Shown here piece after piece: positions 1 to 55,451 of a DNA stretch of 55,451 nt (its first letter is position 1; each line of letters starts with the position of its first letter). The stretch covers positions 1 to 55,451 of the forward strand of contig JADZEY010000021.1 in the NCBI GenBank assembly GCA_020850315.1, given 5' to 3'. The DNA is from Armatimonadota bacterium (lineage in GTDB: Bacteria > Bacteroidota > Ignavibacteria > OLB7). The notes beneath the pieces are model-generated. The model saw only the letters and a program-made list of their open reading frames with translations. It had not been told where the DNA came from and searched no databases. The position numbers were made by a program, and so were the translations under genes.

Positions 1-149
1 GATTTCGGGAGGCGATACTGAAATTTTTCAAGAACATCAAGAACTACAAAGCAGAGTTAGAGAGTCTTCTAACCCTGAATTTCCATATTCCCCGAATTTC
101 GCAAACTCAAAGCACGTGAGTATACAATCACGAAGACACCCAAGATTTA

Positions 150-641
150 ATGCAAGACACCTTCATTGATGCCTATAAAAACCTTATCCAGTTCAAAGGA
201 AACTCGAACTTTAAAACTTGGATTACCCGGATCATGATGAACAACTGTTTTCGTAAGAAAGAGAAGTCTAATTTTAAAAACGAGGTGGTGCAAGATATAC
301 CAGACAACTCAAAACCAGCGTTCCAACGCCCAGATAACGACACGTATAAAATCGTTGAAAGCCATGAGATACGGCATATTATTGAAACCGCTCTTGAGAA
401 AATACCCGAAGATTACAGGCTTGTCTTTCTATTAAGAGAGATGAACGAATTGAGTGTGTCGGAAACCGCTGGCCTTCTGAATATCACCGAAGCCAACGTG
501 AAAGTGCGGCTCAATAGATCGAAAGCTATGCTGAGGTCTGCTATCGAAAAGTCATACTCACCTAGTGATCTGTTCGAGTTTAACGCTATCTACTGTGATG
601 CAATGACAGAAAAGGTGATGAGCATTGTTCACAGCCTATAA
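150..641 (+). CDS. ECF-type RNA polymerase sigma factor, 5' end broken
   Basis: This encodes a sigma-70 family (ECF) sigma factor that would direct RNA polymerase to a small regulon. Region 2 is visible as MQDTFIDAYKNL followed by FKTWITRI. Region 4 is visible near residues 75-130, with a helix-turn-helix around ELSVSETAGLLNITEANVKVR. The usable ATG at 150 is inside region 2: codons 120-149 in the same frame read VYNHEDTQDL, the canonical residues just before it, but a TGA at 117-119 closes the frame. Upstream, a second frame (ISGGDTEIFQEHQ) resembles the missing N-terminus. The gene is therefore either frameshifted or carries a base error close to the window edge. It precedes arsC, the globin and the reductase with the same AT-rich composition and may regulate them. 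The family call is firm; the integrity of the gene is uncertain. Confidence 0.8.
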   Translation: MQDTFIDAYKNLIQFKGNSNFKTWITRIMMNNCFRKKEKSNFKNEVVQDIPDNSKPAFQRPDNDTYKIVESHEIRHIIETALEKIPEDYRLVFLLREMNELSVSETAGLLNITEANVKVRLNRSKAMLRSAIEKSYSPSDLFEFNAIYCDAMTEKVMSIVHSL

Positions 642-665
642 TTATACCTACTCACAAAACTAAAT

Positions 666-1010
666 ATGGCGATGAAAATCTACCATAATCCTCAGTGCAG
701 TAAAAGCAATGCCGTGCTGTCACTTGTTCAACAAAGCGGCGCAGAGCCACAGGTGGTTAATTACATGGACGATATTCCTACAAAAGAGGAGCTGGTAGCT
801 TTGCTTGCTATGCTCAAGCTAAGGCCCATAGAGCTTGTCAGAACCAGCGAGCCGTTGTTCCGGCAAAAATTTGCAGGATTTACTTTTTCTGACGAACAAT
901 GGGTTGATATAATGCTGCAACATCCCGAACTTATTGAGAGGCCCATCGTGGTCAAAGATGGCAAAGCAGTGATTGCTCGCCCAATAGAAAGGGTGCTTGA
1001 GCTATTGTAA
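666..1010 (+). CDS. ArsC/Spx-fold arsenate reductase family protein
   Basis: This is a 114-residue protein of the thioredoxin-fold ArsC/YffB/Spx family. The N-terminal HNPQCSKS holds the redox cysteine in a CxxS setting, as in glutaredoxin-dependent arsenate reductases. The C-terminal half has the family IVVKDGKAVIARP stretch with its conserved Arg-Pro. Length matches the family. It starts 24 nt after the sigma factor and is followed after 13 nt by a truncated haemoglobin gene, so co-transcription is likely. No arsenite pump or ArsR is nearby, so a general thiol or nitrosative-stress role is as likely as arsenate reduction. Confidence 0.85.
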   Translation: MAMKIYHNPQCSKSNAVLSLVQQSGAEPQVVNYMDDIPTKEELVALLAMLKLRPIELVRTSEPLFRQKFAGFTFSDEQWVDIMLQHPELIERPIVVKDGKAVIARPIERVLELL

Positions 1011-1023
1011 GACATAAGCGAAC

Positions 1024-1407
1024 ATGAAAAACGATATTGCTGACAGAAGCGATGTTAAAACGCTGGTGGATACGTTCTACGCCAAAGTGCAAGAGAATGA
1101 GGTGCTTGGCTATATTTTTAATGATGTAGCGAATGTGGATTGGGTGCATCACCTACCCAAAATGTACTCGTTTTGGGCAAGTATATTGTTGGGAGAGCAT
1201 AGCTTCTCAGGAAACCCTATGATTAAGCATGTTGAGTTAAGTAAAATTACTCCGATAACTGAAGCAACATTCGGCGAATGGCTATCGCTGTTTATAGAAA
1301 CGGTTGATGACCTGTTTGAAGGGGTGGTTGCCGAGGAAGCAAAAACAAGAGCAGCAACCATCACAAGAATTATGCTGAGTAAAATACAGTTGGTTCAGAT
1401 AGCATAA
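1024..1407 (+). CDS. Group III truncated haemoglobin
   Basis: This is a small globin of 127 residues. The pattern FWASILLGEHSFSGNP, followed by a probable proximal histidine in IKHVELS and then FGEWLSLFIETVDDLF, is characteristic of group III truncated haemoglobins. It would bind haem in the cytoplasm. Members of the family are thought to handle oxygen or nitric oxide. The flavin reductase encoded 42 nt downstream is a natural electron donor. The start ATG at 1024 lies just after the arsC-like gene. Confidence 0.88.
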   Translation: MKNDIADRSDVKTLVDTFYAKVQENEVLGYIFNDVANVDWVHHLPKMYSFWASILLGEHSFSGNPMIKHVELSKITPITEATFGEWLSLFIETVDDLFEGVVAEEAKTRAATITRIMLSKIQLVQIA

Positions 1408-1449
1408 CAGAAAACTCCACACATCTCAAAAAACTAAAGAGTAAGCAAC

Positions 1450-2115
1450 ATGGCACAAGCAGTGAAAATCAAATCCGTTGAACATCTTACGCACGACGTA
1501 TTGAAGATAATTGCAGAGAAGCCAGACGCGCTGACCTATCAAGCTGGGCAAGCAGCAGATGTTGCTATTAACAAGCCAGGATGGGAAACGGAGCTTAGAG
1601 CATTTACGTTTACTTCGCTGCAGGAAGATGATTTCATTGAATTTAATATAAAAACATATCCATCACACCACGGCGTGACCGAGCAACTTCTTTCGATGCA
1701 AGCAGGTGAGGAATTGATAATTGGTGATGTGTTCGGCGACATCCACTACAAAGGCGAAGGTATTTTTATTGCTGGTGGAGCAGGAATTACTCCGTTCTTG
1801 GCTATCCTAAAACAGCTTAACAAGGAAAACAAGATTGGCAATAACAAGCTAATTTTTGCGAATAGAACCAAAGCAGATATCATCCGAGAAAGTCACCTTA
1901 AAACGCTTTTGGGTGACAATCTCATTAACGTACTCTCGGATGAGCAGGCGGAGGGCTACGAACACGGTTTTATTACTGCTGATATAATTAAAAATCAGAT
2001 AAACGACCATGAGTACTTTTATCTGTGTGGACCGCCTCCCATGATGTCAGCAGTGGAGCAGCATTTAGCGGGGATTGGGATTCCAGATGATAGAATTGTG
2101 AAAGAAGGATTTTAG
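1450..2115 (+). CDS. FAD-binding oxidoreductase (flavodoxin/ferredoxin-NADP reductase family)
   Basis: This is a 221-residue flavin reductase of the FNR superfamily. An N-terminal FAD-binding beta-barrel carries RAFTFTSL, the RxxS-type FAD motif. The NAD(P)-binding domain begins with GGAGITPFLAIL, and the C-terminus carries CGPPPMM. No iron-sulfur or globin domain is fused to it. Its position directly after a truncated haemoglobin suggests that the two form a split flavohaemoglobin-like pair, with this protein re-reducing the globin. The pairing is an inference from neighbourhood only. Base composition is AT-rich like the three preceding genes and unlike the convergent gene that follows. Confidence 0.87.
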   Translation: MAQAVKIKSVEHLTHDVLKIIAEKPDALTYQAGQAADVAINKPGWETELRAFTFTSLQEDDFIEFNIKTYPSHHGVTEQLLSMQAGEELIIGDVFGDIHYKGEGIFIAGGAGITPFLAILKQLNKENKIGNNKLIFANRTKADIIRESHLKTLLGDNLINVLSDEQAEGYEHGFITADIIKNQINDHEYFYLCGPPPMMSAVEQHLAGIGIPDDRIVKEGF

Positions 2116-2181
2116 AGTTGTGGGAAACAAAGGGGGCTGAACATCTCAAATTTTGGAGTGAGAGATAGATTCCACCAGTTG

Positions 2182-2772
2182 CTATCCTTCTACCAGAAGG
2201 CTGCCCGCTTCTTGCAAATTTCTCCCAAATGCGATAATGCCATCGGTGTGGCCAGCCATTGCTATCATGCCCCGGCTTTCCAGCGATTGTTTGCGGAACA
2301 GCCGCTCAATCTCCCAAGCCATTTCTGGCGTGCCGTAGGGAACTGACGCATCGGTTGTTGGGGCTATGTGCAATAACTGCATCCAGCGGGCGCGGTCATG
2401 CACGTGTATCACTGCTTGAACCGCAGCGTTGCAGCGGTAGATTGCCGCGTGAGTCATTGCTTCGCTTGAGGCTTGGATAGGCCCAGAGCAAACCAGAGAA
2501 TTAGCCGCAAGATCCACTTGCGTCACCTTCGTGAAATGCTCTGGGCCAATCGTTTCTATCCCCCCGGTTTGGGTTCCGCTGATGATGCACCCCTGATCCC
2601 ACCGGATGCTGATGTTCCCGAAACCAACCCCGTTGCTGTCAGCACCGATTATGCCTGCGGCAAACAACCTTCCGCGCCAGTAGCACAATTCTTTCACTAC
2701 CTCCATCTCCATCGGCTCCGCCTGAATCCATCGGCAGTGATATTTGATGTAGCCTTCATCGGGCATTACCAT
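2182..2772 (-). CDS. Class II aldolase/adducin family protein
   Basis: This zinc-dependent class II aldolase-fold protein is related to L-fuculose-phosphate aldolase and methylthioribulose-phosphate dehydratase. GFGNISIR is the phosphate-binding segment. VIHVHDRARW supplies metal-binding histidines, and AMAGHTDGIIAFG holds a further histidine near the C-terminus. The substrate cannot be told from the sequence. The frame stays open upstream of ATG 2772 back to the stop of the preceding gene at 2824, and those codons look protein-like, so translation may begin earlier at a non-ATG codon. It lies 51 nt after a T9SS-type gene. Confidence 0.85.
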   Translation of the reverse strand: MVMPDEGYIKYHCRWIQAEPMEMEVVKELCYWRGRLFAAGIIGADSNGVGFGNISIRWDQGCIISGTQTGGIETIGPEHFTKVTQVDLAANSLVCSGPIQASSEAMTHAAIYRCNAAVQAVIHVHDRARWMQLLHIAPTTDASVPYGTPEMAWEIERLFRKQSLESRGMIAMAGHTDGIIAFGRNLQEAGSLLVEG

Positions 2773-2823
2773 GCGCCAAGCCGTGAGCGGGAGGGAAGGT
2801 TGCTGCAGGTGTTCATCGTAAAT

Positions 2824-5397
2824 CTATTTTCCCCCTTGCAGAAGGGTCATTGCCCCGCTGGTTTCGTGGGCTCCGATAGTTAGGCGATAGTAGTAGGTTC
2901 CAGTCGGCAGGGCGTTGCCGTTGTCGGCGATACCGTCCCAGCGGATGGAGTAGTTCCCCGCACGAAGCCCCTCGTTCAGCAGCCGCCGGACGGCAATGCC
3001 GTTCCCATCGAACAGCACAATTTCAGCATTGCGCCCCGTTAGCGATGGCGGCACAACAAAACTGAGCGATGTTGATGCTGCGAAAGGATTGGGATGTACC
3101 GCTACCGCCAGCCGTGTTGCGGGAACTGCCGGAATTGGGGCATCGCTGCTGCCATCGTTGATTGCGTACAAGGATATTGGTTCGCCAGACCTTGGGCCGC
3201 CTTGCTTATCGGCAAGGTACAAGTTCACCAACGCGGGGCGCGCTGCGCTGGCGGAATCGTGCATTCGGTTGTTGCTCCATTCTTCATCGGTTAGCCGTTT
3301 GAAGTCTGTGGTGATCTGCTCGTAGTAGCTCATCACCGGCCCGATGAAGGAGACCGGGGTTCCGTCGGAAAGGGTGCAGGTGGTGACGGCCATATTGACA
3401 GGGCCGGTAGCAACGTGAACAACCCACCCTGTGGTGTTCCCATCTTTGTCGGTTGGGGCGGTGTGGATGTCGGCAATCACGCGGTCGTCGGCGTTTGCGT
3501 CATCCGGCCCGCCGTAGTACAGCCGTGTGTACCAACCAGCCAGCACCGTGCCGCACCCTTGCGGTACGTCAAAGATCATCGTCTTCAGGAACATCTGTTC
3601 GCTTTCGCTTAATGGCTTGTGCGCCAGCTCCTTGGTGGCGATTGACTCCAGCGTATCCATCACCATTCCCATTGCATCGAAGTAGCGAACCATCCGCGAT
3701 TTTGCGCTGGTGTCGGCAATGGCCAGCGTGTTCAATTTCTTCAATGCCACCTCGCTAAATGTCCGCACCGAGCGGTAGAACCCCGGGATCGGCTCCACAA
3801 AACTTTTCGGGTAGGTGCAGGTGATCCCGCCGCTGTAGGATTGCTTGGCGTAGAGCAAGTTATCGTGCCGAAGCTGCGCCCAGCTGGCAAGCTGTGTGTT
3901 CATTTTTTGCTGCCACCATGCTGCGGTCTGCATGAATTTTGGGAAGCCCGCGCGATCCTTCGGTGGGTTCAGCGTTCGGATGGAGCTTAGCCAGCTGTTG
4001 TACAGCGAACTATTCCAGAAATCATCCTCGTAGGAATCCACAAGGTAGCGGAGCGCGGCAAGGTTGGGGGCGTACTTGTACTCCTTCAATTCGGCATCAA
4101 GGAACTGGGCGGCGGCGTTGTTGCCAAGCGCGAACAGCACATCCAAGCTGCTTGGGAGCATCCGGCGCATTTTTTCGCCGTTGGCGATGATCTTATCATA
4201 CACCACGCTGCCGGTGATGTAGCTATCAATCACAAACCGCTGGCCAAGCAGAAGGAATGCGGTGGCCGGCTGAATCTGGTCGGCACTGTACGGGTTGGAC
4301 ATCAGGATTTGGGAGTTGATCCGCTGTCCGGCAAATGGCTTTGTGAGCAGCGTTGTCTGGAAGTCTTTCCAAACGGCAGCATCCTGCAACTGAGCCGCAT
4401 TGTTGATCCCTTTTTCCTGCATCAGGCCCCGCACGTTCGGCAGCGTCACGTTGTCCGATTCGCCAACCAGTGCGCGGATTGTTCCATCAATTTCCTCCAG
4501 CAGTGGAATCGCGTTTGCTGTGTGGGTCATCTCGGCAATCAGCGCGGCATCAATGGTTTGGCGTTGGATGTCGCTATCGCTGATGCTTGGCCCATCGGAC
4601 TGTGGTGGGGCAAGCCAAATTTCTGTTCGCCCCAGCCAGATCATCGCTTGGAAGTACTGCGTAAGCTCTTCCGATTCGGTGTAGTGGCCGCGTGGGATAA
4701 ACTGGCTGAAGTCAATAAGGCGCGCAGCTTCGGCAAACAGCTTGTAGTTGTTGGGTTGTTCCCCCTTCACCATCTGGAGCAGCTCGTTCACCGGAACCAT
4801 GTTTTCGGCAAACACAGGGGAAGCATGTTCCCCCAACAGTTGGCGTGGGATCGTCAGGTACAGATCAACATCTTGCAGGCTGCGGAGCATCCCCACGTTG
4901 CTGGCGTACTCCTTTTTCAGTGGGGTCACTTGTGCGTGGAGCCGTTCCAGCAGTTGCTTCAATCGTGGGATAAGGGTGGTGCGTTCAATATCTTTCAGCA
5001 CGGCATCGTACGACATGTGCAGCGCGTGCAGCACCGCATCGGTGCTAACAAACACCGGAAGGTCGCGGGTGTAAACATCCAGCAACGCGCTGCCGAACGA
5101 CGGGTAGCTAAGCCGTTCGGAGACCATAAACCCATGCTGTTCAATCAACGATTGCTCATGCTTGGTCAGCGCAAAGTGCTGGCTGATGCTGTCGCCATAC
5201 AGGGCTGTTGCAAGGCGAACGCGGGCGGTGTGGTGGAAAGGATCGGCAGGGTGGTTGGCCTGCAACTCCTGCGAGGTCATCGTCTTCGATTCTTGAAGGA
5301 ATCGGCGGTAGGCATCAAGATCGAACTGCTGGGCGTGGGTTACGGCGCAGCAGATCAGCAATGCCAGCAACGGCAGAACGAACTGTTTGCTTTGCAT
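2824..5397 (-). CDS. DUF3160 secreted protein with C-terminal T9SS sorting domain
   Basis: This is an 857-residue exported protein. I chose the ATG at 5397 because it starts a clear signal peptide (MQSKQFVLPLLALLICC, cleavage near THAQQ) and has GGAG about 8 nt upstream. The long middle part matches the DUF3160 family of unknown function, with many aromatic residues and a conserved SYSGGITCTYPKSFVEPIPGF stretch. The last ~85 residues (HPNPF, then WDGIADNGNALPTGTYYYRL) form a FlgD-like/type A sorting domain, so the protein is probably secreted by the type IX system and surface-anchored or released. Its role is unknown. Confidence 0.85.
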   Translation of the reverse strand: MQSKQFVLPLLALLICCAVTHAQQFDLDAYRRFLQESKTMTSQELQANHPADPFHHTARVRLATALYGDSISQHFALTKHEQSLIEQHGFMVSERLSYPSFGSALLDVYTRDLPVFVSTDAVLHALHMSYDAVLKDIERTTLIPRLKQLLERLHAQVTPLKKEYASNVGMLRSLQDVDLYLTIPRQLLGEHASPVFAENMVPVNELLQMVKGEQPNNYKLFAEAARLIDFSQFIPRGHYTESEELTQYFQAMIWLGRTEIWLAPPQSDGPSISDSDIQRQTIDAALIAEMTHTANAIPLLEEIDGTIRALVGESDNVTLPNVRGLMQEKGINNAAQLQDAAVWKDFQTTLLTKPFAGQRINSQILMSNPYSADQIQPATAFLLLGQRFVIDSYITGSVVYDKIIANGEKMRRMLPSSLDVLFALGNNAAAQFLDAELKEYKYAPNLAALRYLVDSYEDDFWNSSLYNSWLSSIRTLNPPKDRAGFPKFMQTAAWWQQKMNTQLASWAQLRHDNLLYAKQSYSGGITCTYPKSFVEPIPGFYRSVRTFSEVALKKLNTLAIADTSAKSRMVRYFDAMGMVMDTLESIATKELAHKPLSESEQMFLKTMIFDVPQGCGTVLAGWYTRLYYGGPDDANADDRVIADIHTAPTDKDGNTTGWVVHVATGPVNMAVTTCTLSDGTPVSFIGPVMSYYEQITTDFKRLTDEEWSNNRMHDSASAARPALVNLYLADKQGGPRSGEPISLYAINDGSSDAPIPAVPATRLAVAVHPNPFAASTSLSFVVPPSLTGRNAEIVLFDGNGIAVRRLLNEGLRAGNYSIRWDGIADNGNALPTGTYYYRLTIGAHETSGAMTLLQGGK

Positions 5398-5741
5398 ACG
5401 GGGAACTCCGCTATGATTTATATGAGTGAGGGTGCAGACAAGGAACTTCAGGTATATGTTCGGGCGTTGTGCTGTTGGGAATTCTTGGATAGGAAGATTC
5501 AGTAACAAAATAGCGTTACCGCTGTTATCTTCTTCGGCTTATCTTCGGTTTCCATTCGCAGTACCCTTCTTCAATCTGGTTCGCAGAAAAAATTTTCTGC
5601 GGGCAATCCCAAGACACGCGGCCAACAGTGGCGTAACGCCCTGCAGAGTGCCGCCATCTGGCGTGTGCAACAGGCCAACGTGTGACACAGAAACAACTGT
5701 TCCGTTCCAAAAACCATAATTCAAAAGAGGGAGCAACTCTA
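5398..5741. other. Divergent intergenic region with a perfect palindrome
   Basis: This 344-bp gap separates two divergent genes for secreted proteins and should hold both promoters. The clearest structure is a 20-bp perfect palindrome at 5582-5601 (CGCAGAAAA, two bases, TTTTCTGCG), a possible operator. A TATCTTCG at 5540-5547 is close to the Bacteroidota -7 consensus but has no convincing -33 partner. I see no gene in the gap. Confidence 0.45.
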
Positions 5742-7679
5742 ATGAAGCAATCGCTATTCCTTGCAGCCTGCGCAATGCTGCTTGCTGGTGCGCCACTGGC
5801 GGCCCAGCAGATCGCGCCGACAAGTGATCGGTTGGATCGTATCCAAGATTCGAAGTTCACCGATCCAGCACCATTGACCCCGAATCGCCCAATCCAGGCC
5901 GCAGTGCAGGGCGCGCCGCTGAGCCTGCGTGGTGGCGCAAAAGCCACCGGGCTTCAGGGCTACTACGATTACCAATCGAACGGCATGAGCCCCCACTGGC
6001 TGGCTGTGGATCCAAATGATCCGCAGAAACTGCATGTGGTCTATATGCGTTCCAGCGACAACTTCGACTCCACTGCAATCTCCGCTTCACGCCGTGTGGG
6101 ATACTCCTACTCCAGCGATGGCGGAGCCACCTGGAGTACGAATCCTGATGTTGGCGGAATGCGGCTCGGCTTTCCATACATCGAGACTTCTGTTGATGGT
6201 TTGCCGTTCATTGCCGCCCACGGGGACCTTACCAGTGGTGTCGCCGATGGATCGGGCGTGCGCACGCTGCTGTACGCTGCCGAATCTGGACAAACAACCT
6301 TCAACCGCATTGCCAAATTCCCACGCCGCACCAGCAGCCTTCGCGATGGCGATGGTGGGGCTGGGGTGATCTGGCCGGCGTTTGAATTTACCCCGCAAGC
6401 TGGCGGAGCAGAAGCAGTGTGCGTTGCATCGCTAAGCCCACGCCAGGGGCAGAACCCAGCACCGCTTCAGTTCAGCATTGCCAGCATCGGTGCCGATGTT
6501 GACAGTTGGATTGACTTTAACGATAGCACCCTATGTGCCACAAGCGGCGGCAGCTACGTGTTGGCTTCTTCAGCAGGTGGGAAGGTCGGGTTGGCTTACT
6601 ACCTTAACATTGATAACAATGGCACTAGCGAAGGGCGCATCGTCTTCAGCGAAAGCACCGATGGTGGGAACTCATGGAGCGATCCGGTAGCGATTTTTGG
6701 TGGCTCTATCAACACCCAATTCAATCTTGAAGGGGATGAAGACACCATCACCGCAGGCAACCAATTGGATATCGCGTATGTGGGCGAGAAAGCCCATGTG
6801 GTCTTTACCGGAAGCCTGAATAACCTCTATCGCTTCCAAAGCGTGTGGCATTGGTCAGATGGTGGTGGCGCACAGCAAGCAGCCGGGGCTGATTTTGCAA
6901 AACTTCGCGGCGTTTATACAATACCACGAGTTAAAAATCAACCTGGTTTCTCGGGTATCTCCTACCCAACAATCGCTACGGCTGCGGATGGCCATATCTT
7001 TATCGCGTATATGGCAAGCGGCCAAGTTGTAGATGATTCGGTGCGCGAAAACATTGTGAGTGCTGATGGCTTCCTGTATCAACGCGTTTGGGGTGTTGGA
7101 TCCCCGAATGGTGGCGATACATGGGGCGATAGTTATGTCCTTCAGGATTGGGCCGATATTGATGGCGGCAACACTGATAGTGCCAGCATTGAATATCCAT
7201 CAGCCGCCGAGCAACTCAGAAAAGTTGGGGATGAGTATGAGCATCTGATGACCTTCCAAGCTCGCCGTGACCCGGGGATGTATGCCTTCATTAGTGATGG
7301 CTCCGACCGCGGCCCCGGTAGCGAATGCTTCCAATATCTGCAACGCACGATGCTGACCGAAGCGAACTTCTTGAAAATCCCAAGCTCGGTGAATGACCGT
7401 CTTACGGTCACCAGCCGCATGGCGATCAACAGTGCCTTCCCCAACCCAGCAAGTGGCCGCCTGACGGTCAACTACACGCTGGTGGGTGGCGGCGAGGTTT
7501 CGCTGAAACTCTACAACTCGTTGGGTGATGTTGTGTTGGCCCCGGTGAATGCCGAAAATGGCTACAACGGCGAACACTCGCGCACGCTGGACCTAAGCGG
7601 ATTGCCCGCCGGCCCGTACCGAATCGTCCTTAGCCAAAACGGACAAAGCGTTTCCACACCGCTGAACGTGGTGCGGTAA
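5742..7679 (+). CDS. Secreted BNR/sialidase-like beta-propeller protein with T9SS sorting domain
   Basis: This is a 645-residue exported protein. The ATG at 5742 follows an AGAGGGAG ribosome site and starts the signal peptide MKQSLFLAACAMLLAGAPLAAQ. The body carries repeated S-x-D-G-G-x-T/S-W blocks (YSSDGGATWS and ESTDGGNSWSD), the Asp-box repeats of sialidase-like beta-propellers. The end has FPNPASGRLTVNYTL and a closing beta-strand set, a type A T9SS sorting domain. No catalytic sialidase residues are obvious, so it may be a binding or structural surface protein. A strong terminator follows 25 nt downstream. Confidence 0.82.
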   Translation: MKQSLFLAACAMLLAGAPLAAQQIAPTSDRLDRIQDSKFTDPAPLTPNRPIQAAVQGAPLSLRGGAKATGLQGYYDYQSNGMSPHWLAVDPNDPQKLHVVYMRSSDNFDSTAISASRRVGYSYSSDGGATWSTNPDVGGMRLGFPYIETSVDGLPFIAAHGDLTSGVADGSGVRTLLYAAESGQTTFNRIAKFPRRTSSLRDGDGGAGVIWPAFEFTPQAGGAEAVCVASLSPRQGQNPAPLQFSIASIGADVDSWIDFNDSTLCATSGGSYVLASSAGGKVGLAYYLNIDNNGTSEGRIVFSESTDGGNSWSDPVAIFGGSINTQFNLEGDEDTITAGNQLDIAYVGEKAHVVFTGSLNNLYRFQSVWHWSDGGGAQQAAGADFAKLRGVYTIPRVKNQPGFSGISYPTIATAADGHIFIAYMASGQVVDDSVRENIVSADGFLYQRVWGVGSPNGGDTWGDSYVLQDWADIDGGNTDSASIEYPSAAEQLRKVGDEYEHLMTFQARRDPGMYAFISDGSDRGPGSECFQYLQRTMLTEANFLKIPSSVNDRLTVTSRMAINSAFPNPASGRLTVNYTLVGGGEVSLKLYNSLGDVVLAPVNAENGYNGEHSRTLDLSGLPAGPYRIVLSQNGQSVSTPLNVVR

Positions 7680-7704
7680 ACTGAACTAACGCTCGCTTGC
7701 TGTG

Positions 7705-7739
7705 GCGGAGGCAACCAATTGGTTGCCTCCGCTTTTTTT
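7705..7739 (+). terminator. Rho-independent terminator
   Basis: A perfect 12-bp stem (GCGGAGGCAACC at 7705-7716 against 7721-7732) closes an AATT loop and is followed by seven T residues. It ends the secreted beta-propeller transcript. Confidence 0.93.
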
Positions 7740-7762
7740 GATCCACTCGACAAAGGGGGGAT

Positions 7763-7916
7763 CGGTCAGTGGTCAGGGGTCAGTGGTCAGTGGTCAGTGG
7801 TGAAGAGGTTGGACACTCCACAGTTCGGTGAAGCATCGCCCCCTGGGACCGCCGAGCGTCTGCTCGGCTACCGAACCAGCAGAGTTTCTCAAAAAATTGG
7901 TCAGTGGTCAGGGGAT
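7763..7916. repeat. Short GGTCAGT heptad repeats
   Basis: About five near-perfect copies of the heptamer GGTCAGT/GGTCAGG run from 7763 to 7801, and two more copies lie at 7900-7915. Between them a 7-bp hairpin (GCCGAGC at 7851-7857 with 7862-7868) stands out. The stretch is non-coding; frames through it are open only because of the repeat content. Confidence 0.8.
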
Positions 7917-7940
7917 TGCCGATCGCAGATACACAGCATT

Positions 7941-8290
7941 CTCCATTCGACACTCCATCACGCCCTCCTTGATCGTGCTGCAAGCAGCCGATCGTTCCCC
8001 CCAAGATTGGTGGGAAGTGGGAGGTCGGGTTTGCATTTCTCCATTCGACACTCAACATTCGACATTCTCCATTCGACACTCCATCACGCCCCCCTTGATC
8101 GTGCTGCAAGCAGCCGATCGTTCCCCCCAAGATTGGTGGGAAGTGGGAGGTCGGGTTTGCATTTCTCCATTCGACACTCAACATTCGACATTCCCCATTC
8201 GACATTCGATCACGCCCCCCTTGATCGTGCTGCAAGCAGCCGATCGTTCCCCCCAAGATTGGCGGGAAGTGTGAGGTCGGGTTTGCATTC
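7941..8290. repeat. Tandem 126-bp intergenic repeat, about 2.8 copies
   Basis: Three near-identical units begin at 7941, 8067 and 8193, with a period of exactly 126 bp; for example GATCGTGCTGCAAGCAGCCG recurs at 7971, 8097 and 8223. Each unit contains short internal repeats of the CATTCGACA type plus a more unique half. The third copy breaks off near 8290, just before the end of the convergent DUF4249 gene. Because 126 is divisible by three, long frames stay open on both strands, but their products have no protein-like character. No spacer variation is present, so this is not a CRISPR. Confidence 0.92.
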
Positions 8291-8306
8291 CCTATGCTCT
8301 ATTCCC

Positions 8307-9179
8307 TCACCTCCACTCCACCTCTGTCGCCGATTGCCCGATAAACAGCCCGATTCCCCCACCTTCAATGTTCCAGTTGATTGTTCGCTGGCCGCCGCCA
8401 AACAGGTCGTCGTTGTCGCCGAAGTAGTAGGTGCGGTAGTAGTCGTAGTAGGGTTCATCCCACGCAATCACTGTCACGCTCCCGGTAAAGATGTTGCCGC
8501 TGCCAAACACCAAAAAATTATCGAAGGTTCGTGCAACTACGTGGCCGCTGGTGGCGGTGTCGCGCCAATTCCACAGGTCGCCCACGTAGTCGTACAGCGA
8601 ACGGTAGCGGATGTCGTTCACGGTGTCGGTCAGATTGTAGGCCATGGAGTATGCGGCCCCCTGGGCTGGGCGGACGTAGGCCCTCAGTTCAAGCGTCGCA
8701 ATGTCCGTCTGCGAATGCTCCCCTTCCACCATGACCACCGAATCCAGAACCGGCGGAAGCGGGATAGTGGTGTTGGCATTCACCGATAGCCCTTTCCACG
8801 CTGCCCGCAACATGTAGCGTTCCCCAGCCTCGGGGACTAATCCTTCGGCGTTGTAGAATCCATTCCCAATGTGGCGCAATGGATACGTCTTTCCGCCAGC
8901 TTCAATCGTGCCAGCAACATCGGTCAGCTCGGCATCGGTGGGGCTGTAGAGGGTGTTCAGCGGCAGCGTTCGGGTGAATCGGATGCTGTCGGCTGGCTTG
9001 CCAGCCTTGATGATCCCGTACACCACCATCCGCTCAACATACGGGATGTCGTCCGGCGCAACCGATTCCTCGCACGCGGTGAGAACAAGGCCGCCAAGCA
9101 ACGCGATCAACGCCAACATCATGCTGTTGGCTGACATGGTATTCTGTTGTTGTGATTGTGAGGTCATTGCCTGCTGCAT
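8307..9179 (-). CDS. DUF4249 lipoprotein, partner of TonB receptor
   Basis: This is a lipoprotein of up to 290 residues from the DUF4249 family, common in Bacteroidota next to TonB receptors. The lipobox GGLVLTAC gives a lipidated cysteine near residue 36. Family-like beta-sandwich segments follow (IEAGGKTYPL, YMLRAAWKG), and the C-terminal half is rich in Tyr, Asp and Trp. The start is uncertain: Met1 (9179), Met5 (9167, with AAGGA upstream) or Met15 (9137) would all keep the signal peptide. It begins only 6 nt after the receptor stop, so the two are co-translated. It is probably a periplasm- or surface-facing accessory of the receptor; the substrate is unknown. Confidence 0.85.
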   Translation of the reverse strand: MQQAMTSQSQQQNTMSANSMMLALIALLGGLVLTACEESVAPDDIPYVERMVVYGIIKAGKPADSIRFTRTLPLNTLYSPTDAELTDVAGTIEAGGKTYPLRHIGNGFYNAEGLVPEAGERYMLRAAWKGLSVNANTTIPLPPVLDSVVMVEGEHSQTDIATLELRAYVRPAQGAAYSMAYNLTDTVNDIRYRSLYDYVGDLWNWRDTATSGHVVARTFDNFLVFGSGNIFTGSVTVIAWDEPYYDYYRTYYFGDNDDLFGGGQRTINWNIEGGGIGLFIGQSATEVEWR

Positions 9180-9185
9180 CCTTGC

Positions 9186-11597
9186 TTAAAATTTAAAACT
9201 GAGGCCCACCGTTGGGATGATTGGGAACAGTGTGGTCCGTTTGATCTTCACCTTCACACTCTCTTGCCCCGTCACCGGGTCGTACTGATACTCGCGATCC
9301 ACGTATTGCGAGAACACATTCCGCCGATTGTAGGCGTTGTACACGTTCAGCGAGAGGGTGAACGGCAGGTTGAACCAGGAGAATTTGTGCGAGAAATTCA
9401 GATCCAACTTGTGGAACGCGGGGATGCGGTAGCCGTTGCGCTCGCTGTAATCGGACTGCGTGAACTGGAAGTTGTTCGGATCGTTCGCGGCCTGGAGCAT
9501 GTACTGCCCGGTTGGCATTGTCACGGCTTGGCCGGTCCCATACACCCAGGTTGCGCCAAGCTCCCACGACTCACCCAACCGGTAGGTCAGCACCACCGAG
9601 ACATCGTGCCGGCGGTCGTGCCGGGGGTAGAAGGTGCGCCCACGGTTCAATTCCGGGAAGGTCCGTTTTGTCCATGCCAGCGTGTAGCCAATCCACCCGG
9701 TGAGCGCACCAAGCCGCTTGTTCAAAAACAGCTCAACTCCGTAGGCTTCCCCGGTCCCAACCGTGAAGGAGCTTTCCAGCGGAACATCCAGTGAGAAGGA
9801 TGCCGTGTCGCGGTACTCCAGCAGGTTCTCCATCGTTTTGTGGTAGCCCTCCACCGTCAGCAGATACTCACCATCAAGCAGCGTTGCCTCAATCCCCGCG
9901 CTGATCTGCGTTGCCTCGGCTGGCTTCACCGATGCGGTGGATGGGAACCAAATATCAGTTGGCAGGGTGATGTCGTTGCGGGAGATCAGATGGAGGAACT
10001 GGTTCCCCATCGAGAAGGCCCCCTTTGCCGTTAGGTCCTCGGTGATTGCGTATGCCAGCGATGCACGCGGCTCCACCCGGAAGTAATCGCCACTGTTGAA
10101 GTAGTACAGCCGTGCGCCAATGTTCGCGTTCAGCCGTGGGGTGATGCGCCATTCATCTTGGGCGTAGAACGCGGCATCAAGGGTGTTGATGATGGTGGGG
10201 TTGCGGTCAATCGTTGCAAAGTCCCCAAGCTCGGCGCTGGCATCGGCGCGGAAGCGATGGTCGGTTACTTCAACCCCGGTTTTCACGATGTGATCCTCCC
10301 CCGCAAACCATTGCCCTTCGGCCCTCAGCATCACATCACGCACCCCACTTAACGACTTGAACGCATCGGCCTGGGCCGAGCCGCTGTACCGCTCTTCGAT
10401 CAGCGATGAGAACTGATAGTTGGTGTAGATGGCCGAGAAATTGGTGAAGAACGTGGGCGACACAATATGCGCCCAACGGAGATTGGCCGTGGCGTTCCCC
10501 CAGGTGATGTCGAACACATCATCCTCGCTGGGTGGATTGCCAACAACATCATTCCCGAAGTACCCACTTAGGTACAAGTGATCCGATTCGGAAAGCCGAT
10601 AATTCACCTTCCCGTTCAGGTCGTAGAAGTAGTAGCCGGGAACTTCGTCGGCATCGGGCAACGCCAGCAACATCACATCCCAGTAAAACCGGCGGCCCGA
10701 CACCATGAAGGTGACATCCTGGCCAATCGGCCCTTCCACCGTCAGCCGCGAGTTCAGCAAACTGATACCACCGCTGCCGCTGATCTTCTCCTTCGTCCCC
10801 TCGCGCATCGTCAGGTCCACCACGCTGGAAAGCCGCCCGCCGTACTCTGCGGGGAATCCCCCTTTTATCACCTTCAGGTCGCGGATGGCATCGGAGTTGA
10901 AGGTGCTGAGGAAGCCGCCAAGGTGGCTTGGATTATAGACGATCACTCCATCCAGCAAAATCAAATTCTGATCCGGCGAGCCGCCCCGAACATACAACCC
11001 GCTGCTGATCTCACTCCCCGATTTAATGCCCGGAAGCAGTTGCAACATCCGCATGATGTCAGGCTCGCCACCCAGCGATGGAAGCTGTTGTGTCAGCCCT
11101 GGGTCCAGCGTCACCGTGCCGATCGAGGCTTCACCAACGGAGTTCCGTTTCTCGGTGACAACAATCTCGCGGCTGCTCACATCTTTCGGCTGCAAGCAAA
11201 TATCAATGCGGAGATCGGTGGCGGTGGTGGATAGCTTCAGTTGGCAGGCTTGGTTGGTGTCGGATTGGCCGGCGATGGTGGGGGGATCGTTCTCGGGAAT
11301 CACCAGCAGATGGCTTCGCGGCTGGGATCCGATGCTTCGGGCTGTTAGGCGATACCGCCCCGGCGCAACGTTCGGGATGGAGTAAAACCCGAATCGGTTG
11401 GAGATTCCCCCACGCACCGGGCGGGTGGAATCCCCCTCGCGGAACAGCGCGACCGTGGCCCCGGTAATCGCCTCGCCGCTCCCCCCCTCGGTCACGGAAC
11501 CGGAGATTGTTCTGGAGGATTGAGCATGAAGCCAAAAGGGGCAAAAGGCCAGCAACAGCAGTATCGCCCGAACCGTTCGGGTGGTTGAAATAGCCAT
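9186..11597 (-). CDS. TonB-dependent receptor with carboxypeptidase-regulatory N-terminal domain
   Basis: This is an 803-residue outer-membrane receptor. The signal peptide MAISTTRTVRAILLLLAFC ends near LHAQ. A carboxypeptidase D regulatory-like domain (ISGSVTEGGSGEAITGATV) covers roughly residues 30-115. The plug domain follows, with ELPGI-type text (LLPGIKSGSEISSGLYVRGG) and LLDGVIVYNPSHLGG. The rest is a beta-barrel ending in the C-terminal aromatic signature GLSFKF. It is paired with the downstream DUF4249 lipoprotein, a known Bacteroidota combination. The substrate is not identifiable. Confidence 0.93.
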   Translation of the reverse strand: MAISTTRTVRAILLLLAFCPFWLHAQSSRTISGSVTEGGSGEAITGATVALFREGDSTRPVRGGISNRFGFYSIPNVAPGRYRLTARSIGSQPRSHLLVIPENDPPTIAGQSDTNQACQLKLSTTATDLRIDICLQPKDVSSREIVVTEKRNSVGEASIGTVTLDPGLTQQLPSLGGEPDIMRMLQLLPGIKSGSEISSGLYVRGGSPDQNLILLDGVIVYNPSHLGGFLSTFNSDAIRDLKVIKGGFPAEYGGRLSSVVDLTMREGTKEKISGSGGISLLNSRLTVEGPIGQDVTFMVSGRRFYWDVMLLALPDADEVPGYYFYDLNGKVNYRLSESDHLYLSGYFGNDVVGNPPSEDDVFDITWGNATANLRWAHIVSPTFFTNFSAIYTNYQFSSLIEERYSGSAQADAFKSLSGVRDVMLRAEGQWFAGEDHIVKTGVEVTDHRFRADASAELGDFATIDRNPTIINTLDAAFYAQDEWRITPRLNANIGARLYYFNSGDYFRVEPRASLAYAITEDLTAKGAFSMGNQFLHLISRNDITLPTDIWFPSTASVKPAEATQISAGIEATLLDGEYLLTVEGYHKTMENLLEYRDTASFSLDVPLESSFTVGTGEAYGVELFLNKRLGALTGWIGYTLAWTKRTFPELNRGRTFYPRHDRRHDVSVVLTYRLGESWELGATWVYGTGQAVTMPTGQYMLQAANDPNNFQFTQSDYSERNGYRIPAFHKLDLNFSHKFSWFNLPFTLSLNVYNAYNRRNVFSQYVDREYQYDPVTGQESVKVKIKRTTLFPIIPTVGLSFKF

Positions 11598-11780
11598 AAA
11601 AATTATTGTTGAAGAAGGTGTGTTGGCGCAGAACTACAACGCAAGGAGCGATAAGGTTACACTGCCCAAGTGTTTCGTGTGGCCAGCGTTAGGCAAACAG
11701 CGGAACGCAGAGCGTCCTGAGCCTTCGTGCTGCAGATGCTCCCTTATCCCCCCTTCTACATTTTGAAAGAATACTCCCTC

Positions 11781-11812
11781 TTGCGCTGGCTTGGTGCGTT
11801 GTCATATCTTTG
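11781..11812 (+). promoter_or_regulatory. Bacteroidota-type promoter of the metX leader
   Basis: TTGC at 11781-11784, a 20-nt spacer and TATCTTTG at 11805-11812 match the Bacteroidota -33/-7 consensus. The expected start, about 6 nt further on, coincides with the first base of the SAM riboswitch. Confidence 0.78.
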
Positions 11813-11818
11813 GCACAA

Positions 11819-11934
11819 CTCATCAAGAACGACCGAGGGATCAGGCCCGATGACGTCGTAGCAACCGGTTCAGCCGAAAGGATTGAACGACAAGGTGCTA
11901 AATCCTGCCTGGCAACAAACCCAGGGGCGATGAG
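11819..11934 (+). promoter_or_regulatory. SAM-I (S-box) riboswitch
   Basis: This leader RNA has the S-box core. CTCATC at 11819-11824 pairs with GATGAG at 11929-11934 as P1. Between them lie the conserved GACCGAGGGATCAGGCCC, GCAACC and AAGGTGCTAAATCC segments in the usual order. S-adenosylmethionine binding to the aptamer normally promotes transcription termination. A terminator hairpin follows at 12014-12048, and metX and hom lie downstream, which fits methionine-pathway control. Confidence 0.93.
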
Positions 11935-12013
11935 GGCAGATCATTACTCACGACTGTCGGCCAGCTGATTCCGCACACCCGTGCCGAACCAGCACCGCAG
12001 CAGAAGCATGAAG

Positions 12014-12048
12014 CCCTCCGCGCTACCAACCGGAGGGTTTGTTGTTTT
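12014..12048 (+). terminator. Riboswitch-controlled intrinsic terminator
   Basis: CCCTCCG at 12014-12020 pairs with CGGAGGG at 12031-12037 and is followed by TTTGTTGTTTT. It sits between the S-box aptamer and metX and is the likely off state. About 255 nt of leader with no convincing gene separate it from the metX start. Confidence 0.85.
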
Positions 12049-12303
12049 CAGGGGAGATGAGAGAAAGAGAGAGGCGCACACGCTTGCTTTTGCTTCGGTT
12101 GCCACGCGCACGGCTTCTTCCCTACGTTGTTGGGGAATGGCCGCCGCAACGCAACACAGATACCGCCCCCTTTCTCCGCTCTCCGTTACGGCAGAATCCG
12201 CGCCGATGGAGGGCGTTTTCGTTTCGGCGATTTCCCCCCCTCTCTGGCTCCATCCTTCCTTCGATTCCTGATGAGCGCATAGCCACGATTATCAGGGGTC
12301 ATC

Positions 12304-13458
12304 ATGTCCGCCATCTCACATCACGTTTCTGCGGTTGCAACGCTGCCGGCTCCGTTCGTTCTGGAGTCCGGGCGCGGTCTTGCCAAGCTCCATCTTGCCT
12401 ACGAATCCTACGGACGGCTGTCGCGCAACCGCGATAACGTCATCCTGCTTTGCCATGCCCTAACCGGAAGTGCCGCCGCTGGCCCCGGCCCCGACGGACG
12501 CGCTGGTTGGTGGGTCGAGCTTATCGGCCCCGGGCGCGCGCTGGACACCGACCACTACCACATTCTCTGCTCCAACATCATCGGCAGTTGCTACGGCAGC
12601 ACTGGGCCGGGAAGCATCAATCCCGAAACTGGCATCCCGTACGGCAACGATTTTCCGGCGGTCACCATCCGCGATATGGTCAGGGCGCAACGCCTGCTGC
12701 TGAACCATTTGGGGATCGGGCGGGTGCATTGCGTTATCGGCGGCTCGATGGGGGGGATGCAGGTGCTGGAATGGGGATTGCTCTTCCCCGATGATGTTGG
12801 CCTTCTGATCCCAATCGCCACCGCCGCGCAGCACTCACCCTGGGCCCTGGCGTTCAACGCAATCGCACGTGAAGCGATTGCGCTGGGGGCTGCGGCTGGC
12901 GATGTTGCCGCTGGGCTTCGGCTTGCCCGCAAGGTTGCCATGATGACCTACCGCAGCCCCCAAGAATTTGCCGAACGGTTTGGCCGCACCACCAGCGATA
13001 CTCCATCCGATCGGAATGGAGTTCATCCAGATGGAACGTTCGCGGTGGAGTCGTGGCTGGAGCATCATGGCCAGCGGTTGGCCCAGCGGTTCACGCCGGA
13101 ATCGTTCAACGCAATCACCCGCGCAATGGACTGCCACGACGTAGCGCGGGGGCGCGGTTCACTACGGCACGCGCTTGGCGCAATCGCCCAACCCACGCTC
13201 TGCATTGGCATCAGCAGCGACCAGCTGTATCCGCCCGAGGAGCAGCAGCAGATTGCGCAGCTGATCCCAAACTCTAGATATGCCCAGATCAACTCCGCCA
13301 GCGGCCACGATGCGTTTTTGATTGAGTTCGCCCAGCTTCAGAAGATCATGGGGGAATTCTTGAAATCGCACCCGGCCAGCCGTTGCCCGTCCAGCCGTTG
13401 CCAATCGCACACAACAACCTCTATCAACAACAACCATTCTACCAGCATAACCAGATGA
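12304..13458 (+). CDS. metX: Homoserine O-acetyltransferase
   Basis: This alpha/beta-hydrolase-fold enzyme transfers an acetyl group from acetyl-CoA to homoserine, opening the methionine branch. The nucleophile motif GGSMGGMQ places Ser148. Asp306 in SSDQLYP and His335 in SGHDAF complete the triad. ATG 12304 is preceded by AGGGG. The last ~28 residues form a Ser/Thr/Asn/Cys-rich tail with no counterpart in the fold; it fills the gap to the next gene, so the stop codon overlaps the hom start (ATGA at 13455). The gene is under the upstream SAM-I riboswitch. Confidence 0.95.
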   Translation: MSAISHHVSAVATLPAPFVLESGRGLAKLHLAYESYGRLSRNRDNVILLCHALTGSAAAGPGPDGRAGWWVELIGPGRALDTDHYHILCSNIIGSCYGSTGPGSINPETGIPYGNDFPAVTIRDMVRAQRLLLNHLGIGRVHCVIGGSMGGMQVLEWGLLFPDDVGLLIPIATAAQHSPWALAFNAIAREAIALGAAAGDVAAGLRLARKVAMMTYRSPQEFAERFGRTTSDTPSDRNGVHPDGTFAVESWLEHHGQRLAQRFTPESFNAITRAMDCHDVARGRGSLRHALGAIAQPTLCIGISSDQLYPPEEQQQIAQLIPNSRYAQINSASGHDAFLIEFAQLQKIMGEFLKSHPASRCPSSRCQSHTTTSINNNHSTSITR

Positions 13459-14483
13459 AAACCTTGAACATTGCCCTGTTTGGATGTGGGACTGTAGGAA
13501 GCGGCGTTTACTCACTGCTCAGCGAAGTTGCCCAGAACATTACGTGGCGTACCGGAGCAACCTTCCGCGTGGCGAAAGTGTGCGTGCGCGACACCCAGAA
13601 AGAACGCCCCGTGCAGATACCCAGCGAACTACGCACCGCCGACGGCACAGCGTTGCTGGATGACCCTTCGATCAATGTAGTGGTGGAGGTCATCGGTGGC
13701 GAGGCCGAGGCGTTGGGGATTATCACCCGTGCACTGGTGAACGGCAAGCAAGTGGTGACGGCCAACAAGTTGGTGGTGTCGAAATATCTGCCGCTGCTGC
13801 GCCGGTTGGAGGAGCTTCACGGCGGGCGATTGCTGTACGGGGCATCGGTCTGCGGCTCGGTCCCGATCCTGAAATTGATTGATGAAACGCTTCCGTTCGA
13901 CCGTGTGGAGAAGGTGCGTGGCATCGTCAACGGTTCCACAAATTTCATTCTGTCCCGCTTGGCCGATGGAGTCAGCCGCCAGGAAGCGTTGGCAATTGCC
14001 GAGCGGGAAGGATTTCTGGAGGCCGACCCCACCGCCGACATTTCCGGAGCCGACGCAGCGCAGAAACTTTCCATTTTGATCTACCACGCTTTTGGCGTTC
14101 ACCTTTCCCCCGAAGCAATCCCAACAACGGGAATTGAGTACGTCACCGAGCGGGATTTGGAGCACGCGCGCGCTGGCGGAAGCACCATAAAATTGGTTGC
14201 CGAGGCCTGGCGCGAACATGGAGCGGTAAAAGCGTCGGTGGCTCCACGGCTTGTTCCGCTAACCGACCCACTTGCAGCAGTTCGCGATGAAGTGAACATT
14301 GTGGAGGTGACGTGCCAGGGGGTTGGCGTGCAGCGATTTACCGGGCGCGGTGCCGGCTCGATCCCAACCGCCAACGCCGTGGTGACGGATCTGCTGGACA
14401 TTGTGAAGGAGCGGCGGTATCGCTTGCCGGATACTTGCGTACCGGCAGAGCTTCATCAGCTGCTGCATCGCGTGGCAGCATAA
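13455..14483 (+). CDS. hom: Homoserine dehydrogenase lacking an ACT domain
   Basis: This NAD(P)-dependent enzyme reduces aspartate semialdehyde to homoserine, the substrate of the preceding metX product. ATG 13455 starts the Rossmann motif ALFGCGTVGSGV. The substrate domain shows VRGIVNGSTNFIL, with the family GxxNGTxNxIL pattern, and GFLEADPTADISGADAAQK. At 342 residues it stops where classical enzymes continue into a C-terminal ACT regulatory domain of about 90 residues, so threonine feedback through ACT is absent. The start overlaps the metX stop (ATGA), implying translational coupling. Confidence 0.95.
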   Translation: MKTLNIALFGCGTVGSGVYSLLSEVAQNITWRTGATFRVAKVCVRDTQKERPVQIPSELRTADGTALLDDPSINVVVEVIGGEAEALGIITRALVNGKQVVTANKLVVSKYLPLLRRLEELHGGRLLYGASVCGSVPILKLIDETLPFDRVEKVRGIVNGSTNFILSRLADGVSRQEALAIAEREGFLEADPTADISGADAAQKLSILIYHAFGVHLSPEAIPTTGIEYVTERDLEHARAGGSTIKLVAEAWREHGAVKASVAPRLVPLTDPLAAVRDEVNIVEVTCQGVGVQRFTGRGAGSIPTANAVVTDLLDIVKERRYRLPDTCVPAELHQLLHRVAA

Positions 14484-14503
14484 AGTTATGGCAGCCATAA
14501 AAC

Positions 14504-14539
14504 AACCGGGCCGATGGATCATTTCCCATCGGCCCGGTT
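14504..14539. terminator. Bidirectional terminator between hom and a convergent gene
   Basis: AACCGGGCCGATGG (14504-14517) pairs perfectly with 14526-14539 around an 8-nt loop. CTGTTTATTT follows on the plus strand and a GTTTTAT run follows on the minus strand, so it can serve both converging transcripts. Confidence 0.88.
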
Positions 14540-14564
14540 CTGTTTATTTGCTGTTGGGGCAACG

Positions 14565-15113
14565 TTATTCAGTTGCCAGCAGAAGACTTCCTTGCTGCCC
14601 AACTAAAAAACTTGCTTGCGGCTGGGTCATTCGACTCCACAAATCTTGGAAAGGGTCTTGCATCTGCATCATCCCTAAATCCGGACTTGTTAGCCCAGTT
14701 TGATACCACGTATCATTGCAGTCACGGCCAATTGTTGCTACAATGATATTGCTTGCATTCTTGAAATTGATATTCCATGAATATCCATCGGTTGAACAAG
14801 CTGCGTAGGTAAACTCAACCGTTAAAGGCCCTTGATCAAGTGGTAGTGTGCCTTGCTTAATGCTTGAGGATCCCGGAATAGGTTTCACAAGAACGTCTCC
14901 TGCACAGTTAACCATAACACGGGTATCGTATGTCCCGTCCCGTGAACGATCCTCAAGAATCTCATAAGAATGTGAGAGGGGTGCCCCTTCAGGGCATTCA
15001 TCAAAAAGGACAAAGAGCGGTGGTTTGGCCGTTCCTGCTATCGTTGGAGTCGTTACGAACACTCCAAGCATGGCGATTAACATAGCAAGACTTAGAACGC
15101 GGTAGGGTCTCAT
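14565..15113 (-). CDS. Small secreted protein of unknown function
   Basis: This 182-residue exported protein is not recognised. ATG 15113 has an excellent GGAGG (15118-15122 on the opposite strand) and starts the signal peptide MRPYRVLSLAMLIAML, with probable cleavage near TIAGTA. The mature part has four cysteines (FDECPEG, NCAGD, AACSTD, RDCNDT), which could form two disulfides. It has no membrane segment after the signal. It looks monocistronic, facing hom across a shared terminator. Secretion is well supported; function is not. Confidence 0.75.
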   Translation of the reverse strand: MRPYRVLSLAMLIAMLGVFVTTPTIAGTAKPPLFVLFDECPEGAPLSHSYEILEDRSRDGTYDTRVMVNCAGDVLVKPIPGSSSIKQGTLPLDQGPLTVEFTYAACSTDGYSWNINFKNASNIIVATIGRDCNDTWYQTGLTSPDLGMMQMQDPFQDLWSRMTQPQASFLVGQQGSLLLATE

Positions 15114-15291
15114 AAAACCTCCAAAAAATGTGATTTGGGTAAGGCGTGACTGCAGATACAATCACTACTATGCAAACCTAAGCCGGATCAAAAAAAAAAA
15201 ACAATACTGACCAAAAACTTTATTGTAACAAAAAAATCGCGCATGATATTGGGAGTTATCATGCACGATTCGTACACCATCACCACCTTGT

Positions 15292-18069
15292 TTACTTCCC
15301 GTTCACCAACCCCCGCAGCACGTAGTGGAGGATGCCGCCGTTGCGGTAGTAGAGCACTTCCTGCGGGGTGTCAATCCGCACGATTGCGGTGAACTCTACT
15401 ACGGTTCCGTCGGTGCGCTCGGCACGGACCTTCAGGTTGCGAACCGCCGGGAAGCCATCGGCGAACAGGTCGTTCAATCCGGTGATCTGATAGACTTCAT
15501 GCCCGGTTAGCCCCAACGTCTCTGGGTTCTCGTCGGGAAGGAATTGCAACGGTAGAACGCCCATTCCCACAAGGTTCGAGCGGTGGATGCGCTCGTAGCT
15601 TTCGGCGATCACCGCGCTTACGCCAAGCAGGCGCGGCCCTTTTGCGGCCCAGTCGCGGCTGCTTCCGCTGCCGTACTCTTTTCCGGCAATCACCACCAGC
15701 GGCGTTCCGCTTTCCTGATACTTCATCGAGGCATCGAAAATTGTGGTCACTTCACCGGTTGGCAGATAGGTGGTGAAGCCCCCTTCGGTTCCGGGCGCAA
15801 GCTGGTTCCGCAAACGGACGTTGGCGAACGTGCCGCGCATCATCACCTCGTGGTTGCCGCGCCGCGCACCGTACTGGTTGAAGTCCTTTGGTTGGACTCC
15901 ACGCTCGATCAGATACTTCCCTGCCGGGGAATCTTTCTTGATGCTTCCTGCCGGCGAGATGTGGTCGGTGGTGATGCTGTGGCCAAGCACGGCCAACGCC
16001 CGCGCATTGGTGATGTCGGCCAGTGTTGCCGATGCTTCGCGTGGCATATCAACAAAGTATGGCGGGTTCTTCACGTAGGTGGAGTTGTCGTCCCACTCGT
16101 AAATCTCTCCATCGGGAATCTGCAACGCCTTCCAATGCTCGTCGCCATCGAACACGCTGCCGTAGCTTTTCTGGAACATCTCCGCTTGCAGACTTTGCTC
16201 CACGGTGTGCTGGACGCTGTGGGTGGTTGGCCAAATATCTTTCAGATAGACCTTCTGGCCATCGGCATCCACACCAATGGGGTCGTTGTGAAGGTCAATA
16301 TCCATCCGTCCGGCAATCGCATAGGCCACCACTAATGGCGGCGACATCAGATAGTTGGCGCGGACCTCGGAGTTAACGCGACCCTCGAAATTCCGGTTCC
16401 CCGACAGCACCGAGCAGACCACCAGATTCCCCTCGTTAATCGCCGCCGACACCTCCGCCGGAAGCGGCCCGCTGTTGCCGATGCACGTGGTGCAGCCGTA
16501 TCCAACCGTCTGGAAACCAAGCTGGTTTAGATATGGAGTTAGCCCAGCTTTGTCAAGGTACTCAGTCACCACTTTGGAGCCGGGGGCCAGCGAAGTTTTC
16601 ACCCAGGGCTTGGCGGTAAGGCCACGCATGGCGGCGTTCTTTGCAAGCAACCCGGCGGCAACCAGCACCGATGGGTTACTGGTGTTGGTGCAACTGGTGA
16701 TTGCAGCAATAACCACCGATCCGTGGTGCAGCACACACTCGTTATTCCCCATGTGGAACCGCACAGCCGATGAATGCTTGGAGTAATCGTGATGATCGGC
16801 CGGGTGGCCGCCTTCGTCTTCCCATTGCTCCGTTTGCGCGCCAGCTGCGGTCGGGGCGTTGTTCGCCACCAGGGTCCGAAGCGCGTCGCGGAATGCGGGC
16901 TTGGCATCGGCAAGCCGCACCCTGTCCTGCGGGCGTTTGGGGCCAGCAATGCTTGGCTCCACTGTCCCCAAATCAAGCTCCAGCATTTCGCTGTACTTCG
17001 CCTCGGGCGTGCTGCTGCTGTGGAACAGACCCTGCTCTTTCATGTAGGCTTCCACAAGCGCCACCTGTTCTTCGGCGCGTCCGCTGAACCGGAGGAACCG
17101 AAGCGTTTCATCGTCCACCGGGAAGATGCCGCAGGTTGCGCCATATTCCGGAGCCATGTTGGCGATGGTGGCGCGGTCGGCCAATGGAAGCGCGGCAAGC
17201 CCGGGGCCGTAGAACTCCACAAACTTGCCAACAACCCCATGTGAGCGGAGCATCTGGGTGACAGTCAGCACAAGATCCGTTGCGGTTGCACCTTCCGGCA
17301 GCACACCGCTTAGCCGGAATCCAACCACTTTCGGGATCAGCATGGAAACCGGCTGGCCAAGCAACGCGGCCTCGGCCTCGATCCCGCCAACGCCCCAGCC
17401 CAGCACACCAAGCCCGTTAATCATGGTGGTGTGGCTGTCGGTTCCAACAAGGGTATCGGGATAGGCCAGCGGGTTCGCATCGGCGGCATCGGCGGTGAAC
17501 ACCACGCGCGCCAGATACTCTAGATTCACCTGGTGAACAATCCCCGTTTCCGGCGGAACCACTTTGAAGTTGTGGAAGGCTTTTTGGCCCCAGCGAAGGA
17601 ATGCGTAGCGCTCGCGGTTTCGTTCGTACTCCAACTCCGTATTGATCCGGAAAGCATTTGCCGAACCGAACGCATCCACCTGCACCGAGTGGTCAATCAC
17701 TAACTCGGCAGGGGAAAGGGGATTGATGGTTGTTGGGTCGCCCCCCATTGCCGCCATTGCGTCGCGCATGGCCGCAAGATCCACCACCGCCGGAACGCCG
17801 GTGAAGTCCTGCATCAGCACACGCGCCGGCGTGAAGGCGATCTCCTTCTCCGGCAGCGAAACCGGACTCCAAGCAGCAAGCGCCCGAACGTCGTCGGCAG
17901 TGACGGCAAGGCCGTCTTCGGTGCGGAGCAGATTTTCCAGAAGGATGCGGATGGAGAAGGGAAGGCTGGCAAGATCAACGCCAAGTGAGGCAAGCGCGTC
18001 AAGCCGGAAGATGTCGTAGGTGCGGCCCCCCACCTGCAAGGCGGAACGGGCACTGAAGCTGTTAGTCAT
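15292..18069 (-). CDS. acnA: Aconitate hydratase A
   Basis: This TCA-cycle enzyme isomerises citrate and isocitrate through a [4Fe-4S] cluster. The cluster cysteines are visible near residue 460 (SCTNTSNPS) and near 525 and 528 ([10 protein letters not shown]). The C-terminal swivel domain shows [16 protein letters not shown]. At 925 residues it has the AcnA/IRP-type length. ATG 18069 ([11 protein letters not shown]) was chosen because GAGGG lies upstream and the extra codons before it are not conserved in character. The upstream region is GC-rich, with an 8-bp hairpin at 18130-18164. Confidence 0.96.
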
Positions 18070-18445
18070 GGTGCTACCCTCGGTTCTATGTGGATATGGT
18101 TGGTTATGCTTGCAGGTCGTGTTCACCGAAGCGCGGCCCTTAGCGGAATACTGTGAGCCGCGCTACGCCCCCCCCGGTAGCGGGGTTTCGGGAAGGAAAA
18201 GCAAGGAGCGCGGAAATCCCCTTCCCCTTACGAAGCGCGACAACTTCGCCAACCCCGCGTGACGGTGCAAGCGGGAGCTAGTAGGGAAGTGTAAACTCTT
18301 CTGAGCTTGTCGGCTGATGCTTCAACAAGCTCTGCATCATCGGCCAGCCGGGTTCAGCAAAACTCTACCGGCTAACAATTCCGAGCATTCATGTGTTAGT
18401 ACAACAGTAACCCGATTTCTGGCACTAACCCGTATTTTCAGATTC
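18070..18445. other. Divergent intergenic region between acnA and a peptidase gene
   Basis: No gene is supported in this 376-bp gap. It contains an 8-bp inverted repeat (AGCGCGGC at 18130-18137 with 18157-18164) that would form a hairpin in the acnA leader, and a run of eight C residues near 18169-18175. Neither strand shows a clear TAnnTTTG promoter. Confidence 0.4.
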
Positions 18446-21295
18446 ATGAAAGCCCTCCAATTCTTCCTGTTGCTGCTGGCTGTTGCTGCCCCCCTTGCGG
18501 CGCAAACCCAACCACAGCAACATTCAACATCTGATCTGCTCACCAACAAGGTGATTGTCAAGTTCACTCGCGATGCCGCACAGAGCGGGATTTCGCCACA
18601 GCTGCTGGGCCCGGCGGTGGCGGAGTTCGGCATCAGCAGCGTTGGCCCGTGGCTGAATCCGAAGCTGGTGAAATGGCGAATGCCGTTGTACAAAACAAGC
18701 AACCAAACGCAAGAAGCCGGGCTGCTACGGATTGCCGTGGTGCGCTACTCCGCGGCCATCCCGCCACGCCACGTTGCCCAAGCGTTGGCCAAGCTGCCCG
18801 GGGTTGAATATGCCGAGCCAATTAGCCGCCCCCGATTGCTCCGCACACCGAACGACCCCTCCATTCCCGACCAGTGGTATCTGGAGCAGATCAGTGCTTT
18901 CGATGCTTGGGATAGCGTTCAGGGCGATAGCACACTGCTGATCGCGATCAGCGACACAGGAATCGAGCCAGACCACGAAGACCTTGCCGCAGCAATGTGG
19001 AAAAACCCCGGCGAGAACGGAACCGACAACGAAGGGAAGGAAAAAAGCACCAATGGAAAAGATGATGACGGCAACGGCTACGTTGACGACTGGCGCGGCT
19101 ACGATTTTGCTGGCTACGACGGCCTGCACCCCGACAACAACCCCTCCCCCGCCGGTGAATCGCACGGAACCGAAGCTGCGGGAATCGCCGCAGCGGTTGG
19201 CAACAACGACCGCGGGATTGCGGGCGTGGCTTACGGCGCAACACTGATGTCGCTGAAAATTGCCACCGACGGCACCTCACCCGATCTTATCGGCGGATAC
19301 GAGTCAATCCTGTACGCCGCCAAAATGGGGGCGCGGGTGATTAATTGCAGCTGGGGTGATATTGTCCGCTCGCAAGCCGAACAGGAAGTGATAGACGTGG
19401 TGACCAACACCTACAAGTCACTGGTGGTGGTCGCGGCGGGGAATAATGGCCTGGAAACCCCGATGTACCCAGCCAGCTATCGTGGCGCGCTGTCGGTTGC
19501 TGCCACCGATGAGCAGGACAAACGCGCATCCTTCAGCCGCTACAACTACTACGTTGACCTTGCCGCACCCGGAACCCGATTGCTCACCACCGACCTCGGC
19601 AACAGCTACCGCCGCGACGACGGGACATCGTTTGCCTGCCCAATCGTTGCCGGTGCGGCAGCGTTGGTGATGAAAAAATATCCAGAACTGAACCCAGAGC
19701 AAGTCTCGGAAGTGTTGCGTGCAAGCTGCGACGACATCACCCCATTGCTTCCGCCACAGTTGGCCAATAAATTCGGGGCCGGGCGGCTGAATTTGTACCG
19801 CGCCGTCACGCAAGGCCCAGCGATCCGCTCGGCACGGATGATGGGGTACACACTGAACGACCAAAGCGGCGACGGAATCGCCGATGCGGGGGAGCAGGTA
19901 AGCATCCAACTCACCGTGAAAAACCTTCTTGCCCCCACCGATAGTTTGGCCGTCACGATGGAGCAAGCCAACTACCCACTGTTGGTGGTTGGGAACAATC
20001 GTGTGCGGTTCGACGCGCTGGCAACGGGGGCAACCGCAACCTCACCCAACGGCAATTTCACCTTCACTGTTCCGGCAGATATGCCTGCCAACAGCGAGTT
20101 GGTTCTGAAAGTTTCCACTATCACGCTGGACCGAACGAACTACGACTACATCACCCTCCAGATTTCCCCAACCTACCAGACAACTAACCTCAATACAATC
20201 TCCGCAACGTTCAACAGCACCGGGAACATTGCCTACAACGGATTGAACCGCACGCAAGGTGATGGGTTCACCTACCAGACCAGCCGCCGGCTGCTGTTCC
20301 ATGGCGGGTTGGTGATGGGAACCGATGCCAACCATGTTGCCGATGTTGTGCGGGTTGGCGGGCTGTCGCAAGGGACAGCGCAAGGCTTCCAGATGGTGAA
20401 GCCGTACCGGCTGACGGTGGCTTCCGATTCCTCCGTGCAAACGGGCTACGCACTGTTCAACGATTCCGCAATGCTGACGCAATCGCGCATTGGCGTTGAA
20501 GTGGCAATGACAACAACTGAGTATCGGAAAACCGAATTGGACAATGTTGTGATTGTCAGCTATCGCCTGAAAAACACATCCGGCGCGGCAATCACCAACT
20601 TGCACTGTGGCCTCTATCTTGATTGGGATATCGGGATAGATGGCTTGGGTGATGTTGTTGGCTACGACCCCGATTCACGTTTGGGGTACCAGCAAAACCC
20701 AGGCATGGGGGAGCAAAAGTTGCTGGCCGGGGCAGCAATCCTTGATGGAAACGGAGATAATTTCTACGCAATCAACAACGACGACCAAGAGAACGGCGTG
20801 CAGATTGATTTTAACCCCGCAAAGAAGTGGGGGAAAATCTCCGGCGGATTGGCGCGAACCCTTAGCGACCCCGGCGACGGTAGCATGATGATTGCCGCCG
20901 GGCCAATCGCGATTGCCGCCGGCGACAGCACCACCGTAGCGTTCGCGCTTCTGGCCGCCAACGATTTCCAGACGCTGCGCCAAAGCGTGGCCCGGGCAAA
21001 GGTGGCTTACAACGGAAGCAGTTCGGCCCCGGCAGAATTACCCGATTCTTTCACCAAACTGCAAGCCTTCCCGAACCCTGCCCGCGGAATCGTCACAATC
21101 CAGTGGGGCAACGGCGTGCAAGGTTCTGCGGTGGTGGCGTTGCACAATCTGATCGGGCAAACCATCATGCAGATACCGGTGGCGGCTGGCGTGCAGCAGG
21201 TGCAACTGCCGTTGCAGGGGGTTGCGCCGGGGATGTACCAAGTGATGGTATCAGCCGGAAATCAACGTGCAGTTCAAAGCTTCGTTGTTCAATAA
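18446..21295 (+). CDS. Subtilisin-like S8 serine peptidase with T9SS sorting domain
   Basis: This is a 949-residue secreted protease. Met 18446 starts the signal peptide MKALQFFLLLLAVAAPLAAQ. An inhibitor-like propeptide (LTNKVIVKFTRDA, then PGVEYAEP) precedes the S8 domain. The catalytic residues are Asp near 169 (ISDTGIEPDHEDL), His near 239 (ESHGTEAAGIAAA) and Ser near 394 (GTSFACPIVAGAAAL). Beta-sandwich modules follow, then a C-terminal FPNPARGIVTIQW domain of the T9SS type A. The NHL-repeat gene begins 15 nt later and is probably co-transcribed. It likely degrades extracellular protein. Confidence 0.93.
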   Translation: MKALQFFLLLLAVAAPLAAQTQPQQHSTSDLLTNKVIVKFTRDAAQSGISPQLLGPAVAEFGISSVGPWLNPKLVKWRMPLYKTSNQTQEAGLLRIAVVRYSAAIPPRHVAQALAKLPGVEYAEPISRPRLLRTPNDPSIPDQWYLEQISAFDAWDSVQGDSTLLIAISDTGIEPDHEDLAAAMWKNPGENGTDNEGKEKSTNGKDDDGNGYVDDWRGYDFAGYDGLHPDNNPSPAGESHGTEAAGIAAAVGNNDRGIAGVAYGATLMSLKIATDGTSPDLIGGYESILYAAKMGARVINCSWGDIVRSQAEQEVIDVVTNTYKSLVVVAAGNNGLETPMYPASYRGALSVAATDEQDKRASFSRYNYYVDLAAPGTRLLTTDLGNSYRRDDGTSFACPIVAGAAALVMKKYPELNPEQVSEVLRASCDDITPLLPPQLANKFGAGRLNLYRAVTQGPAIRSARMMGYTLNDQSGDGIADAGEQVSIQLTVKNLLAPTDSLAVTMEQANYPLLVVGNNRVRFDALATGATATSPNGNFTFTVPADMPANSELVLKVSTITLDRTNYDYITLQISPTYQTTNLNTISATFNSTGNIAYNGLNRTQGDGFTYQTSRRLLFHGGLVMGTDANHVADVVRVGGLSQGTAQGFQMVKPYRLTVASDSSVQTGYALFNDSAMLTQSRIGVEVAMTTTEYRKTELDNVVIVSYRLKNTSGAAITNLHCGLYLDWDIGIDGLGDVVGYDPDSRLGYQQNPGMGEQKLLAGAAILDGNGDNFYAINNDDQENGVQIDFNPAKKWGKISGGLARTLSDPGDGSMMIAAGPIAIAAGDSTTVAFALLAANDFQTLRQSVARAKVAYNGSSSAPAELPDSFTKLQAFPNPARGIVTIQWGNGVQGSAVVALHNLIGQTIMQIPVAAGVQQVQLPLQGVAPGMYQVMVSAGNQRAVQSFVVQ

Positions 21296-21310
21296 TCAGG
21301 TATCCCCGCC

Positions 21311-22099
21311 ATGCTCCTTCCGCTCACGTTGCTTCTTTTCTTCGGCCAGTTCGCGGGTGCGTGCGATCTGGACACCGACGTTCAGGGGAACATCATCGTT
21401 GCCGATTGCGCTGCAAACAGCATCGTGATGTTCTCCCCGAACGGCGACTCGCTACGGATGATTGGGGGCTACGGAAGCGGCACATTGCAGTTTGACCAAC
21501 CCACCGCCGTGGCCGCACGGCAAGGGAATGACATCTATGTTGCCGACCACAACAACCACCGCGTGCAACGCTTCAACCGGACGCTGGATTACGTCACCAC
21601 AATCGCCACACGCGACGGCACCAACGAACGCGCCCGATTTGGCTACCCACGCGACGTTGCAGTAAGCCGACAAGGGGACCTGTTTGTGGTGGATGGTGAG
21701 AATCGGAGAGTGGTGAAGTTCAGCACGCAAGGGATCTGGGAACGGACGTTTGGCGACCAAACCAGCGGCGCGGCGCGGCTTCTGGATCCGCAACGGATTG
21801 AGCTTGACCCAACCGACAACATCTACGTGATTGATGCCCGCCGCGTGGCCCAGTTCGACCCATTCGGTAACTACGTTCGGGACCTTCCGCTTCCGCCCGA
21901 GTTTTTTCCCAACAACCTCAGCATTGCCGGCGACACACTGCTGCTGTCCGATACGGCCACCATCCACCTCTATTCCACAACCACCCGCCAGTGGGTGGAT
22001 ATGCTCCCGCTGGAGCACCCCGCCGTTGCGGTGCTGCTGCGCAATGGAGTTCTGGTTGCAGCACACGCGACGCGTTGCGGAATCTATCGGCGGGAATGA
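21311..22099 (+). CDS. Exported NHL-repeat beta-propeller protein
   Basis: This is a 262-residue exported protein with NHL-type repeats: NIIVADCAANSIVMFSPNG, DIYVADHNNHRVQRFN, DLFVVDGENRRVVKFS and NIYVIDARRVAQFDP, each followed by a short loop. They form an incomplete or small beta-propeller. The N-terminus is a signal sequence with a possible lipoprotein cysteine (FAGACD), though the lipobox is only moderate. It follows the S8 peptidase by 15 nt and may act with it. NHL proteins bind proteins, sugars or RNA; the ligand here is unknown. Confidence 0.8.
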   Translation: MLLPLTLLLFFGQFAGACDLDTDVQGNIIVADCAANSIVMFSPNGDSLRMIGGYGSGTLQFDQPTAVAARQGNDIYVADHNNHRVQRFNRTLDYVTTIATRDGTNERARFGYPRDVAVSRQGDLFVVDGENRRVVKFSTQGIWERTFGDQTSGAARLLDPQRIELDPTDNIYVIDARRVAQFDPFGNYVRDLPLPPEFFPNNLSIAGDTLLLSDTATIHLYSTTTRQWVDMLPLEHPAVAVLLRNGVLVAAHATRCGIYRRE

Positions 22100-22239
22100 A
22101 ACACTCACCTTCGGCACAACCCTGCTGGGGCTTGGTGATTGCAATGCTTCCGTAGCTCACTTTCAAGCTCTGCACTCGCTCGCTGCCTCCCCTCACCCCC
22201 CCCCCGCAAAGATGCCGATTCTATCGGCACGCCCTCTCC

Positions 22240-22271
22240 CAATCAAGTGATGCTACTTGATTGCTTCCCTT
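22240..22271 (+). terminator. Probable terminator after the NHL gene
   Basis: CAATCAAG (22240-22247) pairs perfectly with CTTGATTG (22256-22263) and is followed by CTTCCCTTTT, an imperfect T tract. A second small hairpin (TGCCGA/TCGGCA) lies about 25 nt upstream. A run of eleven G residues at 22285-22295 follows. Confidence 0.55.
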
Positions 22272-22357
22272 TTGTCCGTTGGGAGGGGGGGGGGGAGCAG
22301 AAGCCGGAGGAAGTGGAAACACCTCACTCTTCTCAATTCGCCATTTGACATTCTGCA

Positions 22358-22391
22358 TTTGGCATTTCGCCATTTTCTTCTCCTATCTTTG
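22358..22391 (+). promoter_or_regulatory. Bacteroidota-type promoter with leaderless start
   Basis: TTTGG at 22358-22362 lies about 21 nt before TATCTTTG at 22384-22391. The ATG of the phosphatase gene is at 22397, only five bases after the -7 box, so transcription would start at or next to the start codon. Confidence 0.7.
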
Positions 22392-22396
22392 CCGCC

Positions 22397-24154
22397 ATGA
22401 ATCCCATGATGGAACCGATCCTGCCACAGGAAAGCGTTACTGCATCGCTGGACATCAACGCGTTGCTGGAACTAAGCCGGCTGTTGATTGAATCGGATGA
22501 TCCCGACTTCATTTTCAACAACCTGCTGCTGACCCTAATGGGAAAGTTCGGGCTGGGGCGTGCAGCGGTGGCTGTGGCCGATGGGAACAATCCGCAGTTA
22601 TTCCATGTGACCACTATCAAAGGGGGAGGGAGCAACAGTGAGTTGGCCGGAGCGCAGCTGCGGCAAAGCACCAGAACGGAAAGCAACGGAACCGTTGAGT
22701 TTGCGCCGGAAACCGAAGCGATGCTGGAGCGAAATCATATCCATTACCAGCTCCCGCTTCAGTTTGGCGAACGGACGTTCGGGATAGTGCTGTTGGGCAA
22801 ACCGTTAGTCAGCCGCAACCTTACCCACGATGACCTTGCCTACGCCGCGCTGGTCCGCACCATTGCCGCCATTGCGCTGGAGGGGTGCAATGCACGCGGC
22901 TCGCTTCGGCACGCCAACCGGAAGCTGGAACGCCGCGTGCATCGGTTGCGCTCGTTGTTCGAAGCCAGCCAAGAGTTCAACGCACTGCTGGATCACGACG
23001 GGATTTTGCGGCTGCTGGGCTACACCTTGATGGGGGAGATGGCAATCAGCAAATACGCGGTGGCATTGAACGTGGGGCAGCAGTACCGCTTTGCCGTCAA
23101 TCGTTTCCCCGAAACTCCATCGGCGGAATGCCTTCCCCCCCTTGCTGAACACGGGGCAATAATGTTCGGCCCGGCGTCAGCAACCGACACGCGCCTTGCT
23201 GAGCTGTACCGGCTGGGCATTCGTGCTTCAATCCCGATGGAGATGCAGGGGGAAACCCGCGGGCTGCTGCTGATTGGCCAACGGCTGAGCCAAGCAATGG
23301 ATGAGGAAGACCTTGAGTATCTGGCGGCGCTGGGGTCGCTGGCAATCGGTGGGCTAGAGACGGCACGGTTGCTGCAGGAGATGATCGAGAAAAATCGGCT
23401 GGAAGAGGATTTGCGGATTGCTGCTGAAATCCAACAAGGGCTGCTGCCGTTGGTGCTGCCAACGATTCCCGGATACCAGATTGCAGCGCGCACAATCCCA
23501 ACCCAGCAAGTTGGTGGCGATTGCTACGATGCCATTGAGCTTGGCGACGGGCGGGTGCTGGTTTCGGTGGCCGATGTCTCCGGCAAAGGCACGCCAGCAT
23601 CGCTGTTGATGGCAAATTTCCAAGCCGCACTGCGGGCGTTGGCGGGGCTGAAGTTGCCGCTGTCGGAGCTGGTGGCGCGGGTGAACGATATCATCAACGG
23701 CAACACCTCGGCAGATAAATTCATCACCGCATTCTTCGGAATCCTTGACCCAAGCGACGGCAGCTTCAGCTACGTGAACGCTGGCCACAATCCCCCCTAT
23801 CATTTCCACCAAAACGGAGCCGACCCGTTGGATGTTGGAGGGCTGATTCTGGGAATCATGCCGACGCTGATCCCCTACCAAGTTGGGCAGATCATCATGC
23901 AGCCCGGCGATATGGTGATCCTGTACACTGACGGAGTAACCGAGGCAATGAGCAGAGAGCGGGAAGAATATGGAGATGACCGTCTGAAGACTCTGTTTGC
24001 TGATTTCCACGCCACCACTGCCGACCAAGCGGTGGAGCGCGCCCGCTACGACCTTGCGCTGCACACACGGGGCGCAGCGCAATCGGACGACATCACCCTA
24101 CTGGTGGTGAAACGCAACAGCAACGAAACTGAGCATGGCCAACAGCTGGGATAA
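22397..24154 (+). CDS. GAF-domain PP2C/SpoIIE-type serine/threonine phosphatase
   Basis: This is a 585-residue cytoplasmic signalling phosphatase. GAF-like sensory domains occupy roughly residues 10-170 and 195-320. A short helical linker (LEEDLRIAAEIQQGLLP) leads into the SpoIIE/RsbU-type PP2C domain. Metal-binding aspartates are seen in VGGDCYD near 375, VADVSGKGTPA near 392 and YTDGVTEAM near 510, and the terminal motif DDITLLVVKR lies near 565. Such proteins usually act in partner-switching control of a sigma factor through an anti-anti-sigma protein, but none is encoded nearby. The GT2 gene follows after 42 nt, so the two may share a transcript. Confidence 0.9.
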   Translation: MNPMMEPILPQESVTASLDINALLELSRLLIESDDPDFIFNNLLLTLMGKFGLGRAAVAVADGNNPQLFHVTTIKGGGSNSELAGAQLRQSTRTESNGTVEFAPETEAMLERNHIHYQLPLQFGERTFGIVLLGKPLVSRNLTHDDLAYAALVRTIAAIALEGCNARGSLRHANRKLERRVHRLRSLFEASQEFNALLDHDGILRLLGYTLMGEMAISKYAVALNVGQQYRFAVNRFPETPSAECLPPLAEHGAIMFGPASATDTRLAELYRLGIRASIPMEMQGETRGLLLIGQRLSQAMDEEDLEYLAALGSLAIGGLETARLLQEMIEKNRLEEDLRIAAEIQQGLLPLVLPTIPGYQIAARTIPTQQVGGDCYDAIELGDGRVLVSVADVSGKGTPASLLMANFQAALRALAGLKLPLSELVARVNDIINGNTSADKFITAFFGILDPSDGSFSYVNAGHNPPYHFHQNGADPLDVGGLILGIMPTLIPYQVGQIIMQPGDMVILYTDGVTEAMSREREEYGDDRLKTLFADFHATTADQAVERARYDLALHTRGAAQSDDITLLVVKRNSNETEHGQQLG

Positions 24155-24196
24155 GCCCAGTTCCACAGCAACCTTTTCCACACGAACACTGCCCCA

Positions 24197-25675
24197 GTGA
24201 GCAAACCGATAGATAAGCACCACACCACAGCACCCAGCCACGACCCCACCACGCTACGCCATGCCGAACAGCTGGGGGATGATTCGGCATACTCGGTGAT
24301 TGATAGAGTTAGCCGCACGGCGTTCGCGCTGTTTATTCTATCGGTGATGGTGGTTGGTGCGTTGGATGCCAACGGCGTTGGGATGCTGCTGTTCTGGTGT
24401 GCGGTTGCCAATTTTCTGGTGATGATCGCCTTCCGCATCATCCTCTGGAAAGGGGGCCCACCGAAGGCCCAGCCGATTGCGATGGCGGCCATTCCCGCCA
24501 ACCAGCTTCCCACCTTCACCATCCTGTTCCCGCTGAAAGAAGAAGGCACCGTCATTCACCAAACGATTGCCTGCCTTTCCCGGTTGGAGTACCCCACGGA
24601 GCTGCTGGAAGTGTTGGTGATTGTTGAGCAGGGGGATGCCGTTACCGCCGCAAGCCTGCGGGCCGTGGCATTGCCAAAGTGGTTCCGGGTGATTACGATC
24701 CCCCCTGCTCCGCCGTTCACCAAAGGGCGAGCATTGCAGTATGGATTGGCCGAAGCAACGGGGAACTATCTGACGGTGTTCGATGCCGAAAGCCACCCTG
24801 AGCCGACCCAACTGATGAACGCCGCGCAGCACTTTGCCCGGCTGCCGGAACCCGCTTGCCTTCAATCGGTGATCCGCATCAGCAATGGGAACCACAACGT
24901 GCTGACCCGATTTTTTGCGGCTGAGTACAACGATTGGTTCGAGCATCATATCGCCCGATTGTCGGGCAACAATATGCCGTTTGGGCTGGGGGGAAACTCC
25001 TTCTACATCGCCACGGAAACCTTGCGGCAAGTTGGCGGCTGGGACCCCTACAACGTTACCGAGGATGCTGAGTTAAGTGTCCGGCTGGTGCGCAACGGCG
25101 TGCGGATGAAGTTGATAGATAGCATCACCCACGAAGTCTGTCCCGAACAACCGAAGGCGTGGATTCAGCAGCGCACCCGCTGGTACAAAGGGCTGATGAT
25201 TACGCAGATCGTACACCTTCGGCAACGCTGGTTTGGGCTGAAAGATTTCCCGGGCCGAATCTGGCTGAACTTCTGGCTGCGAATGATCTGCGGCACGCTG
25301 ACCCCGTTCTTCACCGTCTATCTGTTCATCCTCTTCTCCTTCCGCCAACTTAGCGACCCGAACGTTCTGCTGACCAACCTTGTGCTTCTTTCCAACTTGA
25401 TTCTGAGCCTTACCATCTCACTCCTTGCCGATCACCATCGCTTCAAGCAAATGGGGATGGCAATGAGAGCGGGGAAACTGCTTGGGGGGACATTGCAATA
25501 CTGGGCGCTCCATCTGGCGGCTGGGGTGATGTCGCTGCGGGAGTACATTTTTGCCCCGTTGGTGTGGCACAAAACCAACCACGATGGGATTATCCCGGAA
25601 GATGAACCGAATCAAATCACAGTTTCCCAAAATCTTGAAACTGAAATCACCCCACCACAGCTTCATCCAATGTGA
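24197..25675 (+). CDS. Membrane glycosyltransferase family 2 (cellulose synthase-like)
   Basis: This 492-residue processive-type GT2 enzyme sits in the inner membrane. Two N-terminal membrane helices (about 42-90) precede the catalytic domain. The sugar-nucleotide motif FDAESHP lies near 194, the acceptor motif VTEDAEL near 288 and QQRTRWYKG near 325, which is the QxxRW signature of cellulose/hyaluronan-type synthases. Several C-terminal helices follow. The start is a GTG. It probably makes or exports a polysaccharide; product unknown. Its 3' end overlaps the convergent LD-carboxypeptidase gene by 29 nt. Confidence 0.9.
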   Translation: MSKPIDKHHTTAPSHDPTTLRHAEQLGDDSAYSVIDRVSRTAFALFILSVMVVGALDANGVGMLLFWCAVANFLVMIAFRIILWKGGPPKAQPIAMAAIPANQLPTFTILFPLKEEGTVIHQTIACLSRLEYPTELLEVLVIVEQGDAVTAASLRAVALPKWFRVITIPPAPPFTKGRALQYGLAEATGNYLTVFDAESHPEPTQLMNAAQHFARLPEPACLQSVIRISNGNHNVLTRFFAAEYNDWFEHHIARLSGNNMPFGLGGNSFYIATETLRQVGGWDPYNVTEDAELSVRLVRNGVRMKLIDSITHEVCPEQPKAWIQQRTRWYKGLMITQIVHLRQRWFGLKDFPGRIWLNFWLRMICGTLTPFFTVYLFILFSFRQLSDPNVLLTNLVLLSNLILSLTISLLADHHRFKQMGMAMRAGKLLGGTLQYWALHLAAGVMSLREYIFAPLVWHKTNHDGIIPEDEPNQITVSQNLETEITPPQLHPM

Positions 25676-26786
25676 GGGTGCGGGCATTGGCATCCAGCGT
25701 GGCCAACCCACCAACCGGAACCGTTAGCTTGCTTTTGATATGCCCAATCGGGAGCCCATAGACGGTGGGAATTTTTAGCGGCTCCAGAATCCCACGCAGC
25801 ACCTGCTCTAACGACAGCGACACCTGAAACTCGCCGCCACGTGCGCGCGCCTCGCATTTTGTGAATCGCCCCAAGGCAACGCCAGCGCATTGGCCAAGGC
25901 TTCCGCTTAGGGCAAGCTGCATCAGCATCCGGTCAATCCGGTACGGCTCTTCTTCAATTTCTTCCAGGAAAAGGATGTTGCCACGCAGGTCAATCTGATA
26001 CGGTGTGCCCATCAGGGCCGTGACCAGTGATAGATTTCCCCCAACTAACCGCCCCTGTGCTTTTCCCGGAACAATGGTTGCGGCGCGCGATTCGCTGAAG
26101 GTTATCCCGCTGAATTCTTCGCTTTCATCAAACGTCCCGGCGGCTCCGGTGGCCATCAACGTTCGTTGGAAGGAGTTCAGGGTGTAGCGGTCGAACGTGG
26201 AAGTAGCCACCGGGCCATGGAAGGCAATCACTCCAGATTTCTGAAAAATTGGATTGACCAGAGCGGTGATGTCGGAGTAGCCGATAACAATTTTCGGATT
26301 GGCGCGAATCGCCTGAAAGTCCAGCAACGGAAGTATCCGCATCACCCCGTAGCCGCCACGCACCGCCATGATGCACTTCACCTCTGGATCGCCGATGAAT
26401 CGCATGAACTCATCAGCACGCTGCTGATCGGGTGCGGCAAGGTAGCCGAACTCCTTGTTTAAATGGTCGCCAGCTTTCACCACAAACCCCAGCCGCTTCA
26501 ACGTCTCGGCTGCCTCCAGAACCTCTCCACGGCTAACCCCACTTGCCGGAGCAACAAGGGCGATAGTGTCGCCAGTTTTTAGCATTGCTGGCTTCAACAG
26601 TGGGGGTGGTTCTTCTTTTTTGCGGCGGCGTGGTGTCCGCCTGGGTGCACTGCTGTCGGCAGGGGCGATGGTGCCGTCCGGCAGTTGGGAACGGAGGGTA
26701 TCGGGGAGCAGAGTGCTCCCCAGCAACCCAGTAACCGCTGTGGTTGCAGCGGCCCGGAGGAATGTGCGGCGGGTGTGGTTGTTCAT
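25647..26786 (-). CDS. S66 family LD-carboxypeptidase with Tat-like signal
   Basis: This peptidoglycan-recycling-type enzyme removes the terminal D-alanine from muramoyl tetrapeptides. ATG 26786 begins MNNHTRRTFLRAAATT, a twin-arginine signal, so the protein is exported, unlike the cytoplasmic E. coli enzyme. A proline/lysine-rich linker follows. The S66 domain shows VRGGYGVMRILPLLD, the nucleophile motif IGYSDITAL and the late histidine in IGHIKSKLTVPVG. Length (379 with signal) fits. An upstream TTG at 26807 is less likely. It lies 17 nt after kdsB in a gatC-kdsB-ldcA order. Confidence 0.9.
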   Translation of the reverse strand: MNNHTRRTFLRAAATTAVTGLLGSTLLPDTLRSQLPDGTIAPADSSAPRRTPRRRKKEEPPPLLKPAMLKTGDTIALVAPASGVSRGEVLEAAETLKRLGFVVKAGDHLNKEFGYLAAPDQQRADEFMRFIGDPEVKCIMAVRGGYGVMRILPLLDFQAIRANPKIVIGYSDITALVNPIFQKSGVIAFHGPVATSTFDRYTLNSFQRTLMATGAAGTFDESEEFSGITFSESRAATIVPGKAQGRLVGGNLSLVTALMGTPYQIDLRGNILFLEEIEEEPYRIDRMLMQLALSGSLGQCAGVALGRFTKCEARARGGEFQVSLSLEQVLRGILEPLKIPTVYGLPIGHIKSKLTVPVGGLATLDANARTLTLDEAVVG

Positions 26787-26803
26787 CGGCTCTGTGAGGT
26801 CAA

Positions 26804-27571
26804 TCAAGGGTCGGTCAAGGGAACCCGTTCAATGGCAGCAAGGGCTTGCTCAACGGCGGCCACATCTTCTGGCGTATCCACCCCAATGCTGGCGTAGTCG
26901 GTTTTCACGCAGATCATCGGGATTCCTAACTCCATCATTCGCAGTTGCTCAAGCTGTTCGGTTTGCTCAATCAGTGCTGGCGGGGCCGCCACAAATTGGC
27001 GAAGTGCTTCGGCGCGGTAGGCGTACAGGCCGATATGCCGGAACCACGTTCCTTCGGCCAGCCATTCTTCCGGTTGCTTTCCCCGGCAATGGGGGATTGG
27101 GCTGCGGGAGAAGTAGAGCGGAACGCCATCGGCACGCATCACCACTTTCACAACGTTTGGGTTCAGCAAATCGTGCGGGTTGGTGATGGGGGCCACTGGG
27201 GTTGCGCAGCCAAACGCTCCGGATGCAACTGCCGCAATCATGCTATCAATTAACGCGGGTTCCACCAACGGCTCATCCCCTTGCACGTTCACCACAATGT
27301 CGGCGGCTCCGTATTGTTCTGCTGCCTCGGCAATCCTGTCCGACCCGCTGGGGTGGGCGGTAAGGGTCATCATCCCGTTTCCACCAAAGGCATGGACGTG
27401 ATCCAGTATCCGCTGATCGTCGGTAGCAACAAGAACGTGATTGACCCGCTTGGCCTGGCAAACGCGCCGATACACCCGCTCAATCAGGGTGATGCCAGCA
27501 ATCGGCACAAGCGGCTTGCCGGGGAATCGGCTGCTGGCAAAACGGGCGGGAATTACAGCCAGAGCATTCAT
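26804..27571 (-). CDS. kdsB: 3-deoxy-manno-octulosonate cytidylyltransferase
   Basis: KdsB activates Kdo with CTP to give CMP-Kdo for lipopolysaccharide inner core synthesis. The N-terminal nucleotide-binding motif AVIPARFASSRFPGKPL, the LVATDDQRI and NVQGDEPLV segments, and the end (YASIGVDTPEDVAAVEQAL) are all typical. ATG 27571 gives 255 residues, the usual length; codons upstream of it are not family-like. It sits between gatC and the LD-carboxypeptidase gene on the same strand. Confidence 0.96.
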   Translation of the reverse strand: MNALAVIPARFASSRFPGKPLVPIAGITLIERVYRRVCQAKRVNHVLVATDDQRILDHVHAFGGNGMMTLTAHPSGSDRIAEAAEQYGAADIVVNVQGDEPLVEPALIDSMIAAVASGAFGCATPVAPITNPHDLLNPNVVKVVMRADGVPLYFSRSPIPHCRGKQPEEWLAEGTWFRHIGLYAYRAEALRQFVAAPPALIEQTEQLEQLRMMELGIPMICVKTDYASIGVDTPEDVAAVEQALAAIERVPLTDP

Positions 27572-27641
27572 TTGGGATTTTGAGCTGGTGCAACGGTTGG
27601 CGTGCGGTTGGTTTTTTGGCTTGTTCCCTTTGTGGGGAAGC

Positions 27642-27944
27642 TCACTCTTCCACCTCACCAATCACTTTGGGGACGGTGAAGAAGCCCTCCGTTTTTTTGG
27701 GCGCGTTCCGCAAGGCTTCTGCCGCAGAAAGCATTGGCCCGGGAACGTCATCCCGCATGATGTTCAGCTCTTCCAGTGAGCTGGTCATCGGCATAACGCC
27801 TTCGGTATCGGCTTGCTCCAACTGCTCCACGTAAGCAACAATCTGGTTGAACTGTACGGTGAAATCCTCTAACTCTTCCGGCGTAAACCGGAGTTTTGCC
27901 AGGCGCATGATGTGCTGCACTTGGTTGGATGTAATCTGGGACAT
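27642..27944 (-). CDS. gatC: Aspartyl/glutamyl-tRNA amidotransferase subunit C
   Basis: GatC is the small scaffold subunit of the GatCAB complex that amidates mischarged Glu-tRNA(Gln) or Asp-tRNA(Asn). The 100-residue protein shows the family pattern: an N-terminal helix (VQHIMRLAKLRFTPEELEDF), LNQI-like FNQIVAYVEQLEQADTEGV, and the C-terminal LRDDVPGPM-like NIMRDDVPGP with FFTVPKVIGE at the end. gatA and gatB are not in the window. Its upstream region contains the small RNA gene described at 27995-28155. Confidence 0.94.
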   Translation of the reverse strand: MSQITSNQVQHIMRLAKLRFTPEELEDFTVQFNQIVAYVEQLEQADTEGVMPMTSSLEELNIMRDDVPGPMLSAAEALRNAPKKTEGFFTVPKVIGEVEE

Positions 27945-27994
27945 GGCTTGATGGTTCGGTATTGTGGAGGGAGAAAATAACGATAGGGGAGGGA

Positions 27995-28034
27995 TAAAAA
28001 AGAGAGTAGCACCGCTGCGATAGCGATGCTACTC
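27995..28034 (-). terminator. Rho-independent terminator of the small RNA
   Basis: On the minus strand GAGTAGCA pairs with TGCTACTC (28027-28034 with 28004-28011), with a partial inner stem, and is followed by TCTTTTTTA. It lies 50 nt before the gatC start, so it ends the upstream RNA rather than gatC. Confidence 0.88.
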
Positions 28035-28155
28035 CTGAAATAAACGGAACTATACCGCTCACCCCACACAGTATAGTTCCCAAAGGACTAGAGAGCTCAC
28101 CCCAAACTCTAAAGTCCCGAACGAAGATCGGAGGTTGGTGCTCCGTTTTCTTCGG
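27995..28155 (-). ncRNA. Candidate small RNA with duplicated hairpin loop (Chlorobi-1-like architecture)
   Basis: This is an apparently free-standing RNA of about 160 nt. It opens with a bulged hairpin (28122-28154). Two hairpins follow: 28085-28117 (GGAC..GTCC, 9 of 11 pairs) and 28046-28080 (GGAACTATAC with GTATAGTTCC, perfect). Their stems are unrelated but both loops contain TGGGGTGAGC. A terminator ends the unit, and a good promoter lies just upstream. I recall the published Chlorobi-1 motif as two stem-loops followed by a terminator, which fits this layout; the sequence match could not be tested. The loop resembles a Shine-Dalgarno sequence, so pairing with 16S rRNA is conceivable. It could instead be a gatC leader. 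Confidence 0.72.
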
Positions 28156-28158
28156 TGG

Positions 28159-28190
28159 CAAATATACTGGCAGCGGAATGCAAAAAGCAA
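28159..28190 (-). promoter_or_regulatory. Bacteroidota-type promoter of the small RNA
   Basis: On the minus strand TTGC (28190-28187), a 20-nt spacer and TATATTTG (28166-28159) match the -33/-7 consensus exactly, with the same spacing as the metX leader promoter. Transcription would start near 28153, at the base of the first hairpin. Confidence 0.78.
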
Positions 28191-28255
28191 CCCTTTGCAA
28201 AAAAAAATTTGCAGATGTAACGGTGGGGCTGTTCGGCAACCCGTTGTTGGGTCTC

Positions 28256-29596
28256 TCACCAGCGGAAGGCAATGCCGATGGAGCCGTTCAAATTAGTGCT
28301 GGTGTAGAGTTGATCGCGGAAGGCAGTCCACAAAAACCAGGAGGAAAGCCCGGCGTGCAACGTTGCCCGCTCCCCAGCATGATACTCCATTGCCACCCCT
28401 GCCGTGCCAAACGGGCCAATTTCTGTTCCGCCACCGCCAAGCTCCAACGAAGCACTCAGTTGTTCGCCAATGGTGAGCAACGTTGGGGCAACCCAAAGCC
28501 GGCCATAGTTCAGAATTGGTGTGGTTAGGAACACCGTGTCGGTTTGCGCGCCGCCAGTGTTGGTGTGGTACATCAACCCAAATTGGGTTTCGCCCACAGC
28601 CGCGCCAATGTTCAGTTGCGGCAATCCTTGCTGGTTCTGCATTGCGTAGCTGATGAAGCCTTCGCGGTCGGTTAGGGTGTTCTGAAGGTTTGGCAGCCCC
28701 TCTATCTTCGGCAACGACATTCTGAAGTGGTTCCGCAACCCTACCTGCCAACGGTACTTGCTTGACGCTTCTCCCAGCGAAGCAACCGAAGCCGAGCGCA
28801 AGGCAATGGCAGGGGCGTTGATCAGCATCAGGCTATCCAACACAATGGCTGGATGCGATGGCCCATGCAGCGATGATGGCTGAATCGCCGAAGCACTATC
28901 AACGCCAATAGTCATCTCAGCCATATCCGCCGAAGCCAATGCGGTCGGCGGGGTGGCGGGAATCAGAACGGTGTCGTGCAGGGTGATGGTGCGGGTGCGG
29001 AGTTGCGCAGGGCGATTCCGCAATTCGTCTATCTGCGCAAGCGCAACGCCGTAGTGCTGGTTTGCCGTGGCAAGTTGCCGCTGAAGCTGGCTGACATACC
29101 CCCGAAGCATTGCCGCCGAATCGCTTTGCGAAATCCCCCCCCCTGTTTGCAACTGCACCTGCGCTGCCGATTGACCAGAAGCAGATTCAGCAATGCGAGA
29201 CTCCGTCCGATTGAACAGCAGATAGCCAATTCCAACGCCAGCAACAAGCAACAAGCTGGCCGCCACTGCACGAATGGAAGGCCGCGCATACCACGATAAC
29301 GAAGAACCAACCGAAGCCGAACTACTGGCTGAAGCAGTGGCCGAGCCTGATGTTGCAGCCGGCACGCCAATCGCTGCATCAATCCCGGCAAGCCCCTGCA
29401 GGATTGCGACATCGGCGGCCGGGGGCGCGGTTACGTTGGCACGCAGATTGGCATATCCACGCGCCATCCGAATCTGCTCAATCAGCAACGCCTGCTTCTC
29501 GGGCGAGACCGACAGCACGTGCAGCAGTTCGGCAGCCTCCGATTGGTTGGTCAGGTCGCCGTTCAGCAGTGCGATAATCTGTTCTTGTATGGTCAT
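28256..29596 (-). CDS. Putative anti-sigma protein fused to a barrel-like C-terminal domain
   Basis: This 446-residue protein is encoded 56 nt after an ECF sigma factor. Residues 1-75 (MTIQEQIIALLNGDLTNQSEAAELLHVL) resemble the short helical N-terminus of anti-sigma factors. A Ser/Ala-rich linker leads to one membrane helix near 110-128 (AVAASLLLVAGVGIGYLLF). Residues 150-200 look coiled-coil (YVSQLQRQLATANQHYG). The last ~170 residues alternate polar and hydrophobic positions and end in IGIAFRW, like an outer-membrane beta-barrel. This layout could sense the envelope and hold the sigma factor. The anti-sigma role is inferred from gene order and topology. Confidence 0.6.
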   Translation of the reverse strand: MTIQEQIIALLNGDLTNQSEAAELLHVLSVSPEKQALLIEQIRMARGYANLRANVTAPPAADVAILQGLAGIDAAIGVPAATSGSATASASSSASVGSSLSWYARPSIRAVAASLLLVAGVGIGYLLFNRTESRIAESASGQSAAQVQLQTGGGISQSDSAAMLRGYVSQLQRQLATANQHYGVALAQIDELRNRPAQLRTRTITLHDTVLIPATPPTALASADMAEMTIGVDSASAIQPSSLHGPSHPAIVLDSLMLINAPAIALRSASVASLGEASSKYRWQVGLRNHFRMSLPKIEGLPNLQNTLTDREGFISYAMQNQQGLPQLNIGAAVGETQFGLMYHTNTGGAQTDTVFLTTPILNYGRLWVAPTLLTIGEQLSASLELGGGGTEIGPFGTAGVAMEYHAGERATLHAGLSSWFLWTAFRDQLYTSTNLNGSIGIAFRW

Positions 29597-29652
29597 TGAT
29601 CTAATGCTTTCGCTCTTTCAAAGTAGTCGGTGTCTTCCCTTCCGGCCCCCCG

Positions 29653-30252
29653 TTACTCTCCCAGCGATTTCCGTAAAATCTTCTGCAATGCTTGTTTTGC
29701 CCGGTAAATTCGGTTCCGCACAACCTCGCGCGTCACCTCAAGCTGGGCAGCAATTTCTTCGTATGAGTAATCCTCTAATTCGAACAACAGGAAGGCTTCG
29801 CGGTACACTGGGTTAATCCGTTGCAAGGCTTCCTCAAGCTGCAACTTGATGTCGGCCTGCTGCGCTTCGTCGGAGGCGGCATACTCCAACGTCTCAAAGT
29901 CGGGTAATGGCTCCATCCGTCGGGCGATTTGCAGATGCCGCAAACAGCGGTTTCGGGCCGCGCCAAACAGGTAGTAGCGCACGTTACGGATTGGCTGCCC
30001 CTGGCGGCAGGTGCTGTAAAAATTCAGGAAGATGTCTTGGTAGATATCTTCGGCAGCTTGCGATTCCCCCAACATCAGCAGGCAGAAGCGATACAGTCCC
30101 GTTTTATATTTCTGGAATAATGTGGCAAAGGCCGCATGATCCCCCGCACGGATCTGCTCAACAAGAACGTCGTCGTCCCTGTCGCTTGTGCCGTGCTGAA
30201 CGTTGCTTGGATACGTTGCCGTTGCTGCCACCCCTGTTGCTCCTAAATTCAA
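29653..30252 (-). CDS. ECF RNA polymerase sigma factor
   Basis: This is a 199-residue sigma-70 family factor. Region 2 spans roughly residues 35-105 (GDHAAFATLFQKYKTGLYRF, then AAEDIYQDIFLNFY). Region 4 spans 140-195, with NPVYREAFLLFELEDYSYEEIAAQLEV followed by VRNRIYRAKQALQK. The first ~25 residues are an unconserved extension. It is followed by the putative membrane anti-sigma gene, the usual order for ECF modules. Target promoters are unknown. Confidence 0.94.
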   Translation of the reverse strand: MNLGATGVAATATYPSNVQHGTSDRDDDVLVEQIRAGDHAAFATLFQKYKTGLYRFCLLMLGESQAAEDIYQDIFLNFYSTCRQGQPIRNVRYYLFGAARNRCLRHLQIARRMEPLPDFETLEYAASDEAQQADIKLQLEEALQRINPVYREAFLLFELEDYSYEEIAAQLEVTREVVRNRIYRAKQALQKILRKSLGE

Positions 30253-30380
30253 TCTATCACTGGGCGTTGGCTGAACTTGCCCGGAAGGTTATCTGCCCTT
30301 GTAGAAGACACCGATCTCCCCAAAAATTCTCACCCCCCCCCAAAAAAAAATTCTTTCTTCCCCCCCCACAAACTTGATTG

Positions 30381-30388
30381 TATCTTCG
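30381..30388 (+). promoter_or_regulatory. Putative -7 box of scpA, leaderless arrangement
   Basis: TATCTTCG at 30381-30388 differs from TAnnTTTG by one base and ends five bases before the scpA ATG, the same geometry as at 22384-22397. No clear -33 element was found, and the upstream stretch is dominated by C and A runs. Confidence 0.45.
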
Positions 30389-30393
30389 CGGCA

Positions 30394-31125
30394 ATGAACG
30401 CTACCCAGTATGTCATCTCGCTGCCGAATTTCGAAGGGCCGTTGGATCTGCTCCTGTTTTTTATCAAGCGGGATGAGCTTGATATCTATGATATCCCCAT
30501 TGCCCAGATTACCGAGGAATTCCTGGTTTATACCCACGCCCTGCAGATGCTAGATCTGGAACAGGCGGGGGAGTTTATCGTGATGGCCGCCACGCTGATG
30601 CAGATTAAGGCCAAAATGCTTCTGCCAAAACCGGAACGTGCCAGCGATGAAGAAGAAGAGGAAGATCCACGCGCCGAACTTGTGCGCCGATTGCTGGAAT
30701 ACAAACAGTACAAGGAAATCGCCGAACAACTGCGGGGCCGCGAGGAAGACCACCGGTTGGTCTTCTATCGCCAAAACTTCCTTGCCGACGAACGGGTGAT
30801 TGAGCCGGAAACCCCTGAAGAAACCTTGCGGAACGTCACCCTGTTCGACCTGCTGACTGCGTTCAAAAAAGCGGTGGATCGCTCGCGCAAACGGAAAGAT
30901 ATTCACGTTGTGGAGCGGATTGCCTACACCGTGGAAGAACAAACGGATTACATCCTTTCCATTTTCAACCACCGCTCGCAGGTGACGTTTTTTGAACTGA
31001 TTGACCGCTTGGATCGGATGGGAATTATCGTCACCATGCTGGCGTTGCTGGAGCTGATTAAAAATAAGTTCATTGCCTTCCACCAAGATGACAATTTTGA
31101 GGATGTCCTGCTGTACAAGATCTAA
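30394..31125 (+). CDS. scpA: Segregation and condensation protein A
   Basis: ScpA is the kleisin of the SMC-ScpAB condensin that organises and segregates the chromosome. Met 30394 starts YVISLPNFEGPLDLLLFFIKRDELDIYDIPIAQIT, the conserved kleisin N-terminus that binds SMC. A helical middle and a C-terminal winged helix (VTFFELIDRLDRMGIIVTMLALLELIK) follow. At 243 residues it has normal length. scpB follows 57 nt later, the usual pair. Confidence 0.96.
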   Translation: MNATQYVISLPNFEGPLDLLLFFIKRDELDIYDIPIAQITEEFLVYTHALQMLDLEQAGEFIVMAATLMQIKAKMLLPKPERASDEEEEEDPRAELVRRLLEYKQYKEIAEQLRGREEDHRLVFYRQNFLADERVIEPETPEETLRNVTLFDLLTAFKKAVDRSRKRKDIHVVERIAYTVEEQTDYILSIFNHRSQVTFFELIDRLDRMGIIVTMLALLELIKNKFIAFHQDDNFEDVLLYKI

Positions 31126-31182
31126 AAGCAAACTGATGCAGCAGCCGATACTCCTTTTTTCCCAAGCACGAACATTGAACCG

Positions 31183-32121
31183 ATGGCCCGACAACCATAC
31201 ATTACCGACGACCCGCAACTGCTGAAGCCAGTGCTGGAAGCACTGATCTTTGCCAGCGAGGAACCGCTTCCGCCACGGATGCTGATCCGGCTGATTGTTG
31301 GCGACCAACCAGACGGGAAGCTACGCGAAGAAACCCCGCCACTCTTCGCCGAACAGAACCTCACCCCAACCGACGCGCCAGAAGAAGCCGCAGTGAGTGC
31401 CGAGGAGAGCCTTGAGGCCGAAGCCGACGACCTTGCTGAAGCCTTCGAGGAAGCCGAGGCGCGCGCCAGCGGACGGCCATCGCGCAGCACCAGAACCGAG
31501 AGTATCAACCAGAAGTATATCCGGCGCTTGATCGAGGAGCTGAACCTTGAGTATGATGAATCGGGACGTGCATTCCGGATTGTTGAGGTTGCCGGGGGGT
31601 TCCAATACGCCACCATCCGCGACTATGGTGAGTGGGTGGCAATGCTTTCCAAGGAGAAACTCCGCCGCCGACTTTCACCTGCTGCACTGGAAACTTTGGC
31701 CATTATCGCCTACCGCCAACCGGTCTCCAAGCCAGAAATTGAGCAGATACGCGGCGTGAACTGCGACCAAGTTCTGCTCTCGTTGCTAGAAAAAAACTTG
31801 GTGGCAATCACCGGACGAAGCGAAGGGGTTGGCCGCCCGCTGCTGTACGGAACCAGCGACGACTTCCTCCGCTGCTTTGGGCTGAACAACGTAGCCGACC
31901 TGCCAAAACTGCGCGAGATTGAGGAGCTGATGGAAGAAGATGCCTTCAGTGCCGAACGCGCCCAAGTCATCACGGTTGATGAGACCACTGAGATTGCCGA
32001 AATCGAAGCCCGCGTTGGCGCAGCCGGAAACGTGACCCAAGAACCAAGAGCCGAACCGATAGAAGAACCAGAACTTGCCGAAGCCGAAACCAACCAGATG
32101 GAAGGAACTTCCGAGCAATAA
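31183..32121 (+). CDS. scpB: Segregation and condensation protein B with acidic insertion
   Basis: ScpB is the winged-helix dimer partner of ScpA in condensin. The first winged helix starts LLKPVLEALIFASEEPLPPRML, and the second carries LSPAALETLAIIAYRQPVSKPEIEQIRGVN, the family signature, ending in GRPLLYGTSDDFLRCFGL. At 312 residues it is longer than usual: about 60 residues near 45-105 form an Ala/Glu-rich acidic insertion inside the first winged helix, and a Glu-rich tail follows residue 245. Confidence 0.94.
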   Translation: MARQPYITDDPQLLKPVLEALIFASEEPLPPRMLIRLIVGDQPDGKLREETPPLFAEQNLTPTDAPEEAAVSAEESLEAEADDLAEAFEEAEARASGRPSRSTRTESINQKYIRRLIEELNLEYDESGRAFRIVEVAGGFQYATIRDYGEWVAMLSKEKLRRRLSPAALETLAIIAYRQPVSKPEIEQIRGVNCDQVLLSLLEKNLVAITGRSEGVGRPLLYGTSDDFLRCFGLNNVADLPKLREIEELMEEDAFSAERAQVITVDETTEIAEIEARVGAAGNVTQEPRAEPIEEPELAEAETNQMEGTSEQ

Positions 32122-32161
32122 CCGTGCTACGCGCCTAACCATCAATCCAACTGATACACCG

Positions 32162-32764
32162 ATGAAAACCCAACTACGCTTGATAGCAATGCTCCTTTCG
32201 GCCACACTGATTGCCTGCGGAAACGGCGAGGACGAAACGCTGAAACAACAACTTCTGCAGCAAGGCTTCACCCAAGAAAAAGCTGCTGAACTGAGCAGCA
32301 TGAAGCTGACCGATCAAGAAATCCAAGAGCTTGGCCAAGCAAAACGCGCAGGGCTTGACGAAGCCGCTGCGATAGAGATGGTGAAAAGTATGCACGAACG
32401 GAACCTGAAGTTCGATTTAGGAAGCACCGTCGAGGCGATGTCGCCGCTGGGACTAAGCCCCACGGCAATGACCCAGCTAACCGAAATGGGCGCGCTACCG
32501 AACTGGGCCGACGATATCCGAGCAATGAAAAGCGCGGGGATTGGGGAGGAAGCAATCTTGGAGCTTTCCAAGATGAAGTTCAAGGAGAAAAAAACTGTTC
32601 TTTCTGGGCTGGAGTACTCCACGCTGAAGCCGGTGCAAATGTCGGATGCCAGCATCCTTCAGTTTGCCCGCAAAGGGGGAACCTACCAGCAAGTCCAAGA
32701 AATCCGGCTGCAACGCCAGCTTGGGAAATCGGAAGTTGAAGCACTGAAAGCGGTGGGGATGTAG
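32162..32764 (+). CDS. Lipoprotein with helical repeats, unknown function
   Basis: This is a 200-residue lipoprotein. ATG 32162 starts a signal with lipobox SATLIAC (lipidated Cys near residue 19). The mature part is predicted to be almost all helical and made of roughly 30-residue repeats with alternating polar/apolar text (FTQEKAAELSSMKLTDQEI, GLSPTAMTQLTEMGALPNW, GEEAILELSKMKFKEKK). I do not recognise the family. It follows scpB by 40 nt but is unlikely to work with condensin. Confidence 0.72.
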   Translation: MKTQLRLIAMLLSATLIACGNGEDETLKQQLLQQGFTQEKAAELSSMKLTDQEIQELGQAKRAGLDEAAAIEMVKSMHERNLKFDLGSTVEAMSPLGLSPTAMTQLTEMGALPNWADDIRAMKSAGIGEEAILELSKMKFKEKKTVLSGLEYSTLKPVQMSDASILQFARKGGTYQQVQEIRLQRQLGKSEVEALKAVGM

Positions 32765-32778
32765 CCATCTTCTTTCTT

Positions 32779-32820
32779 CTTTGCGTCCTTTGCGTGGCTT
32801 GGCTTTGCGCCTTTGCGTGA
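32779..32820. repeat. TTTGCG short repeat cluster
   Basis: Four copies of TTTGCG lie at 32780, 32789, 32804 and 32812, within a T/C/G phrase between two genes. On the other strand this reads as ACGCAAAG-type words. It resembles the other low-complexity phrases at 7763-8290 and 22330-22380. Confidence 0.7.
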
Positions 32821-32839
32821 ATCTCTTCTTCCATAAACA

Positions 32840-33478
32840 ATGTTCGGCAGCCCACACCCATCGCCACTAAAACGCGCCCTGCTTATCGGCAGTGTGCTGT
32901 TGGTCGTGGTCGGGATTGCCGCTGCGATTATCCGCGACCGCCTTGCCGCGCCAATCAGCATCAGCGGAGGGGAAGCAATGGAGATAGTGTTAGCCGACAC
33001 CCCAATCTACCTGCAAACCGCACCGCAGTGGAAAGAGGTTCGGCTGGGAGGGAGCCACGAAGCCTTCAGCGCGACCGGCTGTGTGGTCTGCTGCGTCAGC
33101 ATGGCGCTGGCTCATCACGGCATTGCCATCCCCCCCGACGAACTGAACGGACGGCTTGCCCTGAAAGGGGGATTCACCGAGCGTGGGTGGCTGCGCTGGC
33201 GCGCGGTGGAAGAGCTTACCAACAACGCAATCACGATTGACACCCCCTACCCAAGCCATCAAGAAATTGACGACGCGCTGAAAGCTGGCAACCCCGTTAT
33301 CGTTCGGGTGATGATCGGCGCAGTAATCCCCCACTGGGTGCTGGTGGTTGGCAAACGGGGCACTGAGTATCTGATGAACGACCCGTTGGGGGAAGGGGTC
33401 ATCGCCGAACCGTTACGCCGCTTCCGCAGCCAAATCAGCGCGGTGAGGGTAGTCAGGCGGAACAGCATCCAGCAGTAA
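32840..33478 (+). CDS. Membrane-anchored C39-like cysteine peptidase family protein
   Basis: This is a 212-residue protein with one N-terminal membrane helix (about 12-31, LLIGSVLLVVVGIAAAII) and an external papain-like C39 domain. The cysteine site reads ATGCVVCCVSMALAHHG. The histidine lies in VIPHWVLVVGKRGTEYLMNDPLG, where the Asn-Asp follows as in C39/BtrH-type folds. No ABC transporter is attached or nearby, so it is a stand-alone peptidase or transglutaminase-like enzyme. The substrate is unknown. Confidence 0.8.
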   Translation: MFGSPHPSPLKRALLIGSVLLVVVGIAAAIIRDRLAAPISISGGEAMEIVLADTPIYLQTAPQWKEVRLGGSHEAFSATGCVVCCVSMALAHHGIAIPPDELNGRLALKGGFTERGWLRWRAVEELTNNAITIDTPYPSHQEIDDALKAGNPVIVRVMIGAVIPHWVLVVGKRGTEYLMNDPLGEGVIAEPLRRFRSQISAVRVVRRNSIQQ

Positions 33479-33537
33479 AAACCAGTTTTCTCCCTTTTCT
33501 CGCGAATCACCTTTTACAAAAGAATCCCTCCGTTTGC

Positions 33538-33568
33538 TTGGCTGAAGCGATCCCCTTGTTTACCTTTG
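33538..33568 (+). promoter_or_regulatory. Bacteroidota-type promoter
   Basis: TTGG (33538-33541), a 19-nt spacer and TACCTTTG (33561-33568) match the -33/-7 consensus 50 nt before the small ABM-fold gene. Confidence 0.72.
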
Positions 33569-33618
33569 CTCCCTTGAAAAACAGCACAGAAACCCAAGTA
33601 TCAGATTCATAAGCAACT

Positions 33619-33918
33619 ATGCCGAAAGTCATTCTGTTGGTGAACGTTGAACTGAAGCCTGGCAAGCGTGATTCCTACCTTGCCGCCACCAGTCGGTTGC
33701 GCGAACACTTCAAAACGGTGGAAGCGTTAAGCTACACCGTCTATGAGAACGAAAGCCGCGACGGCGACTCGTTCACCGAAACGTTCACATTCCCATCCTA
33801 CGTGGAATACGAAGCCTTCGACGACCGCGACGACGATTCTGCCAACGATCTGTTCGCCGAAATTATCAGCATGGCAAAGCACTCGCCACGCTACACCACA
33901 CTGGTGGAAGTGGAGTAA
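33619..33918 (+). CDS. ABM/dimeric alpha-beta barrel domain protein
   Basis: This 99-residue cytoplasmic protein has the antibiotic biosynthesis monooxygenase-like ferredoxin fold. A beta-strand (VILLVNVELKPG) is followed by a helix (YLAATSRLREHFKT), a second strand (ALSYTVYENE), and FTETFTFPSYVEYEAFDDR with a closing helix. Such proteins dimerise; some degrade haem or quinones and many have no known activity. It has its own promoter and terminator and looks monocistronic. Confidence 0.8.
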   Translation: MPKVILLVNVELKPGKRDSYLAATSRLREHFKTVEALSYTVYENESRDGDSFTETFTFPSYVEYEAFDDRDDDSANDLFAEIISMAKHSPRYTTLVEVE

Positions 33919-33960
33919 CCGACTGCGGTATCGCCAGCACCTTCAACAGCACTTGTTCAA

Positions 33961-34003
33961 CGACCGCCCGGAACTTCTGATAGTTCGGGCGGTCGTCGTT
34001 TTT
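33961..34003 (+). terminator. Rho-independent terminator
   Basis: CGACCGCCCGGAAC pairs with GTTCGGGCGGTCG (one bulged G) and is followed by TCGTTTTTC. It ends the ABM-fold gene. Confidence 0.88.
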
Positions 34004-34116
34004 CTGTCTGTGCCTATCTTGCCGCACGCATCACAGCGGGGGAACGTTCGGCACGGGGTGCGGTAGGTGTCCATTGCAGCGCGCCGATGCGCACAAACGA
34101 ACTCACTTTACTTAGC

Positions 34117-35559
34117 ATGAAGATTTTTTGGGACGTTCTGCACTTCGGTGCAATGGTTTTGCTGGCGTTCTGCTGCTGCACGGTGGCGACCTTCTCCCAG
34201 GATCGCTTGGATGTCCCCGGAATGGGAATGGGGCGTGCCTCAGTTTCCATCACCCGTGGCCTGAACAGCATCTACTCAAACCCCGGATTGCTGGATGCCG
34301 CACCGCTGCTGCCAACCCAGCTGGATCAACCGCTAACGTTCTCCATCTACACCGGCGGCGGAACGATTGGGGCCACCTATCTGAGCGGCGATGAGTTCCG
34401 CCTCATCTTTGCCCAAAAACCGGAAGGCTACACAAAAGAAGACCGCGAGCGGGTTGGGCAACTGCTGCAGGCCGAACGCTTGTACGCCAACGCCGCAATC
34501 AACCTGATTGCCGTGCGCTACCGCACCAAAACCGGAGGAACTTGGGCGTTTCACCACGGCCACCGAGTGTTTGCGCGGGTAAATTTCCCGGAATCATTCT
34601 CCGAAATTGTGGCCACCAGCAACATCACCGGACGCGATTACACCTTCATCAATCGGGGAATCGGCGGCGATTGGCTGACGGAGTTCGGGCTTTCCTACGG
34701 CACAACGTTCAATGGAGATGGAGCTTGGTTCCCCAGCGTCGGGGTGGGCGCAACCGCAAAGCTGATCCAAGGGGTGGCGCATTTCGAGGTGGCCGAGAAC
34801 AGCATCATCACCATCCAGCAAGTGGTAAGCGGCGGCGGCGGCGGGTACAACATCAAAGGGGGATATCAGTTCCGCTCGGCAAGCCCCAAAGGGCTCAACC
34901 CTGCCGAAGCAATCGGCACACTCCTCACCGGATTGCTCCCCAGCAGTGCCGGAACCGGGTTCGGTTTGGATGTTGGGATTGGTGGCACACTCTACTCCAT
35001 TGCCGGAACCGGACAATCGAACCAACGCCGCGATGCCGTTTTTTTTGGAATGACCCTGCAAGATGCTGGCTTCGTGAACTGGAACACCGAGACGTTGGTC
35101 CGCTCGGCAGTTGGAATCAACGACACGCTGGGAAGCGGAAGCCTTGACAACGCCCAGTTCCGCCGCTACGAAGGGAAGCTGGCGGCAGTGCCAGCGTACT
35201 CCACCTCCTTCCCAACGGTGTTCCGCGCTGGCATTGGCGTGGATGTGCAAGCATTCGTGCCGGAACTGAGCAATCGGATGGTGCTGAATATCGAAGGGGA
35301 GGCTCCACTGAACAATCCCCCCGGCAGCGCATCACGCGGGCGGTTTGCTGTGGGGGGGGAATGGAACTTGAACGATTGGTTGACAGTCCGCACAGGGTTC
35401 AGTGGGTTCGGGATTAACAGCTTCGGCTGGGGGCTTGGCGCAACCGTTCGCCCCACCAAATGGCTGACGTTCGAGGCAGGAAGCAGTGAGTTTGAAGGGT
35501 TGTTCGGCAACGAGCGAGTGGATGCAGCGGCGCGGCTATCCATTGGGTGGGTTTGGTGA
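34117..35559 (+). CDS. Outer-membrane beta-barrel protein (DUF5723-like)
   Basis: This 480-residue exported protein begins at Met 34117 with a signal peptide (FGAMVLLAFCCCTVATFSQ). The mature N-terminus GMGMGRASVSITRGLNSIYSNPGLL is the style of PorV/OmpP1 and DUF5723 barrels, where a small plug segment precedes the strands. Many Gly- and aromatic-rich alternating strands follow, ending in LSIGWVW, a C-terminal barrel signature. It may be a T9SS-associated or transport porin; the function is not determinable from sequence. Confidence 0.72.
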   Translation: MKIFWDVLHFGAMVLLAFCCCTVATFSQDRLDVPGMGMGRASVSITRGLNSIYSNPGLLDAAPLLPTQLDQPLTFSIYTGGGTIGATYLSGDEFRLIFAQKPEGYTKEDRERVGQLLQAERLYANAAINLIAVRYRTKTGGTWAFHHGHRVFARVNFPESFSEIVATSNITGRDYTFINRGIGGDWLTEFGLSYGTTFNGDGAWFPSVGVGATAKLIQGVAHFEVAENSIITIQQVVSGGGGGYNIKGGYQFRSASPKGLNPAEAIGTLLTGLLPSSAGTGFGLDVGIGGTLYSIAGTGQSNQRRDAVFFGMTLQDAGFVNWNTETLVRSAVGINDTLGSGSLDNAQFRRYEGKLAAVPAYSTSFPTVFRAGIGVDVQAFVPELSNRMVLNIEGEAPLNNPPGSASRGRFAVGGEWNLNDWLTVRTGFSGFGINSFGWGLGATVRPTKWLTFEAGSSEFEGLFGNERVDAAARLSIGWVW

Positions 35560-35681
35560 AGAAATAGAGTGAGTCGAATATCGCAGAACACATTCCCCAC
35601 TCGCTCATGATGAGTTTGTCGAAGCATTCTCGCGTCTATCAATGCGTTAGCCGTTACCACAGGAGAGAGACCATGCAAAAA

Positions 35682-35712
35682 TTGACGTGAGAAAGAAAAA
35701 GAACTATATTTG
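35682..35712 (+). promoter_or_regulatory. Bacteroidota-type promoter of the restriction-modification operon
   Basis: TTGA (35682-35685), a 19-nt spacer and TATATTTG (35705-35712) match the consensus. The methylase ATG is at 35738, so the leader is about 20 nt. Confidence 0.8.
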
Positions 35713-35737
35713 CTAAACAACGGAAATTAGCCAAGCT

Positions 35738-36652
35738 ATGAAGCCATTAATAAAATACAGAGGAGGAAAATCAAAAGAAATCCCTCATTTGATTAAGCAT
35801 ATCCCACAATATAATGGGCGATATATTGAACCTTTTTTTGGTGGCGGTGCTTTATTTTTTCATTTAGAACCAAAGAGAGCAATAATAAATGACATTAATT
35901 CAAAACTCATTTCTTTTTATTTAGGAGTTAAAAATAATTTCAACACACTCAAAAGAGAACTCATAGAAATTGAAAAAATTTATACGATTAACCGCAGAAA
36001 TTTTGAAAAATTAAAAAGCAAAACACCAACTAAAAGAGTTGAAGATGAAAACGAGTTTCTCTACTATCAAATCAGAGATATGTTCAATGAATTGACAGAA
36101 AAAAAATACTCTGATGCTTCGCTTTATTTTTTCATAAATAAAACAGCGTACTCAGGAATGATACGCTATAATACGAAAGGCGAGTTCAACGTACCTTATG
36201 GTCGTTATGCAAGCCTAAACACTTCATTGGTAGCAAAATCACATAGCAAATTACTTACCAATGCAGAGATTTATAATTTTGATTATTTTGAGATTTTCAA
36301 AATGGCAAACGAAGATGACTTTATGTTTTTAGATCCACCTTATGATTGTGTTTTTTCAGATTATGGTAACACAGAACATAAGAATGGATTTAATGAAGAA
36401 AATCACATTGAGTTAGCTAATCAATATAAAAAGCTGAAATGTAAAGCACTTATGGTGATCGGAAGAACTCCACTGATAGAGCAATTATACAGAGACTACA
36501 TTGTAGATGAATATGGTAAATCGTATGCAGTAAATATTAGAAATAGATTTAAGTCTGAAGCGAGTCATATGCTTATTTCCAACTATGGCAATGAAGCATT
36601 AAAACGAGAACCGAAACTAATACTTGAAGAAAGACCTGCTTCCTATGGCTAG
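35738..36652 (+). CDS. D12-class DNA adenine methyltransferase
   Basis: This N6-adenine methyltransferase uses S-adenosylmethionine to modify adenine in DNA. The alpha-class (D12/Dam) order is clear: KYRGGKSKEIP near residue 6, the cofactor motif IEPFFGGGALFFHL near 31, and the catalytic DPPYD near 199. The gene is strongly AT-rich compared with its neighbours, a sign of transfer. Its last 8 nt overlap the restriction enzyme gene. As the partner enzyme is of AlwI type, the target is probably GATC within GGATC. Confidence 0.94.
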   Translation: MKPLIKYRGGKSKEIPHLIKHIPQYNGRYIEPFFGGGALFFHLEPKRAIINDINSKLISFYLGVKNNFNTLKRELIEIEKIYTINRRNFEKLKSKTPTKRVEDENEFLYYQIRDMFNELTEKKYSDASLYFFINKTAYSGMIRYNTKGEFNVPYGRYASLNTSLVAKSHSKLLTNAEIYNFDYFEIFKMANEDDFMFLDPPYDCVFSDYGNTEHKNGFNEENHIELANQYKKLKCKALMVIGRTPLIEQLYRDYIVDEYGKSYAVNIRNRFKSEASHMLISNYGNEALKREPKLILEERPASYG

Positions 36653-38324
36653 AATTAACAGTAAGGTGGTTTTCGTAACTACTTCCCCACGGACACCAGC
36701 AAAGATGGTTCCTGAAATTGGATTGTTGAATACCCATTTTTCAGGGCAAAAATGGGATACTACAACTCAAAGAGCGTTTATGGAGTTATTGAGAGAGGAA
36801 TTTTTTTTCAATGGCGAAGGAGCAAATGACCCTGCGTTTAGTGCAAGAGATAGAATAAACAGGGCACCAAAAGCACTTGGTTTTGTTCTTCTTTCACCAA
36901 CTATACAGATCACTCCGGCAGGTGAAGAATTAATAAATTCAAAAAGAAAAGATGAGGTGTTTCTACGTCAATTACTCAAATTTCAAATTCCCTCACCATT
37001 TCACAAACCAACTGAAAATTCAGCAGAATTTTGGATAAAACCATATCTTGAATTTTTTAGACTCATTAGATTTTTTGACTCATTGAAATTCGATGAACTA
37101 ATGATAATAGGATTGCAATTAATTGATTATCGAAAGTTTGATTTAATCATTGAAAAAATTAATCAATTCAGAGTAGCAAAAGCACAGAACAAAGGCAACT
37201 ACAAACGTTTTCGTGGAGAATACTTTGATAGAGAGCTAAGAGAAATTTATAGCACTGATATTAGTTCGGCGAATACGCGAACAAGAGAAACTAATGATGC
37301 TTCTATCTCAAAATTTCTACGCACTAAAGCAAGCAACATGCGAGATTACGCTGATGCTTGCTTCCGTTATTTGAGGGCAACAGGATTGATTAACATTTCA
37401 CACTTAGGAAAATCGCTCTCGATTATTCCTGAAAAAATTCAAGAAGTTGATTATTTCTTGGAACACACAGATAGAGAACCTTGCTTTATTGATAACGAAG
37501 GCCAGTATGTTAATTATCTTAGCAATCCGCAAATTCCCACGTTATTAACAGATAACAGAAAGTTGCTCGAACAAAAAATCAGAATAGAATTTCCGCAACT
37601 TGAAATTCCAGCAACGATAGCCTTACAAGACCTGAAAAACATATTTTCTAATGAATTAGAAAATCGAAAAGAGCAAATCCTAATTACACAAATTGCCGCG
37701 ATTAAAGATTACCGACTCTTTGAGGAAATAACTACGACATTTCACCAAATACTCAACAATTCTCTTTATGACACACCGCTAATGTTGGAATGGAATACTT
37801 GGCGAGCAATGACGATGTTAGATGGTGGCGATATTAAAGCCAATTTAAAATTTGATGACTTTGGAAATCCAATGTCAACAGCACAGGGCAATATGGCGGA
37901 TATTGTTTGCGATTATGGAAATTTTGGCCTAATGGTTGAAGTTACTATGCAGGGCGGGCAAAGGCAATATGAAACGGAAGGAGAGCCAGTAACAAGACAC
38001 CTTGCAAAATATAAACGAGAAACTAACAAACCTGCATACTGCTTATTTATTGCACCAAGCATTAATGATGCTTGCAAAGCTCATTTTTACGCACTACACA
38101 GAATGAGTATTCAATATTATGGCGGAACTTCGACAATCGTTCCATTACCATTGAGTGTTTTCATAAAAATGCTTGAGGCCTCTTATAATGCAAACTATGT
38201 TCCCGAGCCAAGGCACATTCAGCGATTTTTCGAGCGTTCAAATGAGTTGGCAAACTCGGCAAACAATGAAGTTGATTGGTATAACCGAATAACTCAAGAG
38301 GCACTGCATTGGCTGATAGAATGA
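36645..38324 (+). CDS. AlwI-family type II restriction endonuclease
   Basis: This 559-residue nuclease resembles the AlwI family, which recognises GGATC and cuts outside it, as in R.AlwI. The N-terminal region has FSGQKWDTTTQRAFMELL, and the middle is helical. The putative nuclease core is MADIVCDYGNFGLMVEVTM near 417-432, giving an Asp and a Glu-x-Thr metal site. Met 36645 overlaps the end of the methylase gene by 8 nt, so the two are co-translated. AT-rich composition matches the methylase and not the flanks. The AlwI assignment is from recall of the family. Confidence 0.85.
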   Translation: MARINSKVVFVTTSPRTPAKMVPEIGLLNTHFSGQKWDTTTQRAFMELLREEFFFNGEGANDPAFSARDRINRAPKALGFVLLSPTIQITPAGEELINSKRKDEVFLRQLLKFQIPSPFHKPTENSAEFWIKPYLEFFRLIRFFDSLKFDELMIIGLQLIDYRKFDLIIEKINQFRVAKAQNKGNYKRFRGEYFDRELREIYSTDISSANTRTRETNDASISKFLRTKASNMRDYADACFRYLRATGLINISHLGKSLSIIPEKIQEVDYFLEHTDREPCFIDNEGQYVNYLSNPQIPTLLTDNRKLLEQKIRIEFPQLEIPATIALQDLKNIFSNELENRKEQILITQIAAIKDYRLFEEITTTFHQILNNSLYDTPLMLEWNTWRAMTMLDGGDIKANLKFDDFGNPMSTAQGNMADIVCDYGNFGLMVEVTMQGGQRQYETEGEPVTRHLAKYKRETNKPAYCLFIAPSINDACKAHFYALHRMSIQYYGGTSTIVPLPLSVFIKMLEASYNANYVPEPRHIQRFFERSNELANSANNEVDWYNRITQEALHWLIE

Positions 38325-38491
38325 CGAGTGAGCTGGTTGGCAGACTATCGAGTAAACAGCGAACAGAGGTTTTGCGAACTCCTTTTATTCGAGTATAAAC
38401 CCGTCACTACGCCAAACCGCAAAACGATTCCTCGCCATCCCAGAAACCCGCAATCCAACCCTTATCAGCCCTGCTTTACTTGGAATAATCT

Positions 38492-40135
38492 ATGCTTCGC
38501 CACTACCTCACTGTTGCTCGGCAGGCCGAACTGCTGCACTCGGCAATCGGCAACTGGGTGCTTGCCGAATGTTGGTCCCAAGAGAAAAATCGGCTGATGC
38601 TTCGGTTCATTCGTGGCGGGGTCAGCCGGTTTGTTGAGCTTTCGCTGGACCTGCATGTTGGCTACGCCCTTCTGCACGATGACTTCCACCGCGCACGCCG
38701 CAACACGCTTGATTTTTTTCAGGCGATGATTGGCGTGCAGCTTGCCGAAGTTGCCATGCACGAAGGGGAGCGGGTGATTGAGTTCCACTTTGCCGATGAC
38801 GCGATTCTGATGGCTTGCTTCTTTGGCAAGGGGGCGGGGAATGTGCTGCTGGTTCGGAACGGAACGGTTGTGGAATCATTCCAACATGAAGAGGGTGAGT
38901 ACCACCGCCTGATTCATCCCACCGATCATGATGATTTCCCGACCCGCGCCCAGATTGTTCAGCAGCTACGCGCCAGCACTCTTCCAGCCGTGAAAGCGTT
39001 GCAGACGGTACTCCCCTCGCTTGGCCGCCGGCTTGCTGCCGAGGCAATGCACCGCGCCGGGGTGGCGCAGTTTCCGGAAGCAAGCGATGCGCAACTGGGC
39101 CAACTGCTGGAAGCGATTGACACGCTGTACAACGATTGCCAAATTTCCAGAACGTTCTATCTGTACCACCTTCCTGACGAAGCAGTGTTTGCGCTTTCGG
39201 AGCTTCACCATCTGCAGAGTGCGGCCACTGCTGTTGAAACGTTCACCGATCTCCCGAACGCAATTCGTGCCTGCCGCGCTACCAATTTCCGGTTGCGCCG
39301 TTTTCTGGAGCTGCGTACCCGCATGACCCGCCGGTTGGAATCGGAGCAAGCACGGTTGCAACGCGCACTGGCCAAAGGGCGCACCGACCACGAACACGAA
39401 ACCCGCGCTGCCGAGTGGGAGCAGATGGGAAACGTGTTGGTGGCAAACCTGCATCACGTGGCGAAAGGGATGGAGCAAGCCCAGCTGACCGACTGGGAAG
39501 GGAACACGCTGGTAATTCCGCTGAACGTAAAATTGGCTCCGCACGAAAACGCCGAACGCTACTTCCGCCGCGCACGCGGGGTGCGCCAGGCCGCTGGCCG
39601 TGCCGCCGAACGCCGTGCGGCAACCGCCCAAGCCGCCGCCACCATTGCCACACTGCTGAAGCAGGTGCAGCAGGCAGCCCAAGCCGAAGAATTGGAGGAA
39701 TTGATGCAATCCAACCAACAACTGTTTGCGATGACAGGAGCACCAAAAGAAGAAGGAACCGCCGGAAGATTCCGCCGGTTTGAAATCGTGGGGGGCCACG
39801 AAGTCTATGCCGGAAAAAGTGCGGCCAACAACGACGAACTGACCGTCCGGTTTGCCCGCCCGAACGACTACTGGTTCCATGCGCGTGGCTCCAGTGGATC
39901 GCACGTTGTGTTGCGCTGGAACGATGCAAAAACCAAACCACCAAAAGAAGTTCTGCGCCAAGCTGCCTCGATAGCCGCGTTCTACAGCGGCGCAAAAAAC
40001 GCGAAGATGGTTCCGGTGGCCTACACCCTGAAAAAGCACGTCCGCAAACCACGCGGCGCGGCGGTTGGCGCGGTGGTGATGGAGCGCGAGGAAGTGATAC
40101 TGGTGGAACCAACATTGCCGGAGGGGAAGGAGTAG
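38492..40135 (+). CDS. rqcH: NFACT-family ribosome quality control protein (RqcH-like)
   Basis: This 547-residue protein belongs to the RqcH/NEMF/FbpA family, which binds stalled 50S subunits and adds alanine tails to nascent chains. The N-terminal NFACT-N-like part spans about residues 1-200. A coiled coil (LRTRMTRRLESEQARLQ) lies near 270-300. The NFACT-R domain near 430-535 shows FARPNDYWFHARGSSGSHVVLRW, and later VAYTLKKHVRKPRGAAVGAV. It acts on ribosomes in the cytoplasm. The short upstream gap shows nothing else; lpxK follows 52 nt later. Confidence 0.9.
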   Translation: MLRHYLTVARQAELLHSAIGNWVLAECWSQEKNRLMLRFIRGGVSRFVELSLDLHVGYALLHDDFHRARRNTLDFFQAMIGVQLAEVAMHEGERVIEFHFADDAILMACFFGKGAGNVLLVRNGTVVESFQHEEGEYHRLIHPTDHDDFPTRAQIVQQLRASTLPAVKALQTVLPSLGRRLAAEAMHRAGVAQFPEASDAQLGQLLEAIDTLYNDCQISRTFYLYHLPDEAVFALSELHHLQSAATAVETFTDLPNAIRACRATNFRLRRFLELRTRMTRRLESEQARLQRALAKGRTDHEHETRAAEWEQMGNVLVANLHHVAKGMEQAQLTDWEGNTLVIPLNVKLAPHENAERYFRRARGVRQAAGRAAERRAATAQAAATIATLLKQVQQAAQAEELEELMQSNQQLFAMTGAPKEEGTAGRFRRFEIVGGHEVYAGKSAANNDELTVRFARPNDYWFHARGSSGSHVVLRWNDAKTKPPKEVLRQAASIAAFYSGAKNAKMVPVAYTLKKHVRKPRGAAVGAVVMEREEVILVEPTLPEGKE

Positions 40136-40187
40136 GGCGCAAACCCAACAGCACCAATGGAGTACACACCGCAGATCTATCACTACA

Positions 40188-41219
40188 GTGCTTCCCATCG
40201 CTTCACTTCTATCTATTCTCGCCTTTCCGTTTGCTGCATCCTACGCCAGCGTTGCCGCTGTTGTTGGTTGGGTTCGGCGATTGCGGCGGGTGCGGTCGCC
40301 GCTTCCAGTCATCTCCGTCGGGAATTTGTCGGTTGGTGGGTCGGGCAAAACGCCGGTTGCTATCCACATTGCCCGGTTGTTGCAGCCGCATCATCCTTGC
40401 ATTCTGCTCAGCCGTGGCTACGGGCGCAAGGGGAAGGAATCGTTGGTGTGGTGGAGCGGCGAACTTCCCCCACCACCAGAACGCTATGGCGACGAGCCTT
40501 CACTCATCGCCCGGAAGCTGTACAATGGAGCTATTGGGATTGCGAACCGCCGCGCCACGCTCCTCCCGATATTCGCTGCTGCTCGCCCGCACGGTGTGGT
40601 TGTGCTGGATGATGGATTCCAGCACCAAGCGGTTGCTCGTGATCTTGATGTGGTGATCGTTGACGATGCCACGGCAAACGCTCCGATGCCAATCCCAGCA
40701 GGCCGGCTGCGGGAGTGGCCGGGGGCATTGCGCCGCGCAGATGTTATCCTTGCCACCAGCAACCATGCCGCAGCGTGGGCCAAACGGCACACATCCAACG
40801 CCAGCCTTCTGCTGCGGATGAACATTCGATTCGATGGAATCGGACACTGGCAGGATCAGACCCCGATGGAGGCGGCAGGAAGCGCGGCCATCCTTGTCAC
40901 CGGAATTGCCAACCCACAGCGGGTTGCAACAATGGCGGAAGAACACGGAGTGAAGATTATCGAATGGCTGCAATTCCGCGACCACTACCGCTACACAGGG
41001 GAGGATGCAGAGCGGATTGCGAACCTGATGCAGCAACACCCATCAGCATTGCTGCTGACCACCGAAAAAGATGCCGTAAAACTTGAGCAGTTTCCGGAGC
41101 TACGCCAGCAGTTAGCAGTGATGAAAATCCGAATTGAGATTGAGGATGAGGTGAAATTTGCGGAGCTGATCGGAAGGGTAGCAAGCCGCGCAACCGCGCT
41201 GCCCGATAGCTTCCGTTAA
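40188..41219 (+). CDS. lpxK: Tetraacyldisaccharide 4'-kinase
   Basis: LpxK phosphorylates the 4' position of tetraacyldisaccharide-1-phosphate in lipid A synthesis at the inner membrane. A hydrophobic N-terminal helix is followed by VISVGNLSVGGSGKTP, the Walker A motif, then LSRGYGR and VVLDDGFQHQAVARDLDVVIVDD. At 343 residues it has the usual length. It starts with GTG at 40188. The stop overlaps the convergent thiE stop by 4 nt. Confidence 0.95.
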   Translation: MLPIASLLSILAFPFAASYASVAAVVGWVRRLRRVRSPLPVISVGNLSVGGSGKTPVAIHIARLLQPHHPCILLSRGYGRKGKESLVWWSGELPPPPERYGDEPSLIARKLYNGAIGIANRRATLLPIFAAARPHGVVVLDDGFQHQAVARDLDVVIVDDATANAPMPIPAGRLREWPGALRRADVILATSNHAAAWAKRHTSNASLLLRMNIRFDGIGHWQDQTPMEAAGSAAILVTGIANPQRVATMAEEHGVKIIEWLQFRDHYRYTGEDAERIANLMQQHPSALLLTTEKDAVKLEQFPELRQQLAVMKIRIEIEDEVKFAELIGRVASRATALPDSFR

Positions 41220-41833
41220 GCAATCGCGCAGTGCAGTTTCTGGGCGGCGGCGGCTACGTCTTCCGCTGCGCAAACCGCACCAATCACAGCAACTCCCCAC
41301 GCGCCTGCTTCAACCACACTGCGGGCGTTCTTGGCGGTGATCCCAGCGATTCCAATCACCGGAATAGTTGCAACGCGGGCAACGTGGCGCACCGTTTCCA
41401 AGCCAACTGGTGGAATCGCCAGTTGCTTTGAACTGGTTGCAAACACGGGACCCAAGCCAACGTAATCGGCTCCTTCGCGTTCGGCCAGTGCAAGGTGGTT
41501 GGCATTGCGGATAGTCCCGCCAATCACTTTTGTGTTCCCCAGTATTCCCCGCGCAATTCCCACCGGCATATCCCGCAACCCCAGATGCACCCCATCGGCA
41601 TTGATAGCAAGGCAAAGGTCCACACGGTCGTTCACCAAGAACAGAATGTTCGCGCTTCGGCAAACCTCCGCCACGGCCCCGGCCTGCTTCATCAATTCCA
41701 AAAAATCTGATTCCTTGCTTCGATACTGAATCGTATCGGCCCCGCCGCGAATGGCAAGCTCGGCAAGCTGGGCATGGCTGTATCGGCTTTGCACCGTTGT
41801 GTCGGTGATAACGTGCAGGCGGCCAATGTGCAT
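41216..41833 (-). CDS. thiE: Thiamine phosphate synthase
   Basis: ThiE joins the pyrimidine (HMP-PP) and thiazole phosphate to make thiamine phosphate in the cytoplasm. The TIM-barrel shows IQYRSKESDF, the metal/diphosphate segment NDRVDLCLAINADGVHLGLRD, GLGPVFATSSK and VIGIAGITAKN in the family order. I chose the Met at 41833 (MHIGRLHVITD) because GGAAC lies upstream and it gives 205 residues; Met at 41845 or 41875 are alternatives. No other thi gene is in the window. Confidence 0.93.
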   Translation of the reverse strand: MHIGRLHVITDTTVQSRYSHAQLAELAIRGGADTIQYRSKESDFLELMKQAGAVAEVCRSANILFLVNDRVDLCLAINADGVHLGLRDMPVGIARGILGNTKVIGGTIRNANHLALAEREGADYVGLGPVFATSSKQLAIPPVGLETVRHVARVATIPVIGIAGITAKNARSVVEAGAWGVAVIGAVCAAEDVAAAAQKLHCAIA

Positions 41834-41927
41834 TGTTGGTTCCATTCGCTGAAAAAAGAAAAAGTGATTGTGCAATCCACGGCGCAGCAGCCAAGCCGAT
41901 GTGCAGGCGGAGTAATTTCTCCAAAAA

Positions 41928-44900
41928 ATGCTTCCGTTTGGTTTGATTTTTCTAATACTTCGCCGTTTTTTTGCAAGTCATCGTTTACGTTCGCGGAGTC
42001 CATTCATGCGGGGATTATCGGTTGGGCATTGGTTGGGTGTGGCCACAACGTGGGTCTGCGTTGGTGGCGTTGCTGTTGTCAACTGGTGGCATTGCTTGTT
42101 GTTCAGCCAAACATCACAACGGCTGAAGCAAAGCAAGGCACCGGAGGGGGACGGCCAGCGGCTGCATTATACTTTGCTGTTGGCCTTGTGGCTGCTGCTG
42201 CTGGCATGTCACCAAGTAGTGGTGGCCCAGCCAATGAGCCAAGACGCAACCGTTTTTGGCCGCCGCTATCTGCTTGCCTTCCCAAGCATTGTTAAGAACA
42301 CCTACGATCCACGATTTCCGCCACAGCTTGGCTACAATTACTTGGTGTTTGCCTACTCACGCAGCAGCGGGACGGTGGTCACGATCACCCCAACGCAGGG
42401 GGATACGGCAATCTCGGCCACCCTGACAGCTGGGGTGTTTAGCACGATCCCACTGCCCGATTCGGCACCCATCGAGAGCTACCGCGAAGTAAGCAGCAGA
42501 ACCTTCCTTGTGGAAGCCACCAATCCTGTGGTGCTCTACTGCTACGTCTCAACTCCATTTGGCGGGGAAGCCTGGACCCCAATCCCAATCGAGCGTTGGG
42601 GGATGGAGTATCGGGCGGCCATGCTCCCTTCTTCCCTGCTGACCAACGTCTATTCGGGAAGTGCCGAACAGCCGATTCCCAAAAACAGCGGCGCACCAGG
42701 TGTGGCACTGATACTGGCCACACATGATAGCACTGAAGTGATTATCACCCCCGGCGACACGCTGGTGAAAGCTGACACCATCATACTGTTAGCAAAACAG
42801 GTTTATCAGTACGCGACCCCGATAGATACGCAGGAGGTGGAGGGGAACGTGCCACAGCGCGATCTTGGCGGGGCGGTGATTCGCGCCAATCGCCCCATTG
42901 GCGTGCTAAGCGGAAACACCCGCCAGGCTGTGGATCCAACGTTGGGCGGGATCACACGCAACACCTACCGCAATCTGCTGGTGGAATGGCTTCCCCCCAC
43001 CGAGCAGTACGGGCATCAGTTTATCTATCTCCCCACCCAGGATTTCCTTTCCATCCCCGAAGACTCCATCACCCGCCCCAAGCCGATTCGCACTGCCGAG
43101 TATGCGCGGGCGTACGGCCGCCAGCCGGGGAATGTTGTTTGGCGCAATCGCCTGCTGAACCACCCCGACACCTTGCCGATAGCCGCAGCCAGTTTCCGTG
43201 AGGTCCGCATCGACACCTTTGCCCAGGCCATTCGATTTGCGACCAACGAACCGGCATTGATGATGATGCACTCCTCGGCAGCCGCATTCTACCACGACAC
43301 CGTTCTTGTGGAAGAAGAGAAAAAGCAGATTTCCTACGACACCTGGTCACCCTACATGGTGGAGATGACCCCCCGCGAGCAATGGCCAACGTTCGCCCCA
43401 CTGATTGCACCAACCACCCCGCCATCGCTGGAACACTACGTCAGCGTTGTCACCGATTCGGCAAGCGTGGGGAGGGTGTTCTATCGGCAGGGGGCCAACG
43501 GGCGGGAGTATCCGTTCGGCTTCAATCGGGGCGCGGTGCCGGAAAGCGATCTGGTGTGGGGAACGATGCAGATTCTTCCGGGGCAAAGCTACTCCCTACG
43601 CGGGGCCGATTCATCGGCGCGGTTTTACGGCGTGGTGTATGGGGTGCGCGGGGGGAAGGAATGGAAACGGGTTCATCGGCTGCTGCCGACCGAGTACCAG
43701 GAGCAAATGGCCATCAGCTACGGCTACCCGCTTGCGCCAATGCGCCGCGTGGCCACCCCCGGCGACACGTTGGAAATCAATACCGAGGCGATTGGTTGCT
43801 ACGATCTGGCGTGCCACATCCGGCTTGCCAATTTTCCGGCATCCGGCTTCCAGAGCATCCAGCTTGCACCGGGGGCCACCAACACCCGTTTGCTGTTTGC
43901 ACAGCCGAACAAAGAAGGGGATGTGCTTCGCGCATCGTCTGCAGAATTTACCGTCACCGTTGCCGACACCGCACGCCCAGCGCAAGCCACCGTTGTGGTA
44001 ACCGACCGCACCGGGCAGTACTGGACAATCCCGTACTCCTTCACCCCCACCACCGCCGATTTTGCCCCGGTTGAAGGGATCCATTTTGGAAACAGCCGGG
44101 TTGGATTCCCGGCCGAGCGCGTTGCTGTTATCAAAGCTCCGGCAGGACAAAGTGTGCGGGTTAGGGGGGTGTGGCTGAATAGCAACAGCACGTTTAGAAT
44201 AGCCGGCAGCAGCACTTCGTTGCCCGCACAACTGAAGGGGGGCGATTCGCTACTGGTTCGGATTAAAACCACCCCTACCGAGCAAGGGAGCATCCGCGAC
44301 ACCCTGAACATTTTGCTGCAATGCGCACGCTACACGATTCCCGTTACCGCCAACGGAACGCGCCCCTGCGTACAGCTGAACAATCTCATGTTCGACACTC
44401 TGTTCCCTGGGGATTTCAGCGAGCGGGAGCTACGGATCTGCAACACCGGCGATGCTCCGTTTACCCTAACCGACCCCACCGGCAACGGGCCCCTGACGTG
44501 GCAATCCCCCAGCTTTACCATTCCATTTGCAACGTTGCAGGGATTGCGCGGGCAGACAATTTTGCCGGGAGAGTGCATCGGTGTGATAGTGCGGTTTAGC
44601 GGAAGCGACACCGCAACCTACCAAGCCACCGCACGGCTTTGGAGTGACTCGTGGGAGTGCGATAGCCTAACCCGATGGGAGGGAAGAATCACCGCAGCCC
44701 CGATTATCACGGCGGCCCCGCAGATGGCTTCCTCCGCAACCGATGCCGATGCTTGCCAGCTGCTTTCCATCACCCCGAATCCAACCCGTGGTGGAAGCCT
44801 GCAAACCCGTTTCCGTCTATCCCGTTCCGGGATTGCCAGCCTTAGCATCACCGACCCAATTGGGCGGGTGGTTGCCCCAATCTGCCAACGCCACTTCGAT

Positions 44901-45017
44901 GCTGGCGAACATCAGCTAACTTCTACCATTGTTGGGCTTACGCCGGGCATCTACTTCCTGACGCTTCAGCAGGGAACCGAGCAGCATACACACATGCTGT
45001 TGTTGGTGGGTGAGTGA
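41928..45017 (+). CDS. Large secreted IgGFc-binding-domain-like protein with T9SS sorting domain
   Basis: This is a very large exported protein (up to 1029 residues). The export helix is near 80-100 (YTLLLALWLLLLACHQVVVAQ); the ~75 codons before it, with two further hydrophobic stretches, may be untranslated, and a CTG or TTG near 42162 preceded by GGAGGGGG would fit better. Residues ~105-480 resemble the IgGFc-binding N-terminal beta-sandwich domain found in secreted bacterial proteins (ATNPVVLYCYVSTPFGGEAW). HYDIN-like beta-sandwiches follow, then a T9SS type A domain (SITPNPTRGGSLQTRF). Probable surface adhesion or matrix protein. Confidence 0.78.
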   Translation: MLPFGLIFLILRRFFASHRLRSRSPFMRGLSVGHWLGVATTWVCVGGVAVVNWWHCLLFSQTSQRLKQSKAPEGDGQRLHYTLLLALWLLLLACHQVVVAQPMSQDATVFGRRYLLAFPSIVKNTYDPRFPPQLGYNYLVFAYSRSSGTVVTITPTQGDTAISATLTAGVFSTIPLPDSAPIESYREVSSRTFLVEATNPVVLYCYVSTPFGGEAWTPIPIERWGMEYRAAMLPSSLLTNVYSGSAEQPIPKNSGAPGVALILATHDSTEVIITPGDTLVKADTIILLAKQVYQYATPIDTQEVEGNVPQRDLGGAVIRANRPIGVLSGNTRQAVDPTLGGITRNTYRNLLVEWLPPTEQYGHQFIYLPTQDFLSIPEDSITRPKPIRTAEYARAYGRQPGNVVWRNRLLNHPDTLPIAAASFREVRIDTFAQAIRFATNEPALMMMHSSAAAFYHDTVLVEEEKKQISYDTWSPYMVEMTPREQWPTFAPLIAPTTPPSLEHYVSVVTDSASVGRVFYRQGANGREYPFGFNRGAVPESDLVWGTMQILPGQSYSLRGADSSARFYGVVYGVRGGKEWKRVHRLLPTEYQEQMAISYGYPLAPMRRVATPGDTLEINTEAIGCYDLACHIRLANFPASGFQSIQLAPGATNTRLLFAQPNKEGDVLRASSAEFTVTVADTARPAQATVVVTDRTGQYWTIPYSFTPTTADFAPVEGIHFGNSRVGFPAERVAVIKAPAGQSVRVRGVWLNSNSTFRIAGSSTSLPAQLKGGDSLLVRIKTTPTEQGSIRDTLNILLQCARYTIPVTANGTRPCVQLNNLMFDTLFPGDFSERELRICNTGDAPFTLTDPTGNGPLTWQSPSFTIPFATLQGLRGQTILPGECIGVIVRFSGSDTATYQATARLWSDSWECDSLTRWEGRITAAPIITAAPQMASSATDADACQLLSITPNPTRGGSLQTRFRLSRSGIASLSITDPIGRVVAPICQRHFDAGEHQLTSTIVGLTPGIYFLTLQQGTEQHTHMLLLVGE

Positions 45018-45125
45018 GCCGGCATGCTTCGCCAAACTCAGCAGAATTGGGGGTGAGGTTGGGCATGGGATTGCAGAGCCGTTCACGCTCTCCTCATTCT
45101 CACATCGTCCCCTGCTTCAGCGGGG

Positions 45126-46634
45126 ATGCAACGCAGATTTCTCAACACCTTCATGCACTCATTGGATCAACCTACCTCAACCAATTCATCGCCACCGAAC
45201 GAGCTTCAGATTCATCACCGGCTGCTCCGCTGGGGCATTGTGGTGGGGTGTGGCGTTGGCATCGCACTAATCCCTCCACCGGAAGGGATCACCCAACAAT
45301 CATGGGGGCTGTTCGCAATTTTTGTGGCCACGATTGTTGGCTCCATCGTTCGCCCTGTCGCAAGCGGGGCGGTGGTGTTGCTTGGGGTTGTGGCAACAAT
45401 GTTTGCCGGGGTGATGCCCGGCAACGACGAAGCCGCCCGGGTTGCCAGCGCGCTGAAAGGCTACGCCGATCCGATTGTGTGGTTGGTGCTGGCCGCATTT
45501 TTCATCTCATCCGGGATGGTGAAAACCGGGTTGGGGAGGCGGATTGCCTTGCTGTTTATCCGTGCGCTTGGCCGCCGCTCAATCGGGCTTGGTTACTCGT
45601 TGATTGCCACCGATATGCTGCTGGCTTCGGTGATCCCATCCAACACCGCCCGCAGCGGCGGCATCATTTTCCCGATTGCCCGCAGCATCTGCCACGCCTA
45701 TGATTCCTATCCGGGACCCACCGCCGGGCGGCTTGGCGCGTTTCTTATGCCGCTGCTGTACCAGTGCGATGTCATCATCTGCGCAATGTTCCTAACCGGC
45801 CAAGCAAGCAACGCGCTGATTGCCAAGTTTGCCAAAGGGGAAACAGGGTTGGAGCTTGGATATGCCCAGTGGCTGGTTGCCGCTATCGTCCCGGGAGCCA
45901 TTGCTTTGTTGGTTGTTCCATTCCTTCTGTACCGAATCAACCCACCCGAAGTGAAAGCCACCCCCGACGCAGCCGCCTTTGCCGATGGCGAGCTGAAATC
46001 AATGGGGAAGATGAGCCGCTCGGAGTGGATTATGCTTGCGGTGTTTCTGCTGATTGGAACCCTCTGGATGACCAAAGAATTTCACAGCATCCACTACTCT
46101 GCCGTGGCACTGCTTGGCATTGTGGCACTGCTGCTGACGCGGGTGTTGGAGTGGGAGGAGCTAATGGCCGAACGGGAGGCGTGGGATGTGTTCATCTGGT
46201 ACGGCGGGCTGGTGCGCATGGCCGAGGCACTAAGCGAAAGCGGCATCACACGCAAGTTTGCCCAAGCCACCGCCACGTTCACCCAGGGGTGGGAACCGTG
46301 GGCGGCGTTGCTGCTGCTGGTGGCCATCTACTTCTACGCCCACTATGCGTTTGCCAGCATCACCGCACACGCCACCGCCATGTTTATCCCCTTCGTTGTT
46401 GTGGTGATTGGTGCCGGCGCGCCACCGTGGGTTGCGGTGCTGTTGCTGGCAGCAGCAAGCAACCTGAGCGCAGGGCTAACCCACTACGGAACAACGCCCG
46501 CACCCATCTACTTCGGTGCTGGCTACGTCACGCAGCGGAAGTGGTGGCGGCTGGGGTTTGCGGCATCGGCTCCGGCACTGATAATCTGGGCCACGATTGG
46601 CATACTGTGGTGGAAGCTGTTGGGGCTGTGGTGA
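45126..46634 (+). CDS. DASS (SLC13) family anion transporter
   Basis: This 502-residue inner-membrane transporter has about 11-12 helices. The SLC13/divalent anion:sodium symporter style is visible in PSNTARSGGIIFPIARSI, the first SNT-type substrate motif, and AASNLSAGLTHYGTTPAPIYFG, the second. It probably carries a di- or tricarboxylate such as 2-oxoglutarate, malate or succinate. The N-terminal ~30 residues are polar; Met 45153 is an alternative start. The TGA stop lies inside a large hairpin at 46630-46672. Confidence 0.92.
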   Translation: MQRRFLNTFMHSLDQPTSTNSSPPNELQIHHRLLRWGIVVGCGVGIALIPPPEGITQQSWGLFAIFVATIVGSIVRPVASGAVVLLGVVATMFAGVMPGNDEAARVASALKGYADPIVWLVLAAFFISSGMVKTGLGRRIALLFIRALGRRSIGLGYSLIATDMLLASVIPSNTARSGGIIFPIARSICHAYDSYPGPTAGRLGAFLMPLLYQCDVIICAMFLTGQASNALIAKFAKGETGLELGYAQWLVAAIVPGAIALLVVPFLLYRINPPEVKATPDAAAFADGELKSMGKMSRSEWIMLAVFLLIGTLWMTKEFHSIHYSAVALLGIVALLLTRVLEWEELMAEREAWDVFIWYGGLVRMAEALSESGITRKFAQATATFTQGWEPWAALLLLVAIYFYAHYAFASITAHATAMFIPFVVVVIGAGAPPWVAVLLLAAASNLSAGLTHYGTTPAPIYFGAGYVTQRKWWRLGFAASAPALIIWATIGILWWKLLGLW

Positions 46635-46672
46635 ATGGGCTGGTAGTGCTTCCATACTACCAACCATTCACC
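46630..46672. terminator. Long hairpin between two convergent genes
   Basis: GGTGAATGG (46630-46638) pairs with CCATTCACC (46664-46672), and inside it TGGTAGT pairs with ACTACCA (46641-46647 with 46656-46662). It begins in the stop codon of the transporter. No T tract follows on either strand, so it may block or stabilise rather than terminate intrinsically. Confidence 0.6.
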
Positions 46673-46686
46673 GCCTCTTCCCATAC

Positions 46687-47223
46687 TCACTCCTGCCCAC
46701 GCAGCCGGGCCAACTGGTTACGTGCCCAGAAATAGAGAACGAACCGCTCGTTGGTGGAAAGGCGTGCGCTTGGGTGGGTAAGTGTATGCAGTGATGGCGG
46801 CATCCGTTCGTAGCGGATAACCGTGGAAATTTCATCTATCAGCTTGCTCTGCTGCTTGGGGGTGTAGCTTCCCCAGCGGGAAAAATTCAGATGTTCACGC
46901 CCTTCATCTACATTATGCACAACAAACCAAGAAATTGGAGCGATGTGTGCAAACCAGGGCCAATCGGTTGTGTGGCTGTGGCAGTCCATGCACGCGGTGC
47001 GAAGAACGTGCCGGGCATCGGTGGGAAGGTGCAAATTCCCTTCGTCGGCAAGCAGTGGATCAACCGGAGGGTTCTGCAATGTTGGCCCAAAAAACTGCAA
47101 CACAACCAACGCGGCAACTACACCGCCAGCGATAATCCACCATTTCCGGCGGGGACGTTTTTTGGGGGTGGGGCTACTGGTGCTGTCAATCGGCTTGATT
47201 TCGGAAGAGGATTGGTTGTTCAT
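46687..47223 (-). CDS. Haem-binding-domain membrane protein
   Basis: This is a 178-residue protein with a polar N-terminus, one membrane helix near 28-47 (WWIIAGGVVAALVVLQFF) and a periplasmic haem-binding domain. The c-type site CMDCH lies at residues 78-82 and is followed by THxT-like HSHTTDWPWFAHIAPISW, as in the Haem_bd family. Met 47223 is preceded by GGGAG; longer versions would overlap the upstream TPR gene. It ends a probable operon of beta-propeller, TPR protein and this cytochrome-like protein. Confidence 0.86.
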   Translation of the reverse strand: MNNQSSSEIKPIDSTSSPTPKKRPRRKWWIIAGGVVAALVVLQFFGPTLQNPPVDPLLADEGNLHLPTDARHVLRTACMDCHSHTTDWPWFAHIAPISWFVVHNVDEGREHLNFSRWGSYTPKQQSKLIDEISTVIRYERMPPSLHTLTHPSARLSTNERFVLYFWARNQLARLRGQE

Positions 47224-47254
47224 GGTAGGCTCCCATTGGGGGAATACGTTCATG

Positions 47255-48793
47255 CTACTGGCAGCGCAGCTGGCGTTGTTGCTGAAATTTCTGGAACTCA
47301 GTCTCGGCACTATCCGCTTCCGATTGCTGGCCTGCACTACGCAATGCTGCGGCCAACATCTGGTGTGCCCCAATGGCATCGCTGAACCGCTCCGCGCCAA
47401 TCTGTTGGTACAGGGCAATCGCACGCTGCAGATGATCTGCCGCAAGGGTTGGGCGGGACGTGGCTTGATAGAGTTCGGCAAAATGGACAAGAAGCAAGGC
47501 AACAGCGGGGTTGTCGGGATCGCCAAGCGTGCGGGCAAAGGCAAGTGCTTCCCCCAACACCTTCTCAGCTTCATCATACCGTTGCTGCGCGGTGCGCAAC
47601 CGCCCCAATTCATCCAGCGCGCCCACGGTGGTGAAGCTCCCCTCTGGATACAGCCGCCGAAGCATTGCAACGGCTGGGGTTATCAAGGTATCGGCATCGG
47701 CAAAGCGGTTCTGTTGCCGTGCAATTTTTGCCGACAGCACCAGCCCCCCCGCAATTTCTGGGTGATCGTGTTCGGCAGCGTACAGGGTGCGGCGCATTGC
47801 CAGCGCGGTGTCGGCAAGCCGTTGGGCCATGGCCAAATCCCCTTCGGCAATATGGATGCTGGCCAACTGCATCAACGATGCAGCAGTAGCGGGGTGCGTC
47901 GCGGGAAAAAGTTTGCGGCGGATTCGCAACGCTTCCTGGGCTAGGGGGAACGCACGGTTGGTGCAGCCCCCCCGCTCCCAAGCCATCCCGCGCATCGCCA
48001 CGGTTGCGGCCAGCAACGGGCGTTCCACCCCCAATCGGTTCAGCATGGCAACAGCACTATCCAAGTAGTTGCTGGCACTTTGGAAATTCCCTTGCTCCAA
48101 CTGCAAGGATCCGATATTCAGCAACCCGGTGGCAAGGTCTTCATGGTCTCCCTTGTACATCCGCCATTTCATCGCCAGTGCCTCGCGGTACAGGGTGTCG
48201 GCTTCGCGGTAGCGGCCCATGGCTTTCAGCAGCAACGCAAAGTTGTTCATGCCGCCAGCAAGCTCGGGGTCATCGGCGGTGTAGATACCACGTTTTAGCA
48301 GCAATGCCTTCCGGTACAAGCTCTCGGCCTCGTTCAATCGCCCCTGCAACCGGACGGCGCGCGCAAGGTAATCGGTAACATCGGCAACGGCAGTGTCGCC
48401 CGGGGGATACAATGCCACGGTCATGGCCAGTGATTGGCGCAGTGCCTGCTCGGCTTCCTCCACTTTCCCTTGATTCAGCCCAAGCCGGCCAACCTCACGC
48501 AAGGCAAAAGCAAGGTCGCGGTGGCTATCGCCAACGATTGATTCGCGGATTTTTTGCACAGCGATTTTGGCAATCACCAGCGCGCTATCGCGGCGGGCTT
48601 GGGGGTAGCGTTGGGCTTGCTTCAGCAGGCTATCCACAGCAAGGGAATCGGCAGGGTTGCGGTAGCTTCCGTTGCTGGGTGCGTGGGTTCGCAGCACGCT
48701 AAGGCTAAACAACAACGGTGCCGAACAGAACACCATAATGCCGCACGAAAGCAGCAGTATGGTTTTGGCAGTGTGGAAGGTTGCGGCAATCAT
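47255..48793 (-). CDS. Tetratricopeptide-repeat protein
   Basis: This 512-residue exported or membrane-anchored protein has an N-terminal hydrophobic segment (ILLLSCGIMVFCSAPLLFSL) and about nine or ten TPR units of the kinesin-light-chain type, about 42 residues each. Examples are GLNQGKVEEAEQALRQSLAM, LQGRLNEAESLYRKALLLKR and AMGRYREADTLYREALAMKW. It probably acts as a protein-binding scaffold in the periplasm. It lies 17 nt after the beta-propeller gene and 31 nt before the haem-binding gene. Confidence 0.9.
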   Translation of the reverse strand: MIAATFHTAKTILLLSCGIMVFCSAPLLFSLSVLRTHAPSNGSYRNPADSLAVDSLLKQAQRYPQARRDSALVIAKIAVQKIRESIVGDSHRDLAFALREVGRLGLNQGKVEEAEQALRQSLAMTVALYPPGDTAVADVTDYLARAVRLQGRLNEAESLYRKALLLKRGIYTADDPELAGGMNNFALLLKAMGRYREADTLYREALAMKWRMYKGDHEDLATGLLNIGSLQLEQGNFQSASNYLDSAVAMLNRLGVERPLLAATVAMRGMAWERGGCTNRAFPLAQEALRIRRKLFPATHPATAASLMQLASIHIAEGDLAMAQRLADTALAMRRTLYAAEHDHPEIAGGLVLSAKIARQQNRFADADTLITPAVAMLRRLYPEGSFTTVGALDELGRLRTAQQRYDEAEKVLGEALAFARTLGDPDNPAVALLLVHFAELYQATSRPTLAADHLQRAIALYQQIGAERFSDAIGAHQMLAAALRSAGQQSEADSAETEFQKFQQQRQLRCQ

Positions 48794-48810
48794 CGGTTAT
48801 GGTTGAAAGA

Positions 48811-49830
48811 TTATCCCCAGAAGAAGCAGAAGCGTTTGGGAAGCTCAATCCTTCCGCTCCCACATTTCACTGCTGACCCCAACGTAATCTTGTAGTTCTT
48901 GGTGAGTTGGAAGGTTTGCACAGTGCTGGATTTCATGTTCGTGAAAACATACCATCCGGGTTTTCCTGGCCAGGCCAGCACCGCGCTTGGCATAGCAACG
49001 TCTTCGGTGCGGAACACCAATTCGCCAGTATTGGAATTAATGACATCCAGCGCGCTTAACCCTTCGAACGTTGCAAGCACAATGCTATCGTTAACGGCCT
49101 CAAATCCGTGGTACGTATTTTCCAGAACATCGGTGGCTGTTCCGGGCAATGGTGTTTGAATAAACCGGACAAATTTCCCGGTCTCCGTCTGGTACATAAA
49201 CATCCCCGAAACCCAATTTGCTCCACAGTAGAAATAGCGATCGGACGAGCTTCCAGCAAGGCCACGGGGGATATATTTAGTAGAAACGAACCGCACAACT
49301 TTACGGGTTTGCAGGTCAATCACCGACACCCCAGGGTTGGTTTTGCTGGTGGCATAAACGTAGCGTTCGGTTCCGCCAAGCCGAATATTGTGCGGCGATG
49401 AGACATCAGGGATGCGCTCTTCGATCTGCATAGATTCATAGCCAATAATCAGGATAGCATTGCCGTAGCGATTGGCCAGCATAAACCGCTTGCCGTCGGG
49501 GAACTCCATCATATGCTCCGCATACATTTTCCCCACGGTTAACTCACCTTTCAGTTGAAAGGTTTTAGTGTCGTAGAACTTCACCTTCTGATCCCCTTCC
49601 ACTGCCACAGCCAATGTTTTTTGATCGCCGGAAACGCTAGCGAAATATGGGCTTTCTCCAACGTGAATAACACGAATTTCCTTCATGGTGGTTAAATCCA
49701 CCAACGAGACCGACGAATCGGCCTGGTTCACCACAAAGACTTTTGTGGCAGGTTCTTTAGCCGTTGCAGTTAATGCCAGCAACAAGGCATAGGCGGGGAG
49801 CAGTGCAACACTGCGAAGTATTCTGTGCAT
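48811..49830 (-). CDS. Exported YVTN-type beta-propeller protein
   Basis: This is a 339-residue secreted seven-bladed beta-propeller. Met 49830 starts the signal MHRILRSVALLPAYALLLALTATA. Repeats such as VFVVNQADSSVSLVDLTTMK, VKFYDTKTFQLKGELTVG and GVSVIDLQTRKVVRF are typical YVTN/YncE blades. In Bacteroidota such propellers can act with TonB receptors as surface capture proteins (BtuG with BtuB for vitamin B12), which makes a link to the nearby receptor plausible but unproven. It is preceded by a structured RNA copy at 50022-50105. Confidence 0.86.
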   Translation of the reverse strand: MHRILRSVALLPAYALLLALTATAKEPATKVFVVNQADSSVSLVDLTTMKEIRVIHVGESPYFASVSGDQKTLAVAVEGDQKVKFYDTKTFQLKGELTVGKMYAEHMMEFPDGKRFMLANRYGNAILIIGYESMQIEERIPDVSSPHNIRLGGTERYVYATSKTNPGVSVIDLQTRKVVRFVSTKYIPRGLAGSSSDRYFYCGANWVSGMFMYQTETGKFVRFIQTPLPGTATDVLENTYHGFEAVNDSIVLATFEGLSALDVINSNTGELVFRTEDVAMPSAVLAWPGKPGWYVFTNMKSSTVQTFQLTKNYKITLGSAVKCGSGRIELPKRFCFFWG

Positions 49831-50021
49831 GGTGAATGATTGGTTAGTTAGTTGGGAATATCGGTTGTGATAACCGTTGTAAAATGTACCACCAAGCATC
49901 CGTACAGTGCCCTCACGATACCATAGCGCGACAAGGAGCGCTCATACAACCCGTTTTCAACCGAGAGCAAGGAACGGCACCACACAGATGCTGGTGGCAC
50001 ACAATGAGTTATTAGCTATTA

Positions 50022-50105
50022 TCGGCCCCCCCTTGGCAACTACTGTGCTGTCAGTTTATAATTACCAGCGGCCCAACCATTCCAGAATGAGCCATAGGGG
50101 GCCGA
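50022..50105 (-). promoter_or_regulatory. Structured leader RNA, copy A (three-way junction, unknown class)
   Basis: On the minus strand this folds as a three-way junction. P1 pairs TCGGCCCCCT (50105-50096) with GGGGGGGCCGA (50032-50022). P2 is GGCTC/GGGCC (50093-50089, 50074-50070), and its loop contains TTCTGGAATGGTT. P3 is GGTAAT/GTTGCC (50066-50061, 50040-50035), and its loop contains CTGACAGCACAG. It starts 21 nt after the beta-helix stop and lies about 190 nt before the beta-propeller gene. Copy B at 54151-54230 has the same fold and loops. It matches none of the riboswitch classes I can recall. Confidence 0.68.
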
Positions 50106-50126
50106 CAATATTCTCCCCTCTTCAAC

Positions 50127-51263
50127 CTATTTATCTCGTTTAGCAGTAAAGCACCCTAAGTCTGGATCATAAGCGGGATTGCCTTTACCCATTGCTGGCG
50201 ACCCAGCTTGAAGGTGCACGTCATTGTCATCCGTTAAAGCATTCATATCAGGGTTGAATTTCATGAACTGAGGATCAACCTGAATAAGGTCTGTAGATTG
50301 TGGCCTGCCATAACCATCTGCTGGGTAGAAAAACTGTTGTAAGGAATCAATGGTTGTATAGAACAAGTTATTCCCATACGAACAGTTCGCCGTATCAGCT
50401 TTTTTAGTGATATTCAAACCTAATCTTGTATTTACCATAATGTTATTGTACACCTTTGCACGGGAGAACAGATCAATTTTAATACCAGCACCTGGCCGCG
50501 ACGAATTCTTATGACCCGAGTTGATAATGGTGTTATTATAAATTTCAACATCAGTTTGTGGGAACAGCACAGTTGAGCCAGTTTCAACGCGGATACATTG
50601 ATCCGTACAACTCCAGATATAGTTGTACGCTATTTTCCCTTTGAACCCTGACTTGAAATTCGGCCCAGAACCTTCAACTTCACCATTCCATAAAAACTGA
50701 TTACGTAGGATGTGACCTTTACCACCATACAGCATAAAGCCATCATCCTTTGGCTTATAAAGAATGCAATCTTCCATATAAAATTCGCTAGTATTTGCAG
50801 CGTTTGAGAAATAATAGACGGCTGGCCGGGGCCTTCCATCAGGGCGGATTCCGCCAGCATAATCTATACGACACCATTTCAGGCTGACAACGCTTGGTGA
50901 ATCGCAAAGGATACCTGCCCAAGAACCCGTTTTTTGCCTTGCTGCATCCGGTCCCATGTAGATCATAGCATCTTTAGACCCATGTGCAAAAAGTGCGCCT
51001 TTGATAATCAGCGCGTGATTGCTCATATCAATCAGCTTTGCACCTGGTTCAATCGTTAAAGTATCCCCCTTTAACACTGTTGCATCAGCAGCAAGGTAAT
51101 AGGTTTTATTAGCCTTCATTATTCCCTTAATATTCCCCTTTACGGTATCGCTGATCGTTTGCGGATCTGGGGTATTAGGGTCTGTTGTGGTGTCATCACC
51201 GCAAGCAATTATCCCTGCGGCAAGCAGGAATGCAGCTATAAGCAAGCGTAGCTGTTGTTTCAT
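50127..51263 (-). CDS. Right-handed beta-helix lipoprotein
   Basis: This 378-residue lipoprotein begins at Met 51263, with AGGAA upstream. Its lipobox is AAGIIAC, giving a lipidated cysteine near residue 21. A short Asp/Thr/Pro linker follows. The body has parallel beta-helix repeats like those of NosD and pectate-lyase-like surface proteins (ALIIKGALFAHGSKD, FYMEDCILYKPKDDGFML, VEIYNNTIINSG, AKVYNNIMVNTRLG). No catalytic motif is evident. It follows the TonB receptor by 91 nt and shares its AT-richer composition, so a receptor-linked surface role is likely. Confidence 0.84.
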   Translation of the reverse strand: MKQQLRLLIAAFLLAAGIIACGDDTTTDPNTPDPQTISDTVKGNIKGIMKANKTYYLAADATVLKGDTLTIEPGAKLIDMSNHALIIKGALFAHGSKDAMIYMGPDAARQKTGSWAGILCDSPSVVSLKWCRIDYAGGIRPDGRPRPAVYYFSNAANTSEFYMEDCILYKPKDDGFMLYGGKGHILRNQFLWNGEVEGSGPNFKSGFKGKIAYNYIWSCTDQCIRVETGSTVLFPQTDVEIYNNTIINSGHKNSSRPGAGIKIDLFSRAKVYNNIMVNTRLGLNITKKADTANCSYGNNLFYTTIDSLQQFFYPADGYGRPQSTDLIQVDPQFMKFNPDMNALTDDNDVHLQAGSPAMGKGNPAYDPDLGCFTAKRDK

Positions 51264-51354
51264 TTGGCAGTTCCTGTAAATGGTTAAACTGGTTGGTTTA
51301 GGTCTGGATAGGCGATCATGTTGCACTTTTAGCTCAAGCATCTGCATAGGGTAT

Positions 51355-54030
51355 CTACAGTAATTTCCACTGCAAGCCTATGGCTGCTGTGCTTCCGAAA
51401 TGTTCTTCTTCAATCAATCCACCTTTTTGAGTGATTATGCGGTATGGCATGTTTAATAGGTTGTTCAATCGTAAAAACAACGACAAGCCGGAACCGATTG
51501 ATTTATTGCATGAAAAATCTAATGCCGCATAATCATCAAGCAAGTGATTCTGATCTTTGTAAAGGGATACGCTATGAATACGTTGTCCCGTATAGACAAG
51601 GCTTAGCTGGGCAAATAATCCCAATTCCGCAGGGTTAAACGATATGGCTATGTTTCCACCATGCTCTGATTGGCCTTGTAATGCACGGGTTTCTGGAACA
51701 AGTAATGTTTGCCCAGCAGCACGATCGAATAAGACCTTATCAGCAGTAATCGTGGAATACGCCCACGTGTAGAAAGCTTGTACACCAAGACTGTACGGGA
51801 GCATTACGCCAACAACAAACTCCCCACCATATACCATTGCCGAACCAAAATTGCGAGGCTGAATGCTAGGCAGTGAAGGATTTCTAATATCTACAGCACG
51901 CTCAATCGGATCATCAATCTTCTTGAAAAATGCACCAACTGAAAATTGCTCGATAAGTGAAGGGTAAAGCTCATAGCGAATATCTACATTTGTTGATTGT
52001 GACCGCTTAAGATCAGGGTTCCCTAATTCACGATTATCTTCCCCTTGTGAATTATATGGAACAAGATCATAAAAGTTTGGACGACTAATCGTGCGCCCCA
52101 ATGAGAAGCGCAAATATGATTCTGGAGATAGAGTATAACGTAAATGGAGGCTAGGTAAAATATCCGTGTAGCTATTCGATGCTGTTACTTGCTGAACTTG
52201 CGTGATATCAAAGGTTGAGTAACTCCCCGATGTGGTTTCAGTACGAACCCCAGCAATAGCCTTCCATAGGCCACTTTCCCATGTACCCATCAAATACCCC
52301 GCGTATAATTCTTCCTCACATTGGTAATTATTATTACCATATTCTGGTGTTCCACCAGTGTTTAATACTTCCCATTGTAGGTCATCAACATTAGTAAATC
52401 TGGGTAGGTTACCCGCAGAATCAGTTATAGGCAACAGCCTATATTCATTTTGTGCATTTGCTCGTTTTTTTGTTTTTAACAGTGTTCCAGCATTAATAGT
52501 TATTCCGCTATTTTTCCATTTTTTCCATGATATATCTAATCCACCGATGATGTCACGATCTTCATTATGCTGCCAATCATGGACAATAGCATAGAATACT
52601 GGCTGCGATGCAACTACATTCTCACGCAGCTCAGATACTGTGGCTAATTCTGCACGGTCAGGCTTAAATTGCCGTGCCTCCAACCACCCTGCTCGCCAAC
52701 CCAATGATAAATCACCGAATGCATGCTTACCTGACACTACTGTATTGGCTAATGTATAGGTTTGAACCACAGACCGAATACAATTATACAATACAGGCTG
52801 ATAGACATAATTTGAATCTCCTAATATCCGAGTCTCGACATTACGCCGAACAAAACCATTAAATGATATATTCACTTCATTTTCTTTATTGAAAATATAA
52901 TCTACTTTGGTGTTAAGTCCCCATTTTGTTTTATCGTGACTATGAAACCTATGTTGACGGCGAATAAGGTATTCATTATTATCAGCATCAATAGCATCAT
53001 AATTACGAACCGCTTGAGAGTAGCGATATGTTTGCTGAACACTTCCCGCCATAATCACCCCTAAATGCCCATCTAAAAAACGATTCCCCAAAGTAATGTC
53101 TCCAAATATGTCTGGCGAAGCAGGTTTTGAGGACATCTTAAAATAATTTCGTGGGAAATCATTAACCTGTGCTTGATATGTAGTTCCGAATCGCTTCAGA
53201 GGATCTTCAAAAATTGAGTCGGTAGGAAACGAAGTGAAGTTTGTGTTGATAAGCTGGGCACTATATCCAGTACCAATTTTTGCCTGTGCAATAAGCGTGT
53301 CTGGTGCAGTTTTCATTACCAGGTTCACCGAACCACCGATTGCATCACCCTCCATGTCAGGGGTTAAGGATTTTGCGACCTCAATCCTCTGTAGAAGATC
53401 AGAAGGTAGAAAATCCATCTGCAGAACGCGAGTATTTGTGCTTGGAGATGGAGCGCGAACCCCGTCAACAAGGATGCTGTTGTAGCGGGATTCCAATCCA
53501 CGAACGATGGCATCGCGTACCTCACCACGAACCCGTGTTACCGATACCCCAGGAATCCGTTGCATTGATTCGGCTGTGGAGGGGTCGGGATAACGCGCTA
53601 TTTCCTCGGCACTTAGATTATTAACAACGGATGCTGCATTCTTTTCGGCAGTGCGTGCATACCCCATCGTCTCCTTATTGGCACGTGCGGTTACCACTAC
53701 CCCTGTGGAATTTGCCACCCGTTGGAGCAAAGAAATTGACACCTCAGTTTGATGGCTAGGCTGAACTACAACCGAAACACGCCCTGTATCATATCCAATA
53801 GATGTGATAATCAGATTATAATTTCCTGTTTGCAGATTCTGAATAATGAATGCACCAGCATCATTGGAGATTGCTCCAGATTTTGTCTCTTGCACCTTGA
53901 TTGTCACACCTTCAATTGGCTTCCCCACATCATCCCTTATCACTCCTTTAATACTCCCTGTCTGTTGTGAAAAAGCAAAGCAAGGAATAAGAAACAACAT
54001 GAGGATAATACTTGCTCTGTCAAATTTCAT
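51355..54030 (-). CDS. TonB-dependent receptor
   Basis: This is an 891-residue outer-membrane receptor. Met 54030 starts the signal peptide MKFDRASIILMLFLIPCFAF, though two Met codons upstream (54075, 54084) are possible and none has a Shine-Dalgarno sequence. A carboxypeptidase-regulatory-like domain (GSIKGVIRDDVGKPIEGVTI) covers about 25-105. The plug shows SMQRIPGVSVTRVRGEVRDAIVRGLESRYNSILVDGV. The barrel ends in IGLQWKLL. A structured RNA (copy B) lies 120 nt upstream and a beta-helix lipoprotein gene follows. The substrate is unknown. Confidence 0.94.
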   Translation of the reverse strand: MKFDRASIILMLFLIPCFAFSQQTGSIKGVIRDDVGKPIEGVTIKVQETKSGAISNDAGAFIIQNLQTGNYNLIITSIGYDTGRVSVVVQPSHQTEVSISLLQRVANSTGVVVTARANKETMGYARTAEKNAASVVNNLSAEEIARYPDPSTAESMQRIPGVSVTRVRGEVRDAIVRGLESRYNSILVDGVRAPSPSTNTRVLQMDFLPSDLLQRIEVAKSLTPDMEGDAIGGSVNLVMKTAPDTLIAQAKIGTGYSAQLINTNFTSFPTDSIFEDPLKRFGTTYQAQVNDFPRNYFKMSSKPASPDIFGDITLGNRFLDGHLGVIMAGSVQQTYRYSQAVRNYDAIDADNNEYLIRRQHRFHSHDKTKWGLNTKVDYIFNKENEVNISFNGFVRRNVETRILGDSNYVYQPVLYNCIRSVVQTYTLANTVVSGKHAFGDLSLGWRAGWLEARQFKPDRAELATVSELRENVVASQPVFYAIVHDWQHNEDRDIIGGLDISWKKWKNSGITINAGTLLKTKKRANAQNEYRLLPITDSAGNLPRFTNVDDLQWEVLNTGGTPEYGNNNYQCEEELYAGYLMGTWESGLWKAIAGVRTETTSGSYSTFDITQVQQVTASNSYTDILPSLHLRYTLSPESYLRFSLGRTISRPNFYDLVPYNSQGEDNRELGNPDLKRSQSTNVDIRYELYPSLIEQFSVGAFFKKIDDPIERAVDIRNPSLPSIQPRNFGSAMVYGGEFVVGVMLPYSLGVQAFYTWAYSTITADKVLFDRAAGQTLLVPETRALQGQSEHGGNIAISFNPAELGLFAQLSLVYTGQRIHSVSLYKDQNHLLDDYAALDFSCNKSIGSGLSLFLRLNNLLNMPYRIITQKGGLIEEEHFGSTAAIGLQWKLL

Positions 54031-54104
54031 AGGACAGTACATTTGCATTGTAAGGATATTAGTCTGTTTTTTCATGGGTATCATGTTGGGAGAAATAGAG
54101 ACCT

Positions 54105-54130
54105 CACAATTTCAATAATGTCACATTGTG
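54105..54130 (-). promoter_or_regulatory. Leader hairpin between copy B RNA and the TonB receptor start
   Basis: CACAAT (54130-54125 read on the minus strand) pairs with ATTGTG (54110-54105). It is a weak 6-bp stem without a T tract and could be part of an expression platform acting on translation. Confidence 0.35.
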
Positions 54131-54150
54131 CTTGCGATGAATAGACACCA

Positions 54151-54230
54151 CCAGCCCCCCTGATAATCGTGCGCTGTCAAAACAATTATCGGTAGGTAAC
54201 CATTTCCTGAAAAAACCTACAGGAGGCCGA
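54151..54230 (-). promoter_or_regulatory. Structured leader RNA, copy B (three-way junction, unknown class)
   Basis: On the minus strand P1 pairs CGGCCTCCT (54229-54221) with the AGGGGGGCTG side (54161-54152, one bulged G). P2 is GTAGGT/ACCTAC (54220-54215, 54197-54192), with loop TTTTTCAGGAAATGGTT. P3 is GATAAT/ATTATC (54190-54185, 54167-54162), with loop TGTTTTGACAGCGCACG. The stems of P2 and P3 differ in sequence from copy A yet still pair, while TTCnGGAA(A)TGGTT and TGACAGCRCA are kept. It lies upstream of the TonB receptor. Confidence 0.7.
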
Positions 54231-54255
54231 TGGCGTTGTTCTATCTTCTTCGTGC

Positions 54256-55071
54256 TTATTTTGCTGAAGTAAAAGATTTTGCCATCACCACTTCATGTTC
54301 GGTTCGGTAGGTTTGCTTGGTTTCTTGAATGAGCTTCCAAGCCACATCATTTTTTAATACTGCTCGTACTTTCTGTTTTATAATCTCTCGGTTTCCCATT
54401 GCTGCTGCATCCTTGTATTCAAACAACAAATAAGCATCCCACGGCGCTCCGGTAGCATGGTGGTTTAGGAAAATTCCGTAGCTGTTCAGCACTCCCTCTT
54501 TTAGCCATCCATCAAATTGTGGTATCCCATAGGCAGCGATATAGGTCGTGTAGCTGGCACGGTCAACCCATTGATAGGGGATCATTACATAAATCGCATT
54601 TTTCTGGTCGCCGCGTTTCCCTTGGAACCACTTGCGATCGCTAAAGTATGTTGTGGCTGGGGTGATAGTTTTCAGTAATTCAGGCATTAACCCACCGGGG
54701 TTTGTTCGCTCAAGCTGACGCCAACGGTCGGTTTGCTCGTAGGTATCGAACTGCACAACCGCGCTCATATCCCAAGTATTCTCATCACAGATGGAATTAT
54801 AGACCAGAAGGTAGTCAGCAATAATTCCGCTTTTTTTATACTCCTCAAATTTCTTCACCCCTTCTTGCTCCATTCCCGTAATCATTGCTGGGCGATCGGC
54901 AGGTTTGCAGCGATAGGTGATAAAGATGTGGGTCATCCCAGGTTTGTTTTCTTGGGATAGCATTGGCGGTACGGCCAACGCGCCATGGATAAACATCAGT
55001 GCCAAGGCTGCCCAGAGCAAACGATGCTGGCTACTATTCTCCATCAGTATTTGTTGTTTGTTTTTTTTCAT
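54256..55071 (-). CDS. Exported protein with two alpha/beta-barrel-like halves, unknown function
   Basis: This 271-residue protein has an N-terminal signal or anchor (HRLLWAALALMFIHGALAV). Two related halves follow, each like a dimeric alpha/beta-barrel (NIPSNAP/ABM-like) module. The second (IYVMIPYQWVDRASYTTYIA, then PQFDGWLKEGVLNSYGIFLN, then YLLFEYKD) is closely similar to the gene immediately upstream at 55094-55451. Function is not recognised. The tandem pair stands directly before the structured RNA and TonB receptor gene and shares their AT-richer composition. Confidence 0.7.
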   Translation of the reverse strand: MKKNKQQILMENSSQHRLLWAALALMFIHGALAVPPMLSQENKPGMTHIFITYRCKPADRPAMITGMEQEGVKKFEEYKKSGIIADYLLVYNSICDENTWDMSAVVQFDTYEQTDRWRQLERTNPGGLMPELLKTITPATTYFSDRKWFQGKRGDQKNAIYVMIPYQWVDRASYTTYIAAYGIPQFDGWLKEGVLNSYGIFLNHHATGAPWDAYLLFEYKDAAAMGNREIIKQKVRAVLKNDVAWKLIQETKQTYRTEHEVVMAKSFTSAK

Positions 55072-55093
55072 GGGTGTGAACTATGTTTTTTGC

Positions 55094-55451
55094 TTAGCGA
55101 GATGGAAGGATCACCCTTCCGCTTGCTACCTCATACTCATTTCGGAATTGCCCCGATATTTCGCGGAGCAGCTTCCAGCCTGCGTCGGTTTTTAGATTGT
55201 TTTCCGTTGCTGCACGGGCTGCGTTCCTTTCGGATAATCCGCGAACGCCGTCGTATTCCAATAACAGCAGAATATCCCAGGGCTTACCTGGATAGTGGTT
55301 ATTCAGCAAAATTGACCACGAACGGAGTGCCCCTTCTTTCATCCATCCATCGAACTGCGGAACCAAGACGCTGTTGACAAAATCAGTGTAGATAGCGCGA
55401 TCTGGATGCTCATACGGAATCACCAAATACAATGCTGATTTAGGGTCGCCA
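55094..55451 (-). CDS. Partial gene, tandem paralogue of the neighbouring exported protein
   Basis: The frame is open to the window edge, so the 5' end is missing; the visible 118 residues begin GDPKSALYLVIPYEHPDR. They align along their length with the C-terminal half of the product of 54256-55071 (PQFDGWMKEGALRSWSILLN against PQFDGWLKEGVLNSYGIFLN), showing a tandem duplication. It ends 22 nt before that gene. The function is unknown. The apparent start at 55432 is a TTG inside the domain and is not real. Confidence 0.75.
   Translation of the reverse strand, partial: GDPKSALYLVIPYEHPDRAIYTDFVNSVLVPQFDGWMKEGALRSWSILLNNHYPGKPWDILLLLEYDGVRGLSERNAARAATENNLKTDAGWKLLREISGQFRNEYEVASGRVILPSR

Follow-up and report, generated by a model that had tools for sequence, protein, structure and literature searches.

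A three-way-junction RNA, apparently undescribed, at the gene joints of a TonB receptor operon in one genus of Ignavibacteria

The window (the whole stretch of 55,451 nt that was analysed) carries toward its right end part of an iron-uptake-type operon, a run of minus-strand genes that includes a TonB-dependent receptor and a beta-propeller, with two copies of an RNA element, A and B, in the gaps between genes. In the order of transcription the features are as follows.

55094..55451, minus strand: 3' part of a P271 paralog; the gene runs on into contig C42, where it is preceded by a siderophore-type TonB receptor (TonB receptor 1)
54256..55071, minus strand: P271, a secreted orphan protein directly upstream of A
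54144..54237, minus strand: RNA element A
51355..54084, minus strand: TonB-dependent receptor (TonB receptor 2), starting at 54084, or at 54030 with a signal peptide directly N-terminal
50127..51347, minus strand: right-handed beta-helix protein (PF13229); P1 of B begins 16 nt past its stop codon
50015..50112, minus strand: RNA element B
48811..49830, minus strand: YVTN/YncE-like beta-propeller, likely start 49830; the sister ortholog follows a third copy of the element, C

The operon continues past the end of the window. The right end (55325-55451) overlaps the end of C42 (L171 17050-17176) by exactly 127 nt inside the P271-like gene, and judging from this sequence match the window's contig (C21) and C42 very probably adjoin each other in the genome. 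Read across this overlap, the joined contigs are transcribed in the order TonB receptor 1, P271 paralog, P271, A, TonB receptor 2, beta-helix protein, B, and YVTN propeller. In the sister species the order is TonB receptor 1, P271, C, propeller, and a protein with a haem-binding domain. Here, but not in the sister, a TPR gene (47255-48793) separates the propeller from the haem-binding-domain gene. TonB receptor 1 matches the siderophore receptor family TIGR01783 above cutoff, and its nearest solved structures are pyochelin and ferrichrome receptors. PQQ uptake, considered on account of the YncE-like propeller, was rejected, as TonB receptor 1 fits siderophore receptors far better than PqqU.

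P271 and its paralog (54256-55450; L175 9190-9930) are secreted and form a genus-only family of their own, with no match in Pfam, NCBIfam, or PDB. No homolog of P271 was found outside the genus among the 395 genomes searched, and its structure model was of low confidence (pLDDT 46) and was set aside. The sister ortholog is 89% identical and lies directly upstream of C.

TonB receptor 2 is missing at the matching joint in the sister. The genes for this receptor and the beta-helix protein have a GC content of 0.42-0.43 versus about 0.55-0.59, and by sequence comparison the pair may have been either gained here or lost in the sister. Similar receptor and beta-helix pairs recur in other genomes without the RNA, and they constitute a conserved pair in several families (L020-L029, L144-L152); no copy of the element was found at these related loci. 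Because related operons do without it, the narrowly spread element is dispensable for TonB and beta-helix genes as such. In one genome (G073) a metallophosphoesterase gene adjoins the pair, and several of these loci have a GTAAY...TTCGARAAT-like stretch upstream that may be a regulator site.

Elements A and B each fold independently into the same three-way junction, a Y-shaped structure in which P1 (15 bp) closes a P2 hairpin (6 bp) and a P3 hairpin (9 bp). The first-pass annotation had placed two stretches with a common fold at these sites on the minus strand, and both are present there. It located them correctly and drew them too short: with a P1 of 15 bp whose outer pairs covary too (CGCC/GGUG versus UAUU/AAUA), the real elements span 54144-54237 and 50015-50112. 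The parts are as follows.

54235-54221 with 54160-54146, minus strand: P1 of A
54220-54215 with 54197-54192, minus strand: P2 of A
54214-54198, minus strand: loop L2 of A, UUUUUCAGGAAAUGGUU
54190-54182 with 54170-54162, minus strand: P3 of A
54181-54171, minus strand: loop L3 of A, UUUGACAGCGC
50110-50096 with 50031-50017, minus strand: P1 of B
50094-50089 with 50074-50069, minus strand: P2 of B
50088-50075, minus strand: loop L2 of B, AUUCUGGAAUGGUU
50066-50058 with 50043-50035, minus strand: P3 of B
50057-50044, minus strand: loop L3 of B, AAACUGACAGCACA

The fold z scores are -4.93 for A and -5.65 for B (200 dinucleotide shuffles each, with 0 shuffles as good), and the opposite (plus) strands are weaker, at -0.96 and -3.09. 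Inspection by eye found no complement for pairing between L2 and L3. A and B have six to seven G-U pairs that would be C-A mismatches if read on the other strand. These pairs, and the better folding of the gene strand in A, B, and C, place the RNA on the same strand as the genes.

The evidence for selection comes from how the copies differ. A and B were aligned by hand, with N as a spacer, because MAFFT shifts P2 by one column; this alignment was guided by structure, and P2 and P3 were nevertheless predicted separately in A and in B. Among its 29 pairs none is broken; both partners differ in 11 and a single partner in 8, which agrees with the earlier claim that substitutions in the stems keep pairing. 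When the same sites are changed at random (200,000 draws), a mean of 17.6 and a maximum of 27 of the 29 pairs survive, and pairing falls to 31-69% when partners are slid by 1-3 columns. In this alignment the two copies differ at 30 of 58 stem positions and 5 of 29 unpaired positions; counted over 30 pairs, they differ at 31 of 60 and 5 of 27. With C included, two-sided changes are seen in 14 of 30 pairs, 1 of 90 cells is unpaired, and 98.9% of cells are paired versus 86.9% in shuffles; this covariation rests on few independent events, there being three copies of which A and C are orthologs. As for the loop motifs described at first pass, UUCnGGAA(A)UGGUU is present in 3/3 copies and so is GACAGCRC, while the U and A that had been given on either side of the latter vary. 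Taken from the sequences, the element is a structured RNA selected at the RNA level, in which compensatory changes keep the fold. Its stems have changed yet remain paired and its loops are almost fixed, which makes a functional, regulatory RNA very probable.

Two of the covariance searches were independent tests. A model of A alone (R1) detects B at 31.2 bits (E 1.3e-6), with nothing else notable in the window. A model of A and B (R2), in which C took no part, was run over 294 genomes of the class and gave one new match, C (G001:C69:21947-22036; 66.4 bits, E 3e-12), in the one other genome that represents the genus in the search set. Model matches to A itself score 77.6 and 81.8 bits, but R2 and a further model, R3, were built with A, and the independent tests are R1 to B and R2 to C only. 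A lack of further copies in relatives had been named in advance as refuting, and C shows that this does not apply. In C the P1 extension is 17 bp long and paired throughout, P2 and P3 recur, and both loop motifs are present; it folds with z -6.56 versus -4.71 on the opposite strand. Its P1 is very stable (-50 kcal/mol), and its lone unpaired position is a U-U at the tip of P2. A and C differ at 9 of 60 stem positions, with 2 pairs altered by double change. By sequence C groups with A, and the two are orthologs that occupy the same joint in two species.

Beyond this genus the searches returned nothing convincing. No copy stood out among 294 class and 267 phylum genomes searched by covariance model (overlapping draws); the three weak matches of R3 in the 267 phylum genomes (E 0.3-1 per genome) were taken as chance. 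The pattern GGAAN{0,1}TGGTTN{12,34}TGACAGC gave only chance matches in 119 relatives apart from A and B. A stricter pattern, which demanded TGACAGC and would let C-like copies (AGACAGC) escape, hit 87 places in about 85,000 species, none with paired P1, P2, and P3. A wider pattern found nothing in 395 phylum genomes or viral contigs, and plasmids and phages gave no match. The genome search with R1 missed even B, and its first look was therefore coarse; because of this and because the models come from three sequences, distant copies could escape. Two copies were found in the host genome. No Rfam 15 family matches at gathering score, and up to E 10 there are only unrelated sub-threshold chance matches, so the first-pass view that the fold matches none of the riboswitch classes it listed stands. 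We found no description of such an element in the part of the literature covered. Elsewhere in the window, a SAM-I riboswitch lies at 11817-11936 on the plus strand (70.4 bits). Overall, A, B, and C are a real structured RNA family, apparently undescribed and found in a single genus.

All three copies are intercistronic and on the same strand as the next gene. P1 begins 20, 16, and 17 nt past the preceding stop codon in A, B, and C, respectively, and ends 61 (or 115), 186, and 67 nt ahead of the next start. Part of the 186-nt gap after B is a palindrome, D (119 nt), and minus D the distance is 67 nt, equal to that in C. Palindrome D (49884-50002, minus strand) consists of two small hairpins closed by a stem of 27 bp (z -3.94) and was absent in the sister and in all loci fetched; it may be an insertion of MITE type or another structured element. 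Relative to P271, A holds the place of C, and relative to the propeller, B does. Homology to the sister ends no more than one or two bases from the end of A, and the flanks are unconserved between the species. No copy lies ahead of TonB receptor 1, the first gene of the operon. None of the three copies is followed by a terminator-like tail or U tract, as an intrinsic terminator would have, and with the whole gap folded to the next start no structure competing with P1 was seen near the start codons.

We consider it somewhat probable that A, B, and C are one undescribed cis-acting RNA that tunes cistrons within a single operon, via loops that bind a protein or ligand. From strand and spacing, the element would be transcribed with the genes in a polycistronic mRNA. 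The long P1 would close two hairpins that present the conserved loops UUCnGGAA(A)UGGUU and GACAGCRC at their tips, and the two loops together could be the surface that a protein or small ligand recognises. Occupancy may then alter mRNA processing, stability, or translation at that joint, such that the following cistron (TonB receptor 2 and the beta-helix protein, or the propeller) would be expressed at a level differing from that of the preceding genes. Against this reading, the RNA is missing from related TonB and beta-helix operons, the covariation comes from three copies with two of them orthologous, and no expression platform or terminator was found.

The missing platform also weighs on a strict riboswitch, in which the loops would be the aptamer for a nutrient of the operon (a siderophore, haem, or a metal) and binding would switch the next cistron. 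The three-way junction with its fixed loops and variable stems suits such an RNA, as do the siderophore-type receptor (TIGR01783) in the operon, the haem-binding-domain gene downstream, and the end of C 67 nt before the propeller start codon. However, the element is not at the operon head and was found in two species only; neither a terminator nor an alternative fold nor a masked start codon was seen, and with a P1 as stable as in C a switch based on P1 is difficult to envisage. We regard a strict riboswitch as rather unlikely. The first-pass annotation had proposed a riboswitch-like leader; what survives is a selected structured RNA, lacking an Rfam match, that precedes a TonB receptor and also a propeller, but it is intercistronic and not an operon leader. 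Equally doubtful, in our estimate, is a riboswitch-like class of intra-operon sensor that would have its sensing bases in two terminal loops, sit between cistrons, and travel with added uptake genes so that every added module would bring control of its own.

Alternatively, the element could be a passive intercistronic or 3' UTR structure, acting as an exonuclease block, an RNase III cut site, or a 3' UTR precursor that yields a trans-acting small RNA. The start of P1 16-20 nt past stop codons, the high stability of every copy, and the lack of flank conservation between the two species are all consistent with this. Such a role has no need of fixed loop sequences, yet the loops are the most conserved part, and a small RNA precursor would more likely have kept an intrinsic terminator, of which none was seen. 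We think a passive structure unlikely.

The arrangement of copies also raises a DNA-level explanation, in which the element would be an attC-like, structure-recognised site or mobile-element remnant and TonB receptor 2, the beta-helix gene, and B would be a cassette inserted beside A. One copy is present at the sister's joint, whereas here a direct copy stands on either side of the two low-GC genes (0.42-0.43 versus about 0.55-0.59), and homology to the sister breaks off at the end of A. However, gain of genes with their own regulatory element explains the insert equally well, only two copies were found in the genome, and no recombinase or integrase is present among the annotated neighbour genes. 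The architecture is not a single hairpin, and the G-U pairs and strand bias indicate RNA, which together make an attC-like site or mobile-element remnant very improbable. A mobile repeat (MITE or REP) was rejected because the host genome has two copies at 52% stem divergence instead of many near-identical ones; the concern raised at first pass, of a repeat with conserved stems, does not apply, since the sliding test and the three-copy pair counts indicate that the stems covary.

If the element is regulatory, it represents a new RNA family in an unusual place, the joints between cistrons, and with an unusual pattern of invariant tips on covarying stems. It would also show how an uptake operon can acquire a receptor module and, with it, a dedicated RNA control. 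Its reach is limited by the distribution found, a single genus, unless further copies exist in metagenomes.

Several known systems offer comparison. Integron attC sites keep structure while sequence varies, as A and B do, and copies of the element likewise flank a gene insert; A and B differ from them in having a three-way junction where attC has a single hairpin, in their fixed loops, in their number (two copies in the genome), and in that no integrase was seen nearby. Among metabolite riboswitches, those with a three-way junction (such as the purine and TPP classes) have a P1 that closes two hairpins, conserved loops, and covarying stems. A, B, and C share this plan and occur near transport genes. 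Unlike those riboswitches, they carry their conserved bases in terminal loops with a nearly bare junction, are intercistronic with no expression platform seen, and have no Rfam match to E 10. Compared with the orphan candidate RNAs listed in PMC2864571 and PMC8040213, which come from many genomes, A, B, and C come from two species and are set apart via Rfam 15 only. Like those RNAs, they were found by covariation, have no ligand or function assigned, and are restricted in distribution.
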